This document shows positions 1-64,000 of a stretch of 64,000 nt of DNA, piece by piece. Made by a program: the position numbers and the translations under genes. Source of the stretch: Oscillatoria sp. SIO1A7. Lineage in GTDB: Bacteria > Cyanobacteriota > Cyanobacteriia > Cyanobacteriales > Laspinemataceae. How positions within the stretch are numbered: position 1 is the stretch's first letter; each line of letters opens with the position of its first letter. The notes under the pieces are model-generated. The model was given only the letters and a program-made list of their open reading frames with translations, searched no databases and was not told the origin of the DNA. The stretch covers positions 1 to 64,000 of the forward strand of contig JAAHFN010000024.1 in NCBI GenBank assembly GCA_010672965.1, in the 5' to 3' direction.

Positions 1-920
1 TCCCCCCGTGGCTGCCCCGATTGGCATGGGGCAGCCACGGGGGGACCGCCCCTAATATCACCGTTTAACCGGATTTGATCTTATTTTGAACCGCTGCGCA
101 GAATTCAAAATTCAAAATTCAAATTCAAAATTATTTTGAACCGCTGCGCGAGCCCCCTATTGCACCTAATTATAGCAGATTCCCACCTCGCCCTGGTCCC
201 TAATGCCCAATGCCCCATACCCCATGTATACCCCATGCCCCATATTATTATTTTTATCTGAATAATATATTATTATTCACCTTTTATTTATATGAAATTG
301 ATATTAGGTTGTATGAGTTTTTTGTGGACTAATCCGGTTCGTCAGAGCGAAATCTATCTTATCGCCAAGTGAAAATAATCCTATTTTCAAAAGAGTGTAA
401 GCAGGCAATGGAAGCGGTAAAGCTTTACAGGGAGAGGGATTGCCTAAGTTCAAAATGCACGCGAGTAAAAATTCAAAATAAAATAAGCAGGCTTACATAA
501 CATTATATATAATTTTGTTTCTTAATGTTATTAGTTTTATTAGGTTGCATTTCGTTTTTTTAAGGCTATATTGGTTGAAGTCAGAAGCGACATCGACATC
601 TGCCCTAGATTAATTGCAGTGGCATCACCAGAGATGGCGGAATGTCAAAGCGATTTATTATTCTAGTTTCCCTCTTGGGAAAAATTAGGAGTGGGTTCCG
701 CAAGTCTTGCCCACAAACTAAGAGGAGATTTCAGGTGATATGCATCTGACAAAAACAATACATTATTAACCTAGAGCGGAATTATCATCCAGTCGTAGTC
801 AATACTATAAAAATCCTATTTGATTGGATTTTCTAACGCCAATTTTGGGGTGTTATAGATAGCATTGTAAGGCTAAATTTTAATTCCGTCGGGTTCTGTA
901 GTAGAGTTAGGATAGTACAA
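1..920. other. Non-coding stretch with hairpin and repeat debris
   Basis: No convincing gene is seen. Positions 2-18 and 28-44 form a perfect 17-bp inverted repeat around a 9-base loop. Positions about 53-85 resemble one end of MITE family d (TAATATCA and AACCGGATTTGAT). From about 100 to 140 there are repeated ATTCAAA words, and at about 200-245 CCCCAT words of the kind found in arrays elsewhere in the window. The AT-rich part from 240 to 920 should hold the promoter of the downstream secreted protein, but no box can be assigned with confidence. Confidence 0.6.
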
Positions 921-1541
921 ATGAAACAAATGAAACGACTTGGGGTACTGATTTGCATGTTGTTCTCAATGCTACTAATAGCATTGCCTGCGTATGCTGC
1001 TGATTGTGATGCTAGCGAACAATATGTTCAGATTAAAAATAAGGAGACTAATCGTTTAATGTTTTCGCCTGGCCCAATCTTTGAGGGCAATCCCGGCGAT
1101 GAAGGCGGCTGGCTCAATAGTCCAGAGCTAGTCGGGGCAGATGCCAATTACTACGAGCGGGCACGATGGTATCTCGTGGAAAATGGTGATGCGTACATGT
1201 TGAAAAACAAGGAAACTAATCGTTTAGCCTTTTCTACCGGCCCAATCTTTGATGGCGATCCCGGCGATGAAGGCGGCTGGCTCGATAGTCCAGCGCTGGT
1301 AGGGGCAGATGCCAATTACTACAATCGGGCACAATGGTATCTGGTGGAAAATGGTGATGCGTATATGTTCAAAAACAAGGAAACTAATCGTTTAGCCTTT
1401 TCTACCGGCCCAATCTTTGATGGCGATCCCGGCGATGAAGGCGGCTGGCTCGATAGTCCAGTGCTGGTAGGGGCAGATGCCAACTACTACAATCGGGCAC
1501 AATGGTATATAACTGGTCCAGGAGCCTGTATCCTAGAATGA
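921..1541 (+). CDS. Secreted triple-repeat protein, possibly beta-trefoil
   Basis: This 206-residue protein has a clear signal peptide: basic start, hydrophobic core and AYA cleavage site near residue 26. It is otherwise built from three copies of a 57-residue repeat starting at residues 35, 92 and 149. Each repeat contains KNKETNRL, a Gly/Asp-rich segment (GDEGGWL), GADANYY and a closing WY. Copies 2 and 3 differ by only a few bases, so the last duplication is recent. Three Y-x-x-K-N...W-Y units recall beta-trefoil (ricin-type or fascin-like) lectin folds, but the unit is longer than usual and this is inference. TAGGA lies just upstream of the ATG. Two cysteines, one near each end of the mature protein, could pair. 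The function is unknown; an exported carbohydrate- or surface-binding role is plausible. Confidence 0.8.
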   Translation: MKQMKRLGVLICMLFSMLLIALPAYAADCDASEQYVQIKNKETNRLMFSPGPIFEGNPGDEGGWLNSPELVGADANYYERARWYLVENGDAYMLKNKETNRLAFSTGPIFDGDPGDEGGWLDSPALVGADANYYNRAQWYLVENGDAYMFKNKETNRLAFSTGPIFDGDPGDEGGWLDSPVLVGADANYYNRAQWYITGPGACILE

Positions 1542-1596
1542 TACTAAGTTGGTTGGTAACTCAACCCTCTCAACTCTTCTTCTAGCCCAAATCAAC

Positions 1597-1634
1597 CAAC
1601 GGCGAGTCGCATTGAGGAATGCGACTCGCCGTTG
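1597..1634 (+). terminator. Strong hairpin downstream of secreted protein
   Basis: A perfect 17-bp inverted repeat (CAACGGCGAGTCGCATT and its complement) around a GAGG loop lies 55 bases after the stop codon of the secreted repeat protein. No T-run follows, so it may be a terminator, an mRNA-stabilising hairpin or a small palindromic repeat. Confidence 0.5.
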
Positions 1635-1813
1635 AGAGCTTTGAGAGTGGAAAAAGGGGAGTGTGGGTAGGGTGTAATGGGAGCATTTCAATTTTGCAAA
1701 TAGACCTAAAAGGGCCCCTTGTGATGGAAATTCTTAATGGGGTCCCATTGAAAAGAACGGAAATAATTTTTTGGGTTTGTGTTATATGTTATAGTCAAAA
1801 GATACCTCTTTGA

Positions 1814-2056
1814 ATGGGGCGAACAAATCAAATTAGTTAAGTTTATAATAAAATAACTCCCGAAGATAAACAACGTCTAGATGCTTGTATTGCTGAAGTG
1901 GCGGATATTTTGTATCGAAACACCTCTAGTTCTGATAACGCTCCCTCCCCAACCTCTGCTAATATTTCCAGAAGGAAAAAAGAGATTCCCCTTAAACGCG
2001 ATTGGCAAAGCTCCCTTATCCCACCATCGCTAACGATTCGTCTTGCTCCCAAGTAA
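1814..2056 (+). pseudogene. Possible transposase N-terminal remnant
   Basis: Reading from ATG at 1814 gives MGRTNQIS, an in-frame TAA at 1838, then KITPEDKQRLDACIAEVADI and LYRNT. From memory this resembles the N-terminus of ISKra4-type cyanobacterial transposases, but I could not search for it. The resemblance ends after about 30 residues, and the reading frame then runs through the 44-bp direct repeat at 1988-2031 into the antisense of the Imm1 gene. It is best read as a short, dead fragment. It could also be a decayed cellular gene. Confidence 0.35.
1988..2031. repeat. 44-bp direct repeat, left copy
   Basis: This copy differs by one base (C/T) from the one at 3995-4038. Weaker similarity (AAAAAAGAGATT against AAAAAAGATATTG) extends upstream. 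The two copies bracket the 2-kb toxin/antitoxin island. The left copy overlaps the last codons of the Imm1 gene. Confidence 0.8.
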
Positions 2057-2435
2057 CTGACTCATCAAGTTCTCCCGTTCCAGCAAAAATTTTAGCTGCT
2101 AACAACGCAGTCTGTAAGTTTGTAAGCATTTTAGCTGGATAATTTCCGAGTTGCCCGCCGACAACTAATTGTTCTATAAATTCTGAACTGGAGCGATCGA
2201 CTAAATTATAGAAAGTCATGCCATCGAGGGTGAGGTTGACGATATATTTGCCAGCTTCGCCACCCCCAACACTCATGTAAGTTTCTTCATCAGCGCCCAA
2301 GGTCACTAAGGTTTGGGTTCTACCGTTTAATTGGCAGATGGCAGATTCTATTTGCTGCCAATTTGGGTTTTCGAGGAGAGTGCCTTCATCTTTGTTGCCA
2401 ACCCATTGTTCTACTGATAAGTCCGATACAAACAT
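2016..2435 (-). CDS. Imm1-family immunity protein
   Basis: This 139-residue protein has the Imm1 layout: an N-terminal W-x-x-I-x-x-A-I-x-x-L-N-G segment (near residues 26-38), a YMSVGGGEAGKY beta segment, a T-x-D-G-M-T-F strand, then GGQLGNYPA and a final helix-strand ending in VTW. Imm1 proteins are known as immunity partners of deaminase toxins in polymorphic toxin systems, and the gene directly upstream encodes exactly such a deaminase. The ATG abuts the TAA of the toxin's original frame (2436-2438), so the pair was translationally coupled. AAGGAAA sits upstream of the start. The 3' end runs into the 44-bp direct repeat, so the last residues (SLAMVG) may be altered from the ancestral protein. 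Confidence 0.85.
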   Translation of the reverse strand: MFVSDLSVEQWVGNKDEGTLLENPNWQQIESAICQLNGRTQTLVTLGADEETYMSVGGGEAGKYIVNLTLDGMTFYNLVDRSSSEFIEQLVVGGQLGNYPAKMLTNLQTALLAAKIFAGTGELDESVTWEQDESLAMVG

Positions 2436-2905
2436 TTATCGTTTCCTTGTTTTTGGTGGTTTAACAGTTATTTTCTTAGTGCCGCTGGGGGTAACGATTT
2501 CTAGCTCTTCTATGCCTAATTGCCAGGCCATTTAACTCCTCCTCGAATACCGCAAGCGGCGCAAAGGTCTCGATCTACTATTAAACAAGCTTTTCCACCT
2601 CCAACTCCTGCGTCTGCTGCTTGCTGAAAAGCATCGGCTTCGGCGTGGCTTTTGGTGATGGGGTTAGCTCTTAACGTTATCTCCCGAGAATAGGGATTAC
2701 TGCTAGAGTTAATGCCGAAGAAGCTTCGATCGCTTATTTCTAGTTTAGCTACGGTCGATCTGTCTGCTTCGCTACCTGCATGCGGCAAACCGAGCTGCCG
2801 TCTGTACTCAGCTAGTTCGTTGAAGATGCTATTCGTTTTTCTTCTCCTTTTTGAGCGATCGCTTTCTATTTTATCATTGTATGGAAAAAGCCTTCTCCTC
2901 CTCAC
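2436..2905 (-). pseudogene. Deaminase-type toxin, C-terminus frameshifted
   Basis: The first frame (GTG at 2905 to TAG at 2516, 129 residues) is a nucleic-acid-deaminase-fold domain: a SFFGIN strand, the zinc-binding HAEADAFQQA motif and the DRDLCAACG Cys-x-x-Cys motif followed by RGGVK. It then stops at WPGN. The other frame, from ATG at 2531 to TAA at 2436, encodes MAWQLGIEELEIVTPSG and a Lys/Arg-rich tail, which is what normally follows GGVK in this fold. The break therefore lies at 2531-2535 (GTTAAATGG). No secretion or delivery domain is present, so this is an orphan C-terminal toxin module. Deaminases paired with Imm1 include the DddA-type DNA cytosine deaminases; whether this one acts on DNA or RNA cannot be seen. 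It could be a sequencing error or a mutation that silences the toxin. Confidence 0.75.
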
Positions 2906-2967
2906 TCAACTCTATGAGTCATAGCGACCAAAGGCGATCGCTTTGGAGTCCAAGCAATTTGTCTCAA
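2902..2967 (-). pseudogene. Stump of a RelE/ParE-like toxin
   Basis: A TTG start overlaps the antitoxin stop (TTGA) and gives LRQIAWTPK before the frame dissolves into HIP1-containing sequence and stops at 2902. Cyanobacterial type II toxins often begin with M-R-x-x-x-W-T, directly coupled to an antitoxin like the one just upstream. I read this as the first nine codons of the lost toxin. The match is too short to be certain. Confidence 0.4.
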
Positions 2968-3188
2968 CGCTCTAACTCCTTCAGAAAATCTTCTACAGAG
3001 CCCAATTTAATTTCGCCTTGAGAGGCTTCTTCTCGCACTTCCTTAATTTCTTGAAAGAGTTTTTTTCGGCGTTTCCTCTGTAGTCGTTTCAGTAATATTT
3101 CAACGACTAGGTTTTGCTCTTCAAAGGACAGAGATTCTACCGTATCAATCGCTTCTTGGAGTCGCGAGGTCTGTACTGATTCTGGCAT
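2964..3188 (-). CDS. Type II antitoxin-like protein, toxin lost
   Basis: This protein has about 74 residues from the MPESVQTS start at 3188 (an ATG 21 bases upstream is possible). It is a helical, charged protein with L-S-F-E-E-Q-x-x-V-E-I-L-x-x-R near the middle and an E-E-A-S-x-G...V-E-D-F-L-x-E-L tail. This is typical of small cyanobacterial antitoxins that pair with RelE-family mRNA interferases. The toxin that should follow is reduced to a few codons (2902-2967). The gene is now an orphan antitoxin in the toxin island. The family assignment is by pattern only. Confidence 0.6.
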   Translation of the reverse strand: MPESVQTSRLQEAIDTVESLSFEEQNLVVEILLKRLQRKRRKKLFQEIKEVREEASQGEIKLGSVEDFLKELER

Positions 3189-3324
3189 AATAAGCGTGCA
3201 AGAGAGCAAGATATTATTTTAATTATAGCAGCAGAGAGAACGCTATCCGGCTCGGTAATCGAGGGCTATTTTTTGGGGGAGAAGGCGATCGGAGAAACTT
3301 AAGATGCAATAGATTTGTAGTTCA

Positions 3325-3639
3325 TTATTCTTCGCTATCGAGAACAGCCCTAAAATCGCGGGCAGCATGAAGGATTCGTACCACTTCAATACAGTCATCT
3401 TGGGTGAGATAAAAAATTAAATGCTTGTTAAACCCCTTGACCGATCGCTTCCGCAAACCTGCTAAACTAACATTTTGTACTGGACTACCTAAACCGGGCA
3501 TCCTCGCCAATTGCGAGATAGTCTCTCTAGTGGCATCAAAAAATCGCAATGCTGCATCCATATTATCTTCAGCAATATAAGCAAATTGATCGTCCAAGTC
3601 GTCGCTTGCTTTTGGTCTAATTACAATTTGTCGTGTCAT
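3325..3639 (-). CDS. parE: ParE-family toxin
   Basis: This RelE/ParE superfamily toxin has 104 residues from MTRQIVIRPKA at 3639. It shows the family's L-D-D-Q-F-A-Y-I-A-E-D-N helix, a G-L-G-S-P-V segment, K-R-S-V-K-G-F-N-K-H-L-I-F-Y strands and the I-L-H-A-A-R-D C-terminal motif. ParE toxins poison DNA gyrase; some relatives cleave mRNA, and sequence alone does not decide. The start 18 codons upstream would overlap the antitoxin and is rejected. The chosen ATG lies five bases after the antitoxin stop, the normal order for this family. No frame damage is seen, so this is probably a working pair. Confidence 0.85.
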   Translation of the reverse strand: MTRQIVIRPKASDDLDDQFAYIAEDNMDAALRFFDATRETISQLARMPGLGSPVQNVSLAGLRKRSVKGFNKHLIFYLTQDDCIEVVRILHAARDFRAVLDSEE

Positions 3640-3644
3640 CCGTC

Positions 3645-3887
3645 TTAATCGCTGAATTTTTCTACAAGCATACTGCGTTTTTGTTCCCACCAACTTTCTG
3701 TTACTTCAATAGGCAAACCGCTCTCGATACCTTCATTTAACATAACTTCTAATTCGGTGCTTTGCTGCTGGTGTTTCTGTATTAAATGCAAGATGTATTC
3801 GCTGGCATTGTTATAGTTGCCACAAGTAATTTGTTGATTAACAAATTCTTGCATAGATTCGGGTATTGAAATATTAAGGTTTGTCAT
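3645..3887 (-). CDS. parD: ParD-family antitoxin
   Basis: This 80-residue antitoxin begins MTNLNISIPESM, a ribbon-helix-helix strand typical of ParD and CopG-like DNA-binding antitoxins. E-F-V-N-Q-Q-I-x-x-G-N-Y-N-N-A-S-E-Y-I and L-I-Q-x-H follow. The acidic, Trp-containing C-terminal half (about residues 50-80) would wrap the toxin. ParD represses its own promoter and neutralises ParE, encoded five bases downstream. It is the upstream gene of the operon, so autoregulation is expected. Confidence 0.85.
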   Translation of the reverse strand: MTNLNISIPESMQEFVNQQITCGNYNNASEYILHLIQKHQQQSTELEVMLNEGIESGLPIEVTESWWEQKRSMLVEKFSD

Positions 3888-4213
3888 AGTCTATTTGCCT
3901 CCTTGGGTAGATGGTAAAAGATAATTGAGATTTTGTCAAATCAGGGCTGGTGGCGATCGCTCTTCTAAAATATCCAAAAGTAAAAAAGATATTGCCCCTT
4001 AAACGCGATTGGCAAAGCTCCCTTATCTCACCATCGCTTTTGCTGGCTATTTGACTTTGGAGAAAAAGCGATCGCTCGTTTCCGGTAATAAACGGGTTAT
4101 TTTATTTTCAGACAAGAGGCGATCGTGGGTGCATTGTACTGAGTCGAACGGGGTGACAATTCTTAGTATAACGAGGTTCCCACGGTAAGGAGTGATGCGA
4201 TCGCCCCGGCAGC
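3888..4213. other. Intergenic region with second direct-repeat copy
   Basis: This stretch has no gene. It holds the parD promoter region, several HIP1 octamers and the right copy of the 44-bp direct repeat at 3995-4038. It separates the toxin island from the phycobilin lyase genes. Confidence 0.7.
3995..4038. repeat. 44-bp direct repeat, right copy
   Basis: This matches 1988-2031 with one mismatch in 44 bases, in the same orientation. Here it does not overlap any gene. It may be a leftover 3' end of a second immunity gene or a recombination scar of the island. Confidence 0.8.
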
Positions 4214-4858
4214 TCAATAATATTTCTTTTGCAATTCCCGACGAGCCAACTCTGCCCGGGCGCGCACGACCAATACCGTATCGTTCTTAGCGACTTCCTC
4301 CAGAGGCTCCAGAATTGGCAATACATCTACAGGATTGCTGGCGGCAATTGCTTTGCCCAAACCTTCTAATCCCGCTAGGGCTGCATAGCGAACCACCCAC
4401 TCGGGATCTTCACAAACCTTCAGTAGAGACTTTAATATTTTCCCTCGTGCTTCTGGGATTTTTTCTGGTGCCATATCCTGCCAGCAAATATTCCCCAATC
4501 CTTTAGCTGCAGCGCGACGCACGCTTAGGGCAAAATCTGTTTCTGCAGTTTCTAGCAATAGCTCCAAACCACGAGGGTCGCCAATTCCGGCCAAAACTCG
4601 AAGCCCCCAAGCTCTAGCACCATAGTTATAGCCGTCAAGCTGTTGCAATACCGGCTCCACTGCAGGCTTTCCTAGAGCAACCAATCCATCGACGGCGGCC
4701 ACGGCAGCGCCGGGATTGTTATAGCCGAGAGCCTCAATTAAAATAGGAATAGCAAGGAGCGATCGCGCATCTGCTAAATCCCGCATGGCATCTGTCAAGC
4801 GATCGGCAGAATCCGCACTTTCAACTGCTTCTATTAGTTTTTGGATAGCGTCAGTCAT
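4214..4858 (-). CDS. cpcF: Phycocyanin alpha-subunit lyase, CpcF subunit
   Basis: CpcF forms a heterodimer with CpcE that attaches phycocyanobilin to Cys84 of the phycocyanin alpha subunit. This 214-residue protein is made of HEAT/PBS-lyase repeats, visible as A-I-P-I-L-I-E-A-L, V-D-G-L-V-A-L-G, G-L-R-V-L-A-G-I-G-D-P-R, R-R-A-A-A-K-G-L-G-N and A-A-L-A-G-L-E-G-L-G blocks. The length suits the family. It lies downstream of cpcE with a 282-base gap that contains a MITE-like element and CAGCTTT repeats, an unusually long gap for a cpcE-cpcF pair. ATG at 4858 is the only good start. Confidence 0.92.
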   Translation of the reverse strand: MTDAIQKLIEAVESADSADRLTDAMRDLADARSLLAIPILIEALGYNNPGAAVAAVDGLVALGKPAVEPVLQQLDGYNYGARAWGLRVLAGIGDPRGLELLLETAETDFALSVRRAAAKGLGNICWQDMAPEKIPEARGKILKSLLKVCEDPEWVVRYAALAGLEGLGKAIAASNPVDVLPILEPLEEVAKNDTVLVVRARAELARRELQKKYY

Positions 4859-4933
4859 TTATCAATTGGCAATGAGGGGGAAGCTAAAAGCTGTCAGCTT
4901 TCAGCCATCAGCTTTTAGTTAGTAAAGCGTGCA

Positions 4934-5038
4934 GGGGTAGCATTTCACTTTTGTAACGGGGAAGCCCGAAGGGCTTTGTTTGTGTAGCCGCGCCTTTAGG
5001 CGTTAGGCGGCGTCCGCTTCAAAATTGAAATGCTCCCC
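4934..5038. repeat. MITE-like element with GGGAGCATTTCA ends, copy 1
   Basis: This element of about 105 bp begins GGGGTAGCATTTCACTTTTG and ends with the inverted counterpart AAAATTGAAATGCTCCCC. The middle carries GGGCTTTGTTTGTGTAGCCG and CGCCTTTAGGCGTTAGGCGG. A second copy with the same core lies at 48897-48997. It sits between cpcE and cpcF. Confidence 0.75.
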
Positions 5039-5140
5039 TTGCAGGGACGCAACAATTGGTCTAAACGCAACCTACTAAAGGCTTTTTCCTAGAGCTGAAA
5101 GCTGAGCGCTGAAAGCTGACAGCTCCGGGCTAATCGCATT

Positions 5141-6004
5141 TCACAGAAGACCGTCCATCAGATTCATAATTCGGATCCCATCCTCGGACAAGGTCGGTAC
5201 TGTCTCTGGGCTAGAATCTTCTAGGTTATATTCTAAAATTCCTTTTAGGGCAATTAGCTTAATACTATTTTCTGCCAAGGTTTCGGATATAGCTTCCGCT
5301 GCTGGTAAATAGCCAATTGCTCCGATATCCATTAAAGCGGAGCGGCGCAATTGTAAATCGGGGTGGTTCAAAACCTGCGCCAGACGTTCTCCGTAAGTCG
5401 CTTCGCCAGTCAGTTGATACATAGCTCGCGCTGCCGAGTTCTGCACCCTCTCTACGGCATGCTCCAAAAACGGTTGAATCTCAGAAATAGCTTCAGTAGC
5501 CTGAAGAGTTCCCAAAGCTTCTAGCACTGCTGGGTAAGGTTGGGTTAGATGGGGCTTCCCCGGAACGAGGGTAGCTGCTGCAACTCCTCCAGCCAGCAGT
5601 TGTAGCAGTGGCTGTATGGCGGTAGGGTCGCCCAGCATTTCCAGAGATTGAGCTGCCGCTTCTCGAACATAGTAGTCGGGACAGTCCAAGCATTTAATTA
5701 AAGCAGGTATAGCTCGCCGATCGCCCAATTTCCCCAAAGCTCTAGCTGCATTGCGTCGCAGGGGAAAGCCTCCTTCATCAGTGCGATCGCCAGCTTCATC
5801 TAATAACCCTATTAGACCTTCTATAGCAGCGGGTTCCCGCACCCTAAACCGACCAATCCACCAAGCGGCGTAGTAGCGCAAGCTTAGATCTTCATGGCGC
5901 AAGTTGGCGATCGCCTGCTCTAAAGTCAAAGACTCACCCTCAGCCATATTCTCAACTGACGGCGAGTTCGATTCAAAATCATCCAGCATCTTTCGGGTTT
6001 GCAA
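5141..6004 (-). CDS. cpcE: Phycocyanin alpha-subunit lyase, CpcE subunit
   Basis: CpcE is the larger partner of the heterodimeric lyase that ligates phycocyanobilin to CpcA Cys84. The 287-residue product shows the CpcE signature L-R-Y-Y-A-A-W-W-I-G near residue 43 and successive HEAT repeats (L-R-R-N-A-A-R-A-L-G-K-L-G-D, V-R-E-A-A-A-Q-S-L-E-M-L-G-D-P-T, V-Q-N-S-A-A-R-A-M, L-R-R-S-A-L-M-D-I-G). The length is normal for the family. It follows cpcA after a 468-base gap that holds a hairpin plus T-run, so it should be transcribed at a lower level than cpcBA. Confidence 0.93.
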   Translation of the reverse strand: MQTRKMLDDFESNSPSVENMAEGESLTLEQAIANLRHEDLSLRYYAAWWIGRFRVREPAAIEGLIGLLDEAGDRTDEGGFPLRRNAARALGKLGDRRAIPALIKCLDCPDYYVREAAAQSLEMLGDPTAIQPLLQLLAGGVAAATLVPGKPHLTQPYPAVLEALGTLQATEAISEIQPFLEHAVERVQNSAARAMYQLTGEATYGERLAQVLNHPDLQLRRSALMDIGAIGYLPAAEAISETLAENSIKLIALKGILEYNLEDSSPETVPTLSEDGIRIMNLMDGLL

Positions 6005-6472
6005 TAGTCCTAAAATAGAGGATAGCTCGCCTTATATTATTCTCGTTAGATTGTCTCGTTAGATTGTGGAGCAGGCCAAGGGAAATTAACGAGTTGAATG
6101 CTAACAATTTCCCAGCTCTACTGGCTCTTATTCTTCAAACAGTCTTATATATTAAATCCGGCAGCTCTAAAAAAACCAATCCCCCCGTAGGACAGGCGTT
6201 ACGCTTGTCCTACGGGGGATTCAATTAAATCTTACCACTATAGGACAGAAATCAAAATGCAAAGACTGCGCTTGTTGGCAGGACTTTAGCTGACTGCTGA
6301 CTGCTGACTGCTGACTGCTAATAGCTTACTTATAATTATTAAAATTACAAAGATGCCCGGATAGGAAGACACCCACTAGCCTGCTAGCATCTGCCCACCT
6401 TTCCGGACATCCTTTACTGGACTCCATATCGTGCCCGTACCATGCAATCCGATCGGGACGGACGGCTTTTAA
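6005..6472. other. cpcA-cpcE intergenic region
   Basis: There is no gene here. In most cyanobacteria linker genes (cpcC, cpcD) sit at this place, and none is visible. The region holds the terminator/attenuator hairpin at 6169-6220, a CTGACTGCTG tandem repeat at about 6290-6320, and a GC-rich leader at 6355-6450 directly after cpcA. Confidence 0.7.
6169..6220 (-). terminator. Attenuator-like terminator between cpcA and cpcE
   Basis: Read on the minus strand, a long near-perfect hairpin (GTAGGACA and TTGTCCTAC stems within 6181-6219) is followed by ATTGG and seven T residues (6169-6175). That is the form of an intrinsic terminator. Its stem is a copy of the window's GTAGGACAGGCG dispersed palindrome, so a mobile repeat may have been recruited to lower cpcEF expression relative to cpcBA. 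Confidence 0.6.
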
Positions 6473-6961
6473 TTAGCTTAGAGCGTTGATGGCGTAGTCG
6501 ATATAAGTATTAGCTTCAACTGCTGCTTGGCCGCTCAGACCGTGGTTGGCCTTGATATATTTCAGGGCTTCAATGTACCAACTGGGAGATAGCTCGAAGG
6601 TAGCGTTGATTTCAGCCAAGCCAGCAATCAGATACTCGTCCATTGGGCCGGTTCCACCTACTACCAGGCAGTAGGTTATCATACGCAGGTAGTAGCCGAC
6701 ATCGCGAGAACATTTGGCTTTGCCCGTGGGGCTGGAAGCGTAGTTCGGTCCCTGCATTGTATTGGTGTAGGGAAACTTGTTGTAAACTGCTTGAGCTGCC
6801 CCGTCAGTTAGCTGTTTTGCTTTGCTTGTCAGAGCTTTAGCTGCTTCCATGCTGGCTGCAGCCCGCTTAAAGCGACCGTCAATCGCTTGTAGCTCGGTGT
6901 TGCTCAGAAAACGGCCTTGAGAATCTGCCGAAGAAATCGCATCGGTAATCGGGGTTTTCAT
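6473..6961 (-). CDS. cpcA: Phycocyanin alpha subunit
   Basis: CpcA is the alpha chain of C-phycocyanin in phycobilisome rods and carries one phycocyanobilin on Cys84. The 162-residue product matches the family length and has [11 protein letters not shown] with Cys84 in place. It begins [19 protein letters not shown] and ends [10 protein letters not shown], both classic. GGGAGAT lies 5' of the ATG. It is 142 bases downstream of cpcB on the same strand, forming the usual cpcBA transcript. Confidence 0.98.
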
Positions 6962-7103
6962 TTTTGAGGTATCTCCCTGTTAAGGTGGAAAATTTTCAAA
7001 ACTATTGGTTAAAACTATCAAGTCTGTATGTCTTGCGGATGAAAGGTAAATTTTTAGCTTTATCCGTCAGACATTTTTTCCCTGCAAGCAAGGTAGGCTT
7101 TTT

Positions 7104-7622
7104 TTAGCCAACTGCTGTAGCAGCGCGATCGAAGTAGCCAGAAATTTCAGACATCAGGCTGCTGCAATCCCCAGGAGTAATCCCGGCTGGATCGTTAGCA
7201 ATTTTGATGGCCGCATCTTTCATTTTGCCGACGCCAACAGCCACAGAAGTTCCGGGCACGCCTAGGGCTTGATAGGTTTCGCGCAGGCCGTTCAGGCAGC
7301 GATCGTCGAGAACGCTTGCATCACCAGCGATCGTTGCATAGGTGACGTAGCGCAGAATAATTTCCATATCGCGCAAGCAAGCTGCCATCCGACGGCTGGT
7401 GTAGGCATTGCCACCCGGGGCGATTAGTTGGGGTTGTTCGCCAAACAGAGAGCGCGCTGCTTCGGCCACAATCGTGGAAGCGTTGCTGGTTATGCGGTTC
7501 ACCGCATCCAGACGCTTATTGGCTTCGCCAACCATTGCTGTGAGAGCGTCTAGTTGAGAGGCGGACAAGTATTCACCTCGGGAGTCGGCTTGGGAAACCA
7601 CTTTTGCGTATGCGTCTAGCAT
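7104..7622 (-). CDS. cpcB: Phycocyanin beta subunit
   Basis: CpcB is the beta chain of C-phycocyanin with bilins on Cys82 and Cys153, both present here (AACLRD and GDCSS). Asn72, the residue normally methylated, is also present (GGNAY). The length of 172 residues is standard. An AGGAGAT ribosome-binding site precedes the ATG. It is the first gene of the cpcBA unit. The 860-base upstream region carries the promoter. Cys153 is the expected target of the CpcT-type lyase encoded at 10453-11049; Cys82 needs a CpcS-type lyase that is not in this window. Confidence 0.98.
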
Positions 7623-8483
7623 TTACGAAATCTCCTAAATCTCCGGTTTTGTTTTAGTTTATTGGGATTGGATCGAAACGAGCAGCAGTTGCGCTCCCTC
7701 GTGCTATTGAGCCATTAGATTGCGCTACCACAAGCTGCTTAAATCCAGCCTGCTAGTATTTGGGAGAGACCCTAACACCTTTGATTGGTCCCAAATACCT
7801 CAGCGCGCCTTTTATGGGACCGCCAAATTAATTTGAGAAATCTTAGAGGCATTTCACATTTGGATGAGAATCGTGAAAAATCTTGAAACCCTTTTCAGGT
7901 TTGACTTCCACGTTTTTTATCTCTTCCATTTCCCTTTATACAACACTGCTGGATCTTTTTTTTTTACAATTTGTTAAGAATATTCCATCTTTATGTTGCG
8001 TTATGTAAAGGAAATTTGTAAATATAGATAACAGGTTAATATTTTTGGCAAGAAGCGATCGCAACTTCGCGGACTTACTATTGGTAAATCGCTTGCGGTA
8101 TAGAGCCCAAACTCGCTTCCAGCAGAGGCTTCGGTATCTACGAAGTCAAATTCGATCTAAATAGCAGCTTATCTATATCAATAGTCCGGACAGTTTTTAG
8201 GGACTCGGGCTGAAACTCGCATTCTACCGTTGGCGATTGGGGTAATATGAGAATCTGAAACCCGCATTCTACCGTTGCCATGAAAAAAATGTCCTAAGTA
8301 TTGTATATAATAAAAAAATATCTATCGGTCATAAGGCAAGATAAATTAAGGAGCTGTTTGCTTAGCAAACAGCTCCTGGCGATCGCTATTAGAGTAAATA
8401 TATACATATGACTCCCTATAGCAATCCTAAATTATTCATTATGTTTACATAACTTTGAAGCGATAAATAACTAAAGACCCCTG
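7623..8483. other. cpcBA upstream region, non-coding
   Basis: This 861-base stretch lies upstream of cpcB and downstream of pebB, both on the minus strand. It is AT-rich at 7900-8040 with a T-run, a likely promoter and leader area. It contains two copies of GAAACTCGCATTCTACCGTT (about 8212 and 8258, one mismatch) and the pebB terminator hairpin at 8349-8377. No convincing gene is seen. Confidence 0.65.
8349..8377 (-). terminator. Hairpin downstream of pebAB
   Basis: A perfect 13-bp inverted repeat (AGGAGCTGTTTGC) with a three-base loop lies about 105 bases after the pebB stop. On the minus strand it is followed by TTAATTTATC, a weak T-rich tail. It probably ends the pebAB transcript before the cpcB promoter. 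Confidence 0.6.
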
Positions 8484-9320
8484 TCATGAAAGGGTTTCAG
8501 CGGCGGGATTTCTCCCGGAAACCTTTACACCAACGATATTTTGTCCTTCACAAGCCCAATTCCCCATTCCCCCATTCCCTGATTCAGCCAGTTTGCGTTC
8601 CAGATCGAAGAGAAAACCGTGGATGTACTCCTCGGTCCATTCGGAGCCGTAGAAGCGCGTAAACATACCGCGAGCTGGGTCTTTTTCCGCTCGGTAACGG
8701 AGGTAGCGCAGTTGAGCATCTTTAATTTTTGCTAACTCCTCGGTATCGACGACTGCTTCTGCCTCGTCCACAAAATTCAGATAAGCATTGAGATAGTCTA
8801 TGAAAGCAGCAAAAACTTGCTTTTCGACTACCTCGGTTTCTGTAGGGCGAGTCCAGATAAAAGCCGGAGAAAAAAAGGGCCTCGCCTCATCGGGGAACTC
8901 GCCTCCCCAAGGCAGGTGCTGCTGGTGGCTTTTAAAAATTGGCCAGATCGGCTCGGTATATTTGGATTGGTATTGCGGATCGTCCCGAAACAAAGGCTGC
9001 ATATCCAGAGCAATCAGGTGTCCTCCCGGCAAAGTTACCAGGTCGCCACCAAAAAAAGGCAAGTCATAGTTTAGCTCTGGGAAGATGACAAAGTTAAGAA
9101 CCTGATATAAATCCCCCCCTTGAACGTGAGCGGCGCGGATTTGTCGCAGCTTGTCCGCTCTTTTCGCATAGCTGGTGGTGAGGACTTGCGATCGCTTTTT
9201 CCCTTTGCCAACGCTGGCTTCCTTGCTCTCGAAACCCTCTGGTATCGGATAGTCTTTGAGGTCGAGGCGCTCTTCTAAAATCGCCTTCGCTTCGTCCAAA
9301 AAAGGTTGATAAAGGGTCAT
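8484..9320 (-). CDS. pebB: Phycoerythrobilin:ferredoxin oxidoreductase
   Basis: PebB reduces 15,16-dihydrobiliverdin to phycoerythrobilin with electrons from ferredoxin. The product belongs to the HY2/PcyA family: [11 protein letters not shown] near residue 85, the [10 protein letters not shown] motif with conserved Asp106, and [15 protein letters not shown] near the C-terminus. Its start overlaps the pebA stop by four bases (ATGA), as in other pebAB operons. The last 30 or so residues after DLERKLAE are not typical. They read [14 protein letters not shown] and come from a CCCCATTCC-type simple repeat that has invaded the 3' end, making the protein longer (278) than usual. Confidence 0.9.
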
Positions 9321-10075
9321 CGTTTTGCCCCCGCCACTGCTAAAGGCTCTGCGTCTTCAAACAGAAACTCGTAGAGAAATCTATTAGCCCACTCGTTACC
9401 GAAATAGCTGCTAAACAGCCCGTGAGCGGGATCTCTATCTGCACTATATTGGTCGTAGTCTTTCTGGGCCTTGACTATCCTCTGGATATCCGATTGATCT
9501 TCTAAAGGCTCTGCCTTCTCTAACATCTGCCAATACAATGTCAAATATTCTTTGTAGGCTAGCTTTAGTCTATTCTCAACACTTACGGCGTCTTCTAGCT
9601 TGGCAAACAGGAGATATTTCGAGAAATATTGATTGGCGTCATAAAATTTCATTGGCAAATCTTGAGCCAGGTCTTTATAGTCGTCGCGCAATTTTTTCAT
9701 CGGCTCTATATACCTGTCAATATATTTTTCATCCCTAAATAAAGGTTGAAAGTCAAGAACAATGAGAATTTTATTTTTCCCGTCTTTGCCAAATGATAAA
9801 AAATCAATTCCCAGCAGGGGTATATCGTAGTGATGCCTGGGGTAGATGACGCTATTGAATACTTGAGCCGACTCTCCTGCATCAATGTAGGTGTAGCGAA
9901 TCTTGCGTAACTGCTCGCATTGGTAGCACCAGCTTTCAATTGTAGCGGGGTTTTTGCCGCGTTTGCCTACCTTCTTCTCCAAACCAGCAGGTATCGGCCG
10001 AGACGGTAATTCTTTACCAGAACCAAACCGGGTACGCAGCTCTGCTTCTAAATATTCCAGAAAGGGCCTATACAT
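9317..10075 (-). CDS. pebA: 15,16-dihydrobiliverdin:ferredoxin oxidoreductase
   Basis: PebA performs the first two-electron reduction of biliverdin on the way to phycoerythrobilin. The 252-residue product is HY2-family: [12 protein letters not shown] near residue 82, [11 protein letters not shown] with Asp108, and [15 protein letters not shown] near residue 220. It precedes pebB and overlaps it by four bases, so the two are co-translated and can channel the intermediate. Which of the two is PebA is decided by gene order and by the closer fit of each sequence to its family; a swap is unlikely. Its presence implies that the organism makes phycoerythrobilin, although no phycoerythrin gene is in this window. 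Confidence 0.9.
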
Positions 10076-10452
10076 AGAGTCACGACTTGCTTGACAGTTT
10101 CTTTATAAACGATAAAGGAGTCCCAGTACCCTCGTACCCCTTCTCATAAACAAAGCAACAATCCGTAACAATTTGGGGCATGGGGCATAGGGCATAGGGC
10201 ATTGGGCAAAAAAAGCTCTCAGCTCTCAGCTCTCAGCTTTCAGCTTTTATATAGCTCTAGCTGACTGCTCTTAGCTGACCGCTGACCGCTCTGAGCTATT
10301 GCTGCCGGAAGGGCTTCGCCCAACAGCTTATGCGCTCTTGAGCTTTTAGCTCTAGCTGACTGCTATTAGCTGACCGCTGACCGCTTCCTTGCATGGTAGG
10401 GAGTGTGAGAAGATTGGGATGTCCCGAATTCCAGAACCCACACTTATAGCCT
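10076..10452. other. Divergent intergenic region with simple repeats
   Basis: This 377-base region separates divergently read pebA and the CpcT/CpeT gene. It contains a GGGCATA/GGGCATT heptamer array (about 10178-10207), AGCTCTC/AGCTTTC arrays (about 10215-10250), and two blocks of TAGCTGACCGCTGACCGCT-type repeats (10258-10290 and 10345-10384). Promoters for both flanking genes should lie here, but the repeats obscure them. Confidence 0.65.
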
Positions 10453-11049
10453 ATGACCCACGCTACTGATGTTACCACCTTAGCCCGTTGGATGGCCTCT
10501 GATTTTAGCAACCAAGCTCAAGCCTGGGAAAATCCTCCTTTGTTCGCCCACATTCGCGTCTGCATGCGTCCCCTGCCCTTGGAATTGCTAGATGGTACGA
10601 GTCTCTACCTGGAACAAGCTTATGACTATATGTTGGGAGAACCCTACCGAGTGCGGGTGTTGAAATTAGTTCCTGCTGTTGACCATATAGAAATAGAAAA
10701 TTATAAAATAACAACAGAAAAAAAATTCTATGGCGGCGCGCGATCGCCCGAGCGATTGGAAGCTTTGACTAAAGACCAATTAGAGAAAATGCCGGGATGC
10801 AGCTATATTACCAAATGGACTGGGGACAGCTTCCACGGTCAGGTGGAACCGGGCAAAGGTTGCCTTGTAGTTCGCAAAGGCAAAAGCACTTATTTCGATG
10901 GGACATTTGAAATTAACGCCGATAAATTTATAAGCCACGATCGCGGACGCGACCTGGAAAACGACAAACAGCTCTGGGGAGCTATAGCAGGACCATTTGA
11001 ATTTGTCCGCACTGCCAGTTTTGCCTCTGAAGTGCCGATCGCTACCTGA
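10453..11049 (+). CDS. cpcT: CpcT/CpeT-family phycobiliprotein lyase
   Basis: CpcT-type lyases attach phycocyanobilin to Cys153 of the phycocyanin beta subunit; CpeT relatives act on phycoerythrin. The 198-residue product shows the family's A-R-W-M-A-S-D-F-S-N-Q-A-Q-A start, H-I-R-V-C-M-R-P-L-P, E-Q-A-Y-D-Y-M-L, Y-R-V-R-V-L-K-L-V-P, P-G-C...W-T-G-D-S-F-H-G and D-R-G-R-D-L-E segments in order. The length is typical. It lies opposite pebAB, so a role on phycoerythrobilin (CpeT-like) remains possible. I prefer CpcT because cpcBA is close by, but this is not decisive. Confidence 0.85.
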   Translation: MTHATDVTTLARWMASDFSNQAQAWENPPLFAHIRVCMRPLPLELLDGTSLYLEQAYDYMLGEPYRVRVLKLVPAVDHIEIENYKITTEKKFYGGARSPERLEALTKDQLEKMPGCSYITKWTGDSFHGQVEPGKGCLVVRKGKSTYFDGTFEINADKFISHDRGRDLENDKQLWGAIAGPFEFVRTASFASEVPIAT

Positions 11050-11266
11050 ATCTTCCACTTACCAGTTATATATTAAGACTTGAAACGATCGACTCTCTAA
11101 GGGAATTCCAAGAAATAAATTACCCAATTCGTAGGACGGGCTTCCGAAAAGTCCAGTGCCTAGCTAGAGACAGGCGGGACGCCTGTTCTACAGAGGATAT
11201 TTATTTGGAAATACCTAATGAATTATTAGCGCCGATTGCATTAGGTCGCATTAGATAGCATTAAAA

Positions 11267-12163
11267 TTATATATTTTCTATTAGACCAGTATATTCGATG
11301 GCAACTGGTTTTCCTTGTCTTAAAGAAAGGCTATTGTAAATTATCTGGCGCTCTGGAGAATGGGCTAATACTTCGCCTCTAATAATGCAGAGATTTTCGT
11401 CTAGCTCCCGGTAGGCAATTAGCACCCATTCTTGGGGATAGCGATTTCTAATCTCTTCTATAGTAAGTATTTCTCCATTACCCACTGGCTCCTCGGAGCT
11501 AGCTTTAACCAGATCTTGCGTTGCTGGTAATAAATCCAGGTCAGCGATCGCATCTTCTATAACTGGCTGAGCCGCTGCCGCTAAAGAAGCTAGACTTGGA
11601 GCGTCTTTAATAAGATAGAATATAGCAATTATTTCCCGAGCCGACAGTTTAAAATCGCTCTCTATTTCCTCACTCGGTGCTACGAGCATTTCCTGAATTA
11701 GACGCGAATCCCCGTGCAGCAGAGAATAGCGAATCATCAAAAAACAGTAAGCGATGCCCGCCTTGCGCTTGGCTTTCTCTTCTAGAGTTGAGTCGCTAGC
11801 AGCAAACATGTTTTCTAGAGCTTCGACCGCACCATCGAGCAGCCTTCTATTCTGTTCTACCAGCAATTCGACTGCTTCCATCCGAGCCCGATTTTGCCGA
11901 TACCAACTGGTCTGTTTCAGCCTTTCCTCTGCCCGAGCCAGCCACTCTCGGGTAGAGTCAGTCGCTTTTGGACGGGTGTGGTCAAAAGTAGTTGCAGAAG
12001 ATCCCCCCCAAACCCCCCCTTGCAAAAGGGGGGGCAAAGAAGCCCCCTTTTTTAAGGGGGGTTTGGGGGTATCGTCCGACTGGGGTATCCCATTTTTATC
12101 AACGGGTTTTGACCACACCCCTTTTGGACTTGCATTGGATCGGTTGTCCATCGTCGCCATCAT
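11267..12163 (-). CDS. Conserved cyanobacterial protein with in-frame MITE insert
   Basis: The function is not recognised. The 298-residue product has a helical middle (residues 70-225; L-A-R-A-E-E-R-L-K-Q, L-V-E-Q-N-R-R-L-L, R-K-A-G-I-A-Y-C-F-L-M-I-R-Y-S-L-L) and a C-terminal domain starting I-L-T-I-E-E-I-R-N-R-Y-P-Q-E-W-V-L-I with R-G-E-V-L-A-H-S, a domain I recall from other cyanobacterial hypothetical proteins. Residues about 15-66 come from a 147-bp MITE plus its 9-bp target duplication (156 bases, 52 codons), inserted without breaking the frame. Removing them joins NASPK to ATDST. The insert is Pro/Lys/Gly-rich and probably disordered. The start could also be the second Met. Confidence 0.75.
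   Translation of the reverse strand: MMATMDNRSNASPKGVWSKPVDKNGIPQSDDTPKPPLKKGASLPPLLQGGVWGGSSATTFDHTRPKATDSTREWLARAEERLKQTSWYRQNRARMEAVELLVEQNRRLLDGAVEALENMFAASDSTLEEKAKRKAGIAYCFLMIRYSLLHGDSRLIQEMLVAPSEEIESDFKLSAREIIAIFYLIKDAPSLASLAAAAQPVIEDAIADLDLLPATQDLVKASSEEPVGNGEILTIEEIRNRYPQEWVLIAYRELDENLCIIRGEVLAHSPERQIIYNSLSLRQGKPVAIEYTGLIENI
11974..12120. mobile_element. MITE with 14-bp inverted ends and 9-bp target duplication
   Basis: The ends are GGGTGTGGTCAAAA (11974-11987) and its exact reverse complement (12107-12120). The flanks carry an exact 9-bp direct duplication CTTTTGGAC at 11965-11973 and 12121-12129. The core holds runs of C and G (AACCCCCC, AAGGGGGG) that can fold into further hairpins. 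There is no coding capacity of its own. Its length is a multiple of three, so it and the duplication add exactly 52 codons to the host gene. Confidence 0.92.
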
Positions 12164-12477
12164 CGTTATCCTTGACGGCCTATTTTATGTTTGGGAAAGA
12201 CGCGATCGCTCCCGAACATTATTGGGAGCAGGGGAGCTTTCGGAGCAGGGGAGCTTTCGGAGCAGGGGAGCTTTCGGAGCAGGGGAGTGTGGGGAGAGAG
12301 GGGAGTGTGGGGAGTGTGGGGAGAATTTTTTCTGCTTCTTCCCACCCCTCCCACCCTTCCCTCCCTTCTGCCTAAAGTCCTTCCCACACCTGCCACACTT
12401 CCCACCCTTGCCACACCTCCCACCCTCTCTGCCCCCCCGGAGAGAGGCCCGGAGAGAGGGGAGAACTTTCAGCAGTC

Positions 12478-12611
12478 CTAGTGGACTGTCCGCATTAAAA
12501 TTGTAGGGAGCGGCCCGGGAACGAAACCCAACGTAGCGATTGGTATAGTTGGGTTTCGTTCCTGGGCCGCTCCCTACATTCACACACAATTTGAGCCTTG
12601 CCAAAGCACTA
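12478..12611. mobile_element. MITE family a, intact copy
   Basis: The outer ends are CCTAGTGGACTGTCCG on the left and GCCAAAGCACTAGG on the right. The inner part is a long palindrome GTAGGGAGCGGCCCGGGAACG ... CGTTCCTGGGCCGCTCCCTAC around GATTGGTATAG. Copies interrupted by other elements occur at 28817-29133 and, with a different middle, at 32366-32573. Confidence 0.75.
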
Positions 12612-12699
12612 GGACTTACGCAAATTGTCAGATCTAAGAGTATATTTAGCGCTTGGTGCACAACGCGCACCCTACAAATAGGTTCTATGCGTAAGTCCT
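12611..12699. mobile_element. MITE family b, copy 1
   Basis: The 89-bp element is bounded by AGGACTTACGCA and TGCGTAAGTCCT. Its middle has GCGCACCCTACAAATAG. The same ends recur at 19345-19542, 22993-23079, 28882-28938, 32819-32908, 57073-57160 and 58365-58453. Confidence 0.85.
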
Positions 12700-12899
12700 G
12701 AGTCCTTCCCGCACCTCCCGCACCTCCCACACCTCGTAGGCGGCCTCCCACACTCCCCCCTCTCCCCACAGTCCCCACAGTCCCCACACTCCCCAATTCC
12801 TCTCCCTCTTCTGATGCCCAATGCCCAATTTTATCCTGAGCCTGTCGTAGGCGTAGCCCGCCCTCCGGGGCGTAGGGACCCAATGCCCAATGCCCAATT

Positions 12900-13685
12900 T
12901 CAAATAAAAACCAAAGGCTTATTTTTTAAAGGGGCAAAAGCCTCAGCATCAAAGCGGTAGAGGCTGGCAGGACGACCCGCGCCGCGAGAAGCTTTGACTC
13001 CGGTATCGCATAGAAAGCCTAGCTTGAGCAGCTTCGAGCGAAAATTAGAATAATCGGAAAAGTTTTCTCCTAAAACCGTGGTATATAGTTGATAAACCTC
13101 CCCTAAAGTAAACAAGTCTGGCAGAACATCAAAGGCTATAGGGCTGTATTCCAGTTTATTGCGCAGGCGACGGTGACCGTATTCTAATATTTTGCTATGG
13201 TCGAAGGCAAGCTGGGGCAAAGTATCGATGGGATACCAGGCAACTTGGCCTGCTGGATTGTCGATTAACTCTGCTTCTTCAAAGCGAACTAAGGCAAAAT
13301 AGCTGACGGAAAGATAGCGCTGATAAGGTTCGAGGGATTCTCGCGGATCGCGCCCCGGTCCGCCGAAGCTATACAGTTGTTCTAAGTAGAGATTTTTGAC
13401 GCGGATTTTTGACGCCAAGACCCGATCGGCAGCTTCTTCTAGAGACTCCCCTTGACGCACTAGGGTTCTGGGCAAATTCCACTTGCCCAGAAATGGCTCT
13501 CTCTCCCGCATGACTAAGAGGACTAAGAGGCGGTTTTGCGCCAAATCGACGGAAAAAATAACGTTATCGACGCCAACTTTAAAGTTTGCCCTTGGAGGGA
13601 GCGTCTCAGTATGCCCCAAGCTATTTGGCGATCGCCTATCTTCTGAAGAGATCGCTTCATCTTTTTTTACTTCGCTTCCTGACAT
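12900..13685 (-). CDS. nrtR: Nudix-related regulator of NAD metabolism
   Basis: NrtR is a repressor of NAD biosynthesis and salvage genes that senses ADP-ribose. The 261-residue product has an N-terminal Nudix fold (about residues 35-175; V-D-N-V-I-F-S-V, G-K-W-N-L-P-R, G-E-S-L-E-E-A-A-D-R-V-L) whose catalytic R-E-x-x-E-E core is replaced by A-D-R-V-L-A-S-K, as in non-hydrolytic NrtR proteins. A C-terminal winged helix follows (about 185-255; F-T-L-G-E-V-Y-Q-L-Y, Y-S-N-F-R-S-K-L-L-K-L-G, G-R-P-A-S-L-Y-R-F). It overlaps the end of nadD by 19 bases and lies in a pncB-nadD-nrtR series, which supports the role. The regulated promoter is probably upstream of pncB. Confidence 0.88.
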   Translation of the reverse strand: MSGSEVKKDEAISSEDRRSPNSLGHTETLPPRANFKVGVDNVIFSVDLAQNRLLVLLVMREREPFLGKWNLPRTLVRQGESLEEAADRVLASKIRVKNLYLEQLYSFGGPGRDPRESLEPYQRYLSVSYFALVRFEEAELIDNPAGQVAWYPIDTLPQLAFDHSKILEYGHRRLRNKLEYSPIAFDVLPDLFTLGEVYQLYTTVLGENFSDYSNFRSKLLKLGFLCDTGVKASRGAGRPASLYRFDAEAFAPLKNKPLVFI

Positions 13686-14266
13686 AAATACAATTGCTCG
13701 CGATAGATATAAGACCGAACTGCAGGGGGTAGGGGCTGTAGTTCCCCGATAGCAATATTGCCTCTATGCTGGCGATAGGCACTAGAAGAAACTCTTGGCG
13801 GTTCGAGTGGAGCGATCGCCACCGAAGTTCCCAAATCCTCCAGCCGCTCCAGATCTGCCGGAGCAATGCTATAACCAGGACGCGGCACCACTACCAGCCG
13901 AACTTGCGGCAACAATTCTTCCGCTTTATACCAATGGGGAATTTGACGAACCAAATCGTAGCCGATAGCCAGAGAAAAAGAAGCATCAGGCCAAATATCT
14001 CGCGCCCGTCGGACTGTTTCCAGAGTTCTGGGATTGCTCAATTCTGAATAAAAGCCAAGGTTATCTTTTGTGGCAGCAATTTCCTCTATTACCAACCTAA
14101 GCATAGCGGCTCTATGTTCTAGAGCAGTCTGCTGGCCAGCTTTGAGGGGATTATCTGCAGCCCAAACTGCTACCCAGTCAAAATTTTCGCAGAGCCAGGA
14201 GATAATAGCTTGATGCCCTGTCGTCGGCGGATCGGCACTCGTCCCAAATAGAGCAATCTGTATCAT
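13667..14266 (-). CDS. nadD: Nicotinate-nucleotide adenylyltransferase
   Basis: NadD transfers AMP from ATP to nicotinate mononucleotide, giving deamido-NAD. The 199-residue product starts M-I-Q-I-A-L-F-G-T-S-A-D-P-P-T-T-G-H with the HxGH-type nucleotidyltransferase motif in the form T-T-G-H, continues with W-A-A-D-N-P-L-K, L-A-I-G-Y-D-L and V-V-P-R-P-G-Y, and ends with V-S-S-S-A-Y-R, the S-S-T-x-I-R motif variant. The length is typical. It sits between pncB and nrtR, directly after nicotinate phosphoribosyltransferase in the pathway. Confidence 0.9.
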   Translation of the reverse strand: MIQIALFGTSADPPTTGHQAIISWLCENFDWVAVWAADNPLKAGQQTALEHRAAMLRLVIEEIAATKDNLGFYSELSNPRTLETVRRARDIWPDASFSLAIGYDLVRQIPHWYKAEELLPQVRLVVVPRPGYSIAPADLERLEDLGTSVAIAPLEPPRVSSSAYRQHRGNIAIGELQPLPPAVRSYIYREQLYLCQEAK

Positions 14267-14529
14267 GGTCGGTGGTGGGTGTTGGGCGTGGGGTGTGGGT
14301 GTGGGGCGTGGGTGTGGGGTGTTGGGTGTTGGGTGTTGGGTGTTGGGCGATAGGGCTTTTTCACTTACGGGTATCGTTACCGCTTGAAAGCTGAAAGCAC
14401 CTATATAACTGTAAGACTTTCCGGCTCCCGAAAGCGATTCTCAGGGGCGGAGACGCTTGCGCGCAGGCTACACTCCCCGCGAACGTAAAATTAGCATTTT
14501 CCCTACACCCCACACCCCACACCCTAGGC
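14267..14529. repeat. Simple-repeat spacer between pncB and nadD
   Basis: The spacer holds a GGTGTTG heptamer array at about 14272-14350 and a CCCCACACC array at 14508-14523, separated by ordinary sequence. It breaks what would otherwise be a tight operon. Confidence 0.7.
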
Positions 14530-15864
14530 TTATTCGCTAACTTTTTTCGTTTTCTCTGCTAGGGCTTGTAGCTCGGACGAGATTTCCACAGTAAGGGGAA
14601 TCGGGTTTTCTAACTGGCGAGTTTCTCTAGGCAGGGCAGCCACATTTTCCCTAACGCGAGAACTAATTTCTTCTAAAGTTGGTTCTGGATGCACTGGTTT
14701 TCCTGCTTCAAGCACCAGTTGCAGCAGAGGCACTTCGTCGGCTTGGGGGTCTTCTGTAGCCAATCCCAGCCTATCTGCAGCGATGGCCCCAGACTGCCAG
14801 TGGCGAAAGATTTGCTTGCGACCGGGATAGCTCGGTTTGCCCTTGGATTCTTTCATCACGGGTATGCCATCAATTTCTACCAGTTTATATACGCCATTGA
14901 CTGGCGCGCCAGTGACCAAGCGAGTGCCCACACCATAGCCATCGATGCAAGCAGCAGCAGATCTTAACTTAGCAATTTCCCACTCATCTAAATCGCCGCT
15001 GGCAAAAATAGGAACTTCTGGCAAGAGCGATCGCACTTCCCGAGATAAAGCCGCCAAATCTCCCGAGTCCAGTCGCACTCCTGCCAATTCTATTTCTCCA
15101 ACTTCGACTCGTTCTGCCAATTGCCTTGCGGCCGCGAGGGTATCGTAGGTATCGATTAACAGAGGCGAACCGGGAAAATAGCGGTGAAAAGCAGTAAAAG
15201 CCTGCATCTCGCTTCCTTGGGTTGCCGCCAGGGCCATAACCAAAGCGTGAGCCATCGTTCCTGCTGGCTTGCGACCGAGCTTCAGGGCTGCCAAGACATT
15301 AGAGGTAGCATTCAATCCCCCTGCCAAGGCTGCCCTCGCCGCCCACAGAGATGCCTGGGGTCCAAAGGCGCGTCGGCTGCCAAATTCTAAAACCATCGCT
15401 TCTGGCCCGGCTGCTTCCCGAAGACGAGCCCCTCGCGTAGCAATTAAGGTTTGATAGTTAATCGTACAAAGCAGATAAGTTTCCACCAGTTGAGCCTGCC
15501 ATAGAGGAGCCTCTACCCGCAGCAAAGGTTCGTTGGGAAATACAACGGTTCCTTCTGTCACGGCCCAGACGCTTCCAGAAAATCTCTCCTCTAGTAAAGA
15601 CCAGAACTCTTCTGGAGCATTAGCAAAAATTTCTGTTGCTTTTAGGGCAGCGATTTGTTCGGAACTGAAGCGAAGTTCTTGAAGGTATTCTAATGCTTGA
15701 GCTAGCCCCATTGCTACCAGATAGCCGAAGCCAGCAGGCAACCGACGGACAAAAAGTTCAAAACTAGCTTTTTTTCGCTCCAGTCTGTCTCCGGCGTAAC
15801 AAGCTGCCATTGTTAACTGGTAAAGATCTGTTAAGAGGCTATAATCCTTTGGGTAAATATTCAT
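14530..15864 (-). CDS. pncB: Nicotinate phosphoribosyltransferase
   Basis: This enzyme makes nicotinate mononucleotide from nicotinate and phosphoribosyl pyrophosphate in NAD salvage. From M-N-I-Y-P-K-D at 15864 the product has 444 residues, with the family's L-L-T-D-L-Y-Q-L-T-M-A start, F-E-L-F-V-R-R-L-P, L-E-F-G-S-R-R-A-F-G-P, G-T-M-A-H-A (His loop), D-T-Y-D-T and V-R-L-D-S-G-D-L motifs. A start 13 codons upstream would read MPHAPISQLPIPQ, which is encoded by a CCCAATTCCC-type repeat and is rejected. The gene heads the pncB-nadD-nrtR series. Confidence 0.92.
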   Translation of the reverse strand: MNIYPKDYSLLTDLYQLTMAACYAGDRLERKKASFELFVRRLPAGFGYLVAMGLAQALEYLQELRFSSEQIAALKATEIFANAPEEFWSLLEERFSGSVWAVTEGTVVFPNEPLLRVEAPLWQAQLVETYLLCTINYQTLIATRGARLREAAGPEAMVLEFGSRRAFGPQASLWAARAALAGGLNATSNVLAALKLGRKPAGTMAHALVMALAATQGSEMQAFTAFHRYFPGSPLLIDTYDTLAAARQLAERVEVGEIELAGVRLDSGDLAALSREVRSLLPEVPIFASGDLDEWEIAKLRSAAACIDGYGVGTRLVTGAPVNGVYKLVEIDGIPVMKESKGKPSYPGRKQIFRHWQSGAIAADRLGLATEDPQADEVPLLQLVLEAGKPVHPEPTLEEISSRVRENVAALPRETRQLENPIPLTVEISSELQALAEKTKKVSE

Positions 15865-16369
15865 TTGGGGAATTGGCAATTGGGAAATTGGGGCATGGGG
15901 CATTGGGCATTGGGCATGGGAAAGGTGGGAGTGTGGGGGAGTGTGGGGAGACTGGGGAAATGAGGGAGATATTTAATTTTTCCCAAACTTCGCAAACTTC
16001 CCAAACTTCGCAAACTTTTCAAACTTCGCAAACTTCCCATAACCTACAAGTTAATTATCGTCCCATGCGCAATGCGCAATGCCCGATGCGCAAGTCCAAT
16101 GCCCCCCATGCCCAATTCCCAATGCCCCACGTCCAATACTTAATTTTATTGACATAATGTAACTCTTTGTAAAGAAAATATGCAATTTTTTACGCTTTAA
16201 AGCAGCCTAGCTCTCTCGAACTCAAACAAAGATTGCAGAAAAATAAGTTCTGATAAAAAATATTGCAAAACTCCCAGACAAAGGGCAATTCGGTTTAGTC
16301 TGAAAATATCAAAGTTGCCTTGAGGTCAACTTTCCACATCCACATATATTTATATGGAGAGGGATAGTT
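15865..16369. repeat. Repeat-rich intergenic region
   Basis: This region contains a GGGCATTGGG array (about 15893-15920), a GGGGGAGTGT motif, a 9- to 10-base CAAACTTCC/GCAAACTTC array (15980-16040) and CAATGCCC/CAATGCGC words (16065-16130). The last 200 bases are AT-rich and should carry the promoter of the small protein at 16370. Confidence 0.7.
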
Positions 16370-16519
16370 ATGAATATTTCCAAGTTGCTCTCAGATATGC
16401 TGGTATATGTTTCCGAAGCAGCGGCCCGAGTCTTTTCGCCGTTTGACGATCGGTATCCGGCGATCGGCGTCCAACCCTTTGAGGGGGAACCCTACAAAGG
16501 ACATGTTTGGGCAGACTAG
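16370..16519 (+). CDS. Small conserved cyanobacterial protein, 49 residues
   Basis: The function is not recognised. The 49-residue product has a short amphipathic helix (N-I-S-K-L-L-S-D-M-L-V-Y-V-S-E-A-A-A-R-V-F) followed by S-P-F-D-D-R-Y-P-A-I-G-V-Q-P-F-E-G-E-P-Y. I recall similar small cyanobacterial proteins with a conserved Y-P-x-x-G-V-Q-P-F end. GGAGAGGG lies 8 bases before the ATG, and a strong terminator follows at 16563-16618, so it is a self-contained transcription unit. The conserved tail and the flanking signals make it a real gene. Confidence 0.7.
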   Translation: MNISKLLSDMLVYVSEAAARVFSPFDDRYPAIGVQPFEGEPYKGHVWAD

Positions 16520-16562
16520 CATTAAACAACGCCTCGATTGGTTAAGATGAGTCTATATACTT

Positions 16563-16618
16563 AAACACCCCCCATTGAAACGATATGGAAACGATGGGGG
16601 GTGTTTTGTTGTTTTTTG
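16563..16618 (+). terminator. Intrinsic terminator after small protein
   Basis: The stem AAACACCCCCCAT (16563-16575) pairs with ATGGGGGGTGTTT (16594-16606) and is followed by TTGTTGTTTTTTG. This is a textbook terminator for the 49-residue gene. A T-poor tail on the other strand makes it less likely to serve the convergent phytol kinase gene. Confidence 0.85.
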
Positions 16619-16656
16619 TTTCGCGGCATTTCGCAAGATTTCGCGGCATTTCGCGG

Positions 16657-17358
16657 CTAAAAAAAACTTTGATTTAAGAAAAAAGCTACTGCAGCGCTAC
16701 CGATGGGAACGGTTAAGTTATCGATACCGAGTTTGGAGATAGCTTCTAAGCCCGTGGCAACAATGGCAGTAGCGATCGCTACTGCCCCGGACAGCCAAAG
16801 ATTTTCGGATAGCCCGATTAGGAGTGGCAAGCTGACTGCCAAGCTAGCCAGAAACATGGTCAGGGAACCTTCGAGGCTCTTTTTTTCCCCCCAAACTTGG
16901 TAAGGATGCCGACCGAATCGCCGACCGATGAGGGCGGCCAATCCATCTCCCCAGGCCATGATTAAAATCCCCAATGTCGCATATTGCGGTAGTTGCTTCG
17001 GCCAGAACCAGGCTATCAGGACGCCGATGCTAACTGCGTAGAAAAAAGTCCCCAGGCTTTGGCGTCCGACGCTGTTAATCCCCGGAAGGATGGGCAAAAT
17101 ATAGGACAACAAGGCGATCGCCCCTGCTATAACTGAGGCCCCTATACCCACCCAAGCGGGTATTTGCAGCCACCAAGCTAGCAAGATTACATGGCCCGCG
17201 CCAATGTGAACTATTTTGCGCGAGATTTCTGAATCTGCAGCGGCGCTTTTGTATAGCCCCTCGGCGCAAGCTAGCACTAATCCCAGCCAAAGGCCAGCTA
17301 CTCCCAGTTGTATCCATAATGAGGGAGGGGATGTAAATTCAGGTACTAAAGTCAACAA
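16657..17358 (-). CDS. Phytol/dolichol kinase-family membrane protein
   Basis: Members phosphorylate phytol or related isoprenoid alcohols with CTP, recycling phytol from chlorophyll for tocopherol and chlorophyll synthesis. The 233-residue product has about six to seven membrane segments. It carries the motifs S-R-K-I-V-H-I-G-A-G-H near residue 45 and W-G-D-G-L-A-A-L-I-G-R-R-F-G-R-H near residue 137, followed by W-G-E-K-K-S-L-E-G-S, all hallmarks of the VTE5 phytol kinase group. It is divergent from yidD with a 64-base gap that must hold both promoters. The substrate (phytol or farnesol) is inferred. Confidence 0.85.
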   Translation of the reverse strand: MLTLVPEFTSPPSLWIQLGVAGLWLGLVLACAEGLYKSAAADSEISRKIVHIGAGHVILLAWWLQIPAWVGIGASVIAGAIALLSYILPILPGINSVGRQSLGTFFYAVSIGVLIAWFWPKQLPQYATLGILIMAWGDGLAALIGRRFGRHPYQVWGEKKSLEGSLTMFLASLAVSLPLLIGLSENLWLSGAVAIATAIVATGLEAISKLGIDNLTVPIGSAAVAFFLNQSFF

Positions 17359-17422
17359 AGCAGCGATCGCAGTTATAACTATTCTTTAATAACTGTATTA
17401 GATTTATGTCCTCTCAAGCGCG

Positions 17423-17695
17423 ATGAAAAATTTACTTATTGCCTTAATTCGCGGCTACCGCCAAATTATTTCTCCTTTATTTCCCCCTACCTGTCGGTTT
17501 CAGCCCACTTGTTCCCAATACGCCATTGAAGCGATCCAGCGTTTTGGTCCAGGACGAGGTTCCCTTATGGCGATCGCTCGCTTATCCCGCTGCCATCCTT
17601 TTCATCCTGGCGGATACGACCCCGTACCGCCCGCAGACTTACCGGCAGCCCAGGAGCGGAGGAAGCCCAGGAGCGGAGGAGGGAGCAACGAATAA
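17423..17695 (+). CDS. yidD: Membrane protein insertion efficiency factor
   Basis: YidD helps YidC insert membrane proteins. The 90-residue product has the family core [26 protein letters not shown], then [14 protein letters not shown]. The three conserved Cys residues are present. The last 20 residues ([12 protein letters not shown]) are encoded by a GAGCGGAGGA repeat and are not conserved. The usual neighbours (rpmH, rnpA, yidC) are absent here. Confidence 0.93.
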
Positions 17696-17804
17696 AAAAT
17701 AAAGGTTAAAAAAAAATCAAATCGATAAAGACAAAATACAGCGAGACACTTGCAGTAGCGCCTTCACTATAGGATTATTTGGTATAATCTACTACAGCAA
17801 CAAT

Positions 17805-18005
17805 TTAATCTCGCAGTTTTAACTTACGCCGCTTGGTGCCGTAAATCAAGCGGTTGATAATATCGTGATGCTCTTCGCTGAGCGAATTTGCCAAGAGTGC
17901 TTCCCTAAGTCGGCAGCGATCGTCGCGATCTAACTCGCGAGAGGTCAAAACCTCTGCAAAAATTTCTTCCATCGTCATTTCAGAGCGATCGCCTTGGAAT
18001 TTCAT
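17805..18005 (-). CDS. Small conserved protein, paralogue of 24399-24602
   Basis: The function is not known. The 66-residue helical, charged product has the pattern M-E-E-I-F-A-E-V-L-T-S-R-E-L-D-R-D-D-R, a middle L-R-E-A-L-L-A-N-S-L-S-E-E-H, then I-N-R-L-I-Y-G and a basic tail. The same spacing (I-x-x-R/L-x-x-x-x-x-I-x-R-x-D, ALL, LS, I-x-R-V-F) is seen in the 67-residue protein at 24399, so the two are distant paralogues of a cyanobacterial family. No DNA-binding or catalytic motif is obvious. Confidence 0.65.
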   Translation of the reverse strand: MKFQGDRSEMTMEEIFAEVLTSRELDRDDRCRLREALLANSLSEEHHDIINRLIYGTKRRKLKLRD

Positions 18006-18560
18006 AGTTTCGTACTAAGAGCTGCCACTTTAGCATCAGCCAGTAGAGATTTTTTTGCAGTGACTAACCTCCATACCCCGATGAGATCTTTATCTCTATT
18101 TTTTAGTGACAGCGATCGCTTTCACTTTTACCTTTATTTTATAAAATTGTCTTTCTCTTCTTTCACGGCCTTACATAATCTTCCATATCGTATTTATTAA
18201 TGTTGTATTTAATTTTAAGATAAATTAATAGATTTTTAGCGGAGGGTTTCTTCAATATAGGAGACTGAAGCTTTTAAGCAGAAAGTCAAAGGGCTCGATC
18301 GTTCTTAAGGTTTACTTTATAAATCGACTCTTATAAGTCTGCTATGAAATAGACCCTTCTTCCGGTTGGGAATAGAGAATTCTTCGGAGCTGGGAGCAGG
18401 GGTGTTTTCGGAATGTGGGAAGGGTGGGGCTCGAAAGAGTTCAAAGAAATGATAATCTTGAGTTTTGAGCTTGTTTTTCCTTATTCCTTAATTCAAAACA
18501 ACTTAAAACTTAAAACTCTCAAATTAATAACTCTCCCAATGCCCCATGCCTCCATTCTCT
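18006..18560. other. Non-coding stretch
   Basis: I see no convincing gene in these 555 bases. The part near 18000 should contain the promoter of the small protein at 17805. An AT-rich zone at 18110-18240 and fragments of AACTTAAAACTC simple repeats near 18500 are the only features. Confidence 0.5.
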
Positions 18561-18866
18561 TTAAACGTCGTACATCAGAGCCTCAATAGCTCCAGGATTT
18601 TCCCGACAATAACGCTCGAAATAAGTTTTCGGCTCTTGCTCGCGGCGGCGGGCGGCGGCAGTTAAAAGCTCTTCCACAACTTCCCAGGCCAGTGCGCTCT
18701 CTCGGGATTCAACGCCCTTTGCTTTAGAAATCGCACGCGCTTCTTCCCTTGCGGCTTCAATTTTTTCCTCTAGGGTTGTAGTTTCAGCGCGATCGAATCC
18801 CCAGGTCGGCCTGTATGTCGGGTTGATAGCAACTTTTTCCTGCGCAACTGTTGCAACTGGAGCCAT
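18561..18866 (-). CDS. CP12-domain protein lacking most cysteines
   Basis: CP12 is a disordered redox switch that binds GAPDH and phosphoribulokinase in the Calvin cycle through two disulfides. This 101-residue product (start MAPVATVAQEK at 18866, preceded by GGAGAG) has the CP12 frame: L-E-E-K-I-E-A-A-R-E-E-A-R-A-I near residue 34, E-S-R-E-S-A-L-A-W-E-V-V-E-E-L, and Y-F-E-R-Y-C-R-E-N-P-G-A-I-E-A-L-M-Y-D-V at the end. The N-terminal Cys pair is missing and the C-terminal pair is reduced to one Cys (C-R-E-N-P...E-A in place of C...E-C). It cannot form the usual disulfides, so it is probably one of the variant CP12 proteins of cyanobacteria with another role. Confidence 0.82.
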   Translation of the reverse strand: MAPVATVAQEKVAINPTYRPTWGFDRAETTTLEEKIEAAREEARAISKAKGVESRESALAWEVVEELLTAAARRREQEPKTYFERYCRENPGAIEALMYDV

Positions 18867-20077
18867 AATCCAAATCTCTCCGCAAAATACTAAAAAACCA
18901 TGAGAGTTCTTTTGGCAATATTGCAACCGTATGTTTATTTTTTTTACGGCTGCTCCGAGCCAGGGTAATGCAGCGCTCGGATCTGTCCTATCCTTAGAAC
19001 CTCAGAACTCTATTCTAGATTGGTTCAATTCATTTGTTGCCAATATCAAGAAATGTAAAGCATTGGCAACAAAAATTATTCCTTCTTATGATTTGTATAT
19101 TTGCGATCGGAGATGGTACTTTCTAGTTCTAGAAGAACTTGGCGAATTCAAGCTCTATCCTCAGCGGGAATAACTCGGGCAAGCTATCCAAGTTAGTGCC
19201 GCTGCGCACGAGATTCAAAATTCAAAATTCAAAATGCCTTTGGATCCGGGCTACCGGCCACAAGAGGGCGCTCGCTTATTATTTCTGCCGTGCTGCACCC
19301 TGGTTCTAGAATAGCCAGGATAGCGATCGTCACAAAGCTTATCCAGGACTTACGCAGAGACAGGCGCTATTTGTAGAGTTACCAATGCGCACCAAAAGGT
19401 ACATATAGCGTTATAGCACTAAGCGATTAGCTGTCAGCGGTCAGCAGTCAGCTAAAGTCTTGCCATACGCACTCAAGGGCGTTTTGTAACTGTCCTAACC
19501 TTAGTCGGTAGTGCTATATAACCGACAATTTGCGTAAGTCCTGTTATCTTTAATAATTGCCAATACAAAATAACAGCACCCAGACTCTACTCACCGAGTA
19601 ACCTCCTCTCTTATAGTTATTTTGGAGTTGCATTGCCTCTATCGGCGCATTGCTCCCTTTTACCATTTGAGGAAGTATCGGACTTCAGGTTGGGTACTGT
19701 TATTTTGGGTTAACGAGACAGATGCGAATAAAACCAGCGTGATTTACCTCCACTTTACTAATATGGACGCGCTGTGCTATCTGCCAGGGAAGCAAATTTC
19801 TGCTTCAATTTCTACTCTAACAGCCTTTCTCAGAATTACAACAAATTGCAACAAAACTTTACAATAGATTAGGTAAATACTGCCGATTAGAGGTGCCTTG
19901 AGGCAATTCTAGAGCCGCGAAAAACCCGCCAAATGGCCGGTCGTGCGGGCAATTAAGCTTTAACAAGTTCAAAGGAGCAGTGGTGTAGGGTGTAGGGAAA
20001 AGTCCTCCTTGTCTCCAAGTCCCCTTGTCCGTCCTGAGCCTGTCTCCTTGTCCCGAAGGTCCCGAAGATCGCGAAGA
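18867..20077. other. Long non-coding stretch with nested MITE
   Basis: Two short open frames (18931-19173 and 19622-19867, plus strand) are too weak to call; the first, with CDRRWYFLVLEELGEF near its end, could be a remnant. Repeats include an element of about 110 bp at 19195-19300 (GTGCCGCTGCGC ... TTCTGCCGTGCTGCAC) that is also found at 42350-42460, and a family-b MITE at 19345-19542 with another element inside it. From 20005 to 20077 there are CCCCTTGTC arrays. Confidence 0.6.
19345..19542. mobile_element. MITE family b with family g nested inside
   Basis: The outer ends are AGGACTTACGCA and TGCGTAAGTCCT (family b). Between CATATAGCG and TAACCGACA, positions that are nearly contiguous in the copy at 32819-32908, lies a second element (about 19412-19518) bounded by TATAGCACTA and TAGTGCTATA with TAACTGTCCTAAC inside. 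A solo copy of that second element is at 50991-51100. Confidence 0.8.
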
Positions 20078-22489
20078 TTACGAAGGTCCCCTTGTCCCCT
20101 TGTCCCCTTGTCCCCCTGCCCCCCTGCCCCCTGCCCCGGGATTCTCCTGCCGGGGTCCTAAGCGATCGCGGTATTGGCATTGGGATGGTTTGGAACGGGA
20201 TTTATCGAGCCTGCCATTAGGGGCAGCAGTTAGGATGACATCCCCATTGGCGTCGATAGTCCATCCTTGGGCCTCGACAATACTGGGCGCTGAAGCAGGT
20301 GCGATCGCCTCTGGAGGGATAGCCCTATTAACTTGGCTCTCTGGCTCCGACATTGCTTGGGAAATTGCAATCGGGCGGATATCTTCCCAAACTGCCTCGC
20401 TTTCCAGCAGTTCGTTAGGGGAAGGAGGCAAGCCGCCGCGACCAGTTATCGTAAATTCGCTCCCCCGGCTGATGGCGCAGAAATTTAGATCCACTAATCT
20501 GGCCACATCGACAATTTCCTCGGGCAACTGCACCAAACTTTGATTGGAATCCACATCTGGAGCATTAATAACGACAACGCCATTAAACTCTGGCCCGAGT
20601 TCTGAGGTAGCTGTTATATCGCTCAATCTCGTCAGTTGGTTCCTAAACTGAATGGCAAATATACCTCTAGCGTCGATAGTAACCCGACCGGCAAAACTTT
20701 CTCGGGCGTTAGCGGTGATATCGCTATTTTCCAGGGCAGCTAGAGTTTGCGTCTCGATAGCGATATTGCCGCCATTGCCGCTACCCAGGGCGGTCGTGGA
20801 TATTTCACTTTCGTTGCGCAACTGCAATAAATCGCGCACCTGTATGGTGAGATTGCCTCCGCTACCGGATGCAGTTGCCCCAGTAATGGAAGCGCGATCG
20901 ACGAAAACTTCCCTAGCGAAGATTTCTAAATTACCAGCGGCTCCCGAACCCTGGGCATTGGCAGAGATTTCAGCGCCATTTGTGACGAGAAGCTTGCCAG
21001 TTTCCAGACGCAAATCTCCCCCATCGCCGGTAGCAGCAGTCGCGGGGATAGTCGGCCTGACTTCTCCAGAAAGCGCAAACAAACCGCTGCGAAAAGTTCG
21101 ACCATCTGCAGAGACGAACTGACCGCTCAGCTCTATAGACTCGGAGGCGATCGCGGTTAGATTTCCGCCCCGACCGCCCCTAGTTTCGCCATCCCCCGGA
21201 CCTCGGGTAGAAGCGGACACTCTAGCTCCGTCTTTAACAATTAGTCTCGGCGCAACAATAGTTAAATTTCCTCCATCTCTGGTGCCTTCGGTGGCAGCAA
21301 ATAAACCGCTACGACTGAAATTATTGCCATCGGGACTGGTGCCAGCTCCAATTAATTCTACCGACTCGTTCGCATTAACGCTTAATTCTCCCGAAGCCCC
21401 ATCTCCAAAAGCAGTCACCGATACGTCAGCACCATCTCGGGCGACTAAACGTTGAGTTTGAATTGTGACATTACCAGAGTCTCCCATACCAAAAGATGTC
21501 GCAGCCAAAGTGCTGTAGGAAGTACCGTCGGCATTGCCGCCTATTAAGGTTATGAATTCTGTAGTCGTGACGGTTAAATTGCCCGCACGGCGATCGCCCA
21601 AACTAGAGGCGGATATTTGTGACCCATTGCTAACTAAAAGCCTCCGACTTTGCACCTGTATATTTCCACCGCCATCGCCCCTGGTACTCGCCATTGCTTC
21701 TTGGCTAAGTTGGATATCTTGGAACCCATTGGCTCCTTGATATTCTACTTGCCAACCGGAATCTATTGGTTTTAAGCCGACCCTGCTATTACCGCCAACG
21801 CTTCCCAATTCCATCCGCCCTTCTGCTGCCGTGAGGTGACCTCCTTCTAAAAATATGTTTCCACCTAGAAGCGCCAAGGTTTTATTGGCAGGAACCTCAA
21901 GGCCAACTATGTCACCATAGGGAGCGATCGCTCTAGAACTATTGACTATTTCTCCAGGTTCCGAGCCGTATTGCAAGCCTATGGGAACGTTTATCGTTAG
22001 CAGCGGTTCGCTTTGAGGATTGGTTGCCTCGAACTCTATTCCATCTGGAAAAATTACGCTATTGGCCGTAGTTGCCAAAAACGAGCCGCCAATATCCAGC
22101 CTCGCATTTGCTCCAAAAACAATTCCTGCGGGATTCAATATAAATAGATTAGCGACGCCATTGGCTTTCAAAGTGCCATTAATTTCAGAAATAGCCCTGC
22201 CCGTTACCCGCGTAAAAATATTTTCAATCTCAATCGGATTGTTAAAAGATGCAGCGATACCAGCGGGAACAGAAAACTGCTCGAAACTATGAAATAAGTT
22301 GCTACCGGCTTGAGTTCCTCCCAGAATTTCCAGGGTCTGGCCATTTTGTATGATGGCAGAATTATTGGGCAAGGTCGTATCCGGGACTATTTGTGCAGCT
22401 ACTTGGCTGACCCGAATACAACCAGACCAGACCAAACCAGATCCTAAGAGCGCCCTAGCCATCCAAGCCCGGTAACTGCGCCATTTCAT
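20078..22489 (-). CDS. Filamentous-haemagglutinin-type secreted exoprotein
   Basis: This is a two-partner-secretion exoprotein that an outer-membrane TpsB pore would export; no TpsB gene is in the window. The 803-residue product has a signal-like N-terminus ending near A-Q-I-V-P-D, then the TPS domain (about residues 35-260: I-L-G-G-T-Q-A-G-S-N-L-F-H-S-F, N-L-F-I-L-N-P-A-G-I-V-F-G, A-L-L-G-G-N-I). A long right-handed beta-helix follows, built from G-D-G-G-N-L/ L-V-x-N-G-A-E-I-S repeats up to about residue 650. The C-terminal tail after E-N-P is G-A-G-G-R-G-A-G-G-Q-G-D-K-G, encoded by a CCCCTGCCCCC/CCCCTTGT array. It is not conserved, and the true end may have been lost to that repeat. The likely role is adhesion or surface display. 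Confidence 0.88.
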   Translation of the reverse strand: MKWRSYRAWMARALLGSGLVWSGCIRVSQVAAQIVPDTTLPNNSAIIQNGQTLEILGGTQAGSNLFHSFEQFSVPAGIAASFNNPIEIENIFTRVTGRAISEINGTLKANGVANLFILNPAGIVFGANARLDIGGSFLATTANSVIFPDGIEFEATNPQSEPLLTINVPIGLQYGSEPGEIVNSSRAIAPYGDIVGLEVPANKTLALLGGNIFLEGGHLTAAEGRMELGSVGGNSRVGLKPIDSGWQVEYQGANGFQDIQLSQEAMASTRGDGGGNIQVQSRRLLVSNGSQISASSLGDRRAGNLTVTTTEFITLIGGNADGTSYSTLAATSFGMGDSGNVTIQTQRLVARDGADVSVTAFGDGASGELSVNANESVELIGAGTSPDGNNFSRSGLFAATEGTRDGGNLTIVAPRLIVKDGARVSASTRGPGDGETRGGRGGNLTAIASESIELSGQFVSADGRTFRSGLFALSGEVRPTIPATAATGDGGDLRLETGKLLVTNGAEISANAQGSGAAGNLEIFAREVFVDRASITGATASGSGGNLTIQVRDLLQLRNESEISTTALGSGNGGNIAIETQTLAALENSDITANARESFAGRVTIDARGIFAIQFRNQLTRLSDITATSELGPEFNGVVVINAPDVDSNQSLVQLPEEIVDVARLVDLNFCAISRGSEFTITGRGGLPPSPNELLESEAVWEDIRPIAISQAMSEPESQVNRAIPPEAIAPASAPSIVEAQGWTIDANGDVILTAAPNGRLDKSRSKPSQCQYRDRLGPRQENPGAGGRGAGGQGDKGTRGPS

Positions 22490-22524
22490 ATACTGCCGAG
22501 TCCCTCTTTTATTGTTTTATTGTT

Positions 22525-22656
22525 TATAGCGTTTCTCAAATAAGTGAAACGTAGGGGCGATAGCATCGCGAGCGACTATCTCGACGCTCCGAACGGTAAT
22601 TCCCGTACTGGGATGCTTCGCCGGTGACACCTTACATCAATTTGAAAACTGCTATA
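22525..22656. mobile_element. MITE family c, copy 1
   Basis: The left end is TATAGCGTTTCTCAAATAAG and the right end ATCAATTTGAAAACTGCTATA, roughly inverted. The interior carries GTAGGGGCGATAGCATC and GGGATGCTTCGCC. Other copies are at 27808-28105 (interrupted), 51841-51987 and 58650-58804. Confidence 0.8.
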
Positions 22657-22992
22657 ACTTGTAGATGATAGCATAATTACCAGACTGTAGATTTTGGGCT
22701 AGGCCAGCACAGTCCCTGCCCCTTTTGCTCCCGATCGGTTTACGCTTTCATCCTTCCCAATCTTCTCAATCTCCCCCATCTCCCCCAATCTCCCCCATCT
22801 CTCCTAATCCTTCGCCACAGTCCCTATATCCTAAACGTAGGCCAGGCCGTGACGCTCGGGAGATTCTACAATGTTATAGTGGAGCTGAGGTCCTAGGTAA
22901 GTCCCAGGTGGCAATAGCCATATGCCCCGGTTGTTTCCGTCCGGATTAGTCTCAAGGAGCTTTTGTCGGGTCAAATTATTCTCTTAGTAATG

Positions 22993-23079
22993 GGACTTAC
23001 GCTTTATTGTAGGAGCGATGCTATATCTAGTGTCCTGTTTGGCAGATTACTCTACCAATAGAGGTTGCTTGTAAGTCCT
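22993..23079. mobile_element. MITE family b, copy 3
   Basis: This is bounded by GGGACTTACGC and TTGTAAGTCCT, with weak interior similarity to the other copies. It lies 67 bases upstream of the exported protein gene and may overlap its promoter region. Confidence 0.7.
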
Positions 23080-23145
23080 GTTACCCTGTGAAGAAGTTAA
23101 CCTAAAATTTGTCTTCCCCAATGTAGGGAAAAGGAAGTTCTACCA

Positions 23146-23895
23146 ATGTTAAAGAAAACGCCTTTTGTCCTTGTCTGTCTGTTAAGTGGTGCGATCGTTG
23201 CGGGCAGTCCGGCAAAGGCTGGGGAAAACCCAAAGACTGGCAGGGAGATTAATACGGTCCCTCATTCTAATTTTAGAACGCCATCTATAACACATGCAAG
23301 CTATTTTCAAAATAAAGAAAGTAAGGTTGCTTTAGCTAAGCAACCGCCGATTATAGAGCTAGCTTCTGCAGATCGAGACTTTTCCCAGGTTATTCTTACC
23401 AATCGAGATCTCCCTGCTGGCTTCCAAGCTATGCCTCCTACAGATATGGAGAAACTTAGGCAGGACCTCAATCAAGATGATTTTAAGGTTGAAAGCCTCT
23501 TTGCTTTTGCAGACCAAAACAATTTTGAAGTGGTAATGGGCATTACTACCAGTATTAATAGCGAGCAAGATAGGGCTGAATTTGACGAAGCTCTCAATAA
23601 ACCCGAGGTCCTGCAGGCTTTGCTAACTCAAGGTTTGGGAGAAACGCGAGTTCTAGAGAAAGAACCTTTAGAAGCTCTAGACAATATCGGCGAAGCTGTA
23701 GGCGGTACGAGCTTGAAGGTCAATTTGGAGAACATCCCAGCTCGGTTGGATATAGTTGCTTTTCGTCGGGATATTATTGGTGCATTTGTGTTTGTGATGT
23801 ACTTGGATGGGGATACTCCAGCACTATCGATCGCTGATGTAGCACGCCAGCTCGACGTTCGAGCCGAGGGAGTTCTCTCATCGGACTCGAATTAA
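23146..23895 (+). CDS. Exported protein of unknown function
   Basis: I do not recognise a named family. The 249-residue product has a signal peptide (MLKKTPF, hydrophobic core, cleavage near A-K-A-G). A linker follows to about residue 75, then a folded domain of about 170 residues: L-T-N-R-D-L-P-A-G-F-Q, F-A-F-A-D-Q-N-N-F-E-V-V-M-G, G-L-G-E-T-R-V-L-E and F-V-F-V-M-Y-L-D-G. I recall similar exported cyanobacterial proteins without assigned function. GGAAG precedes the ATG. It stands alone, with no operon partner on either side. Confidence 0.8.
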   Translation: MLKKTPFVLVCLLSGAIVAGSPAKAGENPKTGREINTVPHSNFRTPSITHASYFQNKESKVALAKQPPIIELASADRDFSQVILTNRDLPAGFQAMPPTDMEKLRQDLNQDDFKVESLFAFADQNNFEVVMGITTSINSEQDRAEFDEALNKPEVLQALLTQGLGETRVLEKEPLEALDNIGEAVGGTSLKVNLENIPARLDIVAFRRDIIGAFVFVMYLDGDTPALSIADVARQLDVRAEGVLSSDSN

Positions 23896-24398
23896 CTACA
23901 GACTTATCCTGGCAGTTCTATTGCGTCTATGGGTTGCGAGGCTCTAGGCGTTTTTTGTTTTTAAGTTAAGTCACAGGGCACCTTGCAGGGTGCTGCTGGG
24001 CTTTTAGCTTTTCGTTTTCGTCAACTCACTAAAATACTGCGATCGCAATCCTTTAACAGATACTTAAGGAATACTTAAGCTATCTGTCCTATCTGTCGCT
24101 GCCTTCCTTTGCTTGCGATCGGGAAAAGCCATAATCGATCCCGCCCCTCGACGTTTCCTGAAGCTCCCAGAAACAGTCCTCTAGCAAAACCAAAGTTCTA
24201 GAGCCTATAGGGATTAGACTCCAGAAAAAAAAGATTAAAAAAAATAAGCAGAATGTTATGATGGGTCTGGGCGCTGTTCCCTCCAACCCACTAGGGGTTA
24301 GACACATTTATTAATTGTGAGGAATGATTATCACTAAAAAAACAATATATAGATTAACTTAAAAAATATAACTGTAAGAATAGGATTTCCATAGTCCC
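23896..24398. other. Non-coding stretch
   Basis: I see no gene or recognisable element in these 503 bases. An A-rich zone (24215-24250, 24330-24370) lies upstream of the small protein at 24399 and probably holds its promoter. Confidence 0.5.
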
Positions 24399-24602
24399 AT
24401 GCTAACGGATACGCATATACCAGAAAGCACTATCGAGCAAATTGTCAAGCGCATCTTTAAGACCCGCCAAATTACTCGGGCTGACCAGCAAATGTTTATG
24501 TCAGCTCTATTGGCAAAGGATTCTCTAAGCAGATCGGATAGGTCCCACATTGATAGGGTATTTGAGGGCCTGCGCAGGGGATTGCTTAGGGTTGTGGATT
24601 AG
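24399..24602 (+). CDS. Small conserved cyanobacterial protein
   Basis: This 67-residue protein has an all-helical pattern: I-E-Q-I-V-K-R-I-F-K-T-R-Q-I-T-R-A-D-Q, M-S-A-L-L-A-K, L-S-R-S-D-R and I-D-R-V-F-E-G-L-R-R-G-L-L-R-V-V-D. The I-T-R-A-D-Q...R-V-F-x-x-L-x-x-G motif occurs, as I recall, in many short cyanobacterial proteins of unknown function. It is a distant paralogue of 17805-18005. No partner gene is adjacent. Confidence 0.75.
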   Translation: MLTDTHIPESTIEQIVKRIFKTRQITRADQQMFMSALLAKDSLSRSDRSHIDRVFEGLRRGLLRVVD

Positions 24603-24915
24603 GTCGCGCCATCAACTGTAGGGCAAGGGGTCGGTTGCGGTGGAGCGTAAAAACTCAGATCTGCTAATAAAACTGGCAGTATTGCTAGGCCATATAGATA
24701 TGTTAATTTAAAATGGCATTGGTAAAACTACCCCGAGTAGGTGGGGTGCGATCGCGCCATACTCGGCAGTAAATATGCCTCAGATAGAGTAACGTCGATC
24801 TTAACACAATTTAAGCCTAGCTATTATTAGATACGTTCGAGACAATATGGCACAACCGCCATCCCGGGTCGGTATTAGTCAATAGTAAAGTTATAGGATA
24901 AATCAGCACTGCCCC
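24603..24915. other. Non-coding stretch
   Basis: These 313 bases contain no visible gene. Short inverted pieces such as ACCCCGAGTAGGTGGGGT (about 24730) are seen. The promoter of the 24916 gene is expected here but cannot be placed. Confidence 0.45.
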
Positions 24916-26262
24916 ATGCCGCTATCTAACGCACCGACACATCTAAAAGAACTGGCCCAACAAGGAAAGCCAGAGGGAATCACTGGGGTTCTAAACCACT
25001 ACCTGGAACCACAAGGGGTATCCGCTCAAGCGGCCGTGAAGAATGGTTCTTTACTAATCTTGTTGGAATCTGAAGAAGTACCTCATCAAGAAACCATCGT
25101 CCCATTCATTCACGCTGGATTGGTTAGCTTGGGAATTGAGTCAACCCCTACGGCAAAAATTGGCGGCCGCCAGAAGGGGGGCCGCACAGTATGGCAAGAA
25201 ACGGTAGATCTGGAAAATCCACCGGAAGAAATTGCCATTGCCGCTGAGGGAATGCCCGAGGAAAACTACGATCTACCCGAGGAGGACAGCCAGATGCCTT
25301 ATGAAGAAGACGATCGAATTCCCGAAGATCTAGACGACTCAGAGGACAGCGAGGATTATGAAAGCGAAGATACAGACGATGATGAGGATGAGGATGATGA
25401 GGATGATGATGATGAGGATGATGAGGACGAACAGGGGCAGAAAAATAAAAAACAAAAATCGTCTCTAATGTTGCTTCTGCTTCTGCTTCTCCTCATAGGA
25501 GCAGGGGTTATCTTGTTTGTTGTGCCCGGTCCTCTGCGAGGATTGTTGCCATTTCTGTCGGAAGAAACGCCAAATCCACCTCCAACAGCAGGTTCGACAC
25601 CTAAGCCAGCCCCCAAGCCAGCAGCTCCGGCTAATGCCCCGAATGCTGCGGCTCCGGCCAGTGCGCCCAATGGAGCAAGCCCAGCGGCTCCGGCTAATGC
25701 CCCGAATGCTGCGGCTCCGGCCAATGCGCCCAATGGAGAAAACCCAGCGGCTCCGGCCAATGCTGCCAATGGAGAAAACCCAGCGGCTCCGGCCAATGCT
25801 GCCAATGGAGAAAACCCAGCGGCTCCGGCCAATGCTGCCAATGGAGAAAACCCAGCGGCTCCGGCCAATGCTGCCAATGGAGCAAATCCAGCGGCTCCGG
25901 CCAATGCTGCCAATGGAGCAAATCCAGCGGCTCCGGCCAATGCGCCTAATGGAGAAAACCCAGCGGCTCCGGCCAATGCGCCTAATGCTGCGGCCCCAGA
26001 GGCTGCTCCAGAAGCTACCGAAGCGTCGGTGCAGTTGATAGGTGCAGTCAGAAAGGCTAATGAGGCGTGGGAACTGACCCAAAAAACTCCGCAATCCGAG
26101 CAAGAGTGGAAGGAGATAGCAGCTCTGTGGGAAGAAGGGAGCAAGCTGATGGAAGAGGTGCCGTCCTCCGATCCTAAATATGAGATTGCTCAAAACAGGA
26201 TTGTGCTGTACCAAAAATACGCCGAGTTTGCCAGAGAGATGGCCGATTTAACGAGTCAGTAA
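24916..26262 (+). CDS. Membrane protein with Ala/Pro/Asn minisatellite region
   Basis: The function is unknown. The 448-residue layout is: an N-terminal domain (residues 1-100; L-K-E-L-A-Q-Q-G, Y-L-E-P-Q-G-V-S-A-Q-A-A-V-K-N-G, G-I-E-S-T-P-T-A-K-I) shared with the protein at 26553; an extremely acidic Asp/Glu stretch (about 115-175); one transmembrane helix (about 182-205); a Pro/Ala linker with tandem 12-residue units A-A-P-A-N-A-A-N-G-E-N-P (about 235-355); and a helical C-terminal domain (365-448; E-A-W-E-L-T-Q-K-T-P-Q, W-K-E-I-A-A-L-W-E-E-G). The acidic part should be cytoplasmic and the repeat part outside or in the periplasm. The repeat number is probably variable between strains. Confidence 0.82.
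   Translation: MPLSNAPTHLKELAQQGKPEGITGVLNHYLEPQGVSAQAAVKNGSLLILLESEEVPHQETIVPFIHAGLVSLGIESTPTAKIGGRQKGGRTVWQETVDLENPPEEIAIAAEGMPEENYDLPEEDSQMPYEEDDRIPEDLDDSEDSEDYESEDTDDDEDEDDEDDDDEDDEDEQGQKNKKQKSSLMLLLLLLLLIGAGVILFVVPGPLRGLLPFLSEETPNPPPTAGSTPKPAPKPAAPANAPNAAAPASAPNGASPAAPANAPNAAAPANAPNGENPAAPANAANGENPAAPANAANGENPAAPANAANGENPAAPANAANGANPAAPANAANGANPAAPANAPNGENPAAPANAPNAAAPEAAPEATEASVQLIGAVRKANEAWELTQKTPQSEQEWKEIAALWEEGSKLMEEVPSSDPKYEIAQNRIVLYQKYAEFAREMADLTSQ
25618..26000 (+). repeat. 36-bp coding minisatellite
   Basis: The unit GCGGCTCCGGCCAATGCTGCC plus AATGGAGAAAACCCA (36 bp) is repeated about eight times with small changes, preceded and followed by 30- to 36-bp variants. It stays in frame and encodes A-A-P-A-N-A-A-N-G-E-N-P. 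Neighbouring units are almost identical, so copy number has changed recently. Confidence 0.9.
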
Positions 26263-26552
26263 GGGTTGGGAGATAAGAATAAATGCCAGCGATCGCATTT
26301 AATACCCAGACGAAAGCAAAGAGCGCGATCGCTATTTGCTAAGATAAAGCCCAAAACAATAGGCCAACGGGATGTAGCGTTGGATGTTTCGACTGCGCTA
26401 CAGGCAAAGGCCGGGGAAAAGCGACTCGAAAAGCAGGCGAGTTTGGTCCAGCATAGAGTCAGCCGAGTAAGCCCAGTAGTTTTTTATGGAGGGAAGGATA
26501 AGGGAGAAAATTTTAGCGAGGACAATACCCAGGCTCCCAAGACTGAAGCACG

Positions 26553-27770
26553 ATGACAAAAACCGATATTCTGGAACTGGCTAAACAGGGTTATCCAAAA
26601 GCGATCGCAACTTTGATCAATCGCTCCCTGGAACCTAAAGGCATAAGCGCTAAAGTAGCTCTGAGCGACGGTTGCTTGCAGGTATTGCTGGAAGCTGACA
26701 AGGTTCCCAATCAAAAAGTTTTGGCTAACTTTATTTATCAAGGGACGCTAGAATTGGGGGCGGAATCGATTCAATCGGTGAAAGTATATGGGCGATCGCT
26801 CGGCAAGTCAAAACCTGCTTGGAGCGAACAATTCGATTTAGATAACCCGACTTCTTTACCAGCACAAACCTCGAATTCTTTTCTATATACAGGGCGGGAA
26901 AACCAAAATTTTTCTTCTGGGAGACGCGCTAAACTCGATTTAGAAAGAGATGGCTTAAAGCAAGATGGCTTAAAGCAAGATGGCTTAAAGCAAGATGGCT
27001 TAAAACGAAATGGCTTAAAACCAAGTGGCTTAAAACCAGATAGATTAGAAATTACCGCAGCTACAAACGGCTTTACTTCCGCAAAAGAGAGGAATGTTGT
27101 AGGAGAATCGGCGGCCACGAAGATTCAAAAAACAAAGGGAAAAAATAAACTAAAGCAAACAGAAAAAAAAATCACCGAATCAGCAACAGAATCCCCCGAT
27201 GAGTCGTTGCCTTTAACAGTTAAAGACTGCGAGGATTTGCTCCATGAAGTTGGCCATTTCCCCAGTAAAGGCAGTCTGAACGTTGCTTATTACTATGCTA
27301 TTCCTAAGCTGGCTCCGGCTTTGGTAAATTTTTTGAACTCAGCAGGGTCGATTGTCGCTGCGATCGGCACGCGCTATCGCGGGGAAATTGCTTGTCTGAT
27401 TATAACTGAAAAATATCTGGCTTGTTTTTCATTGCCGGAGTTTTCTAAAACACCAAAAAAAGAATTCGTTTTTAAGTTAAGGAATCTCGATCGGATAGCG
27501 ATCGCCAAGAATGGCATTATTGTATATAGGAAAAAACATCCCGGACTCACGATATATTTTTACGAACGAAAGACCCGAGATTCGCTCAAAAAAGCCCTTG
27601 GCAATAAGGTTAAAATCCAACAGCGCCGCTTAATTCCTCCCGATCTCTATGAAATTGGCTTTGCTTTTTTGGGGTGTGTCACCCTAGTTTTATGTATCTG
27701 GATAAATCTCTTGGCACTTTGGGCTCTGTTCCTATTTTTATTGAATGTTTTTTTAGGGCCTTTGAATTGA
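26553..27770 (+). CDS. Membrane protein sharing N-domain with upstream gene
   Basis: This 405-residue protein has unknown function. Residues 1-100 (I-L-E-L-A-K-Q-G-Y-P-K-A-I-A, L-E-P-K-G-I-S-A-K-V-A-L-S-D-G, V-K-V-Y-G-R-S) match the N-terminal domain of the 24916 product; I recall this domain at the start of many cyanobacterial membrane proteins. A linker follows with six copies of the 5-residue unit G-L-K-Q-D or G-L-K-P-x (about 137-165). A globular domain with alternating strands and Tyr/Lys-rich segments spans about 220-360, and two hydrophobic helices lie at the C-terminus (about 367-402). It is co-directional with the upstream paralogue, about 290 bases away, and probably arose by duplication of the shared domain. 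Confidence 0.8.
   Translation: MTKTDILELAKQGYPKAIATLINRSLEPKGISAKVALSDGCLQVLLEADKVPNQKVLANFIYQGTLELGAESIQSVKVYGRSLGKSKPAWSEQFDLDNPTSLPAQTSNSFLYTGRENQNFSSGRRAKLDLERDGLKQDGLKQDGLKQDGLKRNGLKPSGLKPDRLEITAATNGFTSAKERNVVGESAATKIQKTKGKNKLKQTEKKITESATESPDESLPLTVKDCEDLLHEVGHFPSKGSLNVAYYYAIPKLAPALVNFLNSAGSIVAAIGTRYRGEIACLIITEKYLACFSLPEFSKTPKKEFVFKLRNLDRIAIAKNGIIVYRKKHPGLTIYFYERKTRDSLKKALGNKVKIQQRRLIPPDLYEIGFAFLGCVTLVLCIWINLLALWALFLFLLNVFLGPLN
26955..27045 (+). repeat. 15-bp coding tandem repeat
   Basis: The unit GATGGCTTAAAGCAA is repeated six times with substitutions toward the end. It encodes D-G-L-K-Q in the linker of the 405-residue protein. Confidence 0.85.
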
Positions 27771-27807
27771 GGTTTGGTTTGGCTTTTATTTTATTGTCAT
27801 TTTAATT

Positions 27808-28105
27808 TATAGCGGTTCTCAAATTGATGTGAGGTTTCTGGGGCGAAGCATCCCAAAAAGGCAAGTTACCGTTCGGAGCGCGCGAGATAGTTGCTCTTGT
27901 TGCTGTCGCCCCTACGTTTTCGTTGGTTATATCAAATCCGGTAAAACACCCACAAAAAGATTTGTAACCTGCCGTAGGACGGGCGTCCCGCCTGTCCGCC
28001 CTACCAGTAAGTAAGGGACTTTGCGGAAGCCCGTCCTACGCAGGACTTGACTTTTTTAGGGCGATTAAACGGATCTGATATTACACTTATTTGAGAAACG
28101 CTATA
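27808..28105. mobile_element. MITE family c interrupted by a family d element
   Basis: The outer ends are TATAGCGGTTCTCAAATTGA and CACTTATTTGAGAAACGCTATA (family c, here in the opposite orientation to 22525). Inside, from about 27928 to 28083, is a family d element with ends TTATATCAAATCCGGT and AAACGGATCTGATATTA and the GTAGGACGGGCGTCCCGCCTG palindrome. Removing d restores a normal c element. Confidence 0.85.
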
Positions 28106-28224
28106 GCAACTTCACTTCCTGCATGAGACAGCCCGTCCTTGGCGAGGTTGGCAGATAAGGGTTTTGCTCGATCGCATCTGTAAAAAATGCCGCAAATATT
28201 GTAATTATTTTATCGATGAGAGAC

Positions 28225-28830
28225 ATGAATATATTTGACCCCACCTGCAAGAGTAAAAAGTCACTTATTGATGTTTACCTCACTTGCAAGAGTAAGCCAC
28301 CTGTTGATAATGCTCTTCAGCTTTTAGTTCGCGAATACATCGAAACATTCGGAAATTATTATTATATAGAAGATCGGTGGTGGGGTGACCAAACATTGAC
28401 TTGGGAGCAAGCAATTGCAAGAGCTTGGAAATCTCGACGCCAGAATGGAAAGATGCATAGCCATCAGTGCCGGGTTGCTAGTAGGCTACCTTACGGGTTA
28501 AAGGTTGCATTAGCCGATCGGATGCAACCAGAAGACTTTAAAGATTTCCAGAGCTTATATTATTGGAAGAAGTCTATTGTTGAACGTATTAAAGGCTTAG
28601 GGGCGATCTCAGCATACGACGTTGCGCGACGTTTGGGTGCCTGGTTGAGACTAGAACCAGTGGTGGTTTATTTACACGGAGGAACCGCCATTGGAGCTAA
28701 AAAATTTGCTGTTGAGGGAGAGACTGCACCGATCTCCGCATTTCCGAAAGAAATTCAAGCTTTGGGAGCTACCCATGCAGAAAATTTTTTGTGTATCTAC
28801 AAAAACCTAATTCTTAACAGTCTGCCTTAA
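28225..28830 (+). CDS. Hypothetical protein with Y-L-H-G-G-T motif
   Basis: No named family is recognised. The product has about 201 residues from ATG at 28225 (an ATG three codons upstream is equally possible). An N-terminal T-C-K-S-K motif occurs twice. The middle has W-T/W-E-Q-A-I-A-R-A-W-K-S-R and H-S-H-Q-C-R-V. The C-terminal part has a helix-hairpin-like I-K-G-L-G-A-I-S-A-Y-D-V-A-R-R-L-G, then V-V-V-Y-L-H-G-G-T-A-I-G-A-K-K, and ends near H-A-E-N-F-L-C-I-Y-K. I remember similar unassigned bacterial proteins with a Y-L-H-x-G-T-x-x-G-A-K motif. The 3' end enters a family-a MITE, so the last residues (N-S-L-P) may be foreign. Confidence 0.65.
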   Translation: MNIFDPTCKSKKSLIDVYLTCKSKPPVDNALQLLVREYIETFGNYYYIEDRWWGDQTLTWEQAIARAWKSRRQNGKMHSHQCRVASRLPYGLKVALADRMQPEDFKDFQSLYYWKKSIVERIKGLGAISAYDVARRLGAWLRLEPVVVYLHGGTAIGAKKFAVEGETAPISAFPKEIQALGATHAENFLCIYKNLILNSLP

Positions 28831-29133
28831 AGTTGTAGGGAGCGGCCCGGGAACGAAACCCAACACAATGATTGGTATAATAGGACTTACGCAACGGCAC
28901 GCGGTTGCCCCGATAGATAGTGTCGTTGCGTAAGTCCTGTTCAAATAAAAATGAGACATTTTTGTAGGGGCGATAGGGGCGATCGCCCCTATCGCCCCTA
29001 CATTTAGGCGATCGTAACTGTCTCATCCTTAAATCTTTAATTGAAATGACTATAAATGCGCGACAGCTTAGTTGGGTTTCGTTCCTCAACCTAACCTACA
29101 GTCACACAGAATTGAAACTTTGCCAAAGCACTA
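28817..29133. mobile_element. MITE family a interrupted by two other elements
   Basis: The left part GTAGGGAGCGGCCCGGG...GATTGGTATA ends at about 28879. The right part resumes with GTTGGGTTTCGTTCC at about 29069 and ends GCCAAAGCACTAC. The copy at 12478 has GATTGGTATA directly followed by GTTGGGTTTC, so about 190 bases were inserted. The insert consists of a family-b element (28882-28938) and a GAGACA-ended element e with a large GATCGCCCC palindrome (about 28945-29035). Confidence 0.85.
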
Positions 29134-29244
29134 CAAAGACCTAATTCCTGACAGTCCGAACCTTGAATGTTGAGTTTTAAGTTTTAAGTTTTAGTTCTTT
29201 AATTCTTTAACTCAAAACTCAAAACTCAAAACTCAGAACTTTTC
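29134..29244. repeat. AACTCAAAACTC simple repeat after RNase gene
   Basis: TTTTAAGTTTTAAG and AACTCAAAACTCAAAACTC form an imperfect inverted pair of simple repeats directly downstream of the exoribonuclease gene. The same words occur at about 18500. Confidence 0.6.
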
Positions 29245-31314
29245 TCACTGAGCGGCGGGAATCATTTCGGTGAAATTGATCCTATCTTGGCGGGGGTCGG
29301 CGTAGCTAACTTGTACGTCCAAGCGATCTCCCAACTTAACTGGCCTGGGAAAGCGCCATGCCAACTCCATCCCCAAATCTTCTAAAAGAATCAAGCCTAA
29401 ATTCTCATCTTCCTTGAGCCAGCGCAACACCAGGGCTTGCCAGACTTCATGCTGATTGCGCCGCAGATATTCCAATGCCCAATATTTATTGGTTTGCTTT
29501 TCTACCAGAGACGCTTCTTTCACCGTACTGGTCACGCTCATCAGGATTTCCTGCAACTCCACCGTAGAGAAAGGCAGCGGATCTCCGCGCAAATGTGCCT
29601 TAATTTGGAAATGAGCCAACAAGTCAGCATAGCGGCGAATTGGCGAGGTGACTTGACTATAAACATCCAACCCCAAACTCGCGTGCCTTGCCGGATTGGT
29701 ACCCATTTCGCTCCGAGGCATACACCGACGAATAGCACAAGCGCGGACTGGTTCGGGATCTAGGAGCATTAATTCTTCTGGCGGCGGCAGTTCTGGTTGA
29801 GTTTGGGCTCTAAATGGTAAAGGAATATTGTTGGTCTGACCGTAGCGTCCCCCAACTTCTCCCGTCAAAATCATCATTTCCGCTACCATCAGCCTCGCTT
29901 TCGACTCTTGCAGTAGTTCGACAACGACTTCGTCATCCTTGACCTTAATTGAAGACTCCGGCATATAGATATTGATGCAGCCTTGGGATTGCCGCCATGC
30001 CATCCGCAGTTTTGCTCCTTCTGCAAGGGTGGCAATTTCCGGTTCCGCCACCACTCCCAGCTCCAACATCTCATCTGCATCTTCATAGGTGAGGCGATAG
30101 GTTGGCTGGATGATACTCGCGTGAATGCTGTATTCTGCTATGGCTCCGCTTTCATCCAAAATAATCCCGAAGCTCAAAGCAGGACATATTTTCCCCTGAA
30201 TCAAGCTCATCGGTCCGGTCGCTAATTCTGGGGGAAACATCGGCACCATCCCCGTAGGCATATATAAAGTGGTGCTGCGCTTGCGGGCTTCTAAGTCTAA
30301 TTCATCTCCTGGAACGAGCAAGCGGGTCGGGTCGGCAATGTGAATCCAAAACTTTTTCCGGCCATCCTCCAGGTACTCGACGCTCAACCCATCATCAATT
30401 TCTTGAGTGCTTTCGTCGTCGATAGTATATGTTTTTAGATAGGTCAGATCCAGGCGCTCTCTATCGAGATCCTTGGGGGGAGAATGCAAACAGCGTTGTG
30501 CCACTTCCAGTACCTTGCTAGAAAAGTGAGTTGGGATTTGATTTCGCCGGATAAATAAATTTTCGTGCTGAGTCCACAACCCTAAATCTACCAAAAGGTC
30601 AAAAGCTCCTTCAGGGTTTTCGGGTCGAGAGAGTGCGACTAATGTTTCCTTGGCAGCCGCACGATTTTGAGTTTCTTCTCCCAGAGCTGCATACCGCTCC
30701 AAGGCTTCGATGCGAACTCTATCGCTATTCGACCAGTCTTCCAGAACTGGTGCCGCGCCCTCCCCTTGTTGCGCAGATGAGTCAGCCGAGGAGTCTGGAA
30801 ACTTTGATTTTGTCAGCTCCAGGCGCTGCCCGACCCGGGCAACAAATTCGCTCCATTCCCGTTTTTTCGCTTGTTGGACTTCTTGTTGGTGCTTTAGTTC
30901 TTCTACTTGGGTCTGCGATCGCGGCTCGTAGCGATCGCCCTTCTGTTTAAAATACAGCTTGTCCTCTACCAGCAATAGATGGGCTGCATAGCATCCAGCC
31001 GTACTTTCTTCGGAAAACAGCAACTGAGCCATTTCTTCTGGAGATACCGACTCCGCATCTTCGACCAGAATTTCCCAGGCTACCTCCAAGCTATCTGGAT
31101 CCAGGTACTGTGCTAATTCTTCTCGGAAACTTGGTATATCTGTCGGTTTGTAGGTTTGGCCGCTGAAGACATAGCTAATTTGCTGGGGACGGATGCTATT
31201 CTTTTGGCCGAACTCATCTATCGCTATCCAGTTTTTTTTGCCGTCGGGACGTTCTGCTACGGCGAGTCTTCTCTCTCCGTGCAGGCGAAATTCAAGCAGC
31301 GTTCCCTTCTCCAC
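29245..31314 (-). CDS. RNB-family exoribonuclease (RNase II/R)
   Basis: This is a 3'-5' hydrolytic exoribonuclease for mRNA and rRNA decay. The 689-residue product has an N-terminal S1/cold-shock-like barrel (residues 1-50). The RNB catalytic domain spans about 285-590, with T-I-D-D-E-S-T-Q-E-I-D-D-G-L-S providing the metal-binding Asp residues, W-I-H-I-A-D-P-T-R-L, T-L-Y-M-P-T-G-M-V-P-M-F-P-P-E-L and Y-S-Q-V-T-S-P-I-R-R-Y-A-D-L. A C-terminal S1-like barrel ends the protein. The length and missing cold-shock pair fit the shorter cyanobacterial/plastid-type RNase II/R rather than enteric RNase R. It follows rpsR by about 108 bases, the conserved rpmG-rpsR-rnr order of cyanobacteria. Confidence 0.93.
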   Translation of the reverse strand: MEKGTLLEFRLHGERRLAVAERPDGKKNWIAIDEFGQKNSIRPQQISYVFSGQTYKPTDIPSFREELAQYLDPDSLEVAWEILVEDAESVSPEEMAQLLFSEESTAGCYAAHLLLVEDKLYFKQKGDRYEPRSQTQVEELKHQQEVQQAKKREWSEFVARVGQRLELTKSKFPDSSADSSAQQGEGAAPVLEDWSNSDRVRIEALERYAALGEETQNRAAAKETLVALSRPENPEGAFDLLVDLGLWTQHENLFIRRNQIPTHFSSKVLEVAQRCLHSPPKDLDRERLDLTYLKTYTIDDESTQEIDDGLSVEYLEDGRKKFWIHIADPTRLLVPGDELDLEARKRSTTLYMPTGMVPMFPPELATGPMSLIQGKICPALSFGIILDESGAIAEYSIHASIIQPTYRLTYEDADEMLELGVVAEPEIATLAEGAKLRMAWRQSQGCINIYMPESSIKVKDDEVVVELLQESKARLMVAEMMILTGEVGGRYGQTNNIPLPFRAQTQPELPPPEELMLLDPEPVRACAIRRCMPRSEMGTNPARHASLGLDVYSQVTSPIRRYADLLAHFQIKAHLRGDPLPFSTVELQEILMSVTSTVKEASLVEKQTNKYWALEYLRRNQHEVWQALVLRWLKEDENLGLILLEDLGMELAWRFPRPVKLGDRLDVQVSYADPRQDRINFTEMIPAAQ

Positions 31315-31422
31315 AGGCTTTTAGTTAATAATTTTCCGTTTCTACGTTTCGGTCTAGATGCGAGCCCAAATCACTCGGCAGCGAGGACTCTCAAGAGAGG
31401 GTTATTGTCCTCATTACTTCCA

Positions 31423-31638
31423 TTACCCTTCTGGGTTGACAAACGGCAACAATGCCAAAATGCGAGCCCGCTTGATGGCCTTTGTCAGGTGCCGCTGTTG
31501 CTTGGCGGTTAGGCCGCTGATCCTACGGGGCAGAATCTTGCCTCGCTCGGTGATAAACTTGCGCAGCAATTCTACATCTTTATAGTCTATCGGATCTTTG
31601 GGATTAATTGGCGAAATACGACGACGGTAGTAAGTCAT
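31423..31638 (-). CDS. rpsR: 30S ribosomal protein S18
   Basis: S18 is a small-subunit protein at the platform next to S6. From [20 protein letters not shown] at 31638 the product is 71 residues, the normal cyanobacterial length. It contains [19 protein letters not shown] and [20 protein letters not shown], the family signature. A start 21 codons upstream is open but adds a non-conserved stretch and is rejected. It lies between rpmG and the exoribonuclease gene. Confidence 0.97.
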
Positions 31639-31695
31639 AGCATTGAATCTAAGAAAGTAATATTTTAGCCCGGACTCTAGATATTGATTCTGGCT

Positions 31696-31743
31696 GGCCA
31701 TTTTAGCTGCCGGCCATTTTAGCTGCCGGCCATTTTAGCTGCC
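31696..31743. repeat. 16-bp tandem repeat between rpmG and rpsR
   Basis: Three exact copies of GGCCATTTTAGCTGCC run head to tail, followed by GATTCTGGCTGGCC, which echoes the sequence just before the array. They lie within the leader of rpsR. Confidence 0.9.
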
Positions 31744-31838
31744 GATTCTGGCTGGCCGTTTGGACTGCCATATATCTGGCTCTAAATTATTAGGGAGCCA
31801 GTTATGGTTCTTTACTATTACCACAAAAGCAATATTGA

Positions 31839-32027
31839 TTATTTTATTTCCTTGTGGATTGTATGTTTATTGCAATGGGGACAGTACTTCTTGAGTTCTA
31901 TCCTCGACGTGGTATTGCGACGGTTTTTCTGGGTCGTATAGCGCGACACTCCCGGCGATCGCTTCACCGTATTGGTCCGACACTCGGTACATTCTAAGGT
32001 GATAATGATACGGACACCTTTAGCCAT
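31839..32027 (-). CDS. rpmG: 50S ribosomal protein L33
   Basis: L33 is a small zinc-ribbon protein of the large subunit. The 62-residue product begins [17 protein letters not shown] and has two Cys-x-x-Cys pairs (C-T-E-C and C-P-H-C), so it is the zinc-binding form. [14 protein letters not shown] matches the family. It is the first gene of the rpmG-rpsR-exoribonuclease series. Confidence 0.97.
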
Positions 32028-32210
32028 AGGTCCCCTTTTTCTTGATTTAACTAAATTGAACGCAATTTCTGATTATACCCCAAACTCTCCAGAGCGGATA
32101 TTAATTTTTTTCTTTTTCACCGGAGCGCGGCCGATTACAAATTCTTATCCCGATATCTAGAAATTCTGCCAGCCAACCCAAAGCTAGAAGCAGTAAGCGG
32201 TTATATCATG

Positions 32211-32357
32211 TCGGTTTGAATGCCCCAAAAAAAAGTCAATTTCTGCTCCGGACGGGCGTCCCGCCTGTCCGCCTGGGCTTTTTGGGACAGCTCGTGTCGC
32301 CCGTCCTACGGGAGATTCCAAATCTTTTCTGTGGGTATTTAACCTGACTTGATATTA
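32211..32357. mobile_element. MITE family d, copy 2
   Basis: This has ends TTATATCATGTCGGTT and ACCTGACTTGATATTA. The interior holds GGACGGGCGTCCCGCCTGTCC and GCCCGTCCTACGGGAG. The 147-bp length is close to the copy at 48723-48876. Confidence 0.8.
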
Positions 32358-32365
32358 GCGGTCTA

Positions 32366-32573
32366 ACTGTAGGGAGCGGCCCGGCACCGAAACCCAACTA
32401 TACCAATCGTTGCGTTGGGTTACTCGCACGAGTTGGCTTATTTGCCGCTTATGTGCCCTATGCTCTTTCGCACAGGCTTTCGCCTAGACTCAGCCTCGGG
32501 AGATCCGCAGCGCGCAGGCTTTCGCCAACGCCACCTTCCCCGGGCCGCTCCCTACAATTTTAAGCCAGACAGT
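32366..32573. mobile_element. MITE family a, copy with different middle
   Basis: The left part CTGTAGGGAGCGGCCCGGCA and right part CCCGGGCCGCTCCCTACAAT are family a. The loop between them is replaced by about 110 bases including GCGCAGGCTTTCGCC and TTCGCACAGGCTTTCGCC repeats. Confidence 0.7.
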
Positions 32574-32818
32574 CAACTAGAGCCAACCATAAAGGACAGC
32601 GCCGATTCCAGTTATGGCCTCCCGCTTCAGCAAATGCCTATGGAAGTCGGCCGTATCTAACCTAGATCTTTGGTCGAGAGCCCAGGGTCCCAATCTCTGT
32701 CTTTGCTTGGCGATCGCGACAACGACCGCATTAAGAAAAGAACTCGACCCCGCGCTTATTGCGCCAGTATTGCCAGCATTGGTCAAGGAACTTCCCAGGG
32801 CAACAAGACAATAATTAC

Positions 32819-32908
32819 AGGACTTAGGCAAAGACGCTATTTGTAGTGTGCCGCACCGCGCACCAGAAACTACATATAGCTTTAGAACCGACAGATAAGC
32901 GTAAGTCC
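32819..32908. mobile_element. MITE family b, copy 5
   Basis: The ends are AGGACTTAGGCA and GCGTAAGTCC. The interior (GACGCTATTTGTAGTG ... ACATATAGCTTTAGAACCGACA) matches the outer parts of the nested copy at 19345-19542, which shows where the insertion there occurred. Confidence 0.8.
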
Positions 32909-33473
32909 AGAATCAATTTAAAAGGCAATAAAGCGCCGCCAGAGCCGCATTTTCCTAAAGCGCATATAGACTGGCTCGGTATCCACGAGCATTCCACAAT
33001 AGTAATTGCCCGTTCTTTTCTTTATATATTATTGACATTCTAGAATACCGAGCTATCGACCAAAGAGGGTTATCTTTCGATCTTTTGCATCTCCTTCAGC
33101 ATAAATACTTATTATGCTCGATACAATCAGACAACGCGATCGCATCAGTCTCATAGGAAAGCTGCAACCTTCAATTCCCTAGAATATTCGGTTGCGCAAC
33201 TGCGATTGGGTTTTTATGCAGACGGGAGGCAGCACCACCATCTTACTATTAGGGTTTGGATCGCTTCCTTCAAAAATAAAGCGATCCAAACAAATGGTTA
33301 TGTTCCAACCTTTGGATAACTAACATCCCTATTATCTGTTGCCCAGGACAATGCTTTCTGGAGACCGATGATAGCAACAAATACATTCAGGATTACTCTA
33401 TAGCAAAATATTGCTTGGCATTCTGGTTGGCCAGCTAGAAGGTAATATGCATGCCTTGTGAGACGAGAACTTC

Positions 33474-33509
33474 CAGGGAGTAACTGGGCGATCGCGAAGT
33501 TACTCCCTG
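33474..33509 (-). terminator. Hairpin downstream of cyAbrB gene
   Basis: CAGGGAGTAACT (33474-33485) pairs with AGTTACTCCCTG (33498-33509) around a HIP1-containing loop, directly after the cyAbrB stop. There is no T-run, so it may act as an RNA-stabilising 3' end rather than a strict terminator. Confidence 0.6.
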
Positions 33510-33516
33510 AAACTCC

Positions 33517-33921
33517 TTATTCTTCTTCTGTGCCTGCACTATCTTCTTCTTCAGCACTATCATTAAGTTGTTTAAGACGGATATGCTTGCGTCCCAGAGT
33601 AATTTCAAACTCGTCTCCCGGCTCCAGGTTCATCTGTTTGGTATAGGCCGCACCAATCAGCAAGTTACCGTTCGACTGAACCGTAATCCGATAGCTGGCG
33701 GTGCGCCCGCCATGCCCTTGGCCGTCAGAGCGGCTGTCTAAGTCTATACCCTCTGCTTCTATGAGGGCATTATAGAACTTCATCATGTTGACCCGTTCGA
33801 CCCCATTCTTGGTCTTACTGTAGTAGCCGCAGGCTTTAGCTTTTTCTTCTTTGCTGGTTTTGGACAGCTCGTTGACCTTTTTGAGAAGGGCTTCCCCGGT
33901 CAGAGGACTGGATGTAGTCAT
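33517..33921 (-). CDS. cyAbrB-family transcriptional regulator
   Basis: CyAbrB proteins are global DNA-binding regulators of carbon/nitrogen balance, hydrogenase and other genes in cyanobacteria. The 134-residue product starts with L-T-G-E-A-L-L-K-K-V and S-K-E-E-K-A-K-A-C-G-Y-Y-S-K-T-K-N-G, the cyanobacterial N-domain. The AbrB-like C-terminal barrel follows (Y-R-I-T-V-Q-S-N-G-N-L-L-I-G-A-A-Y-T-K-Q-M-N-L-E-P-G-D-E-F-E-I, G-R-K-H-I-R-L). The tail is acidic (E-E-E-D-S-A-G-T-E-E-E). It has its own hairpin terminator and is probably monocistronic. Confidence 0.95.
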   Translation of the reverse strand: MTTSSPLTGEALLKKVNELSKTSKEEKAKACGYYSKTKNGVERVNMMKFYNALIEAEGIDLDSRSDGQGHGGRTASYRITVQSNGNLLIGAAYTKQMNLEPGDEFEITLGRKHIRLKQLNDSAEEEDSAGTEEE

Positions 33922-34447
33922 ATATTTTCTACCTTATCGAATGCTTGCTTTCTACAACTGTATCATCGATCGCAGGCAATTGTTACCCCTATTGCCAATA
34001 AAAGTAAAAATTTTGGTACAAGGTCTCGCCAGAAAGCCCTCGTTGCTGTCAGACCGAACCAAAGCGGTAGGTAAGATAGATTTCGGCTCGCAAGGAGCGG
34101 ATTGAGTCCAACCCAAAGGAGTTGCTAATCTCGGATCGTTCGGAAGGGCGTTGGCCTACAGCCCCTACCCAGAATAGGTGTTATTGTCTTTTTGGCAAAT
34201 TCAGATACTATCAAATCCAAATAACAATTACCGCCCAATTGCCCTTGGGAGTAATGCTGGCATTGCTGCCTTAAGGTTGGAACGCAGCTACTCCAAGAAA
34301 TCTCGGGTGCTTGTGGAGGCAGGCAGGATATTAACAAGGATATTAGCTGGAAAGAATCTTGCCTGTCAATGGCTTTGGCCTGCTGGGCTCTCCTCACATC
34401 CTCTTAAAATAATAGAGAGTAGATTTTCAAAAGGGAGCATAGATTAG
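33922..34447. other. Intergenic region upstream of topoisomerase gene
   Basis: I see no gene in these 526 bases. It separates the divergent cyAbrB and topoisomerase genes and should carry both promoters. A GGGAGCAT segment precedes the topoisomerase ATG and can serve as ribosome-binding site. Confidence 0.5.
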
Positions 34448-36877
34448 ATGAAGCTGGTTCTAATTGAGTCGCCGGGGAAACGGGAAAAGTGGCAACAAAG
34501 CCTGGGACCTGGCTATAGAGTAATGGCAAGTATGGGTCATATAACAGAGCTAGCAAAGGATGGAGAAGATGCTCTAGGCTTTGATATGACTGGCGATCGC
34601 ATCAACTGTAGGTTTATCCCGCGAGGCTCCCGGGGCAAACAGGTCATTAAAGATCTAAAGCTTGCTGTTCGAGGAGCAAAGCAGGTATTATTTGCTACAG
34701 ACCCAGACCGGGAGGGGGAAATAATATCTTGGCATTTGGCGCGAGAACTGGGAGTAAACAACCCCCTGCGTGCGGTGGTTAGCGAAATTACCCCATCGGC
34801 GATAAAAAAAGCGATCGCAAGTCCGCGTCCCCTAGACCGGGATCTAGTGGCTGCTGCTTTAGGCCGAACCTGTTTGGATAAGCTAGTCGGGTTTCGCGGC
34901 TCTAAATTAGTCTGGTCTTTAAATAATGGTGCCAAATCCGTAGGCCGAGTTCAATCTGCCACGCTCCATATTTTATGCGAACGCGAACGAGAAATCCAGA
35001 GGTTCCGCCCGGAAGATTATTGGAGCGTTTGGATCGACTATGCTGAGGGGTTTAGAGCATTTTATGCTGGGAACGTTCCCGAAAATGAGATCTCTTCGGA
35101 AACAGAGGAAGGTGATGATTCCTCTGCCCTGCCTTCTGCAAGTAGCGATCGCCCCAGCCATCCCGAGGAAACAAACTCAGAAAAATCCGGCGATAAGGTT
35201 GAGCTTGGAGAGCGAGTGCTTTCACAATCTGAAGCAGATCGCTTGGTAGCCATTGCTCGAAGCTATCCGCATCAAGTAGCCAGCATTGCGGGTAAAGTTA
35301 CCTCCAAAAAACCGCCAGCAGCTTTTACAACCAGTTCTCTTCAACAAGCGGCGGGCGCTCGCCTAAAATGGAATCCAGAAAAAACCATGCAAGTGGCCCA
35401 AAAGCTCTACGAAGCTGGATACATTACTTATATGCGTACCGACAGTACCATACTCTCGGCGGAATTTTGTGCGGCAGTGCGGAGCTATCTAGAACAAACA
35501 GATCCCGACAACGGGAGCGATCGCGTCGCCAAGCATAAATCTTCCAAAGCTGCCCAAGAGGCTCACGAAGCTATTCGTCCCACAGAGGTTTTGCGGACGC
35601 CAGCAAAGATTAAGGCAGAAGTTAACGCGGAGCAAGCAGCTTTGTACGAGCTAATTTGGCTGCGGGCGATCGCTGCCAATTGTCGCAATGCCGAGTTGCT
35701 CAAAACTAAAGTTATTACTCAATCCGGTAGCGTCTATTGGCAAGCCTATGGAAGACTGTTGCAGTTTGAAGGCTATCTCAAATATTGGCGAGACTTAGGC
35801 AGCGATCGGGTGCTTCCTACCCTGCAACGGGGACAACGGCTAACCCTCAAAGAAGCCGGTGCCGATAAGAAGCAGACCCAGCCACCTCCTCGCTACACGG
35901 AGCCAAAGCTAATTCAAACTATGGAGCGCTTGGGAATTGGCAGACCTTCGACCTATGCACCTACGGTTAAAACCCTCAAGGCCCGCGATTATGTCAAGCT
36001 GGTAAAAGGGAAATTGCAGCCCACGCAATTGGGCATGGAAGTAGATGAATTTTTGGGGCGGGCGCTGCCAGAATTAATTCAAGCTGATTTTACCGCCGAG
36101 ATGGAAAAGTCTCTAGATGCGATCGCATCTGGCAACCTAGATTGGCAGCAATACTTAACCCGCTGGAACCGCGAGTATTTTGAACCAGCCTTAAAAAAGG
36201 CCCGCAATGTTATAGCCGTCACCCCTCAAAGCTATTCCCCCAGACCCGTTTCCGAACCCGTTTCCGAAGTCTTTTCCGAACCCGCCGCGATTTCATGTCC
36301 TAACTGCGGCAAGCAAATGGTCAAAGTGCCCTCTAAGTCCAAAAAGCTCCAAGCCAATCATTTTCTATCCTGCGACAAGAGCCAGGGCGGTTGCGGCACC
36401 GTGATGTTCTGGAATGCTAGGGGGCGCTGCTACGAGCTGCCTTATTCCCAATCTAAAGCCCAATCTCAGACTCAAAATAAGCCCCAATCTCAAGCCAAAT
36501 CTAAGACCCTATCTAAAACACCATCTCAGACGAAAACTAAAACTAAATCGACAATCCAATCGAAGGCTAAATCTAAGACCCAATCTAAAACCAAATCTAA
36601 GACTCAATCTAAAACTCAATCTAAGGCCAAGGTAAAAACAGGAGCTAAGCCGCAATACCAAGCTAGCTCTCCATCCTCTTGCGACTTGACCACCCATCCC
36701 TGTCCGGTCTGTGGCCTACCTCTCGAAGAATACCAATATCAAGACAAGAAGACTGGCAAGGAGAAAAGTATGCTGCGCTGCTCCAATCCTGATAATCGCT
36801 ATAATTCTTGCCAAAAAGTAGCCTTCTTTTGGACTTCTAGAAAGCATTGGTGGAGTCCTACCTTTGGAGAACTTTAA
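34448..36877 (+). CDS. topA: Type IA DNA topoisomerase
   Basis: The enzyme relaxes negative supercoils by single-strand passage. The 809-residue product has a TOPRIM domain (V-L-I-E-S-P-G-K at residue 4, F-A-T-D-P-D-R-E-G-E near 85), the cap domains, the active-site Tyr in G-Y-I-T-Y-M-R-T-D-S (near 325), and G-I-G-R-P-S-T-Y-A near 498. Two zinc ribbons at the C-terminus (C-P-N-C-G-K, C-P-V-C-G-L) flank a 70-residue Lys/Ser/Gln/Thr linker made of K-S-K-T-Q-S-type repeats. An acidic, Ser/Glu-rich insert (residues 210-255) interrupts the cap. Its divergence from standard TopA suggests it may be the second type IA enzyme some cyanobacteria carry rather than the main one. Confidence 0.92.
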   Translation: MKLVLIESPGKREKWQQSLGPGYRVMASMGHITELAKDGEDALGFDMTGDRINCRFIPRGSRGKQVIKDLKLAVRGAKQVLFATDPDREGEIISWHLARELGVNNPLRAVVSEITPSAIKKAIASPRPLDRDLVAAALGRTCLDKLVGFRGSKLVWSLNNGAKSVGRVQSATLHILCEREREIQRFRPEDYWSVWIDYAEGFRAFYAGNVPENEISSETEEGDDSSALPSASSDRPSHPEETNSEKSGDKVELGERVLSQSEADRLVAIARSYPHQVASIAGKVTSKKPPAAFTTSSLQQAAGARLKWNPEKTMQVAQKLYEAGYITYMRTDSTILSAEFCAAVRSYLEQTDPDNGSDRVAKHKSSKAAQEAHEAIRPTEVLRTPAKIKAEVNAEQAALYELIWLRAIAANCRNAELLKTKVITQSGSVYWQAYGRLLQFEGYLKYWRDLGSDRVLPTLQRGQRLTLKEAGADKKQTQPPPRYTEPKLIQTMERLGIGRPSTYAPTVKTLKARDYVKLVKGKLQPTQLGMEVDEFLGRALPELIQADFTAEMEKSLDAIASGNLDWQQYLTRWNREYFEPALKKARNVIAVTPQSYSPRPVSEPVSEVFSEPAAISCPNCGKQMVKVPSKSKKLQANHFLSCDKSQGGCGTVMFWNARGRCYELPYSQSKAQSQTQNKPQSQAKSKTLSKTPSQTKTKTKSTIQSKAKSKTQSKTKSKTQSKTQSKAKVKTGAKPQYQASSPSSCDLTTHPCPVCGLPLEEYQYQDKKTGKEKSMLRCSNPDNRYNSCQKVAFFWTSRKHWWSPTFGEL

Positions 36878-37048
36878 GGGTATGGGGAGCCGAAGTCCCA
36901 TGTTGTTGTCCTACCACCCGCCGCGCTAGGGTCAGTAGGCAAGGCAGAGCGATCGGGCCTTTTGTTAAATTTAAAAAATTGGAGGCGATCGCTCCTTGGA
37001 CTACAGTACAATTGATGGTTAAAGTAAGTAACTTTTTAAATTAAAATC

Positions 37049-38224
37049 GTGCGAACGATTGAGGAAATAAACGACAAAATAAGCCACAACAGCGTGGTGG
37101 TCTGGACAGTTGAAGAACTAAAGGCTCGCGTCGCTAATAGCAGCGTGGCTGAAGTTGCCAAAAAAGTCGATGTGGTAACCGTCGGCACTTTTGAGCCGAT
37201 GGAGTCTTCCGGCGCGATTCTTAACTTGGGTCACACCGACCCGCCCATTAAAATCCGGCGCTGCTGGTTGGATGGCGTTTTGGCTTACACTGGCTTTGGT
37301 GCCGTGGATTTGTATCTCGGTGCTACCCAAGTGGCGGAAAAGGGAGAAGAAAACCGAGAACGAGGTGGGGGACATGTAATTGAAGACCTCATCGCGGGCA
37401 AGCCAGTGCAGTTGCGAGGCATCGGCCAAGTAACCGATTGCTATCCAAGGGCATCATTGGAAACGACGATTAGCCTGGATACGATTAACCAGTTTTACTT
37501 ATTTAACCCACGGAATCTATACCAAAATTTTATTGTGGGGGTTAATGGAGGCGATCGCCCCTTATTTACCTACTTAGGTCCCCTACAACCTAACTTGGGC
37601 AATGCGGTCTATTCCAACACTGGCGCTCTTTGCCCTCTCTTGAACGATCCAGAAATGAGATTGATTGGTATTGGCAGCCGTATCTTTCTAGGCGGCGGGA
37701 TTGGCTATGTTACCTGGGAAGGCACTCAACATTTCCCCAAACAAAAACGCCTACCCAATAAAACGCCTATCGGTCCGGCTGCCACTTTGGCCTTAATTGG
37801 CGATGCGAAGCAGATGAACCCCAAATGGGTTCGGGGTTGCTACTTCAAAAACTACGGACCCTCCTTAATGCTGGGCGTTGGCCTTGCTCTGCCCATTTTG
37901 GACGAAGAAGCAGTCCTGCGATGCGCCGTAAAAGACGAAGACATTGTAGCTCCAGTGGTCGATTTCTCCATTCCCCGAAGGGTTCGCCCTACCTTTGGCC
38001 TGGTCAGCTATGCCCAGTTAAAGAGAGGTCGCATTAAGATTGAGGGCAAACCCGTGCGGGTTGCCCCCCTGGCTAGTATCTACCTGTCTCGTCAAGTGGC
38101 TTCTGTGTTGAAACAATGGATTCAATCTGGCCAATTTACCTTGACCGAGCCAGTAGCCCCCATTCCGATGGATAGAGCTTTTTTACCCCAAAATATTTGG
38201 GGTTCTCAGATTAGCCTAGACTAA
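37049..38224 (+). CDS. Homocysteine biosynthesis protein (DUF39/HcyBio family)
   Basis: Family members are linked to making homocysteine by sulfide addition to aspartate semialdehyde, mainly in methanogens and other anaerobes. The 391-residue product begins (GTG) R-T-I-E-E-I-N-D-K-I, then has V-D-V-V-T-V-G-T-F-E-P-M-E-S-S-G-A, N-L-G-H-T-D-P-P-I-K-I, Y-S-N-T-G-A-L-C-P-L, G-I-G-S-R-I-F-L-G-G-G-I-G-Y-V-T-W-E-G-T-Q-H and M-L-G-V-G-L-A-L-P-I-L-D-E-E, all in family order. The Cys in A-L-C-P-L is a candidate catalytic residue. No NIL-domain ferredoxin partner lies beside it. Its role in an aerobic phototroph is not clear. Confidence 0.85.
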   Translation: MRTIEEINDKISHNSVVVWTVEELKARVANSSVAEVAKKVDVVTVGTFEPMESSGAILNLGHTDPPIKIRRCWLDGVLAYTGFGAVDLYLGATQVAEKGEENRERGGGHVIEDLIAGKPVQLRGIGQVTDCYPRASLETTISLDTINQFYLFNPRNLYQNFIVGVNGGDRPLFTYLGPLQPNLGNAVYSNTGALCPLLNDPEMRLIGIGSRIFLGGGIGYVTWEGTQHFPKQKRLPNKTPIGPAATLALIGDAKQMNPKWVRGCYFKNYGPSLMLGVGLALPILDEEAVLRCAVKDEDIVAPVVDFSIPRRVRPTFGLVSYAQLKRGRIKIEGKPVRVAPLASIYLSRQVASVLKQWIQSGQFTLTEPVAPIPMDRAFLPQNIWGSQISLD

Positions 38225-38286
38225 CAGATTGGGGAACTATAATTTTATGCTTTAGATTCGATACAGATCTTCTAAAATATAAAATT

Positions 38287-39441
38287 TTATCCCTCACTGC
38301 CAGTCCTTGACTCCTTACGCTTGGGCGGGGAAGGCTTGAATCCTTCTGGGCGACCCGAGGGCGAATAAGGTTTCTTGGGCGGCCGAGATTTTGAATAAGA
38401 ACCTCGCTTCCCTTTGCGCATGGGCTTGCGCCTTGAGGGGAGCATACCCATATCGTTCCCCTGCATTACGACTAGATCGTTGCCCTCGCGGCGAACGTGA
38501 AAATCCCAGAAATGACCGACTGCTTTACCTTCTAATGTTCCAGAGAGTTTTAACTTGAAAAACTTTGGTTTATCAGAAGACTTGCGGGCAGACTGCTTGA
38601 TTTTGACTATGAGATATCCTCGATCTTGGGATTGAAACACTACCTCACCTCGAATCGAGAAATAGCCATCTTCAAGGGGCATGGCGGCGATCGCTGTTTT
38701 CTCAGACTCTTTATCGGATGGGTCGGACTCTTTGCCAGATGGGCCTGGTTCTGGATCTGGTTGAGACTCATCGGTCACCTCCCCTGGCGTCGGGGTTGGC
38801 TCTTTGAGTTGATTCAGATTTTCTGGCTCCCAAACCCCCATAATTTGGGCGTGTAAGTTGCCTTCTTTCTGTCTAGTGCGAGGATAGACTACCCAAAGGT
38901 GATTTTCTTCCAAATTCAGGTGGTTTTTCACCAAACTCATAATCCGACCTAACAGAACCGCATTAATTTCAGCTCCATCTGGCGGTATCAAATCCCCCTT
39001 GGTGAATTGCTGGTCTGATGGCACATAGCGAGCCTTGACCAAGCCAATGGCCCTGTATTGCCTCGGTTCTGAAGGCGGTGAAATGGGATGATTCGGCCAT
39101 GCCTCTAAATCTTCTTCATTCTCTTGGCCTTCTTCAAGGCTTACTGTAGGGTTTGACTCCCCTTGAGAACCTTGACTGGGATCTGTTGGTTTTGGCTCAT
39201 CCTCAAAACTGTTACTGGACTCTTCTGGCTCTCCTGGAGGTTGCTCCTCGGGACCGTCAATCTCTGCGATCGGCGGTGACTCCGCAGGTTCCTCTGGGAG
39301 ATCTGACGGTTTCTCTGCCAGCTCTGGTGACTGAGGCTGGCTTGCAGTATCTGGCGGTTTCCCTGCCAGCTCAGATTCCTGAGACTGACTGGATTGATTG
39401 GACTTTGCTGATTCGGACAACTCATTCGGAGAGGAATTCAT
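38287..39441 (-). CDS. Hypothetical protein with disordered acidic N-half
   Basis: The function is unknown. The 384-residue product has a long Pro/Glu/Ser-rich N-terminal half (residues 1-125) with repeats such as S-P-E-L-A-E-K-P-S-D and E-E-P-A-E-S-P-P. A middle domain (about 130-210) contains R-Q-Y-R-A-I-G-L-V-K-A-R-Y-V-P and V-Y-P-R-T-R-Q-K-E-G. A second compact domain (about 258-330) contains G-Y-F-S-I-R-G-E-V-V-F-Q-S and F-F-K-L-K-L-S-G-T-L-E-G. A Lys/Arg/Pro-rich tail (R-K-P-M-R-K-G-K-R, P-P-K-K-P-Y-S-P) ends the protein. The acidic head and basic tail suggest nucleic acid or protein binding. I recall related cyanobacterial proteins of unknown role. Confidence 0.75.
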   Translation of the reverse strand: MNSSPNELSESAKSNQSSQSQESELAGKPPDTASQPQSPELAEKPSDLPEEPAESPPIAEIDGPEEQPPGEPEESSNSFEDEPKPTDPSQGSQGESNPTVSLEEGQENEEDLEAWPNHPISPPSEPRQYRAIGLVKARYVPSDQQFTKGDLIPPDGAEINAVLLGRIMSLVKNHLNLEENHLWVVYPRTRQKEGNLHAQIMGVWEPENLNQLKEPTPTPGEVTDESQPDPEPGPSGKESDPSDKESEKTAIAAMPLEDGYFSIRGEVVFQSQDRGYLIVKIKQSARKSSDKPKFFKLKLSGTLEGKAVGHFWDFHVRREGNDLVVMQGNDMGMLPSRRKPMRKGKRGSYSKSRPPKKPYSPSGRPEGFKPSPPKRKESRTGSEG

Positions 39442-40521
39442 AAAACCTCCTTAGCGGCGGAGACACATCCCCCTAGACCTTGCAGTGCAGATGCTTTTGG
39501 CCATCGGTCTCGATATTGCAATGCCCCTTTAGCAAGGGGGTTGATTGCGAACGAGCCCGATGGCCACCCTCCCAATCGGATCCCTATAATAAGGTCGCAT
39601 AGAGGAATAACTCTCACATCTACCTTGAGGTTAGGACTGCTGGGCATCAGTCTGTTTATTTTACAGAATCCACGGCCAATACGGGAAAATCCGTATAGTT
39701 TCTGTTGTGGTTCGGACAAAAAACATACTTAGCCCCTTTTTAATGTTATACATATTTGCTCGTACTAGCAAAGGGGTTGCCATTTTTACTTTTGAGTTCT
39801 AGTACATATTGAGCCACCCAGACTATTTCTGCTTCGAGTTCTCACAAGCTCCCTCCATGTATATAATTCCTGCAAAAATAAGCGAGCCCTTGCCCCTCAG
39901 TCATCTAAGAGTGCGAGTACAGCACTGCCTTTGCACGGAACCTATTTTTCTATTTTTGAGCTTGGAAGCGGCATACTGGCTTTAATTTCTACTTCTAGTG
40001 AAGCTTTGAGCCTCTCTTTGTCTTGCACTACCGAGGTGACTGATGCGAGTTAACTTGGAGTAAAACCTCTATCGCAGGCATATAGTAGCATATTTTCGTA
40101 AATATTTTTCGCTGCGATCGCACCTTTTTAAAGGGTTTTAAAAATTATTGCAATATACTTTACGAGCGACCTTTATTTTTTTATAATTTTTACAAAATTT
40201 TTATAAAAATTAATAATTTATTAGCTCTAATCTTAGCAACCTGCTAATCCAAAGTAACCTGACAATATATTTTGTATCTTATAACATCGCAGGTTTGAAC
40301 CTTCCCACAGTTCCCACAGTTCCCACAGTTCCCACAGTTCCCACAGTTCCCACAGTTCCCACAGTTCCTACAGTTCCCACCCTCCCACAGCTCCCACACT
40401 GGGCTACCCGATCGCTCCGCTGTGAAATGCTCCCGTCAAAGCAGTCTGGAAGCAATCCGGACACAAGCCAAGTGGAGAGCGAATTTCTTTTGGTGGTTCA
40501 TAATGTCAATAGAGTTTTGCA
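39442..40521. other. 1.1-kb non-coding region, AT-rich
   Basis: I see no supported gene. The first 280 bases carry a weak open frame on the minus strand that I do not call. From 39720 to 40300 the sequence is ordinary to AT-rich (TTTATAAAAATT-type runs at 40170-40215). It ends with the TTCCCACAG array at 40302-40373 and the leader of the TPR gene. A regulatory role for this long leader is possible but nothing specific is visible. Confidence 0.5.
40302..40400. repeat. 9-bp TTCCCACAG tandem array
   Basis: Seven exact and one variant copy (TTCCTACAG) of TTCCCACAG run from 40302 to 40373 and then degrade into CTCCCACAC. It lies about 120 bases upstream of the TPR gene. The unit is a multiple of three, so open frames (P-T-V repeats) run through it, but they are not genes. 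Confidence 0.92.
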
Positions 40522-41463
40522 ATGAGCGTCAAAATCGTGTCAAAAAAGAGCAATCGCTGGATCGTTAATTTCATGATGGCGGTGGGGCTAATCGCCTTTT
40601 TGGGGTTGGGAACCTTACCCTTTTGGAATATGCCGAAGGAAACCGCAGGGGGGAGTAGTGCCATCACCCCTGCTAGCGCCCAAGACAATTCTTTGGAGCG
40701 GGAAAAGCTTGAAGCGGAGGCCAGAGGGTACGAGCTGGTGGTACAACGAGAGCCGGGGAACGCAACAGCACTTCGGGGCCTGTTAGACACAAAGTTAAAG
40801 CTGAATGATTTGCCTGGAGTAATAGCAGCTCTAGAAAAATTGGTAGAGCTGAAGCCAGAACAAAAGGATTATCCTATATTGCTAGCTCAAGCGAAGCAGC
40901 AAAATGGCGATCGCGAAGGGGCCGCTGCTGTCTATCGCCAAATACTAGCCGCCTCGCCGGGAAATGTTAAGGCTTTGCAAGGACTGGTCAATCTGCTCCT
41001 AGTGGAAAACAGCCCAGAAGCGGCAATTGGATTGCTTTCAGACACTCTAAAAGCTGCGGAACAAACTAACCAGATTGAGCCGGGAAGCGTAAATGTGGTT
41101 TCTGTTCGGGTGATTTTGGGAGAGGTCTATGCATCCCTAGGACGCTATGCCGAGGCGATAGCTACCTATGACGAAGCAAGCAAAGCCGACCCTCAAGACT
41201 TCCGTCCCTTACTGGGTAAAGCTATCGTTCTCCAGAAACAGGGCAAAATCGAAGAAGCGAGCCCTCTGTTCGCTAGCGCCACTGAATTGGCTCCTTCACA
41301 GTATCGCGATCGCATCCTTGAACTGGCTCAAACACCGGAGCCTCAAGGTAGCGAGGCCACTACCGAGACCAGCGAAACTGAGGCCACCGAAAGCGAGGCC
41401 ACTACCGAGGTCACCGAAACCGAGGCCACTACCGAGGCCACCGAAACCGAGGTATCTGAATAA
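40522..41463 (+). CDS. Membrane-anchored TPR protein
   Basis: The 313-residue product has a short cytoplasmic start, one transmembrane helix (about residues 14-33; M-M-A-V-G-L-I-A-F-L-G-L) and then four to five TPR units (about 62-270; Y-E-L-V-V-Q-R-E-P-G-N-A-T-A-L, Y-R-Q-I-L-A-A-S-P-G-N-V-K-A-L, L-G-R-Y-A-E-A-I-A-T-Y-D-E-A). A tail of E-A-T-T-E-T-x-E-T-E repeats follows (about 277-313). TPRs bind partner proteins; the partner is unknown. The tail is encoded by an expanding GAGGCCACTACC repeat and is probably variable. Confidence 0.88.
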   Translation: MSVKIVSKKSNRWIVNFMMAVGLIAFLGLGTLPFWNMPKETAGGSSAITPASAQDNSLEREKLEAEARGYELVVQREPGNATALRGLLDTKLKLNDLPGVIAALEKLVELKPEQKDYPILLAQAKQQNGDREGAAAVYRQILAASPGNVKALQGLVNLLLVENSPEAAIGLLSDTLKAAEQTNQIEPGSVNVVSVRVILGEVYASLGRYAEAIATYDEASKADPQDFRPLLGKAIVLQKQGKIEEASPLFASATELAPSQYRDRILELAQTPEPQGSEATTETSETEATESEATTEVTETEATTEATETEVSE

Positions 41464-41657
41464 CTGACATCGGGAATTGGGAATCGGGAATCGGGCAAGC
41501 GGGCATTGGGCATTGGGCATTGGGCATGGAAGACTTGGACCTGGGATAAATTTGCTGCCCCGCCCCCTGCCCGCTTGCTCCCCCGCTCCCCTGCCAAGAC
41601 AGCCTCTTGCCATGCCCTATGCTTGTCGGCCCTATGCCCGCTTGCCCATATTATTTT

Positions 41658-41972
41658 TCAGCTTGCAGCCCGAGCCGCTTTGGAACTTCTGACCTTGCGG
41701 CTTCCCTCTGACTTCGCTTCTGACTCCGGGTCCGTTGCTCTTAGCTCAATGTGATTGAGTAGGGTGGTGACGAAGGCAAATAGTAGAAAAGGAATTGATA
41801 GCACCAGAATGAGGCCAACGGTGACTAGGGCATAGAGTTGGCGATCGCTACTCCACAAAGCTAGAGAAGATGCCAAGCTCAGGAAAATCACAATTAACCA
41901 AATAATGATTTGTCCGTAAATATCCCCAAACGTTAGGGTGCAAGCAAAGCGATATTTTTGAATCTCGTTCAT
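41658..41972 (-). CDS. Small two-helix membrane protein
   Basis: The function is unknown. The 104-residue product starts M-N-E-I-Q-K-Y-R-F-A-C-T-L-T-F-G-D-I-Y-G-Q and has two transmembrane segments (about 22-41 and 51-71), with a charged C-terminal tail (A-T-D-P-E-S-E-A-K-S-E-G). A similar small membrane protein is, as I recall, found in other cyanobacteria. It is isolated from its neighbours by repeats. Confidence 0.7.
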   Translation of the reverse strand: MNEIQKYRFACTLTFGDIYGQIIIWLIVIFLSLASSLALWSSDRQLYALVTVGLILVLSIPFLLFAFVTTLLNHIELRATDPESEAKSEGSRKVRSSKAARAAS

Positions 41973-42460
41973 AGCTTCCCTGGCAACATGGGTTTAAGGC
42001 TCTAGCTTAATCCCGTAACAGCCTTTTTGACGATTTTTGAATATTTTTTAACGGTTTGCAACATTTCTTTGCAATTTCACTCTTTGCTCGGCTCGGGTTG
42101 TTTCGGTCCGCTGGCTTTTGTAGGGTGTGGGGTGTAGGGTGTGGGGTGTGGGTGTGGGGGAGACATGGGGATATGGGGATATGGGGACATGGGGGTGTGG
42201 GAAGGTGTGGAGTGGGAGGCCGCCTTGCCCCTTCGGGGCGGCTACCCTACGAGGTGTGGGAGGTGGGAAGGACTAGAAGTGAAAATCTCCCCTCTCTCCC
42301 CACACCCAATTCCGCTCTTCCCAATTCCGCTCTTCCCAATTCCCAATACCTAGTGCCGCTGCGCTCCATGTCTCAAGGTAATAAGTCTCAAGGTAATAAT
42401 GCCTTTGTACCCTTGTTTTGAACCACAAGAGAGCTGGTGGGTTATTTCTGCCGCGCTGCA
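41973..42460. other. Repeat-rich intergenic region
   Basis: There is no gene. It contains GTGTGGGGTGTG and GGGGATATGGGGA arrays (42120-42210), CCCCACACCCAATTCCGCTC repeats (42298-42345), and a copy of the GTGCCGCTGCGC ... GCCGCGCTGCAC element (42350-42465) that matches 19195-19300. Confidence 0.7.
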
Positions 42461-43432
42461 CTAGGCATTCTTGTCTGCCAAGAATCGATCTATTTTTGCT
42501 TCCACTTTTGGCAGCTTCATATAAGCATTCGCAGCGTCGATGAGATTATTGATATTCTCCTCGCTGGCATCATCGATATCATCGCTCAATCGTTTCTCCG
42601 TGAGCTGTCTGTTCAGAGGGAATTGCAGGCGCACATAACGAGAGCGATCGGAAATGATTTTTCCCACAATATAATCTGAAGCGTCTGATGGGGATTCTGT
42701 CATCAACTGCAACAACCGGCCGTTCCCTATCCATTGCAATGCTCCCCAGTTTCGCGCTACTTCCCAAGTAACTACTCGCGTCGGATCTCCAGTGCCCACC
42801 GAGATTATCTCTATTTCTTCTAGGGTATTACCCAACCGCAGAGCTTCCGCTAGGGCACAACCTACAGGATTGTTAGCTGCCAAGCCGCCATCGATCGCGC
42901 TATAGACTTTACCGTTAATCTCTAGTCTGTGTGGGGGAAAAAAAGTGGGAGCCGAGGCGGAGCAAACGCAGGCTTCCCAGAGAGGAACGCTAGCGAACTT
43001 CTCTCTCCAGCTTTTAAAGATAATCGGCTTGAGGGTATTAGTATCATAGCTGGGAATCAAGAGATTGAGATCTTTGACATCACCGAGTGTTTTGTCCCCA
43101 AAGACATTTTGTAGAACTTCTAATAAGCCGCTATCGGAAAATTTAGGTCCAAATGGTCCGTACTTAACGATCGTAGGCCATCGCTTGGGATCCCAGGAAC
43201 TTAGATAGGGAAAGACTATCTTGCCTTGGGTTCGATACATATTGACGATTTTCTCGGAAGGCATACTGATAGAGTTCGCAGCGGCCAGTATCGATCCTGT
43301 CGATGTTCCTGCTACCAAATCAAAATACTCGCTCAAGGGCATCTTGATTTTTTCTTCCAGGTTAATCAACATCTGAGCCGTGAGGACCCCGCGAATTCCC
43401 CCACCATCTAAACTCAAAATCTTAAAAGTCAT
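42461..43432 (-). CDS. Patatin-like phospholipase
   Basis: Patatin enzymes hydrolyse acyl chains from lipids with a Ser-Asp dyad. The 323-residue product (start MTFKILSLDGGGIRG at 43432, preceded by GGGAG) has the oxyanion G-G-G-x-R-G, the nucleophile motif G-T-S-T-G near residue 45, and the D-G-G-L-A-A-N-N-P Asp motif near residue 180. A start 28 codons upstream lacks conservation. Patatins of this type also serve as CapV effectors in CBASS defence, but no nucleotidyltransferase gene is adjacent, so a housekeeping lipase is more likely. Confidence 0.9.
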   Translation of the reverse strand: MTFKILSLDGGGIRGVLTAQMLINLEEKIKMPLSEYFDLVAGTSTGSILAAANSISMPSEKIVNMYRTQGKIVFPYLSSWDPKRWPTIVKYGPFGPKFSDSGLLEVLQNVFGDKTLGDVKDLNLLIPSYDTNTLKPIIFKSWREKFASVPLWEACVCSASAPTFFPPHRLEINGKVYSAIDGGLAANNPVGCALAEALRLGNTLEEIEIISVGTGDPTRVVTWEVARNWGALQWIGNGRLLQLMTESPSDASDYIVGKIISDRSRYVRLQFPLNRQLTEKRLSDDIDDASEENINNLIDAANAYMKLPKVEAKIDRFLADKNA

Positions 43433-43600
43433 TTTGGCAATACTCCCGTTCCTTAAAAAATATACAAGCCGTTGAGAGCGGCTGGGATTCAGAATGCAAT
43501 TGAGAATGCAGTCCACCCGTTTGATTTTACAGCTTAATGGTACATCTGGGGTGTAGGGTGTAGGGTTTAGGGTGTAGGGTGGAGATAATTTTCGGCGCGG

Positions 43601-45175
43601 TTAATCTTGACTTCGCCAGTTTCTGAGTAAGATTATTCCTGTTAAAAAGCCTATCGCAGCTCCAGAAAAATGACCGACAAAACTAATATTTGGCGTAGTT
43701 AGGTCGATAGCAACTTGCAAACCCATAATTAAGAGCAGGTTGCGCAAGCGATTGCCAGCAACGCGGGCTTTTTCCTGACGCCATCCTCGAAGTAAAATAG
43801 CAATAATAACCCCAAGCATCCCCATAATCCCTCCAGATGCACCAACGGCAATTTTTGGGCCGTATCCAGTGAAGATAGTTAGGATAACAATAACCAGCAT
43901 CGAGCCGATGCCAGAGCAAAAGTAGGCAAACAAATATCTCCACCATCCTAAGCTCAGTTCCACAAATCCGCCCAGGAAAGAAAGACCGAGCATATTGAGC
44001 AAGAGATGCAACCAACCGAAATGCAGAAAAGTGGCAGTTATTAGCCGCCACCATTCTCCCTGCCAAACTGCTTGTGGAGCTAAGGCACCGAGACGATATA
44101 GAGTTAACAAGTTCTCGCTACCACCGGATAATATTTCTAGGGCAAAGGCAATCGAGTTTAAGGAAATTAACCCATAAGTTACATAAGTTTTTTGGTTGAC
44201 GAGTGCAAAGCGATCGACGTATCGGACTTCTTGCTCTATTTGATGGGGAATCTTGGCTAAAATTTGCTGAGATGATTTGTTGAGAACCAGGTCGGGACGG
44301 GAGAGAGGATGGGACAAGCGGCGAGCGATCGCATTCTGAAGCGTTATATCGGATTTATGAGATAGTTCTAACAATTGCTCTTTTGCCTCTGCTTCTTTCC
44401 CTGCCGCCATATTGGCCGTTGCCAGCCAAAATTGGCGAACGTCTTGGGAATAACTTCCCAAAGCAATATTGAATAAGTTCTTGACTTGCTCTGGCTGGCC
44501 TCCAAAAGCAAATGCAAACATTCGCATCATGTTTAGCGCTCCGCTTTTGCCGCTGTTGATGAAAATATTCTCAAGTCTATCCAAGTTCTCGATTAAACCA
44601 TTTAAATCTCCCGTCTCTCCTAAAGCCCGCAGGTAGTAAGAGCCCATTGTAGTGTCTGTAAATAAAACAGATTCTGGTATTTCATTGCGAAGCCAGAGCA
44701 GTAGTTCTTCCCAACGGGCTCCCATCCGATATAATAAAACAGTTGCATTGCGCCCGATGGGAGTTTTAGCGGTTGTGTAGCGATTGAAAATTTGTACTGC
44801 TTCGTCCATATTGCCCTGCTGGCCGAGTTCTAGCGCCCGGAATAGTTCTGGTTGCTCCCACCAGCCATCGCTAGGATGCAGCAACCGCAACCAGGAAGCT
44901 AGTTTCCTAGCCTTAATGTAGCGTTCCCGAGCAACCAGTTGGTTGACTTTTTTAAATCCAATTAGCGGCAGCAGGATCAGAATTGCCCAGAGAATGCCGC
45001 CAATCAATCCTGCATGAGAACTGGAAAAAATGAAGCTGACGGCGATCGCTCCTAAAATGAAACCAGACACAATCATCCAACCCAGGTTATAGCTTAGGGG
45101 AGAACGACTTGCCCAGAATAAGAGGGAAAAGCAGGAAAAGCAAACCATCCAGAGAAGTATCTGATTTAGATCCAT
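43601..45175 (-). CDS. Rhomboid intramembrane protease with helical repeat domain
   Basis: Rhomboids cut transmembrane substrates with a Ser-His dyad. The 524-residue product has two to three membrane helices at the N-terminus (1-75), a long soluble TPR-like helical domain (about 85-290; L-E-L-G-Q-Q-G-N-M-D-E-A-V-Q-I-F), then a C-terminal rhomboid domain (about 325-515): W-W-R-L-I-T-A-T-F-L-H-F-G-W-L-H-L-L-L-N, the catalytic G-A-S-G-G, and G-H-F-S-G-A-A-I-G with the partner His. All active residues are present. The soluble domain probably selects substrates. It lies beside but not in operon with the patatin gene (168-base gap). Confidence 0.9.
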   Translation of the reverse strand: MDLNQILLWMVCFSCFSLLFWASRSPLSYNLGWMIVSGFILGAIAVSFIFSSSHAGLIGGILWAILILLPLIGFKKVNQLVARERYIKARKLASWLRLLHPSDGWWEQPELFRALELGQQGNMDEAVQIFNRYTTAKTPIGRNATVLLYRMGARWEELLLWLRNEIPESVLFTDTTMGSYYLRALGETGDLNGLIENLDRLENIFINSGKSGALNMMRMFAFAFGGQPEQVKNLFNIALGSYSQDVRQFWLATANMAAGKEAEAKEQLLELSHKSDITLQNAIARRLSHPLSRPDLVLNKSSQQILAKIPHQIEQEVRYVDRFALVNQKTYVTYGLISLNSIAFALEILSGGSENLLTLYRLGALAPQAVWQGEWWRLITATFLHFGWLHLLLNMLGLSFLGGFVELSLGWWRYLFAYFCSGIGSMLVIVILTIFTGYGPKIAVGASGGIMGMLGVIIAILLRGWRQEKARVAGNRLRNLLLIMGLQVAIDLTTPNISFVGHFSGAAIGFLTGIILLRNWRSQD

Positions 45176-45478
45176 GATGTTCTTGATAAAAAAGACCCTT
45201 AGGCAAAAAGAGGCAAAAAGCGATCGCCTTAGACCAATTCTTTATGAAGCTGCACGCAATAATGACCTTTATCCGCTGTTCGGGCGCTCGAACGGCGGAT
45301 CTGTTGCATCTTCATACAGAAATGGTATTAGAGATATTATAGCTATAATATCTGGTTATAACCAAGCGATCGCAGTCAGCAAGAGAGCGATCGGTGGGTC
45401 AGCGGCCACAGTCAGCTAAGGTAATTTCTCCCGCACCCACAGCCCAAACCCCACACCCTACTCAAAGCCTAAACCAAA
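45176..45478. other. Intergenic region before RND gene
   Basis: These 303 bases lie between the divergent rhomboid and RND genes. I see HIP1 sites, a TATAATATCTGGTTATAA segment near 45340 and a CACACCCTACTC repeat near 45455, but no gene. Confidence 0.5.
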
Positions 45479-48400
45479 ATGTTCGTTCATTTTTTCATCA
45501 GGCGACCCGTCTTTGCCTCAGTCTGCTCTCTACTCATTATTCTTATCGGTCTGGTGGGATATACTCGCCTGCCCGTACAGGAATATCCCAGCATTGACCC
45601 GCCGGTTGTCAGCGTCAGTACGGTCTATCCCGGCGCTAACCCCAAGGTAGTAGAAACGGAAGTTACCGAAATTTTAGAAGACCAACTTAACGGAATTGAA
45701 GGCATCAAAAGTCTCCGCTCTGAAAGTCGGGAACAAGTCAGCTCTATTACTATTGAGTTTGAACTAGATAGAGATATCGAAGCAGCAGCGCAAGACGTGC
45801 GCAGTCGCGTTTCCCGGGCAGCCCGCCGACTGCCCCAGGAAGTAGAAGAGCCAGTAACCAGGAAAAGAGAAGGGGATGTTTCTCCTATAGTTTGGTTTGC
45901 CATTTATGGAGAAAACTTTTCTACCTTAGAGCTAACGGACTATGCCGATCGCTTTGTAGTCGATTCTTTAGAAACCGTGCGAGGGGTTAGCAATGTTTTT
46001 ATCGGCGGCGAGCGTCGCTATGCCATGCGCCTCTGGCTCGACCCCCAGCGCCTAGCGGCCAGACAGCTTACGGCCTTGGATGTAGAGCAAGCCCTACGCC
46101 GAGAAAATATCGAAATTCCCAGCGGTATTATTGAAGGAGAAAGCTCGGAATATTCTGTGCGAACCCTGGGCAGGCTGCAAACTCCGCCGGAATACGATAA
46201 TCTGATAATCCGGCGCAATCCTTCCGGCACTTTAATCCGATTCAAAGATGTGGGCAGGGCAGAGATCGGCGCGGAAAACGAGCGCTCTTTCGTCCGTTTC
46301 AATGGCCAACCGGCAGTAGCCCTAGGAGTTGTCAAGCTTTCCCAATCCAATACTCTGGCAGTGGCCAAAGGCGCAAAAGCCAAAATGGAAGAACTCTCGC
46401 GAGATTTTCCCGAGGGCATGAATTATAAGGTTTCCTTCGATCGCTCGGAGTTCGTACAGTTGGCCATTGACGAAGTATGGGCAGCTCTCTATATGGCCAT
46501 CCTTCTGGTCATTCTGGTTATCTTTATTTTTCTGCGCGACTGGCGAGCGACTATTATTCCGGCGGTTACTATTCCTATTTCCCTAATCGGCGCTTTTGCA
46601 ATCATGTTCTTGCAGGGCTATTCGATTAATACCCTGACTCTATTTGCCCTGACCCTAGCCACGGGTCTAGTGGTGGACGATACGATTGTGGTTTTGGAAA
46701 ATATCGTCCGCTATATCCAAGAAAAGAAGATGACTCCCTATCGAGCGGCAATGGAAGGAGTCGGCGAAGTGGTTTTTGCCGTTATTGCCACGACCGTCGT
46801 GCTAATTGCCGTCTTTGTCCCCGTGGGATTTTCCACCGGCAATACGGGTCGCTTGTTTGCAGAATTTGCTCTAACCCTAGCCGGCTCCGTGGTGCTATCT
46901 TCTTTTGTGGCTCTGACTTTGGCTCCGGCTCTCTCGGCGCGACTCTTGCAGCGCGATGGCGAGATGAAAGGCTGGCTGTTTGCAGGAATTGAATGGTTTT
47001 TCAAGACTATAGAAAATATCTATCAGCGATCGCTCGCTGTTTTAATGCGTTTTTGGCCGATCGCGGTTATCGGTTTTGTCCTCTCCATAGCCGGAACAAT
47101 TCATCTCTTTAACCAGCTACCCCAGGAATTTCTGCCCAAGGACGACCGAGGCGCTATTTATACTATAGTCAGCGCTCCAGAGGGCGTGACTATAAATTAC
47201 ACCGATAAAATAGTGCAGCAAGTCGAAGAAATTTACAGCCAAGTGCCGGAAGTAAAAAGTTATTTTATGGTTGGTGCTTTTGGTCGGGGAACGCCGGGAG
47301 CGGTGAATCGAGCATTTGCTTTCGTGCGATTGCAGCATTGGCGCGATCGCTCCCAACCAGAGCAAGCACAACAGGCGATCGTGCGCCAGCTCTTTCGTCG
47401 CTTCTCGGCTATTACTGGAGCCTTTGTCTTGCCGATTAATCCTTCCTCTTTGCCCGGTGCTGGCTTGAGCCAACCGATACAGCTCGTCCTGCAAGGAAAC
47501 GATTTAGAGGAGCTGGCGGAATTCTCAGAAAAAATAGCGATCGAAGCCAGCCAGCTTCCTGAAATTAGAAATCTCAGGAGTGATTTAAAAATCAATAAGC
47601 CGGAGCTAACTATAAGCATCGACAGAGCTAAGGCGGCTAACCTCGGCATTTCCGTCCAGGATGTTTCTCGCACTTTGCAAATTCTCTTAGGCGGGCAACA
47701 AATTACCAGTTTTAATCGGGGGCAACGGCGCTATGAGGTCGTGGTTCAGGCAGACAAACAATTTCGTGCCAGCCCAGAAGATATTCGCGATTTGTACGTC
47801 CGCACCAGCCAAGGGCAATTGGTTCCTTTGAGCGGCGTGGTGAAGCTGAAGACTAATAGCACGCCGCCGCAAATCAATCACTACAATCGCTTTCGCTCCG
47901 CCAGCCTGGAAGGTAGCCCCGCTCCGGGCGCGAGTTTGGCAGACGCTCTAGATGCTGTGGAAAAAATAGCCCGAGAAACTCTGCCCAGTAATATTAGAAC
48001 TACTTGGGCGGGTCAGTCTCTGGAGTTCAAACAAGCCGGCCAATCTACCTTATATATATTTCTTCTATCTCTGGTCTTCATCTTCCTAGTCCTGGCCGCT
48101 CAGTTCGAGAGCTATATCGACCCGATTATTATTCTCCTGGCAGTGCCCCTATCTCTCTTGGGCGCTTTTGCCAGTCTGCTACTGGCGGGCTTGCCTTTGA
48201 ATATATACAGCCAAATTGGCTTGGTAATGCTGATCGGCTTGGCTACAAAGAATTCGATTTTAATTGTGGAATTCGCGAATCAGTTGCGAGACCAGGGCAA
48301 GCCAATTGCTATAGCGGCGATCGAGGCTGGCAAAGTCCGCTTTCGCCCGATTCTGATGACTGCTTTTTCGACTATTTTCGGTCTCTTGCCCCTGGCTCTA

Positions 48401-48550
48401 GCAACCGGCGCTGGAGCTGCAGCTCGCGTCTCCATTGGCATGGCGGTGGTTGGCGGGATGTTGGTTTCCACTTTCTTGAGCCTCTATATAGTGCCCGTGT
48501 TTTATGTTATGGCTACCCAGGCGCGATATCGGATTATGGGAAAGGTTTGA
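45479..48550 (+). CDS. RND-family efflux pump (HAE1 type)
   Basis: This is the inner-membrane pump of a tripartite multidrug or metabolite exporter, driven by proton entry. The 1023-residue product has the standard layout: TM1 (F-F-I-R-R-P-V-F-A-S-V), two large periplasmic loops (S-I-D-P-P-V-V-S-V near 40) and twelve membrane helices. The proton-relay motif G-L-V-V-D-D-T-I-V-V-L-E-N lies in TM4 (near 400), and F-L-V-L-A-A-Q-F-E-S-Y and G-L-A-T-K-N-S-I-L-I-V-E-F in the second half. The length is full. No membrane-fusion protein or outer-membrane channel gene is adjacent, so its partners are encoded elsewhere. Confidence 0.95.
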   Translation: MFVHFFIRRPVFASVCSLLIILIGLVGYTRLPVQEYPSIDPPVVSVSTVYPGANPKVVETEVTEILEDQLNGIEGIKSLRSESREQVSSITIEFELDRDIEAAAQDVRSRVSRAARRLPQEVEEPVTRKREGDVSPIVWFAIYGENFSTLELTDYADRFVVDSLETVRGVSNVFIGGERRYAMRLWLDPQRLAARQLTALDVEQALRRENIEIPSGIIEGESSEYSVRTLGRLQTPPEYDNLIIRRNPSGTLIRFKDVGRAEIGAENERSFVRFNGQPAVALGVVKLSQSNTLAVAKGAKAKMEELSRDFPEGMNYKVSFDRSEFVQLAIDEVWAALYMAILLVILVIFIFLRDWRATIIPAVTIPISLIGAFAIMFLQGYSINTLTLFALTLATGLVVDDTIVVLENIVRYIQEKKMTPYRAAMEGVGEVVFAVIATTVVLIAVFVPVGFSTGNTGRLFAEFALTLAGSVVLSSFVALTLAPALSARLLQRDGEMKGWLFAGIEWFFKTIENIYQRSLAVLMRFWPIAVIGFVLSIAGTIHLFNQLPQEFLPKDDRGAIYTIVSAPEGVTINYTDKIVQQVEEIYSQVPEVKSYFMVGAFGRGTPGAVNRAFAFVRLQHWRDRSQPEQAQQAIVRQLFRRFSAITGAFVLPINPSSLPGAGLSQPIQLVLQGNDLEELAEFSEKIAIEASQLPEIRNLRSDLKINKPELTISIDRAKAANLGISVQDVSRTLQILLGGQQITSFNRGQRRYEVVVQADKQFRASPEDIRDLYVRTSQGQLVPLSGVVKLKTNSTPPQINHYNRFRSASLEGSPAPGASLADALDAVEKIARETLPSNIRTTWAGQSLEFKQAGQSTLYIFLLSLVFIFLVLAAQFESYIDPIIILLAVPLSLLGAFASLLLAGLPLNIYSQIGLVMLIGLATKNSILIVEFANQLRDQGKPIAIAAIEAGKVRFRPILMTAFSTIFGLLPLALATGAGAAARVSIGMAVVGGMLVSTFLSLYIVPVFYVMATQARYRIMGKV

Positions 48551-48560
48551 AAATGAACAT

Positions 48561-48620
48561 GGGGCATTGGGCATTGGGCATTGGGCATTGGGCATTGGGC
48601 ATTGGGCATGGGGCATTGGG
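48561..48620. repeat. GGGCATT heptanucleotide array
   Basis: About eight copies of GGGCATT (one GGGCATG) run head to tail directly after the RND stop codon. Similar arrays in both orientations occur near 10180, 12820, 15893, 41500, 52376, 55480, 55980, 58247 and 61725. This is the short tandemly repeated class known from filamentous cyanobacteria. Confidence 0.9.
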
Positions 48621-48722
48621 CTAAGAATAAAGTGTAGGGGCGAATGGCATTCGCCCGACAATTACGCTCCTCAGTTGTAGAGGCGAATGGCATTCGCCCT
48701 ATTCCCCCGAAAATTACGCTCC

Positions 48723-48876
48723 TTATATCAAATCCGGTTAATCGCCCTAAAAAAGGCTTCGCGTAGGACGGGCGTCCCGCCTGTCCATACCAGGCGCGTA
48801 GGACAGGCGGGACGCCCGTCCTACGGAAGATTATAAATTCATTTTTTTTGTGGGCATTTAACCGCATCTGATATTA
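48723..48876. mobile_element. MITE family d, copy 3
   Basis: The ends are TTATATCAAATCCGGTTAA and TTAACCGCATCTGATATTA, good 19-bp imperfect inverted repeats. Inside, CGTAGGACGGGCGTCCCGCC and its complement form a long stem. This is the cleanest copy of the family. Confidence 0.85.
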
Positions 48877-48896
48877 GTTGTAGGGGCGATCGCCGA

Positions 48897-48997
48897 GGGA
48901 GCATTTCACTTTTGTAGTCGGTAGCCCCTTTGGGCTTTGTTTGTGTAGCCGCGCCTTTAGGCGTTAGGCGGCAGCGTGCCGAAATTGAAATGCTCCC
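48897..48997. repeat. MITE-like element with GGGAGCATTTCA ends, copy 2
   Basis: GGGAGCATTTCACTTTTG at the left and GAAATTGAAATGCTCCC at the right are inverted. The core GGGCTTTGTTTGTGTAGCCG is identical to the copy at 4934-5038. Confidence 0.8.
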
Positions 48998-49132
48998 ATC
49001 GCCGATTTCTGGCCTGCGGAATGATTTCAAGCTGGGCAGCGGTATTTTTGCCTCGGCGCTGTTGCCAGCTTGTCCTCGGGATAGCGCCCATGTTATAATC
49101 ATTAAAGCAAAAACCACAGGAGGAAAACCGAG

Positions 49133-49366
49133 ATGGGAGAAGAACGAGTAGCCGATCTAACCCTATCGCAACTCAAAGGGTTAATTGCCCAGGTAGTTGA
49201 CGAGCGGTTACCAAACGGGCAAAAACAGCACCTTAAAAAGGATGGTCGGTCGACTCAGGAGATTCTTGAGTCTATTGCCTCAAACAGGATCGAGCGATTG
49301 CCTGGAGAGCCAACGCTGTGCGAAATGATAATTGAGGAGCGTAACCAATGGCGGCAAGATATGTAG
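49133..49366 (+). CDS. vapB: Antitoxin of a VapBC-type pair
   Basis: This 77-residue protein lies directly upstream of a PIN-domain gene and overlaps it by 19 bases. It has a helical N-terminal part (L-T-L-S-Q-L-K-G-L-I-A-Q-V-V-D-E-R-L) and a C-terminal R-L-P-G-E-P-T-L-C-E-M-I-I-E-E-R segment, a layout I recall from antitoxins next to cyanobacterial PIN toxins. GGAGGAAAACCGAG precedes the ATG. The name vapB is by position; the DNA-binding fold cannot be read from sequence. Confidence 0.7.
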   Translation: MGEERVADLTLSQLKGLIAQVVDERLPNGQKQHLKKDGRSTQEILESIASNRIERLPGEPTLCEMIIEERNQWRQDM

Positions 49367-49792
49367 TTGATACTAGCGTCGTTAGTCATTATTTCGACGT
49401 CGATACATACACCGCAGAGGCTGGTGTTTTGTTGGCTGGCATGGAGCGAGGCGATCTATTATATATTCCTGAATTTTGCCTCATCGAATCCACGAATGTC
49501 ATCTGGAAGCGAGTGCGCTTTCGGGGGTTGCCACAGACAGAAGCAGAAAATCTGATTAGGGACTTACTAGTTACTAGCACTTCCATTCCAAATAGTGCCA
49601 GTTAGCAACCTACTGCCCCGTGCTTTGGGTCTGGGTCTTACTCACCAGCTAGCGGTTTATGATTCGCTCTACATTGCTTTAGCATTAGAGCTAGATTGCC
49701 CGCTAATTACGGTTGACCAACGCCAAGGAGAAGCTGCTGCTAGAAGTGGGGTTATGCTGAAGGCGATCGCCGATTTCTCCCCACAAGAATGA
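49348..49792 (+). pseudogene. vapC: VapC PIN-domain toxin, frameshifted
   Basis: VapC toxins are PIN-fold RNases. The first frame (49348-49605) gives V-V-D-T-S-V-V-S-H-Y with the first acidic residue and I-P-E-F-C-L-I-E-S-T-N-V-I-W-K with the conserved Glu, then stops at L-V-T-S-T-S-I-P-N-S-A-S. The next frame continues I-V-P-V-S-N-L-L-P-R-A-L-G-L, Y-D-S-L-Y-I-A-L-A-L with the third acidic residue, and C-P-L-I-T-V-D-Q-R-Q, through 49792. Removing one A from CCAAATAG near 49590 restores one continuous PIN domain of about 147 residues. It is either a real inactivation or a one-base sequence error in a short A-run. Confidence 0.85.
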
Positions 49793-50022
49793 GAACAGCA
49801 TGGCAATAAGCGCGATCGCTCCGTGTAGAGAAACCCGGTTTTGCAGGAATTACCGGGTTTGGGTTCCGACCTTTTGGCTGCGCGTTACTTCTATATATGG
49901 TAAGGGCGATCGCGATCGCCCCTACCATATATACGGTTGCATCTCTAAAATTCGCGTAAGTCTTATGTATAATAAGTTTTAGCGACCTTAACTCACTCTA
50001 AAGTGACAATGAGAAGGTGACA
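49793..50022. other. Spacer with long HIP1 palindrome
   Basis: TATATATGGTAAGGGCGATC and its complement form a perfect 21-bp-arm palindrome centred near 49912, built around GCGATCGCGATCGC. It follows vapC and could act as terminator for both strands. Confidence 0.65.
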
Positions 50023-50244
50023 ATGCAACCGAAATCAGCCGAAAAACTATCCAAACCGGAGCCCAAATCGGAGCCAAGAATCTCGGACATAGGACTAGAT
50101 GCTCTAGGTCAAGTTCCAGTCATATCGGAGCCATCCCTTGCCAATGGCTCGATTGAAATTGCCGACGATGCAGAGGTTAGGGAGTCTTACTTAGCTATTG
50201 AGCAAGAATGGGAGGAGGTTTTTCGTCGTCTTGCAGACTCCTAA
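50023..50244 (+). CDS. Short hypothetical protein
   Basis: The family is not recognised. The product has 73 residues from the ATG at 50023 (a GTG two codons upstream is possible). It has a charged, Pro/Lys/Glu-rich start (K-S-A-E-K-L-S-K-P-E-P-K-S-E-P), then I-G-L-D-A-L-G-Q-V-P-V-I-S-E-P-S-L and an acidic helix E-V-R-E-S-Y-L-A-I-E-Q-E-W-E-E-V-F-R-R. GAGAAGG lies before the start. The size and composition are antitoxin-like, but no toxin follows. Confidence 0.5.
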   Translation: MQPKSAEKLSKPEPKSEPRISDIGLDALGQVPVISEPSLANGSIEIADDAEVRESYLAIEQEWEEVFRRLADS

Positions 50245-50560
50245 ATTTCTTTCAATCTCCCAAGTCATAGATATCCACGAACGCCAAATTAAGAAATAGG
50301 CGGAGCCTGCCCGACGGAGGGCATATGGCATTCGCCCGACAATTACTGTGGGGGCGATCGCCATTCGCCCGAAAATTACGCTCCTCAGTTGTAGGGGCGA
50401 TCGCCGATTTCTCCCCTGCGGAATAAGAACAAGCTGGCCAGCCGTATTTTTGCCTCAGCGCTCTTGCCAGCTTGTTCTCGGGATACGCCTCATGTCATAA
50501 TACTTGAAGACAGAGTCTCGAATACCATTTTGGCTCGTTCTCCAAGCTATTCCAAGCTTA
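50245..50560. other. Non-coding stretch with GGCATTCGCC palindromes
   Basis: This holds pieces of GGGGCGATCGCCATTCGCCCGA and CGAATGGCATTCG repeats, and a segment at 50398-50500 that closely matches 49000-49100 (GATTTCT ... GCCTCAGCGCT ... CCAGCTTGTTCTCGGGATA), including what may be a copied promoter region of vapB. No gene is seen. Confidence 0.6.
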
Positions 50561-50911
50561 CTATAAACGTACTGTTACCCCTATCTCACATCCGAGCCGA
50601 TCGGCGTTAAAAGTCACGCTGGTTGTTGGCTGGTCGCATAGATAACGTTGTATAAAAGTCTCGGAAGGTGCCATCTCTACCCATTTAGGGCTACAGTCAT
50701 TCTCATCAATATATACAGCACAATCTAGACTTGAATAGTTCTCTAGAGTTCCGTAAAATTCCCAGGTTGGTTGGGGCAAAGGTAATGTACAAGGAGCTCC
50801 CGGTCGTACTATACATGACGGACCTGGGTTTGCTACCGCTTCATTCGCCAATCCGAATATACACATTCCCACAACGAGCATCACGCTCAGCAGTTTTTTC
50901 AGCAGTTTCAT
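50561..50911 (-). CDS. Small exported Cys-containing protein
   Basis: The function is unknown. The 116-residue product has a signal peptide (M-K-L-L-K-K-L-L-S-V-M-L-V-V-G, cleavage near A-V-A-N at residue 28) and a mature part of about 88 residues with seven Cys (C-I-V-R-P-G-A-P-C, D-C-A-V, N-D-C-S-P, Y-L-C-D, L-G-C-E). It looks like a small disulfide-stabilised beta protein. It is the most distal of the small genes downstream of the CHAT-CHASE2 gene on the same strand; the gaps make separate promoters likely. Confidence 0.75.
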   Translation of the reverse strand: MKLLKKLLSVMLVVGMCIFGLANEAVANPGPSCIVRPGAPCTLPLPQPTWEFYGTLENYSSLDCAVYIDENDCSPKWVEMAPSETFIQRYLCDQPTTSVTFNADRLGCEIGVTVRL

Positions 50912-51295
50912 TATCTTTCAACCTCTATTCTTACTTACAGTGCATCGCGAAATTTTACTTTCGCTCGTCTTTTCTCGTAACCCTTCCAATTTATAGCAGT
51001 AAGCAGTCAGCAAGAGAGCGGTCAGCCTTCAGTCAAAGTCTTGCCAGTTAAGGCTATTGGCATTTTGTAACTGTCCTAACTTTGGTTCGTAGTGCTATAA
51101 AACGCTTGTCCCGATTGGGTTTCTGGACCCTATTTTCAGGGGCGTAGCAGATGCGATCGCCTTTGAACGATATGGGTTAGCAGTGGTGTTCGCAGGATTG
51201 AGCTAGGAAGGAGGCGATCGCCCTGTTCCTTTTCCTCCCCAATGAGGTTGGGATACAGTCTTGCAATCGCTCCTTTTCCTCTGCCAGTCTTACTA
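50912..51295. other. Intergenic region with a family-g element
   Basis: A solo family-g element lies at 50991-51100. The remainder includes HIP1 sites and an A/T-poor stretch. No gene is seen. Confidence 0.6.
50991..51100. mobile_element. MITE family g, solo copy
   Basis: The ends are TTATAGCAGTAAG and GTAGTGCTATAA. The interior has TCAAAGTCTTGCCA and ATTTTGTAACTGTCCTAAC. It matches the element nested within the family-b copy at 19345-19542. Confidence 0.8.
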
Positions 51296-51637
51296 CTACT
51301 TAGTCCAGATTTTAAATGTCGTATTATATCCCGTCGCCGGTTTTAAGGAAAATCCGTAGCTGTTGTAGAAATAGCACCTGCTTTCTCCTTCGCGATAGTA
51401 TATAGCAGCGCAAGTTTCTTTATCCAGACAAAATGACTCGCATAGTTCCTCCATGTCACCCCCCGGTCGTACCGCCACAAATTCTTCCTTGGCTGTTCCT
51501 AATGGCGCTAACTTCATATCATGTTCGTATGCTGACATCTCCGTTGCATTTGCAACATCAGCCATTGTCACGATGCTTACTCCAACTAAGAACAGGACTA
51601 GCACGCATGCTAGCAAAATCTTCTTCATCCTTTCCAT
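51296..51637 (-). CDS. Small exported protein with PAN/Apple-like Cys pattern
   Basis: The 113-residue product starts at ATG 51637 (AGGAGAAG upstream; a start ten codons earlier is open but lacks this). The signal peptide ends near A-N-A-T. The mature part has C-x-x-x-C (E-L-C-E-S-F-C), C-A-A-I-Y-Y and R-C-Y-F-Y-N-S-Y-G-F-S-L-K-P, a spacing like PAN/Apple domains, which bind proteins or sugars. This is a pattern-based guess. It is in the run of small minus-strand genes after the CHAT-CHASE2 gene. Confidence 0.7.
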   Translation of the reverse strand: MERMKKILLACVLVLFLVGVSIVTMADVANATEMSAYEHDMKLAPLGTAKEEFVAVRPGGDMEELCESFCLDKETCAAIYYREGESRCYFYNSYGFSLKPATGYNTTFKIWTK

Positions 51638-52088
51638 TATTTCACTTCTCCTATTATCTTCATGCACTGCTCAAGAGGCGATCGCTCGCACCAGAATAAA
51701 ATAGCGCCGGACTACTGGGCCGCGATCGCGATTCTCCTGCACAGACGGCACAGAGGCGATCGCTCCTTCTCCAAATAATACAGTACCGGGTTACCGAGCC
51801 GCGATCGCTCTTTGTAGAGTTGGAGAGCGATCGCCCTCCCTATAGCGTTTCTCAAATAAGTGTAATAAACGATAGGGCTCTAGAAACGTAGGGGCGACAG
51901 CATCCCCCTTGACCATCTCTGCTGTCAAAAGGGGATTCTCATATTGGGATGCTTCGCCCCAGACACCTCACATTAATTTGACTATATATGCGCGAGTCAG
52001 GAACATAGTTGTAGGGGCGAATGGCATTCGCCCTCCGCCGATCGCTGACCGCCGATCGCTGACCGCCGATCGCTGACCGCCGATCGCT
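51638..52088. other. Intergenic region with MITE c and 14-bp repeats
   Basis: Several HIP1-rich GGCGATCGCTC words occur at 51675-51840, a family-c element at 51841-51987, and a 14-bp tandem repeat GCTGACCGCCGATC (three and a half copies, about 52036-52088) that reaches the stop codon of the DUF2934 gene. Confidence 0.75.
51841..51987. mobile_element. MITE family c, copy 3
   Basis: It starts TATAGCGTTTCTCAAATAAG and ends CATTAATTTGACTATA. The interior holds GTAGGGGCGACAGCATCC and GGGATGCTTCGCCCC. Confidence 0.8.
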
Positions 52089-52361
52089 TTATCGGCCAAA
52101 AGACTCTTCTAATTCTTGACGCGCTTGCAGCCAAATCTCCAGGTCTCGACCTTCGGGAGATCCTAATCCTTGCCAGATGTGATAAGCGCGAACTTGGATG
52201 TCGCGATCGCTCGGTTGAGGTCGAGTCATAAAATGCCGGCAACTTTCATTTTCAAAATTATATGGAATGCTGCCAAAATAATTCTGCTTTCCATACGCCT
52301 GTCGCGTAAAACGATAGCATTTTTCCTTGATTGGACAAGCATAACCCGCGCATAAGGTCAT
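52089..52361 (-). CDS. DUF2934 protein with N-terminal Cys cluster
   Basis: The function is unknown. The 90-residue product (start [16 protein letters not shown] at 52361) has four Cys in a C-x(4)-C-x(5)-C...C layout within the first 40 residues, likely metal-binding. A DUF2934-type C-terminal helix pair follows ([26 protein letters not shown]). An open frame extends 70 codons upstream but is encoded by the CCCAATGCC array (N-A-Q-C-P-M-P repeats) and is rejected. It has no signal peptide, unlike its small neighbours. Confidence 0.75.
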
Positions 52362-52440
52362 AGGGAATTGGGAATTAGGAATTGGGCATTGGGAATTGGG
52401 AATTAGGCATTGGGCATTGGGCATTGGGCATTGGGCATTG
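52362..52440. repeat. GGGCATT/GGGAATT heptamer array
   Basis: Copies of GGGAATT (52366-52411, mixed with TAGGAAT) are followed by five of GGGCATT up to 52440. It separates the DUF2934 gene from the small exported gene and reaches within a few bases of the latter's stop. Confidence 0.85.
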
Positions 52441-52446
52441 GCAGCC

Positions 52447-52716
52447 TCAATTGTTTGGTATTCTGTAATTCTGGTAATTCTGTGACATTTCCACCCTAAG
52501 CTTAGGATCGGGGCCAGGATCATCGCACGGTTTACCGTTTTTAGCACACCTGTCACCTGGTGCCCCATCATTGGGTGGCTTATATTCCAAGGTCTCCGAT
52601 AAATTAATCAAGCCTTGCGACGCTCTAATATTTGCTGCTGAACCCGGTTCGGCAATGGCCACCACAATAAGCATATTGAGCGCTATCGATTGAAAGAATA
52701 ATTTTTTCTCGCTCAT
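52447..52716 (-). CDS. Small exported protein, paralogue of next gene
   Basis: The 89-residue product (start [20 protein letters not shown] at 52716) has a signal peptide ending near G-S-A-A and a short mature peptide: [26 protein letters not shown], then K-P-C-D-D-P. It is clearly homologous along the whole conserved part to the protein at 52822. The Y-x-P-P...G-A-P-G-D-R-C segment resembles, to my eye, the beginning of DUF928 proteins (P-P-x-x-G-A-P-G-R-R), but the rest of that domain is missing. The C-terminus (Y-Q-N-Y-R-I-P-N-N) runs into a repeat. Confidence 0.7.
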
Positions 52717-52821
52717 AATACATTTCATAATCCACTGTGAATCCCTGCTACTGCTTTCTTCTGTAAAAACCAGATCCAATAACTTAAGTCAGCTATCAGC
52801 AGAGTTATTTTGTTTTGTGGT

Positions 52822-53037
52822 TTACACGCCACCGTTACAAGGTGGCGTGCCTCTGCTAGCACATCTGTCGCCTGGTGCATCTTCAGTGGGTGGAGTGTAT
52901 TCCAAGGTCTTAGATAACGGAATTGAGCCTTGCGAAGAATCAGCGTTGAAAGCTGCTGCCGAACTGGGTTCGGCAATTGCCACCACAATAAGCAAATTGA
53001 GCGCGATAGATTGGAAGATTAGTTTTTTGTCCTTCAT
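52822..53037 (-). CDS. Small exported protein, tandem paralogue
   Basis: This 71-residue protein begins M-K-D-K-K-L-I-F-Q-S-I-A-L-N-L-L-I-V-V-A with a signal peptide cleaved near S-S-A-A. The mature peptide of about 45 residues has S-Q-G-S-I-P-L-S-K-T-L-E-Y-T-P-P, D-A-P-G-D-R-C-A and P-P-C-N-G. Two Cys are conserved with the paralogue at 52447. It lies 97 bases downstream of the CHAT-CHASE2 gene on the same strand and is probably co-transcribed with it. The DNA identity of the pair in the signal region shows a tandem duplication. Confidence 0.75.
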   Translation of the reverse strand: MKDKKLIFQSIALNLLIVVAIAEPSSAAAFNADSSQGSIPLSKTLEYTPPTEDAPGDRCASRGTPPCNGGV

Positions 53038-53134
53038 CGTTGTATGTTATGTCTAAATCATAAGTGGAAGACTTGTAGGGGCAATCCCCCCGTGGTTGCC
53101 CCGTATCAATTACATAAAGTGCGCAACTAGCACC

Positions 53135-55453
53135 CTACTGCCAATATACATATTTTCTTTCCTCGAAAACGTTGTAAACCACCACAGTCCCGCTCGTAAC
53201 AACCAAAGCCAAGGCAGACGGCACCAGCGGCACCCATCCACCCTGAATTAAAATAACCCAGCACAAGCCATACAAAAAACCAGTAGCAGCGCCAGTCGCG
53301 AATATAGCGAAAACAATTCGCCGACAGCGCCAAGCCAGCAAACCTCCCGCCGCCGACCAGACCCAAATCCAGACAAATTCTCCCCATTCAGACCATACCC
53401 ACAATAAAGGTCGCCCGTCCAATACTGCACTAATAATCTGACTCGTCATTTCCGCCTGAACTAGGAGCCTGGGCATTTTCTGATACGGCCATTCGCCAGC
53501 ACTATAAGGAGTCGAATGATAGTCGGTATAAATTGGAGCGGTTAGACCTATAAGTACAATTCGGTCTTTGACCCAATCGGGATTTACTTCACCTGCCAAG
53601 ACTTCTGCAAGTCCGACCTGGCGGGCAATGTTCTTGGAAGCGCGGTAATTGAGCATAACTTGGATACCGCGATCGTCCAGTCCCCGATAGCCTCCTGGGT
53701 TGGCATCCATATCTCGGAAGACAACCGAACCCAAGCGGACATCTTTGGGCGGAATTGTTTCTGGCTCTATCTGGTATTTGGCTAAGTAATGAAGTGCCAA
53801 GCGCATACTTAAGGAATGGTCGGTGGCGGAACAAGGGTCTTTGCGATCGAGAGTCATAAATAAGAGATGGCGACGGATAACCCCGTCCGGATCTACCACC
53901 ACATCGCTAAAGCCGAGCCGCTCTTCTGGCAGTCCCGAGGGCGGTGCCACTCCCGACTTGTTGGCATAGTCGCCTACTTTGCCGCTGCAAACGGCAATCA
54001 AGCGATCGCTATTTTGAAAATGAGGGGTTAATTCGCTGCTATCCCGAGGCATCGAGCGATCGCGAAAAATATTCAAACCTATAACTCGGGCTTGCTGCGC
54101 TTCCAGCTTTTCTATTACTTGAGCCAAGACTGCATCGGGCAGAGGAGAACCATGTTGGTTGACATCTTCTTGGGTAGCTTCTACTATTAACAAGCGCGGG
54201 TCTGCTCCTTCTTGGGGACGCTGGCGCATGAGTAGATCGTAGGCTTGCAGTTCCCATGCTTGGAATGCGCCCAATTGACGCAGGGCGATCGCCAAGAACG
54301 CTACGGCAATGCTGGCGATCGCTGCTGGGAAAAACTTGGGGCGATCGCTCCCTCGCAACTGCTGCCAAGTCGGCGGCGCTACGGCGGGATTCTGGCAAAT
54401 AACCGGCAGCCAACTAGCACAGGGAAATTCATTTTCTAAACTTTGCAGCCTTTTGCGCGCCTCCCGGACTGCCAAATCCAGAGGTAGGGGATGCCGCCCT
54501 TTGGCACCGGCAAAAGCTTCCAAAAAATATTTCAAAAAAACCTGGGCTATTTTATCCTGCACCGGCTCCCGCATAATAATCGCGTTCGGGATATGCAGGT
54601 GTTCGAGCTGCTGCGCCAATCCCAAACCGTCGCAAGAATTGAAAATAGCCAATTGCAGTCCGCTGGCCAGAGCTTTTTTGAGCGCCTCCGCCAGTTCTTC
54701 AATAGTCAGGCTATCGGTGGAATTAATATAAATCCGCCCCTTTTCCCCTTCCCCTTCGGTTTCGCTGTGACCGGCGAAAAAGAGAATATCCCAAGCTTGC
54801 TCCCAGAGGCGATCGCCCAGTTGCTGCCGTTGCGGTTGTTCCAAAAAAACAATCTTCGCATTGGGCAGACTTGCCAGCAATTGCTTATCCTTCTCCACCT
54901 CAATCCCCTGAGAATCTCCCAGAATTGCCAGAATTTTTACCTTATTTTTTCCTCTAGTTTTCCGAAGCTCCGGCGGATACTTATATTCTGGGGCGCTAAG
55001 GGCGATTTCCGCTTGGGGGTAGCGCTCCAATAAATCCCAGCGGTGCCAAGGAAGTTGCCTGAGTCGGAGATTATCGGTGCGAATCAGCAGTCGCACCCGC
55101 TCGGAGGCGCTGACTTTACCCAACAACTCTTCCCGAATCGAGACAAACGACTCGGACTTTAGCCAACGATTCAGGCGCGAACCCAACTCATCCGCTAAAT
55201 CGCGGCATTTTTCTCTCGTTTCATCAGCTTGGAGATCTATAGTAATGCTTTTGGGTTTTATAGCCCGAAGCTGATACCTCATACTGCGATAGGTTGACTG
55301 CCAATTGCCATAGTCTTCCAGCAGATCGTCCGCCGGAGGCAATTGGCCGGTTATTTTTATTTCCGGCAACGAGCCTTCCGCGCCAATCTCCAGCACCACC
55401 CGAAAACCCCCCTGGCCTAGCTCGTCTAAGTCGAGAACCGCTAACTTTCCCAT
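53135..55453 (-). CDS. CHAT-CHASE2 membrane protein
   Basis: This 772-residue sensor has an N-terminal regulatory region (1-170), a caspase-like CHAT domain (about 175-365) with the His of F-F-A-G-H-S-E and the Cys of A-I-F-N-S-C-D-G, one transmembrane helix (about 380-400), and a CHASE2 extracytoplasmic sensing domain (about 415-680; A-Y-D-L-L-M-R-Q-R-P, G-F-S-D-V-V-V-D-P-D-G-V-I-R, D-R-I-V-L-I-G-L-T-A). Three helices lie at the C-terminus. The protease dyad appears intact. The start MGKLAVLDLDELGQGG at 55453 is chosen because the 16 codons upstream are encoded by the GGGCATT array. It lies in a minus-strand row with DUF1822 and sigma-like genes, suggesting proteolytic control of gene expression in response to an external signal. 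Confidence 0.9.
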   Translation of the reverse strand: MGKLAVLDLDELGQGGFRVVLEIGAEGSLPEIKITGQLPPADDLLEDYGNWQSTYRSMRYQLRAIKPKSITIDLQADETREKCRDLADELGSRLNRWLKSESFVSIREELLGKVSASERVRLLIRTDNLRLRQLPWHRWDLLERYPQAEIALSAPEYKYPPELRKTRGKNKVKILAILGDSQGIEVEKDKQLLASLPNAKIVFLEQPQRQQLGDRLWEQAWDILFFAGHSETEGEGEKGRIYINSTDSLTIEELAEALKKALASGLQLAIFNSCDGLGLAQQLEHLHIPNAIIMREPVQDKIAQVFLKYFLEAFAGAKGRHPLPLDLAVREARKRLQSLENEFPCASWLPVICQNPAVAPPTWQQLRGSDRPKFFPAAIASIAVAFLAIALRQLGAFQAWELQAYDLLMRQRPQEGADPRLLIVEATQEDVNQHGSPLPDAVLAQVIEKLEAQQARVIGLNIFRDRSMPRDSSELTPHFQNSDRLIAVCSGKVGDYANKSGVAPPSGLPEERLGFSDVVVDPDGVIRRHLLFMTLDRKDPCSATDHSLSMRLALHYLAKYQIEPETIPPKDVRLGSVVFRDMDANPGGYRGLDDRGIQVMLNYRASKNIARQVGLAEVLAGEVNPDWVKDRIVLIGLTAPIYTDYHSTPYSAGEWPYQKMPRLLVQAEMTSQIISAVLDGRPLLWVWSEWGEFVWIWVWSAAGGLLAWRCRRIVFAIFATGAATGFLYGLCWVILIQGGWVPLVPSALALVVTSGTVVVYNVFEERKYVYWQ

Positions 55454-56017
55454 TGGTTTTTCCTTAATATATACGGGCATTGGGCATGGGGCATTGGTCA
55501 TTGGGCATTGGGCATAGGAAGGGTATGTTTTTTAGATTTGACATTCAACGCTCGGTATCGAGTATCGTAGGGTATCGTAGGGGCGACAGCATTCCCGAGA
55601 CAGCCTTTGCCAGTAGAGCCAAAACTATTGTATTGGAATGCTTCGCCCTAGAAATGCAGGAAGGAGCGATCTATAAGGAGGATATTTTTTGTAATTGCCC
55701 CTTTTCGATCTTGTCGGTCGGTTGCCGAGCTTTCTGGGGCGAAGCATTCCAGTATAATACATTTCTGTTATAACCCTGGGTTATCTCGGGAATGCTGTCG
55801 CCCCTACACCTTCGATGTACTCTTGACATCTTTTGTAATTGCCCTTTTCGATCTTGTCAGTCGGTTGCCGAGCTTTCTGGGGCGAAGCATTCCAGTATAA
55901 TACATTTCTGTTATAACCCAGGGTTATCTCGGGAATGCTGTCGCCCCTACCGCCCCTACACCTTATTGCGAGAGTCTATCTGCCCAATGCCCAATGCCCA
56001 ATGCCCAATGCCCAATT
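55454..56017. repeat. Tandem 144-bp duplication of a hairpin repeat
   Basis: Between the DUF1822 gene and the CHAT gene lie two nearly identical segments, 55687-55807 and 55831-55950 (GTAATTGCCC ... GGGGCGAAGCATTCCAG ... GGGAATGCTGTCGCCCCTAC). An inverted partial copy lies at 55570-55655. GGGCATT arrays flank both sides (55478-55515 and 55981-56017). No gene is present. Confidence 0.85.
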
Positions 56018-57040
56018 TTATATAAAAAATTCCTCGGTTACGCTATGACTATCGAGGGTCAATCTAACGCTAAAGCGATCGCCACTATAGGCACTAAATT
56101 CTAATTGAATATCCCGATAATCCTGCTTGGCCTTAGTCTCCATTGCTACTTCCCCCTCTTCGTCTAGCAAGAAAATCTCCAGATTGCGAGGCAGATTTTT
56201 TTGACCGGCTCCGGGATGCACTTCTAAAATAATGTCTATTTCAAAATCTTCTTGGCCATTCTCCAATTCTTCGAGTCCGTCTTGGAAGCTGGACTGCACA
56301 TTGACTGAATCTAGATTAAGGCCGAGAATAATAATTATAGATACTGCGCCCAACTCGATCGCCTTGCCCCGCCGAACTAGACCGCTCTCAAAAGAAGTGT
56401 CAAAATTGGTTTTTCTTCTAAATCTGAAAGCGAGATTATTTTTGGGCGCTTGCCTGACGGCTTCTTGCCAAATAGATTCCACAGCCTGCCAAGTCGGCTC
56501 GAAAGTACCCACCAGCCATTGACTGAGATTTACTATACTTGCTGCTACTTCAACTCTTCTATTTCTATTTTCATTCAGATAACCGGACAAGTCTTCCAGA
56601 GACTGCAACTCTTCTAGGGGCAACTCTTCTCTATCTGCTTTTTGGACAAATCCGAGCAGAGTTGCTTCCCGCAAGGATTCGTCTAAGCGAACTGCCACAT
56701 AGCCAATCCGCTCTTCCCAGACTTCTGGGGGAATGCGAACTATATCGGCATCTGGCATTACGGGCAAGCATTCTAATTTTCCGCAATCTTTGACATCGAG
56801 GTCGGCAACATTCATCAGAGTTTGCTTTACCGGGTCGGAGCGATCGCCGACATCTAAATTAGTTTCAAATCCCTGGCGGCGCAAATAGCGATCGGTGGCA
56901 TAAACGGCCAAATAATTGAGATAAACTTCTTTAGCTTTGCGGGCATTATATTGCAGAGAAAGCAACTCTTTAGCTCTGGAATGAGCCTCTAAAGACAGCA
57001 TAATTTTAACCGCAAAGGGTTCCGGCTTTCGGTTAGTCAT
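56018..57040 (-). CDS. DUF1822-family protein
   Basis: DUF1822 proteins are cyanobacterial, soluble and of unknown function. The 340-residue product shows the family's start (E-A-H-S-R-A-K-E-L, K-A-K-E-V-Y-L-N-Y-L-A-V-Y-A-T-D-R-Y-L-R-R-Q-G-F-E-T-N-L), the C-G-K-L-E-C-L-P-V segment, V-G-Y/Y-V-A-V-R-L-D-E-S-L-R-E-A-T-L-L-G-F and L-S-Q-W-L-V-G-T-F-E-P-T-W. The C-terminal part (D-I-I-L-E-V-H-P-G-A-G-Q, L-P-R-N-L-E-I-F-L-L-D-E-E-G) is the beta-rich region. It sits between the sigma-like gene and the CHAT-CHASE2 gene, a neighbourhood I recall from other cyanobacteria. Confidence 0.92.
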   Translation of the reverse strand: MTNRKPEPFAVKIMLSLEAHSRAKELLSLQYNARKAKEVYLNYLAVYATDRYLRRQGFETNLDVGDRSDPVKQTLMNVADLDVKDCGKLECLPVMPDADIVRIPPEVWEERIGYVAVRLDESLREATLLGFVQKADREELPLEELQSLEDLSGYLNENRNRRVEVAASIVNLSQWLVGTFEPTWQAVESIWQEAVRQAPKNNLAFRFRRKTNFDTSFESGLVRRGKAIELGAVSIIIILGLNLDSVNVQSSFQDGLEELENGQEDFEIDIILEVHPGAGQKNLPRNLEIFLLDEEGEVAMETKAKQDYRDIQLEFSAYSGDRFSVRLTLDSHSVTEEFFI

Positions 57041-57072
57041 TGATTTTCCTCTTTAGCTATAGTTTTAACTAC

Positions 57073-57160
57073 AAGACTTACGCAAATAGTCGAGTTGATA
57101 CCTAAATTTAGAGTTTGATGCCCAGTGCTACCCTACAATAAAAGTCATTGCCTAAGTCCT
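57073..57160. mobile_element. MITE family b, copy 6
   Basis: The ends are AAGACTTACGCAAAT and TTGCCTAAGTCCT, more diverged than other copies. It fills the gap between the sigma-like gene and the DUF1822 gene. Confidence 0.7.
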
Positions 57161-57163
57161 CAA

Positions 57164-58144
57164 CTAAATTCCCAAATCTTCCCTAATCGTTAGAGAAAAT
57201 TTCTGGCAGCAGCGCCGAAAAAAGCTACTCAGAGTCGGCACTTTTATCCCCAATTGGCGGGAAATTTCTGGCCAGGATTTGCCATCTAGGGTGGCTAAGG
57301 CGATCGACCTAAAAGTAGCGTCGGGCCTATTTCTGATATGCTCTTTCTCAAAAATGCGATCGGCATCTTCTTCTATATAATGCCGAATTATTGTATATCT
57401 ATCTTCTTCTTCTGGCAAATTCTTTTTCTCCTGGGCTGCTGCCATCCGCTCCAGAGCCTCTAGGGAAGGCAAGCTTTCTTCCTGGCTACGGTTAAAGTCC
57501 TTACTGCATTTGATAAAATTGTTTTTGAGAACAACATTATTGACCCAAGTCATAAATTGGGCGCGTTGCGGGTTAAAGTTATCTATCTTTTCGCAGACAT
57601 AAGTCAAAGTTTGATTAACCGCATCGTCATAAACTAGCTGGGAAAACTGAGAGCTGAATAAAGTTCGGTAATAGGGAGAAAGGAAAAGTTTGCCCGATAG
57701 CTGAATCGCCTCCACCAGCTCCCGCAAAGCATATTGCCGGAGTTCCGCTTGGGGTGGATGCCGTTGGGCTTCGATCGCCAGCTCTTGCAATCGCCACCAG
57801 TCGAGAACTTTGGCGATCGCATTATCCCGCAACTTACTTGCCCATACTCTCGTTTCAGTCTCTTCGGGGTCGTAGCTATCCAGCGCCCCTTCAATATCTT
57901 CGAGCAGTTGCGCCGTTATTTGCCGATAAATATCCAAATAGACGCCAAAAAGGGGTTGACCCTTGTAGGGCCTACAGATTCGGCGCGATCGCAATATCTC
58001 ATCCACAAGGCGAGCCAAAGCAAAAGAGCGAGAATCGCTAGTTTGGCGGGCGAGCCTTTGCGCCTCTATCGCTCGCTGTTTTAGTTCGTCCATTGTTTTG
58101 ACAGCACTTCCGGAAGTGCGACCCGTCATTACAGCATTGGCCAT
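57164..58144 (-). CDS. Sigma-70-like RNA polymerase sigma factor
   Basis: The 326-residue product has a long N-terminal helical part (residues 15-135), a sigma region 2-like segment (about 140-215; L-V-Y-D-D-A-V-N-Q-T-L-T-Y-V, F-M-T-W-V-N-N-V-V-L-K-N-N-F-I) and a region 4-like helix-turn-helix near the C-terminus (A-L-A-T-L-D-G-K-S-W-P-E-I-S-R-Q-L-G-I-K-V-P-T-L-S-S-F-F-R-R). This matches the cyanobacterial group of atypical sigma factors found near DUF1822 and CHASE2 genes. It should direct transcription of a small regulon, probably including its own cluster. No anti-sigma factor is adjacent, so the CHAT protease might supply control. Confidence 0.85.
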   Translation of the reverse strand: MANAVMTGRTSGSAVKTMDELKQRAIEAQRLARQTSDSRSFALARLVDEILRSRRICRPYKGQPLFGVYLDIYRQITAQLLEDIEGALDSYDPEETETRVWASKLRDNAIAKVLDWWRLQELAIEAQRHPPQAELRQYALRELVEAIQLSGKLFLSPYYRTLFSSQFSQLVYDDAVNQTLTYVCEKIDNFNPQRAQFMTWVNNVVLKNNFIKCSKDFNRSQEESLPSLEALERMAAAQEKKNLPEEEDRYTIIRHYIEEDADRIFEKEHIRNRPDATFRSIALATLDGKSWPEISRQLGIKVPTLSSFFRRCCQKFSLTIREDLGI

Positions 58145-58364
58145 TTGTCCTCACCCGTTCGCCTCACCCAAAATCAATCGAGGTTACTGGCTTCTATGCT
58201 CGGGCACCAAAGATTTATGCAGTGCTTTACAAAACTTAATATTTCTATTGGGCATTGGGCATTGGGCATTGGGACCGGGAGACTGGGGGACAAGGGGACA
58301 AGAGGACAAGGGGGGGACAAGGGGACAAGAGGACAAGGAGACAAGGGGAGAGAATTTTGAGTTC

Positions 58365-58453
58365 AGGACTTACGCAAATTGCACGATTAATTATAGATAT
58401 AGGGTTTGGTGCGCGGTGCGGCACCCTACAAATAGTATCTCTGCGTAAGTCCT
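58365..58453. mobile_element. MITE family b, copy 7
   Basis: AGGACTTACGCAAATTGCAC and CTGCGTAAGTCCT bound an 89-bp element. The interior has GGTGCGCGGTGCGGCACC and CTACAAATAG. Confidence 0.85.
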
Positions 58454-58649
58454 GGAGTTTTGATTTTTTAATTTATAAGTCAAGACTCAAAATAAAAAAC
58501 TATTTCAATATCTTTGCTTTGAATTAGGGCGCGATCGCTCTTCTTATTTATTTGGCTACATCCCCAGATTCATTCGAGAGACAATCGAGAATACAGTTTG
58601 TAGTCAGAACTCCTTATGTTCTATGTTTTGGCAAGGACATAAAAGTCTC

Positions 58650-58804
58650 TATAGCGTTTGTCAAATAAGTGTAATATAATGCGCGATCGGGTTGGGGCGA
58701 CAGCATCCCGAGCGACTTTTCGAGGCCCCGGACGGTAACTCCCGTAATGGGATGCTTCGCCCAAGACTTCCTCAGATCGCAATCAATTTGAGAAATGCTC
58801 TATA
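58650..58804. mobile_element. MITE family c, copy 4
   Basis: The ends are TATAGCGTTTGTCAAATAAG and AATTTGAGAAATGCTCTATA. The right end reaches 10 bases from the stop codon of the DUF3754 gene, so it may act as its 3' untranslated region. Confidence 0.85.
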
Positions 58805-58814
58805 GTCGATCGCA

Positions 58815-60143
58815 TTACCAGTAAGCAAAAGCATTGTCCCAGACGTAATCGATAAGCATTTTAGCATCCTCTAAGGGCAGGACTTGACAGCATCCATCTC
58901 TGTCGTAACTGAGCAGAGGAGTTTCCTGAATATTAGCTTCCTCTATACCTTCTTTGATAATTTTGCCTCGAATTTCTTCTAGGTTTCGCAGGGGTCCGTT
59001 AATATCAAAATCAATTTTGGTGCCAAATTTTCGATCCATCCAACTTTCTATCTGATTGTCTAACTGTTCCTTGGTCAGAGCGCCATTGCTAGTCAGCAGG
59101 TGATAATAGACGAGGATGATTTCTTTGCATTCTTCCTCTTCGGCGGCATCAATTAAAGAATGAAATACGCCCATATTATTGGCTAGATTCCTGAAAAATA
59201 GCGTATCGGTTACATTCTTCTGGAATTTAAGCTGCTTATTTTTGTAACTGTTGTATTGTTTGAACGCTAATCCACCAAAAGCGACAGTCATAGAAAGGAT
59301 AGCAGCCAAAACTGGCATAAAATTGCGAACCTGATCTTCGCTAGCCTTAAGGTCTTCTAAGCCTGGAATATTGCCAGTATAAAACAAAATAACGCCGACA
59401 ATAAGCAGAATTTGAGGCAGGGCTTTTATCAGTACGGGAACTGCAGCTCCCATAGCGGGTACTATCAAAAGCAGTCGGTCTTTCCAAGTCATGCTTACTT
59501 TGACATTGGGAAAAAGAAACTCCATATCAAACTTAGGAATATTTTTATAGAGATAGACATACATTTTCCCTGGCGTAAAACTAAGTTTTTGACTTTTGTC
59601 TGATTTTGATTCAAAATAGGCTTTCTCTTTAAATTTAATCAGTAAAGCGACCCGCTCGAAAACGTCAAGAGTTTTTTCGACTTTCCTAAACCACTTCTTG
59701 ACCCAAGTCATCCGATAGATATCGCCGCGACAGTAGCAGACTATCTGGTCGAAGTCGTCAAACTCCACCTTAGTTTTTAGTTCTATTAATGACTTCTCGG
59801 CAAAAGCCCGTTGCAAGCTATCTTCCGATATAGCAACATAATTGGCACTTTGAAGAAGATTGTGAAAGGCGCTTGCCAGTTTAGCTGCCATTTGCTGCCG
59901 AGCCTCTGGACTGGGCTCGATTCTTAGCTTCGTATCCGCGTCCGGGTTAAACGGGGCAAAGTTATCCTTTAAGACCTCTAGGGTTTGATGAAACTTAAAA
60001 TGAAAATAGGCGGAGAGTATTTCGCAGAACTCCCGGAACTTTTGGAGGTCGGACGAGGGTAGCTGGCCATCTTCAAGGCAAAGTTCGATGATGTCAGCGC
60101 GACGATAGGGAATGAAGGCTTCTCTGTTTTCATAAACTGCCAT
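58815..60143 (-). CDS. TMEM143/DUF3754-family membrane protein
   Basis: The function is unknown; relatives occur in cyanobacteria, plastids and mitochondria. The product has 442 residues from MAVYENREAFIPYRR at 60143 (a start 34 codons upstream is open and adds a polar stretch). The DUF3754 layout is visible: F-I-P-Y-R-R-A-D-I-I-E-L-C, D-I-Y-R-M-T-W-V-K-K-W-F-R, Y-V-Y-L-Y-K-N-I-P-K-F-D-M-E-F-L-F-P-N-V, two hydrophobic segments (about 225-250 and 275-295), then F-R-N-L-A-N-N-M-G-V-F-H and a C-terminal helical domain. It is transcribed away from the PP2C gene. Confidence 0.85.
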   Translation of the reverse strand: MAVYENREAFIPYRRADIIELCLEDGQLPSSDLQKFREFCEILSAYFHFKFHQTLEVLKDNFAPFNPDADTKLRIEPSPEARQQMAAKLASAFHNLLQSANYVAISEDSLQRAFAEKSLIELKTKVEFDDFDQIVCYCRGDIYRMTWVKKWFRKVEKTLDVFERVALLIKFKEKAYFESKSDKSQKLSFTPGKMYVYLYKNIPKFDMEFLFPNVKVSMTWKDRLLLIVPAMGAAVPVLIKALPQILLIVGVILFYTGNIPGLEDLKASEDQVRNFMPVLAAILSMTVAFGGLAFKQYNSYKNKQLKFQKNVTDTLFFRNLANNMGVFHSLIDAAEEEECKEIILVYYHLLTSNGALTKEQLDNQIESWMDRKFGTKIDFDINGPLRNLEEIRGKIIKEGIEEANIQETPLLSYDRDGCCQVLPLEDAKMLIDYVWDNAFAYW

Positions 60144-60773
60144 AATATTTGGGCTAATTTGTTGGGGTTGTCGGGTATTGGGTTTTGGCGCGCTTGTCTC
60201 TGTAGGAGAATTGCTTATCTCCTTTTTGTATGGTTTATAATACAAAAAGGCGGCAAGTCACCAAAGCTTGCTTCCCTATTTTATAACAAAGGGGCGCCAT
60301 CAAATCATTCTCGCGGGAACATTAGGGTTTTGCATTGTACCGTCGCCGTCTCTAGGGGTCGAAGATAATACCCCTATCCACAGTGCTATGGAGCGTTACA
60401 GATTTTTGACCGATGCTCTAGAATTTCTAAGCAGAATACTCCGTATTTTTTTATACGGACCTCCAAGGCTAGAGGACAAGGTAGGGGTTGCTGAAAAAGG
60501 CTGTGGGTCACTGGGGAGAGGGGGTCAGTGGGGAGGGTGGGGAGTAATGGAACGGCTTGACTCGAACCATTTTCAAGCACATTTGGGAGAACGCTCTGGA
60601 ACGGTGACACAAAGGGCGATCGCGAGGGTCTGATACCTGACGGGAGATACCAATCGCTTCCACAGCCGCCTTAAGCCCGGATTGACCGCCGGTAGTATCC
60701 GGGAGTAGGGACAGTCTTGGTCCTTCAAAATACTTTTATTTTACTTTGACGTAGAAATACCGGCGAATACGAT
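60144..60773. other. Divergent intergenic region
   Basis: It separates the DUF3754 and PP2C genes. An inverted pair CTCCTTTTTGTATGG/ATACAAAAAGGCGG lies at about 60219-60252. From 60505 to 60545 there is GTCACTGGGGAGAGGGGGTC-type low complexity. I see no gene. The promoter of the PP2C gene is expected at 60680-60770. Confidence 0.55.
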
Positions 60774-61709
60774 ATGAACCGAAACTATCTTGCCTGCACC
60801 GATATCAACCAACGACCAAAAAATGAAGATAGCTTTTTGGTCTGCCAACTGCTACCCGTTCTCGGACGGGAACCCGTCACCATCTTAGCTGTTGCCGACG
60901 GCATGGGCGGTTACACCCACGGAGCGGATATTAGCCGAGAAGCCCTGCGCCAAATTGGTGCTGCTCTATTTGAAGAATTATGCGTTAGTCCCGCTCTCAA
61001 TAACTCTGCAACGACTGAAACCAACTTCGGCATCCTTTCGCGAGTATTGTCCGACGTGCTGGAACAAAGCAACGCCTATGTCAGGCAAATGGTAAAAAAT
61101 AATCGCTGGAGAAAAGCAGGCACGACTATTGTTATTGGCGCTATCTGGAAAAATGGAGTCGTAGCAGCTAATTTGGGCGATAGTCTTTTATTTCACTATC
61201 GGCAACAAGACCAATCGCTATCCCAAGTTACCCCAGACCATAGCGTAGCAGGATCCCTACTCCGCTATGGTCTGATTTCTCCAGAAATGGCTGCAGTTCA
61301 TTCTGGCCGCCACCAACTGGAGTTTTATCTCGGTTGCGATCGCCTTCCACCAGACAAACCCGTTAGAGTGTCCTTAGCTCCCGGTGACTTGCTGCTCCTT
61401 TGCAGCGATGGCATTAGCGGTTCTCTCTTGCCTGGAGAAATTGCTAGCATTCTTGGGGCTTGCGACTTAGAAGCTATAGGCAAAAAATTGATAAAACTAT
61501 CCTGCTCCAATGGTGCCACCGACAACCAAACTCTAATTTTATGGCGCCAACCGGAAACTGCAACTACAATTGACGATCTTATCCAAAAAGACACCGCTCT
61601 CCAAGAAGACAACTCTCTCGAAGAAGACACCGCTATCCAAGAAAGCGGTTCTTTAATAAAACCTATTGCCAAAACTATCAAGGAACAAATTGCTAAAATA
61701 CTGCGTTAG
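60774..61709 (+). CDS. PP2C-family protein phosphatase
   Basis: PP2C enzymes remove phosphate from Ser/Thr residues with two metal ions. The 311-residue product has the motifs in order: N-E-D-S-F near residue 17, A-V-A-D-G-M-G-G near 41 with the metal-binding Asp, G-T-T-I-V near 125, A-N-L-G-D-S-L near 141, S-Q-V-T-P-D-H-S, L-L-L-C-S-D-G-I-S-G near 210 and A-T-D-N-Q-T near 247. Catalytic Asp residues are present. A C-terminal tail (about 265-311) has an acidic repeat (Q-K-D-T-A-L-Q-E-D-N-S-L-E-E-D-T-A-I-Q-E). It is followed on the same strand by a kinase-FHA gene, so the two are likely antagonists. Confidence 0.93.
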   Translation: MNRNYLACTDINQRPKNEDSFLVCQLLPVLGREPVTILAVADGMGGYTHGADISREALRQIGAALFEELCVSPALNNSATTETNFGILSRVLSDVLEQSNAYVRQMVKNNRWRKAGTTIVIGAIWKNGVVAANLGDSLLFHYRQQDQSLSQVTPDHSVAGSLLRYGLISPEMAAVHSGRHQLEFYLGCDRLPPDKPVRVSLAPGDLLLLCSDGISGSLLPGEIASILGACDLEAIGKKLIKLSCSNGATDNQTLILWRQPETATTIDDLIQKDTALQEDNSLEEDTAIQESGSLIKPIAKTIKEQIAKILR

Positions 61710-62025
61710 ATTATAGGGTATAGGGCATTGGGCATTGGGCATTGGGCATTGGGCATTGGGCATTGGGCAACCTCCCCCTCTTGGGAGGGGGTCGGGGGGT
61801 GGGTGGCATTGGGTATTGGGTATTGGGTATTGCGGCGTGAGATTTAAATTGTTATATTGATATATTGAAATAATACTTTAAACTTATGCTAGATTAAATT
61901 GTATTCAGTTTAACAATTTGAATGCAATTAAATATGTGCTGACTCAATTTACTTTTCTAATGCTTTCCTTGCCTACATTTCTGACTAACTTTAGTTTGAG
62001 CAATTTTGAATTAGCAAATTAATCT
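61710..62025. other. Heptamer array then AT-rich leader
   Basis: GGGCATT is repeated from 61725 to 61768, then CCTCCCCCTCTTGGGAGGGGGT forms a hairpin (61771-61797), followed by GGGTATT repeats (61810-61832). The final 190 bases are AT-rich and probably hold the kinase promoter. Confidence 0.75.
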
Positions 62026-63222
62026 ATGTCTAAACTTCTAGAGCTAACGGAAGGCGATCGCATTACTGTAAAAGTTGGCCCCATTGCCGAAGTAGAACTT
62101 ATAGAAATAATGGCTAAAGAAGCTTTTGGCTCTGTTTGGAAAGTTGCAAATAGCGCCACCAAGGAGCTTTACATTATGAAAGTTATTCAAGGAATAAGGG
62201 CCGATAGCGAACTCCTCGATCGCATCCGCCTAGAAGCCGAAGTTGCTATTCCTTCCCAAAATATCGTTCCTGTTATCGGCCTGTGCCAATGGGATAAATA
62301 TACCTTTCTGATTCTGTTCGAGTATTTCCCGGGACAATCCCTGGACAAACTCCTGGCAGCCGGAGCATTAAGCGCTACAGATAAGCAAAGGGTATTCCAG
62401 GAAATTCTACTGGGCGTGGCAGCGGCTCATCGCTGCAATATTATCCACCGCGAACTAAATCCAAGCAATATTTTAATTGACAGCAAGGGCAATGTGAAAA
62501 TTATAGATTTTGGTATTTCTAAATTTAAAGGCAAACATTTAACTGCTACCGGCGAAATTGTCGGCAAATATCAATATATGGCACCAGAGCTGCTAGTACA
62601 TGGTGTCAAAGTCACCGATGCTAGCGCCGATATCTATTCTCTCGGTCATCTTTTCTACGAGCTGGCGATGGGTAAAAATTTTTGGGTTCGCAAACACTGG
62701 TTGCATCTAGAGCATTTTGCCGCTTATATTAATCAATATCCAGCACCGACTGAAGCAATTGACTTGAACGATTTTCGCTGCGATTTTTTTCGGGAAGCCA
62801 AACGGGTAATAGAGGGAATGGTCAAGATTGAGTTCTCAGAACGCTATAGATCGGTAGAGGAAATAATATCCGACTTGGGCATAAATACGGAAATTACCAG
62901 ACATAAAAAGGAAACTTTGCTCAGCTATCCCCAGCTAATTGTGGAGTCAGGAAGGAATAAAGGCGCTCGCACTTTGGTGAATATAGAAGATGGAGGCGCG
63001 CTGGTGCTGGGACGAACAGATATCGCTGGTGCCGATCGCAGCATCAGTCGCCGCCACTTGCAGTTCGATCGCCAGAATAATCTCTATTTTGTCCGCGACT
63101 CGAACAGCAAAAATGGTACAATGCTACGGGGCAAAGTTATTAAAGAAAATCCCGTGCCAATCAATAATGGCGATCGCATTAAGGCTGGCGATATTTTCCT
63201 TCGCTTTGTCGGAGCTGCTTAA
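62026..63222 (+). CDS. Kinase-like protein with FHA domain, altered active site
   Basis: The 398-residue product has a Hanks-type Ser/Thr kinase fold (about 15-290) and a C-terminal FHA phospho-Thr-binding domain (about 320-398; L-V-L-G-R-T-D, S-I-S-R-R-H-L-Q-F, D-S-N-S-K-N-G-T). In the kinase part the Lys of L-Y-I-M-K-V (52) and the D-F-G (161-163) are kept, but the catalytic loop reads H-R-E-L-N-P-S-N: the catalytic Asp is Glu143 and the next conserved Lys is Asn145. The Gly-rich loop (A-K-E-A-F-G-S-V) has lost its first Gly. It may be weakly active or a pseudokinase that acts as a scaffold. It lies between the PP2C and calmodulin-like genes. Confidence 0.9.
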   Translation: MSKLLELTEGDRITVKVGPIAEVELIEIMAKEAFGSVWKVANSATKELYIMKVIQGIRADSELLDRIRLEAEVAIPSQNIVPVIGLCQWDKYTFLILFEYFPGQSLDKLLAAGALSATDKQRVFQEILLGVAAAHRCNIIHRELNPSNILIDSKGNVKIIDFGISKFKGKHLTATGEIVGKYQYMAPELLVHGVKVTDASADIYSLGHLFYELAMGKNFWVRKHWLHLEHFAAYINQYPAPTEAIDLNDFRCDFFREAKRVIEGMVKIEFSERYRSVEEIISDLGINTEITRHKKETLLSYPQLIVESGRNKGARTLVNIEDGGALVLGRTDIAGADRSISRRHLQFDRQNNLYFVRDSNSKNGTMLRGKVIKENPVPINNGDRIKAGDIFLRFVGAA

Positions 63223-63544
63223 GAGCTTGATTTTAGCTTTCAGCTCTCAGCTTTCAGCTTTCAGCTCCTGCTGTCGCGCTTTTTTAGCAAGCTTTTGGCA
63301 GCAGCTTGCTAAAAAGCGCGCAGGTTCCCATGTCTCCGAGTCTCCCCATGTCCCCATGTCTCCCAGTCCCCATGTCTCCGAGTCCCCCAGTCCCCCAGTC
63401 CCCCAGTCCCCATGTCCCCCAGTCCCCATGTCTCCCAGTCTCCAGGTCCCCATGTCTCCCGGGCTGGCAATTGGGATAAAATCGAATTGAGTCCCGATCG
63501 ATCGATAACTCGTCAGAAAATTCCGAGCAAAAGGAGAAAACCTT
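63223..63544. repeat. Simple-repeat block before calmodulin-like gene
   Basis: AGCTTTC/AGCTCTC repeats (63235-63267), an inverted pair AGCAAGCTTTTGGCAGCAGCTTGCT (63287-63311), and a CCCCAGTCCCCATGTCTC array (63328-63455). The AAGGAG ribosome-binding site for the next gene is at 63531-63536. Confidence 0.85.
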
Positions 63545-64000
63545 ATGACATCTGCGCAAGTGCAAACAGCGCCTGCTGCCATGAGCGAGGATGAAGTACA
63601 CAAGCTGTGGGAAGCGTTTACAGTCTTTGACGCCGACGGGAGCGGTGCCATATCGCCGGAGGAGTTGGGCCAGGTGATGCGCTCCTTGGGACAGAATCCC
63701 ACCAACGAACAGATCCGCGCCATGATTAAGGAAGTGGATGTTGACCTATCGGGCACCATCGACTTTGAAGAGTTCAAAGCTCTGATGGTAGCCATGCATG
63801 GCGATCGCGCCAGTCGCCTCAAGCTCGCCTTCTCTGTATTTGACGAAGACGGCAACGGCAAGATTACCGCTAACGAAATGACTGACGTGATGAGCCAATT
63901 TGGCCTCACTGAGGAAGAACTCGCCGAGATGTTAAAAGAAGTCGATGAAGACGGCGATGGTACCATTGAGTTTGAGGAGTTTTGCAAGCTCGTTCCCGAG
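63545..64000 (+). CDS. Calmodulin-like protein with four EF-hands (partial)
   Basis: This frame is open to the window end: 152 codons, stop not reached. After a 12-residue lead comes M-S-E-D-E-V-H-K-L-W-E-A-F, like calmodulin's first helix. Four 12-residue calcium loops follow with all liganding positions filled: D-A-D-G-S-G-A-I-S-P-E-E, D-V-D-L-S-G-T-I-D-F-E-E, D-E-D-G-N-G-K-I-T-A-N-E and D-E-D-G-D-G-T-I-E-F-E-E. They form two lobes joined by a linker (A-M-H-G-D-R-A-S-R-L-K-L-A-F) as in calmodulin. ATG at 63545 has AAGGAG nine bases upstream. Calcium binding is near certain from sequence. A regulatory role on the neighbouring kinase-like protein or phosphatase is inference. The C-terminus is unseen, so more domains are possible. 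Confidence 0.93.
   Translation, partial: MTSAQVQTAPAAMSEDEVHKLWEAFTVFDADGSGAISPEELGQVMRSLGQNPTNEQIRAMIKEVDVDLSGTIDFEEFKALMVAMHGDRASRLKLAFSVFDEDGNGKITANEMTDVMSQFGLTEEELAEMLKEVDEDGDGTIEFEEFCKLVPE

Follow-up and report, generated by a model that had tools for sequence, protein, structure and literature searches.

In this study, we show that a gene of Oscillatoria sp. SIO1A7 encodes, in a single reading frame, a calmodulin-like domain with four EF-hands followed by a domain of the Erv1/Alr sulfhydryl oxidase family, and that this architecture is conserved in a family of cyanobacterial and proteobacterial proteins. The gene starts near the end of the window, i.e., the whole stretch of 64,000 bases that was analyzed, which makes up the beginning of contig C100 (195,634 bases) in a genome of 9.08 Mb; contig numbering and window numbering are the same. 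The first-pass annotation had assigned a calmodulin-like gene to positions 63545 to 64000. Four EF-hands are indeed encoded there, but they occupy only the N-terminal 152 of 796 codons, and the product is not the free-standing calmodulin that had been assumed but a large predicted enzyme with a calmodulin-like N terminus. The frame opens with an ATG at 63545 and is uninterrupted up to a stop ending at 65935 (G000:C100:63545-65935); the frameshift just past 64000 that had been envisaged, and that would have made the gene a fragment, does not occur. This stop-free frame of 796 amino acids rules out a free-standing calmodulin (about 148 amino acids) as well as a fragment, as do those of the other family members. 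The earlier observation is thus right in substance but too small in scope, the point of interest being the fusion. The features of the gene are as follows, the boundaries of those beyond the end of the window (64000) being approximate.

63532..63536, + strand: Shine-Dalgarno-like AGGAG, 8 nt 5' of the start codon, read directly in the sequence
63545..64000, + strand: calmodulin-like part, first 152 of 796 codons (domain, aa 13-150); the frame continues to 65935
63629..63664, + strand: EF-hand loop 1, DADGSGAISPEE (aa 29-40)
63737..63772, + strand: EF-hand loop 2, DVDLSGTIDFEE (aa 65-76)
63842..63877, + strand: EF-hand loop 3, DEDGNGKITANE (aa 100-111)
63944..63979, + strand: EF-hand loop 4, DEDGDGTIEFEE (aa 134-145)
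64001-64159, + strand: Ala/Thr/Pro-rich linker, aa about 153-205
64160-65179, + strand: predicted helical psi-Erv-like region with an insert, aa about 206-545 (~340 residues)
65186-65542, + strand: Erv1/Alr domain, aa about 548-666, with CPYC at aa 595-598
From there to the stop ending at 65935, + strand: C-terminal helices, to aa 796

All four EF-hand loops carry D at position 1, D at position 3, S, N, or D at position 5, and E at position 12. The ligands initially listed for the loops were therefore correct at positions 1, 3, 5, and 12 but not throughout: loops 1 and 3 carry A and K, respectively, at position 7, and loop 4 has E at position 9. As the residue at position 7 of an EF-hand loop binds calcium via its backbone, the loops still look competent. 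As in calmodulin, the four canonical loops are arranged in two pairs. Pfam recognized four EF-hand_1 stretches (E = 1.4e-34), and the best PDB matches were calmodulins, at about 1e-37 for single-domain chains. The two-lobe spacing, said at first to copy that of eukaryotic calmodulin, turned out to differ from it, loop starts being separated by 36/35/34 residues versus 36/37/36 in calmodulin, and the HMMER alignment to calmodulin contained two 2-residue gaps, one between hands 2 and 3 and one between hands 3 and 4. The likeness to eukaryotic calmodulin itself was borne out: the domain shares 48 to 53% identity with three eukaryotic calmodulins, compared to 44% with troponin C, 38% with centrin, 37% with calcineurin B, 33 to 37% with three CDPKs, and 26 to 31% with three other cyanobacterial EF-hand proteins. 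In terms of four canonical hands in two lobes, it thus resembles eukaryotic calmodulin, but the latter is free-standing and lacks the two 2-residue deletions. The 34-residue spacing between hands 3 and 4 is also seen in CDPK rows, but a CDPK origin is not supported, given the lower identity to CDPKs than to calmodulins. When the protein was scanned against NCBIfam, no model reached its cut-off; the XopAW calcium-binding effector model (NF041410) scored 68.3 bits, below its cut-off of 120 bits, and covered only aa 22-193.

We then determined the distribution of the fusion. Scanning the genomes of 84,980 species with a single protein query gave 62 loci, which is a lower bound because the scan needs exact short peptides; 55 of them are labeled cyanobacterial and 7 proteobacterial, all 7 being metagenome-assembled genomes (MAGs), and two of the 62 are pieces of one MAG. 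The cyanobacterial members belong to Nostoc, Microcoleus, Tychonema, Scytonema, Tolypothrix, Synechococcaceae MAGs, and others. Our alignment of full-length members comprised 41 rows, namely, the Oscillatoria gene and 40 of the 62 loci, including 6 of the 7 proteobacterial ones; the 22 loci left out were presumed near-copies, partial (L056, L060, L065, L074, and L075), or split by a frameshift (L027). Aligned members are 46 to 77% identical to the Oscillatoria protein, and all 41 matched both EF-hand families and PF04777 (Erv1/Alr) at E values up to 0.01. Within a set of 59 related genomes, the Oscillatoria genome included, the full protein was found in 6, while a seventh gave a weak EF-hand match only.

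Whether such a calmodulin type is common in cyanobacteria, as had been raised against its novelty, was answered by a sample of 292 cyanobacterial genomes. PF04777 was present in 11 of them (and in 0 of 14 control genomes), and the calmodulin domain, at E values up to 1e-10, was present in only 9, in all 9 cases in one frame with the Erv domain, indicating that this calmodulin type and this Erv type go together in the sample. In these 9 of the 11 Erv carriers, the calmodulin domain matched at 5.7e-47 or better, eight frames measuring 798 to 821 aa and that of genome G206 362 aa; just three other calmodulin-domain matches were seen in the 292 genomes, at 4.5e-15 or weaker. The remaining two Erv carriers (G292 and G326, with genomes of 2.3 Mb that may be picocyanobacterial) have the same layout with hands that, read by eye, are degenerate. 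In the G206 copy (L087), aa 207-528 are missing without loss of frame and a stop occurs early; this copy is probably either decaying or a short calmodulin-Erv form.

A 37% identical homologue, annotated as an ERV1/ALR-related protein and with hands degenerate by eye, is carried by a Gemmobacter plasmid, where it adjoins glycogen and sugar genes. This was the only match in 72,556 plasmid records, and a set of 50,697 phage records contained none; in IMG/VR, pattern scans were run twice and gave 51 and 52 candidate stretches, none of which was confirmed by tblastn, although exact-peptide scans of this kind can miss distant relatives. On these counts, the idea of a mobile or phage gene was dismissed. 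No conserved operon or partner gene emerged: of the open reading frame families other than the gene itself, none recurred at more than 10 of the 63 loci, contig ends truncating many of these. Since the surrounding genes are not conserved, the context names no substrate. In the window, two genes shortly before the fusion gene and in the same orientation encode a PP2C-type phosphatase (60774-61709) and a Ser/Thr kinase with an FHA domain (62026-63222), a neighborhood that is not conserved across the family loci. Between the kinase gene and the fusion gene lies a tandem repeat of 8/24-base C-rich units (CCCAGTCC; 63327-63460), and farther upstream (57164-58144) a 326-aa protein shows weak similarity, below cut-off, to a type III-E CRISPR sigma factor model and to ECF sigma factors.

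Conservation is unevenly distributed along the protein. Mean pairwise identity over the 41 rows is 60% for the calmodulin domain, 24.6% for the linker, 68 to 72% for the middle region, 76% for the Erv domain, and 62% for the C terminus. Four canonical loops are present in 31 rows, three in 4 cyanobacterial rows, and one or two in the 6 proteobacterial rows; under a stricter rule that also requires Gly at position 6, loops 1 to 4 pass in 31, 33, 37, and 17 rows, respectively. The variability of the 16 EF ligand columns was compared with that of 10,000 sets of columns drawn at random from the calmodulin domain: across the 35 cyanobacterial members it was lower than in every one of these sets, whereas across the 6 proteobacterial members 2,498 of the 10,000 sets were as low, i.e., the ligands are not selectively conserved there. 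As the ligand columns are unusually invariant only in the cyanobacterial rows, Ca2+ binding appears, as far as the alignment tells, to be under selection in cyanobacteria and relaxed in proteobacteria. The core remains conserved in both phyla, including the members with degenerate hands (the 6 proteobacterial rows, the Gemmobacter homologue, G292, and G326), and must therefore have a role of its own, independent of Ca2+.

We next considered where the calmodulin domain came from. That the domain, or even the whole protein, was acquired from a eukaryote rather than being an old bacterial calmodulin is a conceivable but somewhat doubtful explanation. It is favored by the fact that, of the non-family proteins compared, eukaryotic calmodulins are the most similar (48 to 53% versus 26 to 31% identity for three other cyanobacterial EF-hand proteins), by the patchy distribution of PF04777 (11 of 292 cyanobacterial genomes), by the single strong structural match of the core in a giant virus (Yasminevirus, see below), and by the statement in a passage of PMC10598087 that PF04777 occurs in eukaryotes and some DNA viruses and in few groups of bacteria. 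The tree, however, does not nest the fusion family within the calmodulins: in a tree of 140 columns, 79% of the bootstrap replicates set the family apart by a single branch, the branch support is weak (43/24), and the tree does not order the fusion family relative to calmodulin, troponin C, centrin, and CDPK. The core tree, which is only midpoint rooted, implies three changes between proteobacteria and cyanobacteria, and neither tree is strong enough to give the direction of transfer. The opposite direction has been inferred for the domain, calmodulin-like EF-hands of cyanobacteria or actinobacteria being argued, in a section of PMC7016017, to be the source of eukaryotic calmodulin.

The assignment of the C-terminal half is based on the Erv1/Alr profile and its motifs. 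PF04777 matched with 39.9 bits, compared to a curated cut-off of 27.6, over positions 2 to 57 of its 93, which correspond to the first half of the domain. A profile built from 44 core sequences (the Oscillatoria gene and 43 of the 62 loci) retrieved Erv1, Erv2, and ALR chains from the PDB (best E value, 3.7e-5), always through the CXXC half, and matched no QSOX chain; hhalign against Arabidopsis Erv1 gave a probability of 95.9% over 55 columns with 38% identity. All 41 rows share W557, H561, C595, C598, H601, W653, H656, N657, and V659, of which C595 and C598 form the CPYC pair, and we take the W, H, C, and HN residues among them to be catalytic or FAD-contacting. An insert of about 26 residues precedes the HN half, which reads HNTV, identical to Arabidopsis Erv1. 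No second CXXC, which could provide a shuttle disulfide, is present in the protein; C289 is the only other invariant cysteine, C485 and C742 being kept in 35 of 41 rows, so that no internal shuttle pair is evident. Compared to Erv1, ALR, and Erv2, the fusion shares the Pfam match over the cut-off and the CXXC, WxxxH, and HN motifs, but it measures 796 aa, also contains a calmodulin domain and a helical region, has an insert between CXXC and HN, and has no evident shuttle CXXC. PF04777 has been noted in Nostocales, Oscillatoriophycideae, Rhizobiales, and Rhodobacterales (PMC10598087), and the passages of that paper on the cyanobacterial members do not mention calmodulin.

Structure prediction gave models of moderate confidence for the core (mean pLDDT, 73.2; pTM, 0.79) and for the full-length protein (69.7 and 0.65). 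Foldseek found no convincing PDB match for the core model (best E value, 0.65), and for the full-length model the 50 matches listed were all calmodulin or other EF-hand chains. With a second structural aligner, the top four matches of the core model were all QSOX, with Z scores of 10.1 to 11.6 over 215 to 239 residues, the next row scoring 6.4: mouse 3t59 (Z, 11.6; 239 residues; rmsd, 4.5), human 3lli (11.6) and 3llk (11.4), and trypanosome 3qd9 (10.1). These values lie below the level of about 13 under which, for helical proteins, a match can reflect a common arrangement. We gave the QSOX match more weight because the four rows represent one family, are well clear of the next one, and agree with the Erv sequence match; moreover, the matched range of human QSOX, 294-544, presumably corresponds to the sulfhydryl oxidase fragment (psi-Erv plus Erv). 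Arabidopsis Erv1 aligned to the core model over 99 of 101 residues (Z, 6.3; rmsd, 2.6). A psi-Erv/Erv fold of the core is thus supported by a model. Outside the cellular world, the sole strong viral match in BFVD was Yasminevirus (Klosneuvirinae) A0A5K0UAY3, a protein of 1140 aa labeled histidine kinase, with E = 1.2e-17 and 20% identity over 723 alignment columns with the core.

In both QSOX and the fusion, a sensor or donor module precedes a psi-Erv/Erv oxidase module, which in the fusion is predicted. QSOX, which a passage of PMC3616962 describes from eukaryotes, consists by definition of a thioredoxin domain plus Erv, whereas the fusion has calmodulin in the place of thioredoxin and a large insert. 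No thioredoxin family was among the 13 Pfam matches of the full-length protein at E values up to 1, and the N terminus, where QSOX has its thioredoxin domain, is calmodulin-like.

We consider it probable that the protein is a soluble, likely cytosolic Ca2+ sensor-responder that combines a calmodulin-like domain with an FAD-dependent sulfhydryl oxidase similar to the psi-Erv/Erv part of QSOX. The N-terminal domain, with four predicted Ca2+-binding loops, would be attached by a flexible linker to the oxidase core, in which CPYC and a bound FAD would relay electrons from thiols to O2, yielding a disulfide and H2O2; Ca2+ on the calmodulin part would alter access to, or activity of, the oxidase. 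The electron path of QSOX leads from the thioredoxin domain to the Erv CXXC, FAD, and O2 (PMC3616962, in part). Since the thioredoxin domain that feeds Erv in QSOX is missing here, the donor is probably a separate thiol protein, e.g., free thioredoxin, although other thiols could serve. No membrane- or signal-like stretch was found in the protein (top 19-residue hydropathy, 1.15), and, given this lack of a hydrophobic segment, export is not suggested. Cyanobacteria are described, in a passage of PMC3842002, as being without DsbA/DsbB and using a VKOR-like enzyme instead, so that a soluble Erv enzyme would not be explained by their usual oxidative folding route. A bolder version, which we put forward tentatively but as a real possibility, is that of a bacterial Ca2+/calmodulin-gated sulfhydryl oxidase of QSOX-like psi-Erv/Erv type, with a true calmodulin instead of the thioredoxin module, in which cytosolic Ca2+ transients lead directly to the oxidation of thioredoxin-type thiols and the core, shared with a giant virus, is a bacterial relative of the catalytic half of QSOX.

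Rather than a switch, the calmodulin part might be a Ca2+-dependent targeting or anchoring module, through which a constitutively active thiol oxidase would be recruited to a partner or complex upon a rise in Ca2+. We find this rather unlikely, even though calmodulin is known to work through the binding of target helices and though the long linker varies widely among members (mean pairwise identity, 24.6%, versus 60 to 76% for the other parts), and therefore a fixed contact between calmodulin and core is not required. Weighing against it is a weak indication that the protein contains a target helix itself, at about residues 340-357: in the full-length model, calmodulin-peptide chains 2f2p and 4e53 align on to residue 357, this stretch being a low-confidence part of the model. 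Residues 339-361 are also more basic in members with four hands (mean net charge, +3.1; n = 31) than in those with two or fewer (+1.7; n = 6), two groups that are split by phylum; the charge drop at 340 (22-residue segments) ranks only 50 of 555, and overlapping segments at 343 and 349-357 are in the top 15. Helix 340-357 as an internal calmodulin target is thus only a lead. A target site in the invariant basic stretch aa 492-517 was discarded, the core NGxQKRRER being equally kept in members with degenerate hands.

Least convincing is the proposal that the Erv domain is no longer an oxidase but a scaffold, or catalyzes another flavin/thiol reaction, with PxxYWYEDFMPKLL and NGxQKRRER forming the true active site. 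With a mean pairwise identity of 68 to 72%, the middle region comes close to the Erv domain (76%) in conservation; it contains the invariant C289 and has many invariant residues, more than a degenerate psi-Erv would be expected to need, all of which would fit such a role. The recognizable Erv motifs, with the catalytic and FAD-contact roles that we presume for them, are however invariant in 41 of 41 rows, which makes this proposal very improbable compared to an oxidase.

Full-text searches of the open-licence literature gave no published description of a calmodulin-Erv fusion. Cyanobacterial Erv1/Alr domains and other calmodulin-like fusions are already published; no title or abstract opening among the papers listed named the pairing of calmodulin with Erv. 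A close parallel is calredoxin of Chlamydomonas, in which a calmodulin-like domain with four EF-hands likewise sits on a thiol-redox enzyme of a photosynthetic organism, Ca2+ control being reported for calredoxin (in a part of PMC4911631) and predicted for the fusion. Calredoxin is thus a precedent, in a photosynthetic cell, for the control of a thiol-redox enzyme by a calmodulin domain; its thioredoxin reduces peroxiredoxin (PMC4911631), whereas the fusion has no thioredoxin domain and is predicted to oxidize thiols. Schaffer et al. (2020; PMC7016017) described cyanobacterial calmodulin-like EF-hands on redox and membrane domains, and the main text mentions cysteine-rich domains with cyanobacterial calmodulin homologues. 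The partners listed there are 7TM, Tic110-like, NOS, NADPH oxidase, thioredoxin, and others, with no Erv or sulfhydryl oxidase; "Erv" and "sulfhydryl" are absent from the main text, while Figure 3E and the supplements could still hold the architecture. In our own searches, calmodulin-like EF-hands with three canonical loops each precede a domain that looks, by eye, like arginase/agmatinase in two cyanobacterial proteins (L099 and L100, in G236 and G257), and EF-hands are found at the C-terminal end of a membrane protein with a cysteine motif (FeS-like by eye) encoded by an 834-aa frame (L098, in G182).

Calcium transients are known in cyanobacteria, and to our knowledge few of the enzymes that read them have been described. 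In organisms with redox-controlled carbon metabolism, the fusion is a single-gene candidate for coupling Ca2+ to thiol redox state, and it could let calcium turn protein oxidation on or off, mirroring calredoxin, probably in the opposite direction, i.e., oxidizing rather than reducing. If the core is truly a psi-Erv/Erv module, it would be a bacterial counterpart of the catalytic half of QSOX with a different input module and would bear on the origin of both eukaryotic calmodulin and the Erv enzymes.
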